From positions 1 through 33,821 of the forward strand of contig JALHMG010000051.1 of the NCBI GenBank assembly GCA_022844135.1: a DNA stretch of 33,821 nucleotides. Direction: 5' to 3'. The translations under genes were made by a program, and so were the position numbers. Under the pieces are notes generated by a model. That model had not been told where the DNA came from. It saw only the letters and a list, made by a program, of their open reading frames with translations, and did not search any database. Source of the DNA: Lysobacterales bacterium (GTDB lineage Bacteria > Pseudomonadota > Gammaproteobacteria > Xanthomonadales > SZUA-5). Positions 1 through 33,821 of the stretch are shown one piece after another (positions within the stretch are counted from its first letter, which is position 1; each line of letters begins with the position of its first letter).

Positions 1-220
1 TTTTCACGAGGCTCCAGGAGCGCGTGTCGATGAGCCACGCGAAGTAGTTCTTGAAGTCCTCGACCGACAATCGATCTGGACAGCGATCGAAAAACGCCGC
101 CACGCGCCGCACCGCTCGGACATAACCATCGACGGTCTGAGGCGCTTTGCCTTGCAGCTTCAAAGCCCTAAGATGTTGCCCATACAGCGCCTCGAAACGG
201 ACCCGCTCCGATGCTTCCAT
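1..220 (-). CDS. Tyrosine recombinase of IS91-like element, N-terminal part (runs off window)
   Basis: ATG at 220 reading left, open to the window edge. The product is nearly identical to the first 73 residues of the recombinase at 1944-2396: an N-terminal SAM-like core-binding domain (residues about 12-73, containing GKAPQTVDGYARAVRRVAAF). Catalytic residues would lie beyond position 1. Recombinases of this type are commonly encoded just upstream of an IS91-family transposase. Whether this copy is intact cannot be seen here. Confidence 0.7.
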   Translation of the reverse strand, partial: MEASERVRFEALYGQHLRALKLQGKAPQTVDGYVRAVRRVAAFFDRCPDRLSVEDFKNYFAWLIDTRSWSLVK

Positions 221-336
221 CGTCCTTCTCCCTCTGTGCGCACGCGAGATTGCGTGCGCGAGAAAAGGTGCGCCGATGGCCGGGAAATTTCAGCTACGAT
301 GGCTGTTCCTGCCGCGTAGCGGCTTGGTTCAACTAT
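1..336. repeat. Direct repeat copy 1 (end of IS91-like element plus 6 bp of flank), cut by window edge
   Basis: Positions 1-336 recur at 2177-2512 in the same orientation with only about three mismatches (for example near 50-51, 96 and 120). The repeat holds the 5' part of a tyrosine recombinase gene on the minus strand and its upstream region. Homology stops sharply after AACTAT at 336/2512. Those last six bases look like the AAC of an attC R'' box and the bases after it, so the mobile part probably ends near 330. The left end lies outside the window. Confidence 0.9.
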
Positions 337-399
337 TCGCTCAAGCGGACAGATCAATCGCTTCGCGATTGATGCTTCCGATTAGCTCAGGCGCTAGGC
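327..399 (+). other. attC-like integron recombination site (attC1)
   Basis: The site starts with an R''-like box GTTCAAC (327-333), followed by CTCAAGCGGA (L''-like). A central hairpin ATCAATCG/CGATTGAT (351-358 and 364-371) has a CTTCG loop, and the site closes with TTAGCTCAGGCG and an R'-like GCTAGGC (393-399; consensus GTTRRRY with one mismatch). The arrangement closely resembles chromosomal-integron attC sites of Xanthomonas. An unknown cassette-like gene starts 11 bases further on. The GTTC of the R'' box is probably contributed by the adjoining IS end. No integron integrase gene is visible in the window. Confidence 0.6.
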
Positions 400-409
400 C
401 TCAGAACCG

Positions 410-940
410 ATGCCACTCGACCTCCCCGGGCACGAACACACCGTCTCCGCCGCCAGGCTGGATGACCGGAACCTGTTCGTCCGATTCATCGCCGACTATC
501 ACGTGGGCACCGAGGCAGCTGCCTTTGAGCTGGAGGCGAGCAATGTCGTGAACGGTGACGCGGTCTTGGCGTACCTGCAGCAAGCGCAGGCAGCTGAAGA
601 GTACCTCTACGTCTTTGAACGAGACGGACGCATCGTGGTGAGCGACGAAAGCGGTGACGAAGTAGAGCTCAATGCCACATCCGTACAGAGTCGCTTGGAT
701 CAGCCCAATACCGAGGAGCTATCGCGCTTCTTATCTCGGGCTCGAATGCTGTACGAACACGAGCACCACGCAAGCTCTACTGCACTCAACCGGTTGCGAG
801 TAGTTCAAGAGCTTCTTCACGAGCAGCTGCGCCGCCTCGAAGTTAAGGCAGCCGCGCATGCACCCGGTACAACGGCGGGAGTCTTGTATGCCCAGAACAT
901 CCAGTTCTTGCAGCGTCTGCTCGGCGAGACTGAGGCCTAA
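410..940 (+). CDS. Hypothetical protein in a probable integron gene cassette
   Basis: A 176-residue soluble protein with no signal peptide or membrane segment and no family I recognise. Residues about 1-100 are mixed and acidic, perhaps beta-rich (VFERDGRIVVSDESGDEVEL). Residues about 108-176 are helical with heptad-like leucines (LNRLRVVQELLHEQLRRLEV). The ATG at 410 lies just after the attC1 boundary and has no clear Shine-Dalgarno sequence, as is common for cassette genes. The stop codon TAA lies inside the GCCTAAC box (935-941) that begins attC2, another typical cassette feature. The GCCTAAC at the end complements GTTAGGC, close to the GCTAGGC at the start, as expected for one cassette. 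Function unknown. Confidence 0.65.
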   Translation: MPLDLPGHEHTVSAARLDDRNLFVRFIADYHVGTEAAAFELEASNVVNGDAVLAYLQQAQAAEEYLYVFERDGRIVVSDESGDEVELNATSVQSRLDQPNTEELSRFLSRARMLYEHEHHASSTALNRLRVVQELLHEQLRRLEVKAAAHAPGTTAGVLYAQNIQFLQRLLGETEA

Positions 941-988
941 CGAATAGGGATAGATCGCGCGAAGCCGCGATCTTATCCCGGGTTGAAC
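935..988 (+). other. attC-like site or terminator-like hairpin (attC2)
   Basis: GCCTAAC (935-941, fits RYYYAAC) is followed by an imperfect long hairpin, GGGATA-GATCGCG pairing with CGCGATC-TTATCCC, with one bulged base. It ends with GTTGAAC (982-988, fits GTTRRRY). At 54 bp it is slightly shorter than most attC sites. Without the boxes the hairpin could be read as a terminator, but no T-run follows. An IS91-like element begins directly after the GAAC at 985-988. Confidence 0.45.
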
Positions 989-1277
989 AAGCCCGGTCTC
1001 GCAGGTTGGTGTCATCTTTATAGGGGAAAGATCCTCGCGCTTTGGCTGTTGTCTGGCGCGTTGCCGATTGGCTGTGGGCGCATCGATAAACGTTGGCCGA
1101 GTTTAGCCGTGCTCTGCGCTGAGCGGCGCGTTTGCGATGCGGTTGAATCGTCGAGTCGTTGCGCAATCTCCTTTGCAAAATGAGTGGCCGGCGCTGTGTT
1201 CGATGCTGTCGTGAAGCAGTGCGCCGGGGCTGCGAATCGGTAGGCTGGAGCGCCGATGACCGATCCGCCATGAGCGT
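989..1277 (-). other. Non-coding origin-side end of the IS91-like element
   Basis: These 289 bases lie downstream of the transposase remnant and carry no convincing coding frame. In IS91-family elements the segment between the transposase stop and the GTTC target holds the rolling-circle origin (oriIS). A short inverted motif, ATCTTTATAGGGGAAAGAT (1014-1032), lies about 25 bases from the end and is a candidate origin hairpin. This role is inferred from position only. Confidence 0.35.
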
Positions 1278-1643
1278 TTATCCATCCGGCCGGCGCAGGA
1301 TTTGGCCGATGAGGCGCATGGGCGTTTTGCATCTCGGGCAGCACATCGGCGGACGCGGTTTTTGTTCGCACTGATGGAGGAGCACGCGCAGGATCAGTTG
1401 CACGAGCCTGAGCCGAGCCTTGGCCTTGCCGTGCAAGAACCCGTAATCGCGCACGCGGCGCAAGCCGGTGGGCAGGACGTGTTGCAGCACCTGCGAAAGG
1501 AAGTCGGCGATGGGTAGCTCGCGCCAGGCCGGTCGCTTGGTGCTGGCATCGATATAGCGGAAGGTCACGGTGCCCGTCGCTGGATCGTGCGCAACCAGAT
1601 CTCGTTCGCGAATGACGCCGCGATAGAACTTATGACCGAAACA
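1278..1643 (-). pseudogene. IS91-family transposase, C-terminal fragment
   Basis: The frame from about 1643 down to the stop at 1278 encodes the last 120 or so residues of an IS91-type (Y2 rolling-circle) transposase. It begins GHKFYRGVIRERDLVAHDP, continues with FLQHVLPTGLRRVRDYGFLH-type sequence (QHVLP and the GLRRVRDYG segment are family hallmarks), and ends with a CPRC motif. The Y2 catalytic domain is absent: homology stops at the edge of the REP-like block at about 1645. Upstream in-frame residues up to 1772 come from the REP units and are not transposase. Confidence 0.7.
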
Positions 1644-1676
1644 GGAAGCGTTGTTGTTCCCGGTGCGCAATAACAA

Positions 1677-1757
1677 GCCCCGAAGGGGCGCGATGCAATA
1701 GCCCAGGGCGCAAGCCCTGGGTAAGCACCCACATCGATCGAGCCCTGAAAGGGCGAA
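1677..1757 (+). repeat. REP-like palindromic unit A
   Basis: Three small perfect hairpins occur in a row: GCCCC-GAA-GGGGC (1677-1689), CCCAGGGC-GCAA-GCCCTGGG (1702-1721) and GCCCT-GAA-AGGGC (1742-1754). The same three hairpins in reverse order and orientation make unit B at 1855-1935. Such units belong to dispersed palindromic repeats that REP-associated tyrosine transposases are thought to mobilise; no such transposase is in the window. Confidence 0.75.
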
Positions 1758-1854
1758 ATCTGATCGGCACATCCCGAAAGCGGCCGGCTAGAACAGGCTC
1801 TCGGTCCTTGGTCGAGATGACGAGTTCCTCCGCGAACGGCGGCGCCATCGTTTC

Positions 1855-1935
1855 GCCCTTTCAGGGCTCTCCGGGACACGGGCGAACCTACCCAGGGCTT
1901 GCGCCCTGGGCTATTTCATTGCGCCCCTGCGGGGC
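1855..1935 (-). repeat. REP-like palindromic unit B, inverted relative to A
   Basis: GCCCT-TTC-AGGGC (1855-1867), CCCAGGGC-TTGC-GCCCTGGG (1891-1910) and GCCCC-TGC-GGGGC (1923-1935) are the mirror image of unit A. The two units with the 97-bp spacer between them (1758-1854) form a BIME-like pair. The spacer shows nothing recognisable. The pair sits exactly where the middle of the IS91-like element is missing. Confidence 0.75.
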
Positions 1936-1943
1936 TTTTCACT

Positions 1944-2396
1944 TTACGCCTGCAGGCGCAAGTTGAGCGCCTCAGAGAGGCGCAATCCCATGCTGTAGGT
2001 GGTCCACCAGAACGTCTGATAGCGCCGCTCGCGCGTGGCCAGCACGATGCGCGCAATCTCATCCAGCGTGAGCACATCGGGCAGCGACTTCACCACCGGC
2101 GCCTTGACCATCTCGACCCATGGCCACTCGCGCTGCAGCACGTAACGGTAGAAAAACTGCAAACCGCAGCGCTCGATTTTCACGAGGCTCCAGGAGCGCG
2201 TGTCGATGAGCCACGCGAAGTAGTTCTTGAAGTCCTCGGCCGACAATCGATCTGGACAGCGGTCGAAAAACGCCGCCACGCGCCGCACCGCTCGGGCATA
2301 ACCATCGACGGTCTGAGGCGCTTTGCCTTGCAGCTTCAAAGCCCTAAGATGTTGCCCATACAGCGCCTCGAAACGGACCCGCTCCGATGCTTCCAT
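1944..2396 (-). pseudogene. Tyrosine recombinase associated with IS91-like element, truncated
   Basis: ATG at 2396. Residues 12-95 form the SAM-like core-binding domain, and the catalytic domain begins at about residue 106 (SLPDVLTLDEIARIV). It reaches box I, YSMGLRLSEALNLRL (residues 134-148), whose Arg is the first catalytic residue, and then breaks off at the REP-like block. The other catalytic residues (Lys, His-x-x-Arg, His, Tyr) are missing, so it cannot recombine DNA. Family members are about 280-330 residues. Architecture resembles XerC/IntI, but the sequence style and the transposase remnant downstream favour the recombinase partner of IS91-like elements. Confidence 0.75.
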
Positions 2397-2512
2397 CGTC
2401 CTTCTCCCTCTGTGCGCACGCGAGATTGCGTGCGCGAGAAAAGGTGCGCCGATGGCCGGGAAATTTCAGCTACGATGGCTGTTCCTGCCGCGTAGCGGCT
2501 TGGTTCAACTAT
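2177..2512. repeat. Direct repeat copy 2 (matches 1-336)
   Basis: Same orientation as copy 1, offset 2176, about 99% identical. The right edges of both copies coincide with an attC-like site, AAC-TAT followed by an L''-type box. This suggests that both element copies inserted at the same point of attC sites. Homologous recombination between the copies would delete 410-940 and one element. Confidence 0.9.
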
Positions 2513-2589
2513 GCATTCAAGGCGATTGCGGAACCGACCCTCGCTCAAACCAAACTATCGTTCCGCAACGGCTTGATGTGGCGATAGGC
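2503..2589 (+). other. attC-like integron recombination site (attC3)
   Basis: R''-like GTTCAAC (2503-2509) is followed by ATTCAAGGCG (L''-like). A perfect 9-bp inverted repeat TTGCGGAAC/GTTCCGCAA has a 25-base loop. GGCTTGATGTGGCG (L'-like, complementary to L'' over TCAAG) and GATAGGC (2583-2589, degenerate GTTRRRY) close the site. Length 87 bp, within the normal attC range. As in attC1, the GTTC probably belongs to the IS end. Confidence 0.5.
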
Positions 2590-2786
2590 GTCACTTGCTC
2601 TAGCTAGCTTCGCTTGGAGATGCTCGAATGCTTGATCCACTTGTTGATCTGAGCGAGTTTGATAGGAAGGAAAGCAGACATCCACCAGATCTGTAATCCT
2701 CAGCCATCCGGACGTCTTTACGCCCAGATTGATCAAATGGAAATCGGACTGACGCTTGAGTTCGTGTCAGAATGATCTGACAATCG

Positions 2787-3055
2787 ATGGCTGTCCCGTT
2801 TCGACCCCTGTCTCGTTTGGACCAGCGTGCGGAAAATCGCTTTTTCGTCGAGGAGGCACAAAGAATCCTTGATGACGCCAGAATTGACCGATTTTACTCG
2901 GATGCCAACCTGACCTGGGCACCCAATGAGAACCACTCTATTTAATACGCAAAAAGGTCTATGAAAGATTTAAAGCTGCGGAGGACGCCGGAAAGGACAT
3001 CGTAGAAACGCTTAGCAAGATGGGCAAAGACATAACGAAAGGAATATTTAAGTGA
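2787..3055 (+). pseudogene. Frameshifted C-terminal remnant of a probable His-Me finger (AHH-like) nuclease toxin
   Basis: Two short frames read as one protein broken by a frameshift near 2940. Frame 1 (ATG 2787, stop TAA 2943-2945, 52 residues) contains AQRILDDARIDRFYSDANL and ends WAPNENHSI. Frame 2 (open from about 2926, stop TGA 3053-3055) continues KKVYERFKAAEDAGK then ETLSKMGKDITKGIF. The pattern of R-I-L..I, N-x-x-W-x-P-N-x-x-HS, then Y-x-x-x, L-x-x-x-x-x-D resembles the C-terminal half of AHH/HNH-type toxin nucleases of polymorphic toxin systems. The catalytic HH region and everything before it are missing. The stop overlaps the GTG of the next gene (GTGA), a toxin-immunity style junction. 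Family assignment is from memory of the pattern, moderate at best. Confidence 0.4.
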
Positions 3056-4050
3056 CTCCTATCAAATTGCTGACAGCCGCAATTCACGCCAACGACCCAA
3101 GCGGCATTAAGGCGCTACTCAATCAGCATCCCGAGTTGCTGAGCGATACAAGCCGGCCTGGTTATGCAGCGTCTTCGGGTTACTTAGAGGCACTAAAAGC
3201 TTTGCTCGATGGTGGTTTCACAATCCATGATAGAGACAAACTCAGCCCAGGGATTTCGCTTTTAGACCGTGCGGTAATGGGTGGGGACATTCCAACGGTT
3301 AAGTATCTAATCGATTGTGGGTGCGATGGGAAAGAGCCAGGAATCCTGAATGGCGCTGTTTCAAAGTCGGTTGAACTCATGCAGTTTCTCATTCTCGCGG
3401 GTGCCGATCCCTACAGCACCGCTGGCAATCCGCCTCGCAATGCGTTTGAGCAAGCGCAGATGTCAGGCACGGAAGCAACGCGCGCGTTTCTGGAGACCCT
3501 AAAGGGTGCGGCCAAGCAGAAATCCACGCTTGCGGAACGGTTACAGCACAAGTTGTCAGGCGAGCTAATCAAGCTTGACCGTTACCTGCTTGCGGGCGCT
3601 CCGTTTTGGATGGCGCGATGCAAGCACGGCGAAACAAATTCTGCGGTCACTGTCGGTCTATCGGATACCATTTGGACTTGCGAGTTTCGCGTCGTGTTAC
3701 CCGCTAACTGGCCAGACACACAAGAACTTGGCGCCGACGTTTACTGGCCTGTTGACTACTTGCTGGATGTGATTCGGTCTTTGCATGGTCAATCCGGTCT
3801 ACCGAGCTGGCAAACCGTCGCGAACGGTGAGCCACCCATGCCAATCACCGCGGGGAGCTCTGCTGTTGGAGGCGTCTTTGTCTCGGAATCAGATGATCGA
3901 GAAGTGCCTCGAGTGATGACGCTTGTGTTTCTTACGGCTGCCGAACTCGAGCTCGCTCGCCGAAGCACTGAAAAGTTTGTCGAAGTGATGAGTGCCGCTG
4001 GACTCAATCCTTTTCAAGCGACTGTACTTCATCGTGAGTCGGCAATTTGA
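3052..4050 (+). CDS. Ankyrin-repeat / SUFU-domain protein, probable toxin immunity protein
   Basis: A 332-residue soluble protein starting at GTG 3052, with a GAAAGGA Shine-Dalgarno 9 bases upstream. Residues 1-150 hold three to four ankyrin-like repeats (GYAASSGYLEALKALLDGG; DRAVMGGDIPTVKYLIDCG; LMQFLILAGADPY). Residues about 170-325 resemble the suppressor-of-fused (SUFU) domain: LSDTIWTCEFRVVLPANWP, WPVDYLLDVIRSLH and the closing FLTAAELELARR stretch. Both modules are known as immunity proteins of bacterial polymorphic toxins. The start codon overlaps the stop of the toxin-like remnant, so the pair was probably co-translated. The toxin is broken, so this is likely an orphan immunity gene. 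Base composition is lower in GC than the surrounding core genes. Confidence 0.65.
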   Translation: MTPIKLLTAAIHANDPSGIKALLNQHPELLSDTSRPGYAASSGYLEALKALLDGGFTIHDRDKLSPGISLLDRAVMGGDIPTVKYLIDCGCDGKEPGILNGAVSKSVELMQFLILAGADPYSTAGNPPRNAFEQAQMSGTEATRAFLETLKGAAKQKSTLAERLQHKLSGELIKLDRYLLAGAPFWMARCKHGETNSAVTVGLSDTIWTCEFRVVLPANWPDTQELGADVYWPVDYLLDVIRSLHGQSGLPSWQTVANGEPPMPITAGSSAVGGVFVSESDDREVPRVMTLVFLTAAELELARRSTEKFVEVMSAAGLNPFQATVLHRESAI

Positions 4051-4111
4051 AGGCTCAAGGAATGCGAAAGTCAAAGAGTTTTACGCGCCAATGCTTGCCG
4101 ACAATTTTGGC

Positions 4112-4118
4112 GTTAGAC
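4112..4118 (+). other. Isolated R'-like core site (possible fourth attC end)
   Basis: GCGTTAGAC contains GTTAGAC, a perfect GTTRRRY core. A weak inverted pair, TCGGCAA (4039-4045) and TTGCCGA (4095-4101), lies upstream, next to the stop codon at 4050, and would be expected for an attC of the SUFU cassette. No good R'' box is seen, so the site is degenerate or coincidental. Confidence 0.25.
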
Positions 4119-4147
4119 CTCAAGTTCGGAATTCCGGCGGTATTTTG

Positions 4148-4603
4148 ATGTCGAAACTTTTCGGAATCCTACACAATTCGGTTTGGAGCAAACACGTCAA
4201 AGCAATCGCTTGGTTGCGTCGAGTGAACGTAACTTCTGGCATCGATGCTCTTGCGGTATTGGGTAAATTAATTGAAGGCTACATGGGGGCTGATAAGGCG
4301 CCGCGCCAGCACATCGCCGCGAAAGTGGCGCGCCAGTTAAGTTCAAACCGGCGACATTGCGTCCCGCGATCGCTGATGGCGAGCGTCCACACTGCTTGTC
4401 GACTCGGCCGGCTCACTAGCTTGGCGCATCGGCAGCTTCGGCACGGGCTGCAGTTCCATGCTGATGCGAGTTCGCGAGTGCATTCCTCGATCGGGCGGTG
4501 TTATCGAGGCGATCGCTTGAGCGCGCGCCAGAGCAGTTTGAGGCCGGTGATCCAACGGCGCAGGTACGCGAGGGGCAGGGAGCTGCGCTGGGTGAGTCGA
4601 TAG
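4148..4603 (+). pseudogene. Short hypothetical reading frame, probably truncated
   Basis: From ATG 4148 the first 60 or so residues look protein-like (MSKLFGILHNSVWSKHVKAI, then LAVLGKLIEGYMG). After about 4330 the composition turns into Arg/Ser/His-rich noise that overlaps the tail of the nucleotidyltransferase gene on the other strand. The best reading is the start of a cassette gene whose 3' part has been lost. No family recognised. I see nothing else between 4330 and 4500. Confidence 0.25.
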
Positions 4604-5523
4604 CGCGCGCGCATGTAGGTTGCGTCAGGCACCAATCGTCGCCACAATCTGGGCGCCTGGGACTCGACGTAGGCTCGGCTCGCTGCGCGCTCGGGGCGAA
4701 AACGCTCGCGCGCGGCGGCATCGCTGAGCGCCGATATCGTCGCCGCGGGCCAGGGCCAATCGAAGTGTCGCGTGCAGGCGGCCATCGCATCCAGGCACGG
4801 TGCGGCGAGCGCATGCGCGCCGGCTCTGTCGACCAGCGTCGAGTAATCGGCTGCGTTGAATCGCCTCGCTAACGCGACGAAGTCGTAAAGCCAGATCAAT
4901 CGATCGCCGGCACCGATCTGAGCATTGGACATCCGGTGGATGGCTGCATGCATAAACGCGTCGACAGGATGCAACACCGCCATCGGCGGTTCGCTCACCT
5001 GCACTCGGCGCGCGTACAAATCAGCGAACAACAGGCGTGCGCCGAGAATCGGGTGATTGCCGAGCTGCCAATGCATATCGATGAGCAGATCCGGCCCGAC
5101 GAGCGTGAATTGCGAGCCGCCAGGGAGCCACGATTCCGGGTCCATTGCATAACCCAGCTGCGCCAGCGATGCAGTGGCAGTGCGCGCGTCGCTTTCGGAG
5201 GCGAACAGCAGGTCCAGGTCCTCGCGTGGGCGCAAGTGGGGCGCGGCATAGCAGGTGTGGGCCAGCGCCTCACCTTTAAGCACGAGGTTCGGGACGCAAA
5301 CCGATGCGAGCGCTGCCTTGACCGCAGCACCGCGCGCCATCTGCCAGGCGACGGCGCCGCGGTGGGCGCGGACAATGGCATCGGGGATCGCGGCGCGCCC
5401 AGCTATGGCCTCGAACAGGAGGGGCGCCACGCCCTCACGCCTGCACAGCGCGGCCAGATCATTGGGTTGCGCGCCCGCAGCGCGTCCGAACAGCGCCGCG
5501 CTTAGCCATGCGCGCTCATCCAC
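4501..5523 (-). CDS. Nucleotidyltransferase family protein (NTP_transf_5 type)
   Basis: About 340 residues from the GTG at 5523. Around residue 90-115 it has VPNLVLKGEALAHTCY followed by LRPREDLDLLF, the LKG...RP..DlDlL core of the uncharacterised nucleotidyltransferase family (Pfam NTP_transf_5), where the D-x-D pair should bind metal. A middle segment, LLIDMHWQLGNHP, and HPVDAFMHAAIHRM fit the same family. The substrate is unknown. The GTG at 5523 precedes the fumC stop in GTGGATGA, so the gene is translationally coupled to fumC. The frame stays open further upstream inside fumC to 5595, but that N-terminus is unlike the family. The last 100 residues are Arg-rich and less typical. Confidence 0.7.
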   Translation of the reverse strand: MDERAWLSAALFGRAAGAQPNDLAALCRREGVAPLLFEAIAGRAAIPDAIVRAHRGAVAWQMARGAAVKAALASVCVPNLVLKGEALAHTCYAAPHLRPREDLDLLFASESDARTATASLAQLGYAMDPESWLPGGSQFTLVGPDLLIDMHWQLGNHPILGARLLFADLYARRVQVSEPPMAVLHPVDAFMHAAIHRMSNAQIGAGDRLIWLYDFVALARRFNAADYSTLVDRAGAHALAAPCLDAMAACTRHFDWPWPAATISALSDAAARERFRPERAASRAYVESQAPRLWRRLVPDATYMRARYRLTQRSSLPLAYLRRWITGLKLLWRALKRSPR

Positions 5524-6907
5524 CGCCGCCGACACCTGCGCGAATGCCGCCCCGCGTGAGTGCGAGAGGATCCAGCAGCGCCTGCAGCTCAGCATGCGAC
5601 AGCGTCGTCATCTCACGCGCAACATCGATGATCGGTCGGCCGCTCGCATAGGCGGTCTTGGCGATCCTGGCACCCAGCTCGTAGCCGATGACGGGATTCA
5701 GAGCGGTGATCAGGATCGGATTCCTCGCCAACGCTTCCTGCAGGCGATCGGTACGTACCCGAAGTCCGGTGATGCACGTTGCCAATGCGGGCAGCGCGTT
5801 GGACGGCAGCTCGATGCTTTCGATCAGGTTCCGGGCGATCAGCGGCAGCATCACGTTCAACTGGAAATTGCCGGACTGGCCCGCCACCGTGATCGCCGCA
5901 TCGTTGCCGATCATTTGCGCTGCGACCATCGCCACGGCTTCCGGAACTACCGGATTGACTTTGCCGGGCATGATCGACGAGCCGGGTTGCAGCGCCGGTA
6001 GTTCCACTTCGCCCAAACCGGCCAGCGGGCCGGAATTCATCCAGCGCAGATCGTTGGCGATTTTCATGAGCGCGCAGGCCAGCGCTTTCAACTGACCGGA
6101 TAACTCCACGCACTCGTCTTTGGCAGCGATGCCGACAAACAGGTTGTCTGCCGGCCGGAATGGGACGTGCGTCAGCTCGACCAGAGCCTTGCAGACAAAA
6201 TGCGCGAACTGCGGATGGGCATTGATGCCAGTGCCGATCGCAGTGCCGCCGAGCGGCAGCGCTTGAACGCGTACCAGGGTCTCGTTGAGGCGCTCGTGGG
6301 CGACTTTGAGCTGTGAAGCCCAGGTCGCGAATTCTTGCCCGAGCGTGAGCGGCATCGCATCCATCAAATGCGTGCGCCCGGTCTTGACGTTGGTTGCCAG
6401 CTCGGCGGCGCGCGTCGCGATCGCGTCGTGCAGACCATCGAGTGCCGGCAAAAGGCGCTCGCGCGTTGCGAGCGCCGCCGCAACCTGTACAGCGCCTGGG
6501 ATCGCATCGTTCGACGACTGCCCCAGATTCACATCGTCATTGGCATGCACTGGCGTACCCGCGCGTGCCGCGAGCGTGGCGATCACCTCATTGGCGTTCA
6601 TATTGCTCGACGTGCCCGAGCCGGTCTGAAACACATCGACGGGAAAAGCGTCGTCATGCTGGCCCGCGGCAATCGTCAGGGCGGCTGCTTCGATCGCGCC
6701 GGCTTTGCGTGCCGCCAGCAGTCCGAGTTCGGCATTGGCTCGCGCTGCGGCGGCCTTGATCAGCGCCAGCGCGCGGATGAACGTGCGTGGCATTGCCTGA
6801 CCGCTGATCTTGAAATTCTCGATCGCCCGCTGCGTCTGCGCGCCCCACAGCGCATCGAACGGCACCGCCAACTCGCCCATGCTGTCATGCTCGATACGCG
6901 TCTTCAT
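5516..6907 (-). CDS. fumC: Fumarate hydratase, class II
   Basis: Catalyses reversible hydration of fumarate to L-malate in the TCA cycle; an oxygen-stable, iron-free cytosolic homotetramer. From ATG 6907 the protein has 463 residues, the normal FumC length, and begins with the family-typical MKTRIEHDSMGELAVP. Visible motifs: GSGTSSNMNANEV (about 96-108), TGRTHLMDAMP (about 175-185, holding the catalytic His) and the signature GSSIMPGKVNP (about 309-319) with the flexible-loop Ser. Residues favour fumarase over aspartase, though the two are related. A GTG start at 6952 is possible but adds 15 atypical residues. The last codons overlap the nucleotidyltransferase start. The Gly-rich end (GVGGGG) is unusual. 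Confidence 0.93.
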   Translation of the reverse strand: MKTRIEHDSMGELAVPFDALWGAQTQRAIENFKISGQAMPRTFIRALALIKAAAARANAELGLLAARKAGAIEAAALTIAAGQHDDAFPVDVFQTGSGTSSNMNANEVIATLAARAGTPVHANDDVNLGQSSNDAIPGAVQVAAALATRERLLPALDGLHDAIATRAAELATNVKTGRTHLMDAMPLTLGQEFATWASQLKVAHERLNETLVRVQALPLGGTAIGTGINAHPQFAHFVCKALVELTHVPFRPADNLFVGIAAKDECVELSGQLKALACALMKIANDLRWMNSGPLAGLGEVELPALQPGSSIMPGKVNPVVPEAVAMVAAQMIGNDAAITVAGQSGNFQLNVMLPLIARNLIESIELPSNALPALATCITGLRVRTDRLQEALARNPILITALNPVIGYELGARIAKTAYASGRPIIDVAREMTTLSHAELQALLDPLALTRGGIRAGVGGGG

Positions 6908-7045
6908 GCTGGCGTCGATGAGGGTGGGACTGGACCATTGTATCGCCGTCACCTTGTGGGCCGCGCCGTTACGTGCCCCTTTGTGCTGGTCGCAGCGAAC
7001 GGGATGCGTGAAGCTCGCGTAGTGCGATAGCGGGACCTACCAAGG

Positions 7046-8245
7046 CTAAACGATCAGCCACGCAGCCAGCCCCAGAAACAGCCCCATGCTCACGACATCG
7101 GTTGCCGTGGTCAGGAAGATACTGGAGGCGGTCGCCGGATCGGCGCCGAGGCGCTTCAGCAGCAGCGGTACACCAGCGCCGGCGATGCCGCTGACCATGC
7201 AGCTCAAGGTCATCGCGCCGAAGGTGATGAGCGCCAGCAGCATCGGTGCGGATTCGCTCTTCTGGATGGCCAACACATACATCGCGGCTGCGGCGACCAG
7301 ACCGACGAGGGCGCCGTTCAAGAACCCGAGCCAGGCCTCCTTCGCGAGCAGCCGCGGCGCCGCACCGGGGACAACTTCGTTCAAGGTGATGCCGCGCAAC
7401 GTGACGGCGAGCGCCTGGCAGCCGGTGTTGCTGCACTGGCCGCTCAGCACCGGTATGAAAACTGCCAGCAACACGATTTTGTCGACCGTGCTTTCAAAAA
7501 CGCCGACCACGGCGCCCGCGACGAACGCAGTCAGTAAGTTCAACTGCAGCCACGGATGACGGAACTTCAGGCTCCGCGCCCACGGCGTATTGAGGCGCTC
7601 TTCACTATCGACGCCGACCATGGAGCCCGCTTGTGCCGAGATCTCGAAGGCCTGCTGCTCGAACAGCACCTGGCCCTTAACCTGCCCCAACAGGGTTCCA
7701 TCCGGCTCGCACACGGGATACACCGGATAATGCCGAGTGACGACTTCGCGCATTGCCTCGGGCAGAAACGTTCCCGGCTGCAGCGCAAAGGGTCCGCGCA
7801 CCATCACGCTCTCCAGCGTTGCCTCGCGCGGCGAGAACAGCAGCTCGCGGAATGCGACAACCCCGGTCAAGCGGCGGGCTTTGTCGATGCAAAACACGTA
7901 CACCACCTGGCGGGTCTTCAACACATCGCGCAGCGTTTCGACGACCTCACCGATGCGTGCGGATTCCGGAAACACGGCCGGCGCGCGCTCCATCAGGCGG
8001 CCCACTGTGCGTTCCGGATAGCGATGGCCTTCGAGCCAGTCCGGGCCCGCTGCGGTCTCTGCCGCAATGGTGGCACGTCGCTCTTTGGGGAACTCCTCCA
8101 GTACCTCCACCGCCTGGCCGGGACTGAGTGCCGCCAACACGCGTGCGATCTCCTGATCGCTGCGCGGTGTCAGCAGATTTGCGGCGCTCTTCAGGTCCGT
8201 GGCTCGGACTCTGTCGATCAGCGTTTGCAATGAGCCGTCGGTCAT
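7046..8245 (-). CDS. mgtE: MgtE-family magnesium transporter
   Basis: Inner-membrane Mg2+ channel/transporter gated by cytosolic Mg2+. From ATG 8245 it has 399 residues, somewhat shorter than the usual 450 because the N-terminal superhelical domain is short (residues about 1-90, LAALSPGQAVEVLEEFPKER). Two CBS domains follow at about 95-215 (VVYVFCIDKARRLTGVV; YPVYPVCEPDGTLLGQV). The C-terminal membrane domain has five helices from about 230 on (LLTAFVAGAVVGVF; LLAVFIPVLSGQCSNTGCQA; ending LTTATDVVSMGLFLGLAAW), with the conserved pore Asp in TTATD. A longer frame to 8428 is open but runs into the MITE and has no typical sequence. It stands alone; fumC lies 138 bases downstream on the same strand. 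Confidence 0.93.
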   Translation of the reverse strand: MTDGSLQTLIDRVRATDLKSAANLLTPRSDQEIARVLAALSPGQAVEVLEEFPKERRATIAAETAAGPDWLEGHRYPERTVGRLMERAPAVFPESARIGEVVETLRDVLKTRQVVYVFCIDKARRLTGVVAFRELLFSPREATLESVMVRGPFALQPGTFLPEAMREVVTRHYPVYPVCEPDGTLLGQVKGQVLFEQQAFEISAQAGSMVGVDSEERLNTPWARSLKFRHPWLQLNLLTAFVAGAVVGVFESTVDKIVLLAVFIPVLSGQCSNTGCQALAVTLRGITLNEVVPGAAPRLLAKEAWLGFLNGALVGLVAAAAMYVLAIQKSESAPMLLALITFGAMTLSCMVSGIAGAGVPLLLKRLGADPATASSIFLTTATDVVSMGLFLGLAAWLIV

Positions 8246-8421
8246 GGCGGGCGAGAGCTGGGTGGAAGGATTGAACTCTAGCAGCCTGCACGATGGAACT
8301 TTCCGGATCGGAATCGTCGAGTCGGAAATGTATGCAGCAAAAGCTGCCCGGCCGATCGCCAGGGTTCGCGCCGATCGCTTGGGCCGGCTCGTTTGCGGAA
8401 AGGATCGTCCGCGCCGACTAA

Positions 8422-8896
8422 CCCGCATATTTCATGAGGTCGCGATGAAATGGCTTAGTTTCGTTGTTACAGCCCGGAAATCATCGAGTTGGTAGTACTG
8501 ACAAAGTGTTCGCTGCCATTTCCTCGCTAACACGGCTGCGCTTCCTGCTTTGCCCCTCCGGCCAGCGCATCCATGCGCTGGCGTTCGGCGGCGCGCCGCA
8601 TGCGGCGCAAAATCCCGCCTCACCCTCGCTCGTTCTTTGCGCCGGACTCTTCGTTGCTCGTCGTCGCAATGGGAGAGGGGCATCGTTTGCGCGCGCAGCG
8701 CGCGATGCTCCGAGCGCCCGGCAGCTACGCTGACGGGCCGGGTCAACCATTCCTTCTCCTCCCGCCTCGATTCCGGCGCAAAGGTCCGACCTGGCGGCGC
8801 AGCCGCCAGTCGTTCGAGAGGGCGCATCGCATGCGATGCAAGCTTGCCCTCTCTCACCCTTCGCGATCTTCCGTGTTCCCTCATGAAATATGCGGG
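8422..8896 (+). mobile_element. MITE-like element copy A with perfect 18-bp terminal inverted repeats
   Basis: Ends are CCCGCATATTTCATGAGG (8422-8439) and its exact complement (8879-8896). CTAA flanks both sides (8418-8421 and 8897-8900), a likely 4-bp target duplication. The 475 bp encode no transposase; all frames are Arg/Ala-rich noise. Inner small palindromes include GCATCGCATGCGATGC near 8823 and GGCGGCGCAGCCGCC near 8793. An inverted copy about 98% identical lies at 12285-12760. The parental transposase family cannot be told from the sequence alone. This element fills most of the gene-free stretch 8246-8925; I see nothing else there. Confidence 0.85.
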
Positions 8897-8925
8897 CTAA
8901 CGCATTCGAAGCGCGGTTTCGAGCC

Positions 8926-10773
8926 TCAAGCCTTCTCCGCACGCTCGGCAACCGCCAACCACTCTGCTTCCGCTTTTTCCCTTGCCGCACTTGCGGCCTT
9001 CAGCGCGTCTGCCAGATGCGCCAGCTCGGCGTGCGAGCCACCGTGGCTTGCGGCGCGATCGAGCGCCGACTGGGCGGCGCTTTCGGTGGCGCTGGCGCGA
9101 TCGAGCGCTTCTTCGGCACGTTTGAGTTGATTGCTGAGGCCGCGGCGGTCTTTGTGTTCGACCGGTTTTGCTTGCGGTTCTGCCGGCGCCACAGCAGCGA
9201 CGCTGCCTTCGCCGCGCAGCAATTTGGCGTAGTCGTCGAGATCGCCGGTGTATTCCCCTACGGCGCCCTGATACACGCGGACAAAACGATCGCACACGCT
9301 TTCGAGCAAGGAACGGTCATGGCTGACCATCACCACCGCGCCGGTGAAATCCGCAAGCGCTTCAACAAGCGCAGCGCGGGCGGCCATATCAAGGTGGTTG
9401 GTGGGCTCGTCGAGCAGCAATAGATTGGGCCGGCGCGCCAGCAGCAAAGCCAGCGCAAGGCGAGCTTTCTCGCCGCCCGAGCGCGGACCGATAGCGGTGG
9501 TCGCCAGATCGCCGCCATAGCCGAATCCGCCCAGATAATTGCGCGCCGCCTGGTCGGAAAAGCTCGGTTCTTTCTCGCGCAACAACACGAGCGGCGTCAC
9601 GTCGCTCGGTAACTCTTCCACTTGCGACTGGGCGAAATAACCGATCGACAAGTCGCGCGGCGCGCGACGTTCGCCGGCCTGCGCCTCAAGCACGCCGGCC
9701 AGGAGTTTCATCAGTGTCGACTTGCCAGCGCCGTTGCGTCCGAGCAGACCGAGCCGATCGCCTGGCGCCAGAAACAGATTGACGTCGCTGATTACGCGCC
9801 GAGCGCCATAGCCGGCGGCGGCGGCATCCAGTGACAAGATCGGATCGGGCAGTTTGGCGGGCGCCGGCATGGTCCAATGCACTTCAGATTCCACGCTCGG
9901 AATCGGCGCCGCGGAGAGTTTCTCCAGCGCCTTGACGCGACTTTGCGCCTGACGCGCTTTACTGGCTTTGGCCTTGAAACGATCGATGAACTTCTGCAGA
10001 TGCGCGCGCTGCGCGTCCACTTGCGCCGCCTCGCGCCTGGCTTGCTCCACGTGCGCCGCGCGTTGCCGCGCGAAGGCGCTGAATCCGCCGGTGTAGAGCT
10101 GCGCCGTGGTGCCATCGAGATACAGCGTGTGCGTGCAGATCGAATCCAGAAAGTCGCGATCGTGCGAAATCACCAGCAATGTGCCGCTGTAGCGCTTGAG
10201 CCACGCTTCCAGCCAGAGCACAGTGTCGAGATCGAGATGGTTGGTCGGCTCGTCCAGGAGCAGCAAGTCGGAGCGACTCATCAAGGTGCGCGCCAGCGCC
10301 AGGCGCATGCGCCAGCCGCCCGAAAACTCATCGACCGAGCGGCTTAAGTCGCTGTCGGCAAAGCCAAGTCCACGCAGCAACTGCGCGCAACGCGCATCGG
10401 CGTCCCAATGTCCGGCGTGATCGAGATCGCTGGCAAGATGGGCGAGCTCCATGCCGTCGCCATGTTCCTGCGCATGCTCCCAGCGAATTCGCAGTGCCCT
10501 CAATAGCTCATCGCCAGCGAGCGCGTAGTTCAATGCCGAGTCCTGGCTTTGCGGCATGTGTTGAGCCACGCTGGCGCGCACCCAGGTCGGCGGCACGATC
10601 AAATCGCCAGCGTCGGTAGCCAGTTCGCCCGATAACGCCGCAAACAGCGACGATTTGCCGGTACCGTTGCGACCGACAAAACCGACGCGCGCGCCCGGCG
10701 GGATATCGAAATTCGCGCGCTCCATCAGGATGCGCGCGCCGCGCGCCAAGGTCATGTTCGAGGCGCGAATCAC
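8926..10773 (-). CDS. yheS: ABC-F family ATPase (YheS-like)
   Basis: A cytosolic protein of 615 residues with two ABC domains and no membrane segments, typical of ABC-F proteins that act on the ribosome. Domain 1: Walker A GRNGTGKSS (about 35-43), signature FSGGWRMRLALARTL, Walker B LLLLDEPTNHLD. A charged linker (residues about 225-290, FIDRFKAKASKARQAQSRVK) is the P-site tRNA interaction motif region. Domain 2: Walker A GRNGAGKST, signature RSGGEKARLALALLL (LSGGE in most homologues) and a second DEPTNHLD. The C-terminal 85 residues form an Ala/Glu-rich coiled coil. Length and layout fit YheS/Uup rather than EttA. It is the first gene inside the MITE-flanked segment; its stop is 26 bases from element A. 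Confidence 0.9.
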   Translation of the reverse strand: MIRASNMTLARGARILMERANFDIPPGARVGFVGRNGTGKSSLFAALSGELATDAGDLIVPPTWVRASVAQHMPQSQDSALNYALAGDELLRALRIRWEHAQEHGDGMELAHLASDLDHAGHWDADARCAQLLRGLGFADSDLSRSVDEFSGGWRMRLALARTLMSRSDLLLLDEPTNHLDLDTVLWLEAWLKRYSGTLLVISHDRDFLDSICTHTLYLDGTTAQLYTGGFSAFARQRAAHVEQARREAAQVDAQRAHLQKFIDRFKAKASKARQAQSRVKALEKLSAAPIPSVESEVHWTMPAPAKLPDPILSLDAAAAGYGARRVISDVNLFLAPGDRLGLLGRNGAGKSTLMKLLAGVLEAQAGERRAPRDLSIGYFAQSQVEELPSDVTPLVLLREKEPSFSDQAARNYLGGFGYGGDLATTAIGPRSGGEKARLALALLLARRPNLLLLDEPTNHLDMAARAALVEALADFTGAVVMVSHDRSLLESVCDRFVRVYQGAVGEYTGDLDDYAKLLRGEGSVAAVAPAEPQAKPVEHKDRRGLSNQLKRAEEALDRASATESAAQSALDRAASHGGSHAELAHLADALKAASAAREKAEAEWLAVAERAEKA

Positions 10774-10885
10774 AACGCCTGGCCTTGTAGGTTCGGCAGG
10801 TGAACGCAGCGGATGACGCGCAAACCGATGGGCGTTGAAAAAAGGCTTGGCGAAGGCGGGCGAGCGTGCGCTCGACCACCGAAAT

Positions 10886-10948
10886 TTGACTTGGTTCCCA
10901 GACCGGACATAACTCGATTTGCCGAAATTCAGTTGTTACCCGCAGAAT
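10886..10948 (+). promoter_or_regulatory. Candidate promoters upstream of fkpA
   Basis: Two overlapping sigma70-like arrangements precede the PPIase gene: TTGACT (10886-10891), 16 bp, CATAAC (10908-10913); and TTGCCG (10919-10924), 18 bp, CAGAAT (10943-10948). A short hairpin CCCGC-AGAATA-GCGGG covers the second -10 region. Neither is a close consensus match. Confidence 0.3.
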
Positions 10949-11016
10949 AGCGGGCTGGACGCCCTTCATGCGGCCCGCGCTTTTGCGCGATTCACTTCAA
11001 CGATAAGGATCACCTG

Positions 11017-11718
11017 ATGAACGTTTTCGCCCGCAGCGCGCTGGCGCTGTCCCTGAGTGCGGCCCTCGTCGCGCCCGCCTTCGCTGCCGATGCCTCGCTG
11101 AAAACCGAAAAGGACAAGGCCAGTTACATGATCGGCATGACCTTCGGTAAGCAATTGCAGGAGATCAAGGACGAAGTGGATCTGGCGATGATCCAGAAAG
11201 GTCTTGCCGATACGATGGGTGGCGGCGCGACGCTGCTGACCGAAGCGGAAATGCAGCAGATCAGCAATGATTTCCGCACCAAGCTGCAAGCCAAGATGCA
11301 GGAAAAGCAGAAGGCTGCCGGCGCGGAGAATCAGAAAAAGGCCGATGAATTCCTCGCCAAAAACAAGTCCGTTGCCGGCGTGAAGACCACCGAGAGTGGC
11401 ATGCAGTACCTGGTGATCAAAGAAGGCGCCGGTCCCAAGCCCAAGGCCAACGATCAGGTCAAGGTGCACTACACCGGCACGTTGATCAATGGCACCAAGT
11501 TCGATTCCAGCGTCGACCGCGGCCAGCCGGCCACGTTCCCGCTGAACGGCGTGATTCCGGGCTGGACGGAAGCGCTGCAACTGATGAATGTGGGTAGCAA
11601 GTACAAGCTCTTCATCCCTGGCAAGCTGGCTTACGGCGAGAACGGCCAGCCGGCCGGCGGCATCGGGCCCAATGAGCTGCTGATCTTCGAAGTTGAGTTG
11701 CTCGAAATCTTGAACTGA
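11017..11718 (+). CDS. fkpA: FKBP-type peptidyl-prolyl isomerase, exported (FkpA/Mip type)
   Basis: A periplasmic cis-trans prolyl isomerase and chaperone of 233 residues. The signal peptide is residues 1-23 (LALSLSAALVAPAFA, cleavage before or after the next Ala). Residues about 25-115 form the helical dimerisation domain (YMIGMTFGKQLQEI; FLAKNKSVAGVKTTESG). The FKBP domain spans about 125-232: VKVHYTGTLINGTKFDSS, NGVIPGWTEALQLM and PGKLAYGENG contain the usual active-site Tyr, Asp, Ile-Pro-Gly-Trp and Tyr. The sequence AAGGA (11005-11009) sits 7 bases before the ATG. A strong terminator follows, so it is monocistronic. Confidence 0.95.
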   Translation: MNVFARSALALSLSAALVAPAFAADASLKTEKDKASYMIGMTFGKQLQEIKDEVDLAMIQKGLADTMGGGATLLTEAEMQQISNDFRTKLQAKMQEKQKAAGAENQKKADEFLAKNKSVAGVKTTESGMQYLVIKEGAGPKPKANDQVKVHYTGTLINGTKFDSSVDRGQPATFPLNGVIPGWTEALQLMNVGSKYKLFIPGKLAYGENGQPAGGIGPNELLIFEVELLEILN

Positions 11719-11735
11719 TCGCGATCGACCGTGAG

Positions 11736-11767
11736 GAAAAAGGCGCCGCTTGCGGCGCCTTTTTTTT
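11736..11767 (+). terminator. Rho-independent terminator after fkpA
   Basis: The perfect stem GGCGCCG-CTTG-CGGCGCC (11742-11759) is preceded by an A-run (11737-11741) and followed by eight T (11760-11767). It starts 18 bases after the fkpA stop. The A-run before the stem would also allow termination from the opposite strand. Confidence 0.93.
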
Positions 11768-11868
11768 AAACCGGATTCTGAATACGATCTGCACAACAGC
11801 AGTCTTGCGTGAGCGAGTTTTTAGCTATGAGTCGCGTTCTCGGTGATCCCACTCACCAGGAACACATC

Positions 11869-12300
11869 ATGATTCGCGTCGCCGCCTTTGCCGCTGCCTT
11901 GTTCTGCGCCACAACTGCGTTAGCTAAAGAAGTCCCGTTAAGCGCCGCGTTCACGGGTACCTGGTCCGACCAGGCTAAACAGCACTTCTGCATCCTGGAT
12001 ATCGCCGACACGCGCCAACCGCGGGTCCACTTTGCTTGCCAGATTGGACCCGACGCAGTTGTCGTCGACAGCCGTCTGACCGCGCAGTCGGGTTCTTGGG
12101 ACTTCCCGATGATGCAGCGCAAGAACGGCTTCAACCTGGGTCTCGCCAGTCGACAGGACGAGTGGTTGGTCTGGGGTCATGTGTACAGGTTCACGCACTG
12201 CCGCGATCGAGCACCGAAAATGGTCATGCTGATCCAGAAAGGCCTGGATGTCGTCGAGATCGAGCTGCAGCCGCTGGGCTTTAGCCCGCATATTTCATGA
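11869..12300 (+). CDS. Small exported hypothetical protein, C-terminus altered by MITE insertion
   Basis: From ATG 11869 (AGGAAC 6 bases upstream) it encodes 143 residues. Residues 1-19 are a signal peptide (FAAALFCATTALA then KEV). The mature part contains Trp-rich segments (FTGTWSDQAKQHFCILDIAD; SGSWDFPMMQRKNGFNLGL; WLVWGHVYRFTHC) and three Cys. I do not recognise the family. The final residues PHIS and the stop TGA are encoded by the end of MITE copy B. Without the element the frame would have run on through KDSQQLCPGYR to a TGA just past the insertion. An in-frame ATG at 11809 is possible but would bury the signal peptide. Confidence 0.7.
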   Translation: MIRVAAFAAALFCATTALAKEVPLSAAFTGTWSDQAKQHFCILDIADTRQPRVHFACQIGPDAVVVDSRLTAQSGSWDFPMMQRKNGFNLGLASRQDEWLVWGHVYRFTHCRDRAPKMVMLIQKGLDVVEIELQPLGFSPHIS

Positions 12301-12760
12301 GGGAACGCGGAAGATCGCGAAGGGTGAGAGAGGGCAAGCTTGCATCGCATGCGATGCGCCCTCTCGAACGACTGGCGGCTGCGCCGCCAGGCCGGACCTT
12401 TGCGCCGGAATCGAGGCGGGAGGAGAAGGAATGGTTGACCCGGCCCGTCAGCGTAGCTGCCGGGCGCTCGGAGCATCGCGCGCTGCGCTGCGCAAACGAT
12501 GCCCCTCTCCCATTGCGACGACGAGCAACGAAGAGCCCGGCGCAAAGAACGAGCGAGGGTGAGGCGGGATTTTGCGCCGCATGCGGCGCGCCGCCGAACG
12601 CCAGCGCATGGATGCGCTGGCCGGAGGGGCAAAGCAGGAAGCGCAGCCGCGTTAGCGAGGAAATGGCAGCGAACACTTTGTCAGTACGACCAACTCGATG
12701 ATTTCCGGGTTGTAACAACGAAACTAAGCCATTTCATCGCGACCTCATGAAATATGCGGG
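12285..12760 (-). mobile_element. MITE-like element copy B, inverted relative to copy A
   Basis: Perfect 18-bp terminal repeats at 12285-12302 and 12743-12760; 476 bp, about 98% identical to copy A on the other strand. Flanks are TTAG (12281-12284) and TTAA (12761-12764), so a target duplication is only partly visible. It encodes no transposase. Its left end supplies the last four sense codons and stop codon of the upstream gene. The rest of the gap to 12801 holds nothing recognisable. Confidence 0.85.
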
Positions 12761-12801
12761 TTAAGGACTCGCAACAATTGTGTCCTGGCTATCGGTGATG
12801 G

Positions 12802-13542
12802 TCACCGTCTCGCGATGACGTCATGCCCCAACGACATCGACAACGTGAATGTGTTGCCTGGATGTACGCTGTGCGCTGCAAGGATGAGTTTGCCGCTGCG
12901 ATCGAAGTAGCGGCGCAGCGCGGCCAGCGCCGGCGCCCCGGCGCGCGTATTCAGCTCGCCCGCAGCGGACTTGGGCATCGGTATGGCGGCGAAGCTTTGC
13001 TCGACGCGCGACAGGCGCGAGATGTTTAGATCGGCAAGCATTGTGGCCAGGGCCAACGGCGGCGTGGTGCCATATCGCTGCTCAGCGTCAGGCGTGGCGA
13101 CGACGTGTACATCGGTAACGCAGAGCAGCGCTCGCGAGGCGCGGTCGCGCCTCTGTCCGTGCATGCAGATCGTCGCTGCGCCGAGCGAGCAGTCCAGCCA
13201 CTGCGCGATGGTGCGATCAGCAGCGCGGCGCTCAATGCTGCTGAACTCGAGTTTCGTCGCTTTGCCGTATTGCAGCAGATCTTCGATGGAGCTGACGCGC
13301 TGTTCGTATGCGATTCGCGGTGCGAGGGCCGCAACGCGGGTGCCGGAGCCTTGACGGCGCTCGATCATGCCGGCGTCGCGCAAGCGGCGCAGCGCTTCGC
13401 GTGCGGTATGGCGCGACACGCCGAAGCGTTCGCACAAGTCGAGCTCGGTCGGCAGCAATTCGCCCACCGGCCAGCGCCCCTGTTTGATCTCATCGATCAA
13501 AGAGGCAGCGACTTGCTGATAGCGGGGGCCTTTGGCGTGCAT
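12802..13542 (-). CDS. GntR/HutC-family transcriptional regulator
   Basis: 246 residues from ATG 13542. Residues about 8-75 form the winged helix-turn-helix (YQQVAASLIDEIKQGRWPVG; LCERFGVSRHTAREALRRL; ERRQGSGTRV). Residues about 95-240 are a UTRA effector-binding domain, which in HutC-type members binds small acids or sugars. The gene follows the CoA-transferase gene on the same strand by 7 bases and probably regulates it and the divergent MmgE/PrpD pair. The palindrome TTGTCCGGACAT at 14789-14800 resembles HutC-type operators. The ligand is unknown. Confidence 0.85.
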   Translation of the reverse strand: MHAKGPRYQQVAASLIDEIKQGRWPVGELLPTELDLCERFGVSRHTAREALRRLRDAGMIERRQGSGTRVAALAPRIAYEQRVSSIEDLLQYGKATKLEFSSIERRAADRTIAQWLDCSLGAATICMHGQRRDRASRALLCVTDVHVVATPDAEQRYGTTPPLALATMLADLNISRLSRVEQSFAAIPMPKSAAGELNTRAGAPALAALRRYFDRSGKLILAAHSVHPGNTFTLSMSLGHDVIARR

Positions 13543-13549
13543 AGGATTC

Positions 13550-14752
13550 CTATCGGTGCCACGCTTCGCGCAGCGCCGCCTGGTGGTGAGGTGCGGCAAT
13601 CGCTATCAGCCGCTCGGCGCGTTCGTTCCCGGTCGTGCCCGTGAGGCGGGCGATACCGAATTCCGTGACCACGACATCGACATCGTGGCGGGACACGCTG
13701 ACGGTTGGACCGGAGAGCCTTGGAACGATACGCGAATGCGTGCCCCCCGCAGCGGTTGCGTTGAGAGCGAGTACCGAGATGCCGCCGCTCAAACGGGCGC
13801 CGCGCACGAAGTCGACCAGACCACCGCAACCGGAAATGGCAACGCCGTCGAGATACTCGGCATTGGCCTGGCCGTAAAGGTCGACTTCCAGTACCGAGTT
13901 GATCGAAACGAAGCGCGAAATCGCGGCCAGCGTGCGCGGGTCGTGCGTGTGATCGACGCTGCGGAATCGCAGGCGCTCGCTGAGCGCCAACAATCGCGCA
14001 TCGCCTAGCGCGACCCCACACGTCAGCGCGTCCCGAGCGCCGGAAAAAACCCCACGGTCGATGGCATTCACAAGTGGGGTAGACACCATGCCCGAATGCA
14101 GCCTCAGGTCGCGTCCCGGCGGTAAGGTTTCGAGCAACGCAGATTGCATCTTTCCCAGACCCAACTGCAGAGTGCTCGCCGGCTCAATCAAGCGCGCGAT
14201 GTTGAGCGCAGTTTTCTTCGTACTGTCGTTGACTGCTCCGGCGTCGTAACCTGGCAGCGGCAGATCGCAGTCCGTACGTCCGTCCGGCGCGCGAATCTTT
14301 GGTGCGTCGGTAATCGGCAAGAAGCCGTTGCGATGCACCAGCACGGCGCCAGCGTGCTTCAATGCGGCAGGCGTGAAGTCGGCAGCCACGCTCAAACTCA
14401 GCCCATGGCTATCCGGTGCGCCTTGCACCAGAACCACATCGAAGCGCTGCTGCGACAGCCACGCAAAGGCATCGCGATAGCCCAACGGCAAACACTCGTG
14501 TCGCGCCGGCGTGCGCCAATCGGGGGACGCAAAAATCGTGCGCAGGCGCGCCTCCGGATGCAAACTGGCATAGTCGAAGCGATTGACCCCAGGGATCAAG
14601 ATGCCAGTGAAACGCACACCATCCGCCAAATCGGGCCGCGCTTTCAGCCACTCGATGAAGAGCGCAGATTCGCCTAAACATCCAGCGACGAAGACTTCGA
14701 CGCCAGGGCGAAACCAGTGTGCGAGATCGTTGGCTGTTTGCAGAATGCGCAT
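13550..14752 (-). CDS. Acetyl-CoA hydrolase/transferase family protein (class I CoA-transferase)
   Basis: 400 residues from ATG 14752. The C-terminal half carries the family signature VLEVDLYGQANAEYLDGVAI, then SGCGGLVDFVRGARLSGG, and ends VTEFGIARLTGTTGNERAE, as in acetyl-CoA hydrolases and 4-hydroxybutyrate or succinate CoA-transferases. The usual GVGGQ.DF is here GCGGLVDF. Members move CoA between acyl groups through a glutamyl thioester. Next to two MmgE/PrpD proteins the likely job is to activate an organic di- or tricarboxylic acid as its CoA ester; the substrate is not known. Family lengths are 420-500, so this is a short form. The 72 residues of open frame upstream of ATG 14752 read back through the divergent gene and are rejected. 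Confidence 0.8.
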   Translation of the reverse strand: MRILQTANDLAHWFRPGVEVFVAGCLGESALFIEWLKARPDLADGVRFTGILIPGVNRFDYASLHPEARLRTIFASPDWRTPARHECLPLGYRDAFAWLSQQRFDVVLVQGAPDSHGLSLSVAADFTPAALKHAGAVLVHRNGFLPITDAPKIRAPDGRTDCDLPLPGYDAGAVNDSTKKTALNIARLIEPASTLQLGLGKMQSALLETLPPGRDLRLHSGMVSTPLVNAIDRGVFSGARDALTCGVALGDARLLALSERLRFRSVDHTHDPRTLAAISRFVSINSVLEVDLYGQANAEYLDGVAISGCGGLVDFVRGARLSGGISVLALNATAAGGTHSRIVPRLSGPTVSVSRHDVDVVVTEFGIARLTGTTGNERAERLIAIAAPHHQAALREAWHR

Positions 14753-14782
14753 TCGAGGACACTGGCGGCTTTGCGCTGGCAG

Positions 14783-14800
14783 TATAAGTTGTCCGGACAT
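14783..14800. promoter_or_regulatory. Candidate promoter -10 and GntR operator palindrome
   Basis: In the 65-bp gap between divergent genes, TATAAG (14783-14788) abuts TTGTCCGGACAT (14789-14800), which contains the perfect palindrome TGTCCGGACA. Position directly behind a -10-like box and similarity to HutC-type TGT...ACA operators suggest repression by the GntR protein encoded at 12802-13542. No strong -35 is seen. Confidence 0.4.
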
Positions 14801-14817
14801 TTTGCCGAGAGCGTGCG

Positions 14818-16158
14818 ATGACCTTGCTGGAACAACTGGCCGAACTGCTGCAGCGCGATCCCAGCGATCGGCGCGCACGTGCGCGCTGGCATCTGCTCGA
14901 TTGGTTCGCCTGCGCCGTCGGTGCGCGGGACAGCGCCCTGGCGGGCGCGCTTGCGCGCCTGGCAGCAAAGGGAGATGCAGCAGCAGAGTCGCTCAGTGTG
15001 ATCGGTCCGATGCGCTCGCCCGAGGAGGCGCTGCGCGTCAATGGCGCATTGGGCAACGTGCTTGAAATGGACGATGTGCATCGCACTTCCATCTTGCATC
15101 CAGGCCCGGTGGTTGTGCCAGCTGCCCTGGCGGCGGCAATCGAGGGCCACGCATCGCTCGATGGTTTTTTGGACGCGATCGTGCGCGGCTTCGATGCGGT
15201 GATTCGTGTGGGCCGCGCGCTGGATGCTGAGCACTATCGCTTTTTCCATACCACCTCGACGGCTGGTGCCTTTGGCGCTGCGAGCGCAGCGGGATCGTTG
15301 TTTGGGCTCGACACGCCAGCGCTGGCGCAGGCGCTGGCATTGGCCGGGACGCGAACGGGCGGATTGTGGCAAGTGCGCCATGGCGGCATGGGCAAGTCGT
15401 GGCACAACGCGCTTGCAGCGGAGTCCGGCCTGGTCGCGGCGCGCTGGGCGCGGGCTGGCGTAACGGGTCCATTGGCGGTGCTCGAAGGTCCTCAGGGTCT
15501 GTTTGCGGCGACTTGTTCGGCGCCGCGGCCCGAGCGTTTGATCGAAGACGCGCCCTGGTGGATCGATGATGTCAGCTTCAAGCCATGGCCGGCCTGTCGC
15601 CATGCGCATGCGGTCATCGATGCCGCCTTGCAGGTACGGGCGGCCATGGCGCAGAGATCGCCCATGCAGATACGCACCGTGGAGATCGCCAGCTATGGCG
15701 ATGCTTTGACTTTTTGCGATCGCGCCGAGCCGCAGAACGAGGCGGAGGCGAAATTCAGTTTGCAGCACTGTGCGGCGGTGGTGCTCGCGCTTGGCTTGCC
15801 CGAAGCCCTGCATTTCAGGCAACCGTTCCTGCGCGATCGTCGGTTGGCCGCGCTGCGGGCAGCCACGACGACGCGCCGCGACGGCAACTTCGACGCGGCG
15901 TATCCCGAGCACTACGGCGCGCGCGTCGAGGTCGAACTGCACAGCGGCGAGCGTTTAGTGGCCACCGTCAGCGACGCGCTCGGCGATCCTGTCAATCCGC
16001 TCGACAGCGATGCCCTGGCCGCCAAGGCGGCAACCCTGATCACCGATGTTGGCATCGACGATCGCAGCGCGGAAGCTTTGATCGACTACATACTTGCTGC
16101 GCCGGGAGAGTTGCCAGCCGGCGATTGGTACCGCGAGGCGCTTTCTTGGACGCAATGA
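14818..16158 (+). CDS. MmgE/PrpD family protein 1
   Basis: 446 residues. MmgE/PrpD proteins include 2-methylcitrate dehydratase, cis-aconitate decarboxylase and iminodisuccinate epimerase, all acting on small polycarboxylates. Visible family features: the N-terminal helical domain with ALGNVLEMDDVHRTSILHPG (about 76-95, the conserved D-D/H region), HGGMGKSWHNALAAESG (about 188-204) and FKPWPACRHAHAVIDAAL (about 257-274). The C-terminal region contains EHYGARVEVELHSGERL and ALGDPVNPL. The last codons overlap the next gene (ATGA), so the two are co-translated. The exact reaction cannot be named. Confidence 0.85.
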   Translation: MTLLEQLAELLQRDPSDRRARARWHLLDWFACAVGARDSALAGALARLAAKGDAAAESLSVIGPMRSPEEALRVNGALGNVLEMDDVHRTSILHPGPVVVPAALAAAIEGHASLDGFLDAIVRGFDAVIRVGRALDAEHYRFFHTTSTAGAFGAASAAGSLFGLDTPALAQALALAGTRTGGLWQVRHGGMGKSWHNALAAESGLVAARWARAGVTGPLAVLEGPQGLFAATCSAPRPERLIEDAPWWIDDVSFKPWPACRHAHAVIDAALQVRAAMAQRSPMQIRTVEIASYGDALTFCDRAEPQNEAEAKFSLQHCAAVVLALGLPEALHFRQPFLRDRRLAALRAATTTRRDGNFDAAYPEHYGARVEVELHSGERLVATVSDALGDPVNPLDSDALAAKAATLITDVGIDDRSAEALIDYILAAPGELPAGDWYREALSWTQ

Positions 16159-17501
16159 ACGATGCCACTGCAAGGCTCTGCGCGCATGTTGCTGGACTTC
16201 GATGGCGCGATGTCGATCGTGGCGCACGCAACGCCGCGAAGCTGTTCCTCGAGGACAGTATCGGCGTAGCGCTTGTCGGTTGGCGACATCCGTTCGTCAA
16301 ATCTCTGATTCGCTGCGCGCGCAGTTGGGGCAGGGGCCGCGAGGCGCGATTAATCGGGGGTAATGGCGAACGTTGGCCGGCGCCAACAGCGGCCTTGATC
16401 AACGCGTTTTTGATCCATTGCCAGGAGTTCGATTGCGTGCACGAGCCGGCGGTCGTCCATCCGATGGCGATCATCGCTGCCTGTCTTTTGGCGCACGCCG
16501 ATATGCGCGGATGTGGCGGCGAAGAATTGCTGACTGCGCTGGTTGCCGGTGTCGACGTGGCCGCAACGCTCGGAGTCGCCTCGCGCACGCAGCTGAAGTT
16601 CTTCCGGCCTGCGCAATGCGGCGCGCTGGGCGCAGCAGCGGCGCTGGCGAAGCTCAATGGCCTGGATGCGGCTGGGATTCGCGCGGCGCTTGGCGTTTGC
16701 CTGGGCCAGCTTTCAGGCACTATGCAAGCCCATCGCGAGGGCGTGACTGCATTGCCCATGCAGATCGCATACAACGCTCGCAACGCCATCGTCGCCTGCG
16801 ATTTGACGATGGCAGGACTGGAGGCGCCGCTGCACGCGATCGAAGGCGAGTTCGGTTATCTGCGCCTGTTCGAACAGTCGTTCGATCTCGATGCCGCATG
16901 CGCCCCGCTGGGCCGGCGCTTCCGAATCGCCGAGGTTTCGCACAAGCCGTTTCCAAGCGGTCGCGCTACGCATGGCGGTATCGCAGCTCTGCAGCAACTG
17001 CTTGCCGAACGCGGCGATGGAATAGAGTCGGTGACGCTCATTGCGCCGCCGTTGGTGCGCCAGCTCGTCGATCGCCGCGCTTTGCCCGGCATGCGCGCCA
17101 ATACCGCCAAGCTGTGCTTTCCGTGGTGCGCCGCTGCTGTGCTACTGCACGGCGGCGTCGACATCGACGATTTTTCCGACGACGCTTTAGCCGACCCGCG
17201 CCGTTACGCGCTCGCCGAGTGCGTCGGCGTCGAGGCCGATGGCAACGTCGATCCGAATGCGCTCGCGCCAGTGAGTTTGCGCCTTCGTTACCGTGATGGA
17301 AGCGAGCGCATGGCATGCGTGGCGGAAACGCCCGGAAGTCCGTCCAATCCATTGACGGCTGAGGCGCATCGCGAGAAGTTTCGGCGCAACTGGGACTCGC
17401 GCTGGAACGCGTCAACCGAGGCGTTGGCATTTGAAGCGCAGATTGCCGAGCTGGAGGATGCCAGGGATGCTGGTGGATTGCTCGATAGCTTGAATCGCTG
17501 A
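16155..17501 (+). CDS. MmgE/PrpD family protein 2
   Basis: 448 residues from ATG 16155, overlapping the previous stop. A distant paralogue of protein 1, with the same layout: FLEDSIGVALVGWRHP near the start, HCQEFDCVHEPAVVHPMAI (about 93-111) in place of the D-D-x-H motif, and SHKPFPSGRATHGGIAAL (about 260-277). Many family members work as homodimers; two adjacent divergent copies may form a heterodimer or do successive steps. The C-terminal 40 residues (NRNWDSR-like and LDSLNR end) are typical. The frame stays open upstream to 15585 only as a shadow of gene 1. Confidence 0.85.
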   Translation: MNDATARLCAHVAGLRWRDVDRGARNAAKLFLEDSIGVALVGWRHPFVKSLIRCARSWGRGREARLIGGNGERWPAPTAALINAFLIHCQEFDCVHEPAVVHPMAIIAACLLAHADMRGCGGEELLTALVAGVDVAATLGVASRTQLKFFRPAQCGALGAAAALAKLNGLDAAGIRAALGVCLGQLSGTMQAHREGVTALPMQIAYNARNAIVACDLTMAGLEAPLHAIEGEFGYLRLFEQSFDLDAACAPLGRRFRIAEVSHKPFPSGRATHGGIAALQQLLAERGDGIESVTLIAPPLVRQLVDRRALPGMRANTAKLCFPWCAAAVLLHGGVDIDDFSDDALADPRRYALAECVGVEADGNVDPNALAPVSLRLRYRDGSERMACVAETPGSPSNPLTAEAHREKFRRNWDSRWNASTEALAFEAQIAELEDARDAGGLLDSLNR

Positions 17502-17591
17502 AAATTCCTGCGGAGTGCGTCGCATTCGACCACCTGATGACCGATTGTTTGCCATGCCGAAATCCCGCTGAACTGCAGACGCAAAAAGTAA

Positions 17592-17622
17592 TTGACGCAC
17601 GCCGCTTCAGCGGGGTTAGACT
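17592..17622 (+). promoter_or_regulatory. Candidate fis promoter
   Basis: TTGACG (17592-17597) and TTAGAC (17616-17621) are separated by 18 bp, 82 bases before the fis start. This is the best sigma70-like match in the 201-bp gap after the MmgE/PrpD gene; no terminator is visible in that gap. Confidence 0.4.
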
Positions 17623-17702
17623 CTCTCCCCCACCCCACACTCCATCGTCTAACGCTGCGATCAGCGGCGCGGGATGGTTTGCGTTATCGCTTGGAAATCT
17701 GC

Positions 17703-17984
17703 ATGACTGCTTTGGTGTCTCAAGATCGTACGCTTCACGAGCCGACGCGTCCGGAGTCGACATTGCGCGACGCGGCGACACGCGTGGTCAAGCGCTATTT
17801 GAACGACTTGAATGGCACGCAGTGTCGGGACCTGCATGCCTTGATGCTGAGGCAAGTGGAGAAGCCGGTCCTGGAAGAAGCGCTAAAGTTTTGCAACGGC
17901 AATCTGACGCGAGCGGCGGAGCTGCTCGGGATCACGCGTGCGACCTTGCGCAAGAAGCTGGACGAATATGGCATCGTCCACTGA
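17703..17984 (+). CDS. fis: DNA-binding protein Fis
   Basis: A nucleoid-associated protein and transcription factor that bends DNA and activates stable-RNA promoters. It has 93 residues, the usual Fis length. The C-terminal helix-turn-helix is clear: [20 protein letters not shown], then [13 protein letters not shown]. The N-terminal part (1-40) is the dimerisation and beta-hairpin region. Start ATG 17703 is chosen because it gives the family length; the frame is open upstream to 17592. The 3' end overlaps purH by 17 bases. A dusB homologue, often upstream of fis, is not present here. Confidence 0.93.
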
Positions 17985-19545
17985 ACGCATTCGATTCCGT
18001 CGGGCGCTGATCAGCGTTTCGGACAAGACCGGCGTCGTCGAACTGGCGCGTGGATTGCGCGAACATGGTGTGGAGATCTGGTCGACCGGCGGCTCTGCGG
18101 CGCTGTTGCGTCAGCACGGTATCGCTGTCGTCGACGTGAGCGACATCACCGGGTTTCCGGAGATCATGGACGGCCGTGTCAAGACGCTGCATCCGAAGAT
18201 TCACGGCGGTCTGCTGGGTCGGATCGACACCGATGCCGCAGTGATGGCTGAACACGGCATCGCGCCAATCGATCTTCTGGTCGTGAACCTTTATCCGTTT
18301 GCAGCCACCGTGGCGCGCGCCGATTGTCGCTTCGACGATGCGGTGGAGAACATCGATATCGGTGGTCCGGCGATGTTGCGTGCGGCAGCGAAGAATCATG
18401 CCCGTGTCGCCACAGTTGTCGATCCTGGCGAGTACCCCGCGCTGATTGAGGCTTTGGCAGTCGGCGGAACCACCTTGCAGCAGCGACGTGCTTTTGCAGC
18501 CGCAGCATTCGCGCACTGCGCCGGCTACGATGGCCGCGTCGCCGAGTACCTTGGTGCGCGCGCTGCCGACCCTGGCGCACCTGAAGAATTTGCCCCGACG
18601 CTGCATCTTTCGCTGCATCGCGCGGAGGCGTTGCGTTATGGCGAGAACCCGCACCAGCGCGCTGCACTGTATCTGGAGCGGCCGATATTGCCGGGCAGCA
18701 TTGGTGCGGCACATTTTCTTCAAGGCAAAGCGCTCTCGTTCAACAACATTGCCGATGCCGACGCAGCCCTGGCGTGCGTACGCGCCTTCGACGAGCCGGC
18801 GTGTGTCATCGTCAAGCACGCCAATCCATGCGGCGTTGCGGTGGCGGCCAGCTTGAGCGATGCCTATGAGCACGCGTTCGCGTGCGATCCAGTGTCGGCT
18901 TTTGGCGGCATCATCGCCTTCAATCGACCGCTGGATGGAGATACCGCGCGGGTTCTGATCGAACGACAGTTCGTTGAGGTTGTGGTCGCGCCGGCTTATC
19001 ACGATCGCGCGCTCGCCGCCTTAGCCAGCAAGCCGAATGTTCGCGTTCTTGAAGTCGGCCCGATGCAATCCTCCGCGCACGGCATGGACTTCAAACGCAT
19101 CGCCGGTGGTCTGCTGGTTCAAGACGCCGATCGCGACGAGCTGACGCCGCAGGCGCTCAAAGTCGTCACCCAGCGCGAACCCGGCGCGCAGGAAATGGCC
19201 GATCTGTTATTCGCCTGGAGAGTGGCGATGTACGTCAAGTCCAATGCCATCGTCTACGCGCACGCAGGGCGCACGATCGGCATCGGCGCGGGGCAAATGA
19301 GCCGGGTAGTCAGCGCCGAAATTGCCGGTTGGAAGGCCAGGGCCGCGAATCTTGCGGTGGCTGGCGCGGTGCTCGCATCGGATGCGTTTTTCCCATTCCG
19401 CGACGGTATCGACGCGGCAGCAAAGGTGGGAATTCGCGCTGTTGTGCAGCCCGGCGGTTCGATGCGCGATAAGGAAGTCATTGAGGCGGCCGATGAGCAT
19501 GGCATCGCCATGGTGTTTACAGGCGTTCGTCACTTCCGGCACTGA
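17968..19545 (+). CDS. purH: Bifunctional AICAR transformylase / IMP cyclohydrolase
   Basis: Does the last two steps of de novo purine synthesis in the cytosol (AICAR to FAICAR to IMP). 525 residues, the normal length. The N-terminal MGS-like IMP cyclohydrolase domain (1 to about 195) contains [42 protein letters not shown] and VVNLYPF. The transformylase domain has [28 protein letters not shown] (catalytic K-H), [13 protein letters not shown] and KSNAIVYA, and ends [11 protein letters not shown] 17968 lies inside fis, so the two are translationally linked. The 3' end overlaps the convergent diguanylate cyclase gene by 29 bases. Confidence 0.97.
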
Positions 19546-21298
19546 CTGGCGAAGCCAACGCTTGCTCTGACGTTTCTATCGACGTCTCGCGAAAAACTTC
19601 GACACGATCGCGCCCGGAATTTTTGGCCACATAAAGCGCCGCATCTGCCCTCATCATCAAGTCACGTAAGTTGTAACCCGCATTTGCGCTGCTGACGATT
19701 CCGAAGCTTGCGGTCAGCGAACGGCGCGCCTCGGCTGGACCATATGGGACGGTATGCAACGCCCGGCGAAAGGACTCGGCGCGCTGCAGCGCCATGTCCG
19801 CCTCGAACCTGGGCAGCAAAATCGCGAACTCCTCGCCGCCGATGCGACCGATCAACTCGCCTTTTCGCACTTGCCCGCGCAGTGCGGCGGCCGCACGTTG
19901 CAGGACCTCGTCGCCTTCGGCGTGCCCGTAGCGATCGTTGATGAGCTTGAAGTAATCCAGATCCACAAGTATCAGAACCGCGCCTTGCTGGTGCCGCTGC
20001 AGTTGCTCCAGCGCGCTCGTTACCTGTTCGACGAAATAGCGCCGATTCGAAACTTGCGTGAGCGAATCGCGTTGCGCCAGCAGCTGAAAGTGTCGGCGCA
20101 ATCGGACCGCGCGGATTGCCCAAAACAGGCCGAATGCCAGCACCGTCAGTAGCAGCGCGATGGTCAAACGCGCCGCTTGTGTGTTTTTGCTCGCAAATTC
20201 CTGCTGCAGCGTCAGCAGTTCGTTCTGCTGATTGAGACTCTCGATTTGCAGCGCGTTGGCGCGCGCCTGGAAGCGCGCCATCTGGTAGGCCAGGGCGCGC
20301 TGGCCAATATCGTTGGCGTATGCCATCTCCGTTGCCAGCAGTTGCTCATGCGCGCTGAGTGCGCCAGCGTTGTCGCCCTGCGCTTTAGCGACCAGATAAC
20401 GCACGCGCCATGCCTGGCCTAATGATTCGCTGGCGACGCCCGGCGCAACTTTGGCGATCGCACTGGCGGCGGTAGCGTCGGCGTCGGCGTATTTCTCTTG
20501 CGCCAGATACGCTTGTGCCTGAATGGTCTCGACATCGATCGCCAGGGACGGATAGCGTGTGGCGGCCATGGCTTCGGCGTGCGCCGCCAGCATCGCGAGC
20601 GCTGCCTCCGGACGATTATTGCGTAGATGCAGTCGCGCCAACTGAGCGCGCAGCAGACCCGCGAATACAGCTTCGCCATCCGTCGAGCAGCGGTCCGCCC
20701 ACTGCAGGGACTCGGGACTCACGTCTCGCAGGTCGCCCGAACGGACTTTCGCCTCGACGATCAAGAACTGGGCTCCGCATCGTGCCCACGCCTGTTCGCC
20801 CTCTTGCATCAGGCGCTGCGAGAACGCAAGGCTTTCTTTGTATTGGGCACCTTGATTGAGCAGTTGCGCAATCACGCCTAGCGCCTGATCGCGCGCCGCG
20901 CGATCAGGCATTGCGTCGACATCGTCGACCAGCAGCGTCAGATGCTCATAAGCTTCGGAATGACGCCGAGCCAACGTTAACGCGTTGAGCAAGGTTGCGC
21001 GACTGCGGAAACGCACCACTTCGTCGCCCGATTGAGCGATCAGTCGTTCGAATTCGTTGATCGCCGCGACGTAGTCGCCGGTAAAGGTGTCGCGCCATGC
21101 CAGCAGGTAGTCGAGCCTATCGCGCTGCACGGCGGTCAGTCGCGACAGATCGGCCATGATCCGGCCGATTTCCTGGTCGAAAGCTGCCATCGACGTGCGC
21201 TTGACCTCTTCTGCACGCGCCAGGCGCTCGTCGACGTCAGCGTGCGCGGGTGGCGCGAGTAGCGCGCACCCGAGCACCAGGGCCCGCCAGGTGCACAT
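19517..21298 (-). CDS. Membrane-anchored diguanylate cyclase with periplasmic TPR-like sensor
   Basis: 593 residues from ATG 21298. The signal peptide [20 protein letters not shown] is followed by an all-helical, TPR-like periplasmic region (about 20-370; [39 protein letters not shown]). One membrane helix (about 380-400, [20 protein letters not shown]) leads to a cytosolic GGDEF domain (about 410-575) with the active-site motif GGEEF in [12 protein letters not shown]. The usual RxxD product-inhibition site is RKGE here, so feedback control may be weak. The start ATG shares one base with the stop of the precursor-like peptide gene (TGATG), so it is translated with it. It should make c-di-GMP; the signal it senses is unknown. 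Confidence 0.88.
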
Positions 21299-21534
21299 CA
21301 AGCGGCGCGCTGTTTCGGCGCTTCGGGTTCGTCTTCCTGTTCTTCTTGATCTTCGTCTTTGCGGTCCGGGTCGACCGGAAAAACGGCGCAAACGACATTG
21401 TGCCGTGCGCCGAGAAGCGCTATCAGCGCGGCGCGATCGCGTTTCGCGATCGCTTCGGCAACCTCTGGTTGCACCTCACTTGACGAGCCGCCGCCGATCG
21501 CCAGCGACTCCAAATATGCGAGTGTGGAATTCAT
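21298..21534 (-). CDS. Probable split-borosin precursor peptide
   Basis: 78 residues from ATG 21534 (GGGGA about 8 bases upstream); no signal peptide. Three parts are visible: residues about 1-42, helix-prone and Ala/Leu-rich (VAEAIAKRDRAALIALLGAR), which would be the borosin-binding leader; residues 45-56, HNVVCAVFPVDP, a hydrophobic stretch with one Cys and the candidate methylated core; and residues 57-73, very acidic (DEDQEEQEDEPE), a possible follower tail. The layout resembles SonA-type substrates, and the gene lies in one transcription unit with a SonM-like methyltransferase. An in-frame TTG at 21597 would add 21 residues. The stop overlaps the start of the diguanylate cyclase gene. 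No database check was possible, so the role rests on context and layout. Confidence 0.65.
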   Translation of the reverse strand: MNSTLAYLESLAIGGGSSSEVQPEVAEAIAKRDRAALIALLGARHNVVCAVFPVDPDRKDEDQEEQEDEPEAPKQRAA

Positions 21535-21555
21535 CGATAAGTCCCCAAGTTGAGC

Positions 21556-21574
21556 GCCGGCCGACGCGGCCGGC
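21556..21574 (-). promoter_or_regulatory. GC-rich hairpin just upstream of the precursor gene
   Basis: Perfect inverted repeat GCCGGCCG-ACG-CGGCCGGC in the 81-bp gap between the GNAT gene and the precursor ATG (21534). No T-run follows on the minus strand, so it is not a classical terminator. A hairpin here could stabilise or separate the precursor part of the mRNA, or slow polymerase. Confidence 0.5.
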
Positions 21575-21615
21575 GGCACAGAATAGTCTGTTTCCAACTG
21601 CGCTGGCAGAATTGT

Positions 21616-22062
21616 TTACACGGGCAGCCTGACATAGCGCGCGAGAGACTCTGCTGAGTCTGCGCGGGCGAATCCATGGCGCTCGGCCAGTTTGCGCATG
21701 GCGACGTTTTCCTCGGCCGTGCGAATCAATAGGGGCGCCGAGGCGATCGGGGGTTCGCTCAACCAAAGGGCGAACGCACGAGTAGCAAGGCGATGGCCCC
21801 AGTGGGCTGGAAGCAGCATCAAGCCGATCTCAAGCCACGCGCCGCGACGGTCGGCACTCAGCAATACACGCGGCTGACCCTCCAGCGCTGCAATATGGCG
21901 ACAGCGCCTGCGGATGGCGGCGCGAAAACTCGCGAGCGCCGCCGACGGCGACAGCGGCGCCGCGACAAAGCGCATTGTCAGCTCGTCGCTGTACAAGGCC
22001 ACGTAGAACGCCTCGTCGCTTTCGGCCAATGGCCGCAGAGTCAAACGCAATTGGTCACTCAT
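21616..22062 (-). CDS. GNAT-family N-acetyltransferase
   Basis: 148 residues. Acetyl-CoA-dependent acyltransferase fold of the RimJ-like GNAT type: LRLTLRPLAESDEAFYVALY at the start, LEIGLMLLPAHWGHRLATRAF (residues about 76-96, the pyrophosphate-binding region, with G-H-R-L-A in place of the usual Q-x-x-G-x-A), and ENVAMRKLAERHGF (about 118-131), a family hallmark. The ATG overlaps the methyltransferase stop (ATGA), so the two are co-translated. In this setting it may acetylate the methylated peptide or its processed N-terminus, but a housekeeping substrate cannot be excluded. Confidence 0.82.
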   Translation of the reverse strand: MSDQLRLTLRPLAESDEAFYVALYSDELTMRFVAAPLSPSAALASFRAAIRRRCRHIAALEGQPRVLLSADRRGAWLEIGLMLLPAHWGHRLATRAFALWLSEPPIASAPLLIRTAEENVAMRKLAERHGFARADSAESLARYVRLPV

Positions 22063-22832
22063 AACGCGTCGAGCTGGTCTAGCGCCTGGCGAACCGCGGC
22101 ATTGCGACGCAGCGGTTGCGCGGGCGGCAGTACGAGCGTATCCGGCAACTCAATATGCGCGTCCGGCAAGTCGCATAAGCGCAAGCTCTCTCGCCGCGGC
22201 GTGTCGATTGGCAACGTCGCAGCGCGATAGAGCAGGCAGCGGTGGTCGCGCGGGTAGGTTTGTGCCAACACATCTACAAGGAGCTGCCGATAAGCGGCGC
22301 CAGTGGCCAGTCTGGTCAACGTGCGATCACCGGCCATCGCTACCTGCCAGACGACGAGGTACGCCGTTGCATCGATACGACGATCGTAAATCATCAGTTG
22401 CGTGGCCTCGTAGTGCTGGCAGCCGAACTCCCCGGGATCGATCCCCAAGTCGGCATACAAACAATCGGCCGCGGATACACCTGCTTCCATCGATGCCGCA
22501 ATGCCTTGTTCACGCGCGCGGCGCAGAACTTCATGCGCCACCCAAGCGAATACGCCGGGGTGGCCGTAGAACGCCGCACATACATCTTTGCCGCTCCGTG
22601 CGGCTTCGAGAATGTCCTCGACCATCGCTTCATACCCAATCTTCCGCGATCGGCCCGGAACGTAGTGCGGTTGCAGGCTTCGGGTATTTGCATTCAAGGT
22701 TGCCAGCCATAACTCGACGATCCCGTCGGACACATTGCTGAAAACGATGTCGGCTCTTTCGATCAGGTGCCGTGCGCGTGGCGTCAGGTGCGCGCCCAGC
22801 AGCATGCCGATACCGACACATGAAATCGCCAT
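22059..22832 (-). CDS. SonM-like split-borosin peptide alpha-N-methyltransferase
   Basis: 257 residues from ATG 22832, with GGAGG about 12 bases upstream. Tetrapyrrole-methylase fold: CVGIGMLLGAHLTPRA (5-20), AAFYGHPGVFAWVAHEVLRR (86-105), EAGVSAADCLYADLGIDPG (116-134), CQHYEATQLMIYDRRI (138-153), VVWQVAMAGD (160-169). This is the pattern of borosin enzymes (fungal OphMA N-terminal domain, Shewanella SonM), which methylate backbone amides of a peptide using SAM. Tyr57, Arg63 and Tyr67 align by eye with the Tyr, Arg and Tyr reported as active-site residues in that family. Unlike OphMA the substrate is not fused; a candidate lies two genes downstream. Uroporphyrinogen or precorrin methylases share the fold but not the YGHPGVF and ADLGIDPG motifs. 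First gene of a four-gene unit. Confidence 0.85.
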   Translation of the reverse strand: MAISCVGIGMLLGAHLTPRARHLIERADIVFSNVSDGIVELWLATLNANTRSLQPHYVPGRSRKIGYEAMVEDILEAARSGKDVCAAFYGHPGVFAWVAHEVLRRAREQGIAASMEAGVSAADCLYADLGIDPGEFGCQHYEATQLMIYDRRIDATAYLVVWQVAMAGDRTLTRLATGAAYRQLLVDVLAQTYPRDHRCLLYRAATLPIDTPRRESLRLCDLPDAHIELPDTLVLPPAQPLRRNAAVRQALDQLDAL

Positions 22833-22939
22833 TCGCTTTCGCCTCCGCTGAACGATGCTCCAAATCATCACACAAGCTCGGCGCAGGATATCGCTATGCT
22901 GCCGAGGCGCAGCGAGCGCAGCGAATCCACGAGTACTGC

Positions 22940-24304
22940 TTGGCGACGAACCTGCAAACGAAGATCCCATTCAATCGTCTGGTCGCTTACTCGGCGCTGC
23001 AACTGCCGCTGGCAATGGCGGCACTGCCAGTCGTTCTCAACGTCACGCACTATTACGGCGAGATATTGAAACTGTCGCTGGCGATGATCGGCCCGATCCT
23101 GATTGTGTCGCGCATCATCGACGCCATCCAGGATCCCATCATCGGTCACGTCAGCGATCGGTTGACGAAGTACAAGAACGGCCGATTGATTCTGGTGGCG
23201 GCTACCGTGCCGCTGTTGATGGGCGGCTTTTTTATGCTGTTCGATCCGCCCGCGATGTTTCATCCCGTAGGCGAGGGCCCCAACCCGAATTCGACGCTGC
23301 TGAGCATTTGGCTGTTCACCGCGCTGGTGCTCGTGCACTTGGGTTATGCGTGCGTCTCGATCAGCTATCACGCCTATGGAGCCGAGCTGTCCGACGACTA
23401 CAACGAACGCACTCGGGTCACCGTCGGTCGCGAAGTGTTTGGACTGACCGGCATGATGATCGCTGTGGTGCTGCCGACCTGGCTGACTGCCCGATTCGGT
23501 GAAGCGGCTGGTTACCAGTGGCTTGGAATCGTTTATTTGCCGATTGCGCTGTTCTCGGCGTTGCCGACGCTGTTGTATTCGCCTCCGTCGGTGCATGGAC
23601 CGGTCGAGCGAAAACCCGGCGGGCTCATGGCGTCGTTCTTCGCGCCGCTGAAGAATGCGTTGTACCGCCGTTTGTTGCTGGTGTTTATCGTCAACGGTTC
23701 GGCGCTAGGAATCGCGGTCAGCGTCATGCTCTTTTATGTCGAACACGTGCTGGGTGGCGGCAAGCTGCAAGCGGGCATGATTCTGCTCGCCTACTTCATT
23801 TCCGGTGCCTTGAGCGTCCCGCTCTGGATGTATTTGTCGCGGCGTTGGAGCAAAGCTGCGGCTTGGCTATTCGGCATCCTGCTGACGATTTGTGCGATGG
23901 GAGTGGCATTCTTCTGCGGCCATGGCGATATCGGCATGTTTATCGCGATCTCCGTGATTACTGGCCTCGGGCTCGGCGCCGATTACGGATTGCCGCCTTC
24001 GATTCTCGCCGACGTCATCAACGCCCAGGAGGGCAAGGACACGCGCGGAGCGACCGGCGCTTACTTTGGAATTTGGGCTCTGTCCACAAAACTCGCCACC
24101 GCGATCGGTGCTGCTGCCTCACTGCCCGTGCTTGCGGCCCTCGGCTTCAATCCTAGTGCCGGCATTTACGACACGACGGCGTTGATCGTGGTCTACCTTT
24201 TGTTGCCGATCCTGGTCAAGATGTTGGCCGCAGCGCTGCTTTGGTGGATCAAGATCGAAGCCGAACGCCCCGCTGTCAAAGACCTTTGGGCACAGCGTCA
24301 CTGA
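22940..24304 (+). CDS. GPH-family (MelB-like) sugar/cation symporter, MFS superfamily
   Basis: About 454 residues and 12 membrane helices from LVAYSALQLPLAMAALPVVL onward. The GPH-family loop after helix 2 is visible (RIIDAIQDPIIGHVSDRL), followed by RLTKYKNGRLI. Family members import glycosides, pentosides or hexuronides with H+ or Na+. The start is unclear: TTG 22940 gives the normal length, while ATG 22820 would place the start inside the divergent methyltransferase gene. The frame is divergent from the borosin unit. A role in peptide export would be unusual for this family, so shared function is doubtful. Confidence 0.8.
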   Translation: MATNLQTKIPFNRLVAYSALQLPLAMAALPVVLNVTHYYGEILKLSLAMIGPILIVSRIIDAIQDPIIGHVSDRLTKYKNGRLILVAATVPLLMGGFFMLFDPPAMFHPVGEGPNPNSTLLSIWLFTALVLVHLGYACVSISYHAYGAELSDDYNERTRVTVGREVFGLTGMMIAVVLPTWLTARFGEAAGYQWLGIVYLPIALFSALPTLLYSPPSVHGPVERKPGGLMASFFAPLKNALYRRLLLVFIVNGSALGIAVSVMLFYVEHVLGGGKLQAGMILLAYFISGALSVPLWMYLSRRWSKAAAWLFGILLTICAMGVAFFCGHGDIGMFIAISVITGLGLGADYGLPPSILADVINAQEGKDTRGATGAYFGIWALSTKLATAIGAAASLPVLAALGFNPSAGIYDTTALIVVYLLLPILVKMLAAALLWWIKIEAERPAVKDLWAQRH

Positions 24305-24585
24305 AATTGCGCTAATGCCGCCTTGCACACCGGCCCATCGCGGTCGGCCTCGCAACTTTCGCGCATGGCTTCGCAAACGGCAATCCCCATCGTCGATCCG
24401 ATGCCCTTGACGGCGTCCGCCATCGCTTGTTCGAGGGCATTGTTGCCGTTCGAGACGCTTTGCTCCATTTTGTGGTTCACGGCCCTGACGCATTTGTCGT
24501 ATGCCACTTGAACCGGATCGCGTGTCATCCACCAGATACCGACGCCCAGCGCTCCGAGCAAGAGCAGCGCAAACAAGGTCTTCAT
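24298..24585 (-). CDS. Small membrane-anchored hypothetical protein with four cysteines
   Basis: 95 residues from ATG 24585. One N-terminal hydrophobic helix (residues 4-20, LFALLLLGALGVGIWWM) is followed by a mostly helical domain with Cys at 32, 71, 78 and 87, which could form two disulfides outside the membrane. I do not recognise the family. The 3' end overlaps the convergent transporter gene by 7 bases. It lies divergent to the large sensor gene at 24679, with 93 bases between the starts. Confidence 0.65.
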   Translation of the reverse strand: MKTLFALLLLGALGVGIWWMTRDPVQVAYDKCVRAVNHKMEQSVSNGNNALEQAMADAVKGIGSTMGIAVCEAMRESCEADRDGPVCKAALAQFQ

Positions 24586-24678
24586 GATCGAAATCCATTC
24601 GCGATGAGGAAAGCAGAAGCCTAGTCGAAGCGTTCGCAGAAATGCCAGACTTCGCAACCGAACTGGCATCATGCTGCG

Positions 24679-27600
24679 ATGACCGACCGTCTCACTGCTG
24701 CACTGATTTGCGTGTGCATGGCGCTTTTGTTTGCATGGCCGGGATCGGTGCACAGTGTCGAGCGCGATTTGGTGTTCCGCCAGTTGTCGGCCGAGCGTGG
24801 CTTGTATCAGTCAACCATTTCCGCGCTCGCGCAAGATCGCACTGGCTTCATCTGGATCGGCACGCAGTCGGGGCTTCATCGATTCGATGGCCAGGCCATC
24901 GAGTTCATTCGCATGACCGAGGATCCTGGAGCACCCGCCGAGCCGTTCGTGTCGGCACTGGCCAGCGATGGCGCCGAAGGCCTCTACGTCGGAACAGCGA
25001 CGGCAGGCGTGGCGCGCCTGGATCTGAGAACGCTGAGATTCGAATCGTTGCCGCCTACCGCTCATCTCGACGCCAAGCGCGCTCAGCAGGTCTTTCAGCT
25101 CATCGTCGATGAACGCGGCGATTTGTGGATCGCCAGCCATGCAGGTCTGGAGTATGTCGAAAGAAGCGCGAATCGGCGCCAGGTCGTTTGGACGCCGGCG
25201 AAACAAGGCTCCGCACTCGGGACTCGGTCCATGGTTGCTATGGCGGCAAGCGACATCGGCATGGTTGTCGCGGTCGGCATGAAACTACTGCAAGTCGTGC
25301 CAGGGCAAGAGCCCGCAGTCCTACTGGATGGTGAAGTGGGAATGATCGAGGCAATCGCAGCGCGAAAGCGGGGCGGCGTCTGGATCAAGTCTTCTCGCGG
25401 CCTGTACTCTTTCAATCGCGGCGCTAGTCGGCTTGTCGCCACCATCAACGCCCAAGCAAGCTCTTCCGTCGTCGTTTCGAATCTGCTCGATGATGGGCGG
25501 GATGGCGTTTGGTATGGATTGAGCGGTCATGGCCTGCTGCGGGTCGACACGGAGCGCGGACTCACGCGGTGGTTCCGCGGCGACAAAGGCGTGCCGGGCA
25601 CGCTTCCGGCCGACAACATCACGGTGTTGGCGCTCGATGCCAGTGGGCTGCTCTGGGCCGGAACCGAATACAGCGGCGTTTGGACAGCGCCCAGCGAGGG
25701 CAGCAGGTTTCGCTTGATACTGGACCATCCTGCGATTTCCGTACCAATCAGCGGCAACAATGTGCGCGCGCTGGCGGCGCGGGGCGACGCGATCTACATC
25801 GGCACTGAGGGTCAGGGTCTGAAGCGGTTGCACTGGCGTTTGGACTACATCGAAGACCTCTCGCCGTGGCTGGCTCTCGCACTGACCGATGCCGGGTTTG
25901 CGTACCCCGCTGAGATTCGCGTGCACGGATTGCGATTTGCGCCTGGCGGCGAGCTCTGGGCAGCCACCTCGGAAGGCGCATTCGCTCTGGACCTCGAAGC
26001 CGAGACCGCGCGCCTTGCCCCGATGCATCGGGATCTGCCGGCTGGCCCGCTGCAGAGATTCGTACGCAACGTGCTCTTCGATGGCGATTGGATTTGGTTC
26101 GGTACCCAGGCGCACGGCGTTTTGCGTTGCGATCGTGAGGCGAGCCATTGTCGGCAGTTCCGCGCCGAGGCGCGCCCAGGTTCGTTGTCCAATGACCTGA
26201 TACTGATGCTCGAAAAGGATGTCACTGGACGAATCTGGGCGGGCACGCTGGATGGACTGAATCGCTACGATCCCAATAGCGATCGATGGATCGTTTTCGA
26301 TCAGGACGACGGTCTGCCAAGCGCCGTAGTGCGATCTCTTATCAGCACTGAAGAGGGGGCGATCTTCGTCGGCACGCACGGCGGTTTGGCGCGCCTTCAG
26401 GGCGACCGTTTTGTGCATGACTTCAGGGTCAATGACGTCCCCGATCCCACTGTTTATGCGATGGCCGAAGACCCACAGGGAATTCTCTGGTTGTCGGGCA
26501 ATCGCGGATTGGTTGCCTACTCTCCCGATGGCAGCAGCGTGCTGCGATTTGGCCCCGAAGATGGACTGCAGGGATTCGAGTTCAACGGCGGTTCGGTGAC
26601 CGCGATTGATAACGAGTTGTTGTTCGGGGGCGTTGGTGGCATCAATGCGTTCGAGCCGGCGAAGGTGCGGGTGTCGAGTTACACAGCGCCCCTGGCCGTG
26701 ACTGCCTGGTCGATAGACGGTGCCGCTGGTGCGCCACTGGTGCCTGGCGAGCCGCTCGCCCTGGCCGCGCATCAGAGGCAGATCAGTCTGTCATTCAGCG
26801 CGCTCGATTTTCGCGCGCCCTCTCGCAACCGCTATGCGCACCGACTGCTCGGATTCGACGATCAATGGGTCGAGGGCGTGGGGCGCGGTCATGTGAATCT
26901 GACCAATCTTGCGCCCGGCAGTTACACGCTGCAATTGCGCGCCAGCAACAGCGATGGCGTATGGAATGCCGACATAGTCGAGATTCCAGTGGTCGTCGCG
27001 TCGCCTTGGTGGGCCACGCCACAAGCACGGCTGATCTATGCGCTGCTGGCGGTTTGCGGCTTGACGTTGGCCTACATCGGATTCAATCGGCGCCGACAGC
27101 GGCGGCGCGCGTACATCGAGGCTTTACGCCTTCGGGAAGACCGATTGAAACTGAGTCTGTGGGGGTCCGGGGACGGGTTCTGGGATTGGGATTTGCAATC
27201 GAATCAAATCCATCGCGACGGTCTCGACCGCATCTTGGGTCTTGCCGACAGCGAAATGGTGATGGACATCGGCGATTGGAAAGCCGGAGAGGTTCATCCC
27301 GACGATTTGCCCAAAGTCAACGAGCGCATTTTCCGCCACGTGCATGGCCAGACCGAGCATTACGAATCCGAGCATCGCCTTCGAGCGGCGAACGGCGAAT
27401 GGGTCTGGGTGCTTGCGCGCGGTAAAGTTGTCGAACGCGATGCTGCCGGGAATGCGCGTCGCGTCGCGGGAACCGTTCGAAACATCGAGCCGCAAAGGCG
27501 CGCGCAACACGAGGCCCGCATCGCCACCGAGGTGATTCGTACCATGAGCGAAGCGGTCGCCGTGCTCGACGAATCATTTTGCTTTCAACAGTGCAATCTC

Positions 27601-29160
27601 GCTTTCGAGCGCGCCAGCGGCTTTGTGGCCAGCGAACTGCGCGGATTACCCTGGTCGACATTCGACAGCAATAAACATGATCCCGCGTTCTACCGTCTGC
27701 GGCGCGATGCGTTGATGAAACATGGTCGCTGGCGCGGCGAATGTTGGCAGCGAGATCGAAAGGGCGACGAATACCTGTTTGCAGTCGATGCCATCCTGAC
27801 TCGCGAGCGCGAAACCGACGCGCCATATGTCGTGCTCGTGCAGAACGACATTACGGCACGCAAACTGGCCGAAGTGGAACTTCGCCATCTCGCCAGCTTC
27901 GATCAGTTGACCGGGTTGGCCAACCGTACCGCGCTGATGCAGGAGCTCCATCAGCGACTGAGCGAAGCGCGTGTGCGCGGTGCGCCAATTGCAATGTTGT
28001 TTATCGATCTCGATCGATTCAAGCAAATCAATGACAGCCTGGGTCACGCTGCGGGCGACGAGCTTCTGCGCGCCGTAGGCCAGCGCCTGGTCAGTCATCT
28101 TCCACAGTTGGCCTTCGTTGCTCGGCAGGGTGGCGATGAGTTCATCGTTTTGCTGGACGACAGTGCTGGAGCTCGACAGGCCAGCGACGTTGCCCACCGC
28201 TTGTTGGCTGCTTTCGCAGCGCCGCTGCAGATTCGCGGCAGCGACGTCAAAATCACGCCCAGTGTCGGCATTTCGCTTTATCCGGAGCACGCCGACAATG
28301 CCGAGGATCTGATGCGGTTTGCTGATGCCGCGATGTATGCGGCGAAAAGCGAAGGCCGCAATACTGTTGTCGTCTTCCGCAACGAGTTGGCGAGTCACGG
28401 CAAGTTGCGTTTGGAATTGGAGCACAGCGTCCGTCGCGGACCGGACTTTGCAGACTTTGAGGTTCACTATCAGCCAATATTGCGGCTAAGCGATCGCCAG
28501 CCGATCGCCGTTGAAGCTCTACTGCGTTGGCGTACAGCGGACGGACAAGTGTCGCCCACCGTGTTCGTTCCGTTGCTTGAGGAAAGCGGCTCGATCATTG
28601 AGGTAGGGCGCTTCGTGCTGCACGAAGCCTTGAGACAAGTTGCGCACTGGCGCCGAAGTCGCCCGGAATTCCGCGTTGCGGTGAACTTGTCGACGCTGCA
28701 GTTGTTGCGGTCCGAATTGACCAGCGAAATCCGTCACGCGCTCGAAGCGGCTGGTGTGCCAGGCAGCGCATTGGAGCTCGAACTGACCGAGACGTTGCTG
28801 ATGAGCAACCCCGAACAAGCAATTCTTACGCTCAGCGAGCTCAAGGCGCTGGGGGTGATCATAGCCGTAGACGATTTTGGCACCGGATATTCGTCGCTCA
28901 GCTACCTGAAACGATTGCCGATCGATAAGCTCAAGATCGACCGCGAGTTCATTCGCGACTTGATAGAAGATCCCGACGATGCGGTGATCGTAGAGACGAT
29001 GTTGGCGATGGCGCAAGCACTGAAGATTCGGGCTACAGCCGAAGGCGTCGAGAATGAGGCGCAGCTGGCGTTCTTGGCCGAACATGGTTGCCAGGAGGCG
29101 CAGGGTTTCCTTTTTAGCCGGCCACTGCCGGCTGCGGCGCTTTGGCCGGCCGCGGAGTAG
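24679..29160 (+). CDS. Large sensor: periplasmic propeller, Y_Y_Y domain, PAS-PAS-GGDEF-EAL
   Basis: 1493 residues. Signal peptide 1-26, then about 650 residues of two-component-regulator propeller repeats (GFIWIGTQSGLHRFDG; GVWYGLSGHGLLRVD; GRIWAGTLDGLNRYD) and a Y_Y_Y domain (about 690-780, LSFSALDFRAPSRNRYAHRL). One membrane helix (about 785-803) is followed by two PAS domains (about 815-950 and 955-1065), a GGDEF domain (about 1070-1230, exact GGDEF in RQGGDEFIVLL, no RxxD site in front of it) and an EAL domain (about 1235-1490: EALLRW, ELTETLL, DDFGTGYSSL, AEGVE). Both catalytic motifs look intact, so it may make or degrade c-di-GMP depending on an extracellular signal. Propellers of this type often sense carbohydrates. 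The ligand here is unknown. Confidence 0.93.
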   Translation: MTDRLTAALICVCMALLFAWPGSVHSVERDLVFRQLSAERGLYQSTISALAQDRTGFIWIGTQSGLHRFDGQAIEFIRMTEDPGAPAEPFVSALASDGAEGLYVGTATAGVARLDLRTLRFESLPPTAHLDAKRAQQVFQLIVDERGDLWIASHAGLEYVERSANRRQVVWTPAKQGSALGTRSMVAMAASDIGMVVAVGMKLLQVVPGQEPAVLLDGEVGMIEAIAARKRGGVWIKSSRGLYSFNRGASRLVATINAQASSSVVVSNLLDDGRDGVWYGLSGHGLLRVDTERGLTRWFRGDKGVPGTLPADNITVLALDASGLLWAGTEYSGVWTAPSEGSRFRLILDHPAISVPISGNNVRALAARGDAIYIGTEGQGLKRLHWRLDYIEDLSPWLALALTDAGFAYPAEIRVHGLRFAPGGELWAATSEGAFALDLEAETARLAPMHRDLPAGPLQRFVRNVLFDGDWIWFGTQAHGVLRCDREASHCRQFRAEARPGSLSNDLILMLEKDVTGRIWAGTLDGLNRYDPNSDRWIVFDQDDGLPSAVVRSLISTEEGAIFVGTHGGLARLQGDRFVHDFRVNDVPDPTVYAMAEDPQGILWLSGNRGLVAYSPDGSSVLRFGPEDGLQGFEFNGGSVTAIDNELLFGGVGGINAFEPAKVRVSSYTAPLAVTAWSIDGAAGAPLVPGEPLALAAHQRQISLSFSALDFRAPSRNRYAHRLLGFDDQWVEGVGRGHVNLTNLAPGSYTLQLRASNSDGVWNADIVEIPVVVASPWWATPQARLIYALLAVCGLTLAYIGFNRRRQRRRAYIEALRLREDRLKLSLWGSGDGFWDWDLQSNQIHRDGLDRILGLADSEMVMDIGDWKAGEVHPDDLPKVNERIFRHVHGQTEHYESEHRLRAANGEWVWVLARGKVVERDAAGNARRVAGTVRNIEPQRRAQHEARIATEVIRTMSEAVAVLDESFCFQQCNLAFERASGFVASELRGLPWSTFDSNKHDPAFYRLRRDALMKHGRWRGECWQRDRKGDEYLFAVDAILTRERETDAPYVVLVQNDITARKLAEVELRHLASFDQLTGLANRTALMQELHQRLSEARVRGAPIAMLFIDLDRFKQINDSLGHAAGDELLRAVGQRLVSHLPQLAFVARQGGDEFIVLLDDSAGARQASDVAHRLLAAFAAPLQIRGSDVKITPSVGISLYPEHADNAEDLMRFADAAMYAAKSEGRNTVVVFRNELASHGKLRLELEHSVRRGPDFADFEVHYQPILRLSDRQPIAVEALLRWRTADGQVSPTVFVPLLEESGSIIEVGRFVLHEALRQVAHWRRSRPEFRVAVNLSTLQLLRSELTSEIRHALEAAGVPGSALELELTETLLMSNPEQAILTLSELKALGVIIAVDDFGTGYSSLSYLKRLPIDKLKIDREFIRDLIEDPDDAVIVETMLAMAQALKIRATAEGVENEAQLAFLAEHGCQEAQGFLFSRPLPAAALWPAAE

Positions 29161-29173
29161 GGCGGTTGTCCGC

Positions 29174-30595
29174 TCAAAGCAGACCGTCGATCCGCGCCAA
29201 AATATCGCTGAAGAACGGATTGCATTTCATGCGCGTCAGATCGTCCTGACTCACGCGCAGCAGGCCTCGTTCGCCACGGACCGCCAACGCACCCAGTGCG
29301 ATACCGAAGCCTCCGTCGCCGCGCGGCGCCAGACCGTACAACGGGTCGTCGCAGGGAAAAGGTATCGCGATGTGCGAGAGCGAATAGACGCCGAACGGAT
29401 AGCGCAGCGTCGTTGCATTCTCTGTCCAGATGCTTGCCGAGCGGCGTCGCTCGACCAGTGTTCCATCGCTTCGCCCGCGATTGCTCAGCACAACGGCACG
29501 GTAATCGCCCTTTCCGAGCCAGTCCTCGGCCGGCAGCAAATGGTCGTAGAGCAGCCCATCGACCAGCGCGCTGCGATCGATATCGATCAACACCAGTTCA
29601 TGCCGCGCGTCGAACCGCTCGAACATCGCGATCACCGCGGCTGTACTGACAGTGTCGTCGGCCAGAGATTGAACGGCCAGGATCGGGGCGAGCTGTTCGC
29701 CGCCGATCTGCACAAGGCGACTGTCGAGCTCGCGCGTCAGCAGCGAGGACTGGCGGGCCGCATTGACTGGAAAGGAGTTGTATTTGAAAGGATTGTACTC
29801 CGGGAGCACATCGATCCACGCGGCTCCAGCAAAACTCGGCAGCGCAGCGGGCCAGCCGAGTACGCCTGCAAATCTTCCAAGTTCGCCGACGCCGATCATC
29901 GGCGAGAGCAGAACGATTCGGTCAGGACGCGGCAACGAGGTGTCATCGGTCGCATCCAGACTGACCATCAACGCCAATGCTGCGCCATTGCTGTAGCCGA
30001 CCAGGTGCAATGGCAAATCTTTCGTGTTTCGAAGCTGCGCTTCGCGCATGGCAATCTTGGCAACCGCCAGCCATTGCTGCCATTGCACCTGTGTCAAGGC
30101 ACCAGGCACCGTGCCATGACCCGGAAGCCGGGGCGAGAGTGCGAGGAATCCGCGAGCCTGATAGTGACTGGCCAAGTGGCGCAAGCTGTAAGGAGAATCG
30201 GTCAAACCATGCAACAAAACAACGATTCCTCGAGTGTCGCCGACCGGTTGAAGCTCATAACTCCGATTCCAGTCGCTTGCTAACCGCACCCGATGCATAG
30301 GACTTATCGCCGCATAGCGATTGGCCACATGCTCGTCTGCCGATTCGATGCTCGCGGCGATGGCTTGGTCGACGGTGTCCAGCAGCCGTTGTTCATGTGC
30401 AACATAATCAGACCACGTCGTCGTGGCGAGCGTCGCCACAGGCAACTCTACAGGGATCGCCTGATGCCAGGGTCGCAGCAGGCTGCTGGGCGGTGCGGTG
30501 AGCGTGCGATAGCCGATGACGCTGGCAATCGCCAGAGCCAGCGCGGTGACCGTGGCAAAGCCAATGCGCCGCGCGATTCGGGGAGTCCTGCTCAT
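29174..30595 (-). CDS. Membrane-anchored alpha/beta hydrolase (S33/lysophospholipase-like)
   Basis: 473 residues. An N-terminal membrane helix (residues 11-29, [19 protein letters not shown]) anchors a hydrolase domain facing the periplasm. Family features: [18 protein letters not shown] (about 126-143, oxyanion hole), LSPRLPGHG (about 153-161) and the nucleophile elbow GYSNG (Ser at about 204). A candidate acid is Asp in QSLADD (about 312-317) and a candidate His is in LLYDHLLP (about 349-356). The C-terminal 110 residues are an extra segment with no match I know. The start overlaps the uvrA stop (ATGA), so the gene is translated after uvrA. Substrate unknown: esterase, lipase or peptidase activity are all possible. 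Confidence 0.78.
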
Positions 30596-33438
30596 CGTAT
30601 TGCGCGCGACCGCTCGCGCTTGAACAGTTCGGCAAGAAAGCGCCCCGTGTGCGATCGTTTGTTCGTGGCGATCTGCTCAGGGGTGCCAGCCGCGATGATC
30701 TCGCCACCGCCGTTGCCGCCCTCGGGCCCAAGATCAATGACCCAATCGGCGGTCTTGATCACATCGAGATTGTGTTCGATCACCACCACGGTGTTGCCAC
30801 GTTCCACCAATTCGTGCAACACCTTCAGGAGTTGTTCGATGTCGTGGAAGTGAAGGCCGGTCGTCGGCTCATCGAGGATGTAGAGAGTTTGTCCGGTATC
30901 GCGACGGCTCAACTCGCTGGCAAGCTTGACCCGCTGCGCCTCGCCGCCCGACAACGTCGTAGCCGACTGCCCGAGAGTGATGTACGACAATCCCACATCC
31001 AGTAGCGTTCGTAACTTCCGCGCCAGTTGCGGGACTGGTTCAAAGAGTTTGTGCGCATCTTCGACGGTCATCGCCAGGATGTCGGCGATCGAATTGCCCT
31101 TGTAGAGAATGTCCAGCGTCTCGCGGTTGTAGCGCTTGCCGGCGCAGACGTCACAAGGGACATAAACGTCTGGCAGGAAATGCATTTCGACCTTGATCAA
31201 CCCGTCGCCCTGACAGGCTTCGCAACGTCCGCCCTTGACGTTGAAAGAAAATCTGCCGGGCAGGTAGCCACGAGCGCGCGACTCCGGTACTTGCGCATAC
31301 AGCTCGCGAATGGGCGTGAACAGACCAGTGTAAGTCGCAGGATTCGACCGTGGCGTTCGTCCGATGGGACTTTGGTCGATGTCGACCACCTTGTCGAAAA
31401 GTTCGAGACCCTGGATGTCCTTGAACGGCGCAGGCGAACCGCTGGCGCCGTTCAGTCGCGTTGCGGCGAGTTGAAAAAGAGTGTCGTTGATGAGCGTCGA
31501 TTTGCCGGAACCCGAGACGCCTGTGACACAGACAAAACATCCGGCTGGAATCGTCAGATCGACATTCTTCAAGTTGTTGCCGCTGGCCCCAGACAGCAGC
31601 AACTTTCTATCCGCCTGGGGCGTTCTCCGCTCCCGCGGCGTTTCGATACGCCGCTCGCCCGTCAGGAACTTCGCTGTGATCGACTCGGGCGCTTGCGTAA
31701 TGGCTGCATAGTCACCCTGTGCTACCACGCGCCCGCCATGCACGCCGGCCCCCGGGCCGATATCGACGATGTGGTCGGCAAGGCGGATCGCGTCTTCATC
31801 GTGCTCAACCACGATCACCGTGTTGCCCAAATCGCGCAAGCGTAGCAACGTGCCGAGCAAGCGCTCATTGTCGCGCTGATGCAAACCGATCGACGGTTCA
31901 TCGAGCACGTACATCACACCAACCAACCCGGCGCCGATTTGGCTTGCCAGACGAATACGTTGCGCCTCGCCACCCGACAGGGTTTCGGCGGAGCGATCCA
32001 ACGTCAGGTACTGCAATCCAACATCCGACAAAAATTGCAGCCGCTCGCGAATCTCTTTCTGGATCTTCAGCGCAATCTCGCCGCGCCAACCATCCAGCTG
32101 CAGCGACTCGAATACAGCCAAGGCGCGACTGACCGGCATTGCAGTGCATTCGTTCACCGCGCGCCCGGCAACGCGCACATTTCGTGCCGAGCGATTCAAG
32201 CGAGCGCCTGCGCATTCTGGGCAGGTTCGGTGCGAGATGTACTTCGCCAGTTCTTCGCGCACAGCTTGCGAGTCGGTCTCCCGATAGCGACGTTCGAAAT
32301 TGGTGAGGATGCCCTCAAAGGGCTGCTTCTTTTTCAAACTATTCTGGCCGTCGCCGAAGTATCGAAACTCGATCAGCTCAGCGCCACTTCCGAAGAGCAA
32401 GGCTTCGCGAATGCGCTGAGGCAAGTCCTGCCAGGGCGTTTCCACATCAAACTTGTAATGTCGCGCCAATGACGTGAGCAGTTGGAAGTAGTAAGGGTTG
32501 CGCCTATCCCAGCTGCGGATGGCGCCCGCAGCGAGTGGGCGCTCCGGATGCGCCACAACGCGCTCCGGGTCGAAAAACTGCGTCACGCCCAGGCCATCGC
32601 ATGTCGGGCAGGCACCCACGGGCGAGTTGAACGAAAACAGTCGCGGCTCCAGCTCTTGCAACGAGTAGTCGCAGACCGGGCACGAAAACTTCGCCGAGAA
32701 GAGCTGCGATGGAGCTTTCTCGTCGTCCATGTCGACAAGAACCGCAAGGCCACCACCCAATCGTAGAGCGGTCTCGAACGATTCCGCCAGGCGCTGTTTC
32801 AGATCCGATCGTGGACGGAAGCGATCGACCACCGCTTCGATGGTGTGCTTGCTGCGCAAAGCCAACGCCGGAACTGCGTCGATTTCGTGCACCACGTTGT
32901 CGACACGAACGCGAACAAAGCCCTGCGCACGTAACTGCTCGAACACTTGCAAATGCTCGCCCTTGCGCTCGCGAACGACCGGTGCAAGCAGCATGTAACG
33001 ATGCTCATCCGGCAACGCCAGCGTTGCGTCGACCATCTGGCTCACGGTCTGCGCCGCAAGCGCAATGCCATGGTCAGGACAGTGCGGCACGCCAACACGC
33101 GCGTATAGCAAGCGCAAATAGTCGTAGATCTCGGTGACCGTGCCGACCGTCGATCGCGGATTGTGCGATGTCGATTTCTGCTCGATCGAAATCGCAGGCG
33201 ACAACCCCTCGATAGTGTCGACATCTGGTTTCTCCATCATCGATAAGAACTGCCGAGCGTAAGAGCTCAGCGACTCGACATAACGCCGCTGCCCTTCCGC
33301 GTAGATGGTGTCGAAGGCCAGCGAACTCTTGCCGGAACCGGACAATCCTGTGATCACTATTAGCTTGTCGCGCGGCAGATCGAGCGAGACGTTCTTGAGG
33401 TTGTGCGTGCGCGCGCCGCGGATGCGGATCGATGCCAT
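30592..33438 (-). CDS. uvrA: Excinuclease ABC subunit A
   Basis: Damage-recognition ATPase of nucleotide excision repair. 948 residues from ATG 33438, the normal length. It begins [20 protein letters not shown]; first Walker [10 protein letters not shown] (about 31-39). A first zinc module includes CPVCDYSLQ...CPTCDGLG, the insertion domain has [10 protein letters not shown], and the first ABC signature is [16 protein letters not shown]. Second half: Walker [10 protein letters not shown], zinc finger CEACQGDGL...[10 protein letters not shown], signature [15 protein letters not shown], Walker [14 protein letters not shown]. All catalytic motifs are intact. No LexA box of the enterobacterial type is seen upstream. 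It is the first gene of a two-gene unit with the hydrolase. Confidence 0.97.
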
Positions 33439-33560
33439 GAGTGGGTGTGCAGCGGTACGGGAAAGGTCCGAGTCTAGGCACAATGCCAGCATGGGTTCCG
33501 TTCAATTCACTGCGAAGCGCGCTAACGGAATCGATCACGATTTCTGAACAAACACTGTCG

Positions 33561-33579
33561 CGTCTCAGATCCTGAGACG
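33561..33579. promoter_or_regulatory. Perfect palindrome just upstream of a strong promoter
   Basis: CGTCTCAG-ATC-CTGAGACG, an exact 8-bp inverted repeat ending 7 bases before the -35 box at 33587. The position suits a regulator operator or upstream activator site, for the rightward promoter or for uvrA, whose start is 123 bases away. No T-run follows, so a terminator is unlikely. Confidence 0.5.
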
Positions 33580-33586
33580 AAATCTG

Positions 33587-33614
33587 TTGACACCCCCCAT
33601 TTCCCGGTTATGAT
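33587..33614 (+). promoter_or_regulatory. Strong sigma70 promoter, probably for an rRNA or other stable-RNA operon
   Basis: TTGACA (33587-33592), exact -35 consensus; 16-bp spacer; TATGAT (33609-33614), 5 of 6 matches to the -10 consensus. It is followed by the GC-rich discriminator GCGCGGCTC, typical of growth-rate-controlled stable-RNA promoters. Transcription would start near 33621. No protein frame begins in the 200 bases that follow. The predicted product lies beyond the window edge. Confidence 0.7.
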
Positions 33615-33620
33615 GCGCGG

Positions 33621-33821
33621 CTCACCCAACGAGATGTTGGGTTGGTTGGAAAGGCGGTCCGGTGGTGGGTAGGCGCTTCGGTGCTGAGTCTGCTGTTGAG
33701 GATAGCGGGTTCATTGAAAACGGATTCGGAGTGTCTTGTGTGGGCGCTTGGTCTTGATCTTTAGAGGGTCGAGAAGTGAGTGCCTGATGTAAGAGCAGTA
33801 GTTTTGAGCTAGTTGTTCTAG
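33621..33821 (+). other. Non-coding leader, likely 5' leader of a stable-RNA transcript
   Basis: The transcript would open with a hairpin ACCCAAC-GAGAT-GTTGGGT (33624-33642). The remaining 180 bases are GT-rich with many short stops and no plausible gene. TGATCTTTAGAG near 33754 is a weak match to an rRNA antitermination boxA. The 5' end of 16S rRNA is not reached by 33821. Confidence 0.4.

Follow-up and report, generated by a model that had tools for sequence, protein, structure and literature searches.

The GNAT acetyltransferase gene at positions 21616 to 22062 of the window (the whole stretch of 33,821 nucleotides that was analysed, from a Lysobacterales bacterium) probably encodes a second, pathway-dedicated tailoring enzyme for a split borosin of the SonM/SonA type, and the enzyme would cap a leader-freed, methylated peptide acting through a co-encoded TPR-GGDEF protein. 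Gene anatomy, family membership, fold, conserved linkage and co-occurrence of the GNAT with borosin genes are direct observations on this locus and its relatives. To our knowledge, bacterial borosins have few known products or functions, and a passage of PMC8429565 says the same of type IV borosins. We describe a form of the split borosin pathway in which a second enzyme, probably one that transfers an acyl group, is conserved; a candidate protease is present in half of the GNAT-bearing genomes, and a signalling partner is encoded alongside. With a conserved second tailoring enzyme the product can be predicted concretely as a capped N-methyl peptide. A protease family nested in GNAT-bearing genomes suggests a way in which the cap site would become free, and the TPR-GGDEF partner points to c-di-GMP as the target. 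The excerpts of the literature on borosins and acetyltransferases that were consulted place no GNAT in a borosin cluster; the main surveys may mention one.

The borosin locus and its acetyltransferase

The features on which the argument depends are as follows.

22059..22832, minus strand: SonM-like borosin alpha-N-methyltransferase, 257 aa, PF00590, identified by its match to SonM
21616..22062, minus strand: GNAT acetyltransferase (PF13302), 148 aa, intact frame, identified by Pfam, fold and linkage; proposed borosin-peptide N-acyltransferase
21298..21534, minus strand: borosin precursor, 78 aa from its ATG; residues 1-45 form the leader, with similarity to the borosin-binding domain (BBD), and residues 46-78 the core and acidic tail
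21301..21399, minus strand: predicted core and tail NVVCAVFPVDPDRKDEDQEEQEDEPEAPKQRAA, residues 46-78, from comparison of GNAT-linked precursors; putative boundary
19517..21298, minus strand: TPR, membrane helix and GGDEF diguanylate cyclase, 593 aa, GGEEF intact, signal-peptide-like start; ATGA overlap with the precursor

The four genes are closely spaced on one strand. The methyltransferase TGA (22061-22059) overlaps the GNAT ATG (22062-22060) in a common ATGA, and the precursor ATG lies at 21534 on the minus strand, 81 nt past the GNAT stop, so that both the overlap and the position of the GNAT ahead of the precursor, as given in the preliminary description, can be read directly from the sequence. 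The precursor stop and the TPR-GGDEF ATG (21298) overlap as ATGA as well, a link to a diguanylate cyclase that was absent from that description. The gap between GNAT and precursor (21535-21615, minus strand) contains a GC-rich inverted repeat, for which we do not claim an RNA hairpin (fold z of only -1.38), and a promoter scan found 0 candidates against 1.0 in shuffles. Elsewhere in the window, an ORF that we take to be Fis-like is followed by purH (PF01808) at 17592-19545 on the plus strand, both ordinary genes, and a 1493-aa sensor protein is encoded at 24679-29160 (plus strand); its start matches Reg_prop and Y_Y_Y and its end carries, by eye, GGDEF and EAL motifs, making it a second c-di-GMP gene near the cluster.

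The window methyltransferase is a discrete protein that matches SonM (7ltc_A) with an E value of 1e-68, and SonM active-site residues Y58, R67, Y71 and Y93, which a section of PMC8429565 lists as mutated in SonM, are all conserved in the alignment. The precursor is likewise separate and carries an N-terminal borosin-binding domain, as a profile of 12 precursors with the window precursor first (A3) matches SonA (8t1s_B, E 4.2e-6; 7ltc_B, E 6.2e-6) over this domain, at profile positions 1-58. Judged from these sequence matches, the borosin setting of the window GNAT is sound, and backbone N-methylation of the core is predicted from the family membership of the methyltransferase. The likeness to SonM/SonA, the type IV split borosin of Shewanella oneidensis (PMC8429565), thus consists of a separate methyltransferase and a precursor matching the SonA binding domain, whereas the window unit also includes a GNAT and a TPR-GGDEF gene that overlaps the precursor, and its core combines a hydrophobic run with Pro and an acidic tail.

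The window protein belongs to the GNAT superfamily by both profile and fold: it matches PF13302 with an E value of 3.8e-15 and 57.2 bits, above the Pfam cut-off of 25.4, and its AlphaFold2 model (mean pLDDT 95.4) has the GNAT fold, with a match to 3fbu_A (Z 17.9, rmsd 2.1, 143 residues aligned). Foldseek with the same model returned a broad list of GNATs, and NCBIfam models gave no match to the protein. By sequence profile and fold together the nearest relatives are SpeG (Z 17.2), PA3944 (Z 17.2) and RimL (Z 16.7), and the SpeG model was weakly matched by 21 of 36 GNAT family rows (E up to 0.01). SpeG acts on polyamine and RimL on a ribosomal protein. PA3944 is described in part of PMC8072286 as acting on polymyxin. 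A lasso-peptide acetyltransferase, 9iy3, is found among the structural neighbours too (Z 15.4, rmsd 2.5 over 145 residues, 20% identity), so that PA3944, RimL and 9iy3 represent peptide or N-terminal acetyltransferases in this set; because the polyamine enzyme SpeG is structurally as close, the fold does not pick the substrate.

A competent GNAT that uses acetyl-CoA would be expected to carry Gly at the second position of the acyl-CoA pyrophosphate loop. The corresponding loop of the window protein, GHRLA (residues 89-93), had been called atypical, and it is unusual even within its own family, with Arg91 replacing a Gly found in 29 of the 36 aligned rows. The further step, from GHRLA to a different acyl donor, was weak: Gly occupies both loop positions in only 19/36 rows, and with a loop this variable within the family another donor is unsupported. 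Judging from the alignment, GHRLA may instead reflect weak CoA binding or reduced activity, and we regard it as a warning on activity in this genus, not as the sign of another donor. The protein departs from the consensus of the 36 rows at V66 (G in 33), R91, M122 (A in 31) and Y143 (W in 31), and is only 33-36% identical to the GNAT of a same-genus relative though their methyltransferases are 73% identical; owing to these residues and this low identity, the window copy may be impaired.

Linkage of the acetyltransferase to borosin genes

A methyltransferase search of 151 related genomes gave matches in 71, one of them weak, and a class-wide search gave matches in 13 of 369 genomes (3 weak). 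Around the methyltransferase matches, plus a few others, 94 regions were fetched, 89 of which contain a methyltransferase, and a tree was built from 87 of these loci, two broken ones being left out. In this tree the TPR-linked methyltransferases form one clade of 62 loci (L071-L132, support 97). A GNAT is present on the same strand in 31 of the 62, within 400 bp of the methyltransferase in 28, and in none of the 25 loci outside the clade; the remaining 31 clade loci lack a GNAT in the fetched stretch. Mapped on the tree, the GNAT label requires 6 changes, where shuffled labels require 25.8 on average, which means that the gene has been inherited in blocks and that the 31 loci are not 31 independent events.

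Stronger evidence for linkage comes from varied gene order, extra units, a fusion and three new profile matches. The order is GNAT, methyltransferase, TPR-GGDEF in 15 loci and methyltransferase, GNAT, TPR-GGDEF in 4, while the others have extra units or contig ends. Across 29 loci, the distances among GNATs correlate with those of the methyltransferase (r 0.50) and of TPR-GGDEF (r 0.72), and 0 of 2000 permutations reached values as high. Second precursor and TPR-GGDEF units stand beside one methyltransferase in six loci (L116, L119, L123, L125, L126 and L128), in each of which a GNAT lies ahead of at least one unit.

With one GNAT sequence as query, the 151 genomes yielded 19 matches, spread over 17 genomes; 16 of the matches lie in methyltransferase loci, 1 beside a precursor and TPR-GGDEF only, and 2 are unlinked. 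The family alignment (A1) comprises 36 rows out of 41 matching ORFs, having excluded a fragment (L160), the two unlinked copies (L163 and L164) and two generic RimL-like neighbours in L088 and L097. As a profile, A1 gave 39 matches of at least 87.9 bits in 32 of the 151 genomes, 36 of them its own rows and 3 of them new (L173, L174, L175). A borosin-like precursor follows each new GNAT. A TPR-GGDEF gene is present too in L174 and L175, L173 reaches its contig end, and no methyltransferase was found in the fetched stretch of any of the three. The two matches that follow in score (82.9 and 81.2 bits) lack a nearby precursor, methyltransferase and TPR-GGDEF. L174 (G122:C415), with GNAT, precursor and TPR-GGDEF on a short contig, is an exception to the linkage with the methyltransferase, as no methyltransferase match was found in the assembly of its source genome.

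Scanning an independent contig collection yielded three loci, all with a GNAT beside methyltransferase and TPR-GGDEF. L068, one of these, is taken as the contig of genome G001, and L069, from Luteimonas mephitis DSM 12574, carries GNAT, methyltransferase, precursor and TPR-GGDEF as consecutive genes. In the third, on a MAG contig, GNAT and precursor share one open frame (L070:1103-1990), whose precursor tail is rich in Lys and Pro and not acidic. Because a purine-rich stretch lies ahead of the internal ATG, the frame may yield a fused protein, a free precursor or both, and this single MAG contig may hold an error. Taken together, the proposal that the GNAT is a second borosin-dedicated enzyme is now well supported by its presence in half of the clade loci, by a precursor beside all three new profile matches and by the fused ORF; the survey for co-occurrence with SonM-like genes that had been called for revealed an association, and no borosin-free housekeeping pattern emerged.

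Acceptor site, leader removal and competing explanations

From this setting we infer the catalysis, acceptor, donor, order of steps and function of the pathway. The methyltransferase would N-methylate backbone amides in the hydrophobic precursor core, a peptidase would cut off the leader in the cytosol, and the GNAT would then move an acyl group, most simply acetyl from acetyl-CoA, onto the freed alpha-amine. The expected product is a short, capped, N-methylated, acidic peptide, which would most likely act via the co-encoded TPR-GGDEF diguanylate cyclase.

The 42 GNAT-linked precursors have a common leader, followed by a short hydrophobic run at the end. This run contains Cys in 37/42 cores, mostly with Pro and Asp/Glu next, e.g. 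DLVCVLFPDDDDEE, and the core start was set by rule three residues ahead of the last Cys, or by hand in five cases. Lys is absent from 21 of the 42 cores, which makes the alpha-amine freed by leader removal, on sequence grounds, the likeliest and simplest common acceptor. Acylation of a Lys side chain as the general reaction is thereby disfavoured for the family; the window core has two Lys, both within the tail, and its own copy is not covered by this argument. Core Cys was also considered as the determinant of GNAT presence, being found in 26/31 GNAT loci against 6/30 others (hand-scored), but it tracks the tree, with only 2 independent pairs on starred branches, too few for a link.

Known RiPP acetyltransferases provide models for either acceptor. 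GodH of goadsporin, according to part of PMC10373908, is a GNAT that acetylates the N-terminus once the leader is gone; it resembles the window GNAT as a RiPP tailoring enzyme with the same reaction as proposed here, yet belongs to another RiPP class; the two are likened by reaction. Sections of PMC9505594 and PMC10373908 describe fatty acylation of Lys or Orn side chains by selidamide GNATs such as PhaN, which share with the window GNAT their place in a RiPP cluster and differ in requiring a core Lys or Orn acceptor, a Lys of this kind being absent from the 21 Lys-free cores and represented in the window by the two tail residues. AlbT, a lasso-peptide acetyltransferase, is described as acetylating a Lys side chain (PMC8498205), and it and 9iy3 likewise belong to another RiPP class.

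A candidate for leader removal was found among the neighbours. The 31 GNAT loci supplied 105 neighbouring ORFs, each 150 aa or longer, for a Pfam scan in which 92 families were matched; among the matches listed, Peptidase_M90 occurs in 8 ORFs, the pepsin-like family PF00026 in 3, and the transporter families MFS_2 and ABC_tran in 2 each. In L105 the GNAT start coincides with the end of an ORF that resembles an ABC exporter (ABC_membrane and ABC_tran). Of the 94 fetched loci, 5 contain a homologue of the pepsin-like aspartic protease, and the GNAT-free loci contain none. In L088, L097 and L127 the protease gene immediately precedes the GNAT in the same orientation; in L114 and L162 it comes next after TPR-GGDEF and points towards the unit. 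Two D[ST]G motifs are kept in the three aligned protease rows, and in a profile comparison beta-secretases match in both of their halves (E 2.1e-16); NCBIfam models gave no match to 3 members. The protease family, which is rare in bacteria here, is present in 16 of 151 genomes, all within the 32 that bear the GNAT and spread over taxon groups f1, f2, f5, f9, f11 and f12, and in 0 of the 119 others (P 4e-13 if genomes were independent, a figure that kinship makes weaker). It is absent from the other 16 GNAT-bearing genomes, the window genome and a relative from the same genus among them. Of the 17 protease copies, 12 (L178-L189) lie away from borosin units with no unit gene nearby. A search with PF00026 itself found matches in 12 of 151 genomes and in 0 of 14 controls; G067 has a PF00026 protein and no GNAT, its protease being outside the A5 family list. 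No signal peptide was seen by eye at the N-termini of the L127 and L114 proteases, which fits cytosolic leader removal. We thus regard the pepsin-like protease as a candidate leader peptidase in about half of the GNAT-bearing genomes. This result lends slightly more trust to capping and slightly less to three of its rivals. The earlier suggestion of N-acylation after leader removal is therefore favoured by the Lys-free cores and by a protease confined to GNAT-bearing genomes (16/16), and weakened for the window by the two tail Lys and by a genome that lacks the protease family. Peptidase M90 genes, on the opposite strand in L116, L119, L123, L125, L126, L128, L129 and L131 and in none of the GNAT-free loci, may be mere chromosomal neighbours.

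Among the competing explanations, a GNAT that modifies the borosin elsewhere, at the uncut precursor N-terminus, at a leader or tail lysine or at the core cysteine, is rather unlikely, though the strongest of the four. It would make a cytosolic protease unnecessary, leaders contain lysines, most GNAT-linked cores have the cysteine, the fused frame of L070 places a GNAT ahead of an uncut precursor, and with its two tail Lys the window copy could still acylate a side chain. However, 5/42 rows have no core Cys while 6/30 scored GNAT-free loci do, the two independent pairs on the tree are few, and precursor N-termini look alike, by eye, with and without GNAT. It is improbable that the GNAT fold has turned into a non-catalytic partner or that the enzyme is decaying in this genus: the variable loop, Arg91 and the three other departures from consensus in the window would agree with this, but most rows keep Gly91 (29/36), Asn119 (31/36) and an aromatic residue at 143 (35/36), and the window gene has an intact frame and a confidently modelled product.

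We give little credence to a GNAT that serves another partner, by acetylating the TPR-GGDEF protein or by inactivating the peptide for self-protection or signal turnover. GNAT distances are closer to those of TPR-GGDEF than to those of the methyltransferase, and GNAT, precursor and TPR-GGDEF form units without a nearby methyltransferase in L162, L174 and L175; these units include the precursor too, however, and so do not separate receptor from peptide, and the clade has TPR-GGDEF both with and without GNAT. That an unrelated housekeeping GNAT stands here by chance is scarcely credible. GNATs are common, with 29 PF00583 and 11 PF13302 matches in the window genome, but about one PF13302 match per 485 kb corresponds to an estimated chance neighbour in <1% of loci, against 28/62 within 400 bp, and a chance or housekeeping neighbour is contradicted by the linkage, the profile matches and the varied gene orders. 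Capping of the freed alpha-amine by a dedicated enzyme stays the reading that we prefer.

The TPR-GGDEF partner and a tentative signalling role

TPR-GGDEF lies downstream of the methyltransferase in 58 of the 62 clade loci and is its most constant neighbour, kept with it more widely than the GNAT is. The exceptions are L103, with TPR-GGDEF upstream, L110, where none was found, L131, which ends at the precursor, and L129, which ends about 1.1 kb past it. C174, C204 and GGEEF are invariant across 46 aligned rows, the model of the window protein has a pLDDT of 92.8, and a signal peptide and a membrane helix were assigned to this protein by eye. High scores in structural comparison are common for TPR repeats. 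Most rows of the structural comparison match the GGDEF half; the TPR region matches Rap of phage Phi3T (8rsv_A, Z 23.0, rmsd 4.5, 304 residues), and other TPR proteins, such as APPBP2 (Z 24.0), match it as well as this pheromone receptor does. A GGDEF domain is already drawn among borosin architectures in the Figure 1 legend of PMC11395268, which has this domain in common with the window unit, and that legend names no GNAT.

TPR proteins serve as pheromone receptors in Gram-positive bacteria and their phages, and by analogy we tentatively suggest that GNAT, N-methyltransferase, acidic precursor and TPR diguanylate cyclase might form a Gram-negative peptide-signalling system, a possibility that we hold with considerable doubt. 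The peptide would be methylated, freed from its leader (in half of the genomes by the pepsin-like cytosolic protease), capped, exported and bound by a periplasmic TPR superhelix, with c-di-GMP as output. If this were true, each extra precursor and TPR-GGDEF unit that has a GNAT of its own would serve as a parallel channel. Outside the clade, a GGDEF domain immediately precedes the methyltransferase match in L140, L142, L146 and other loci; with methyltransferase frames of 846-863 aa, the three named loci may encode a GGDEF fusion.
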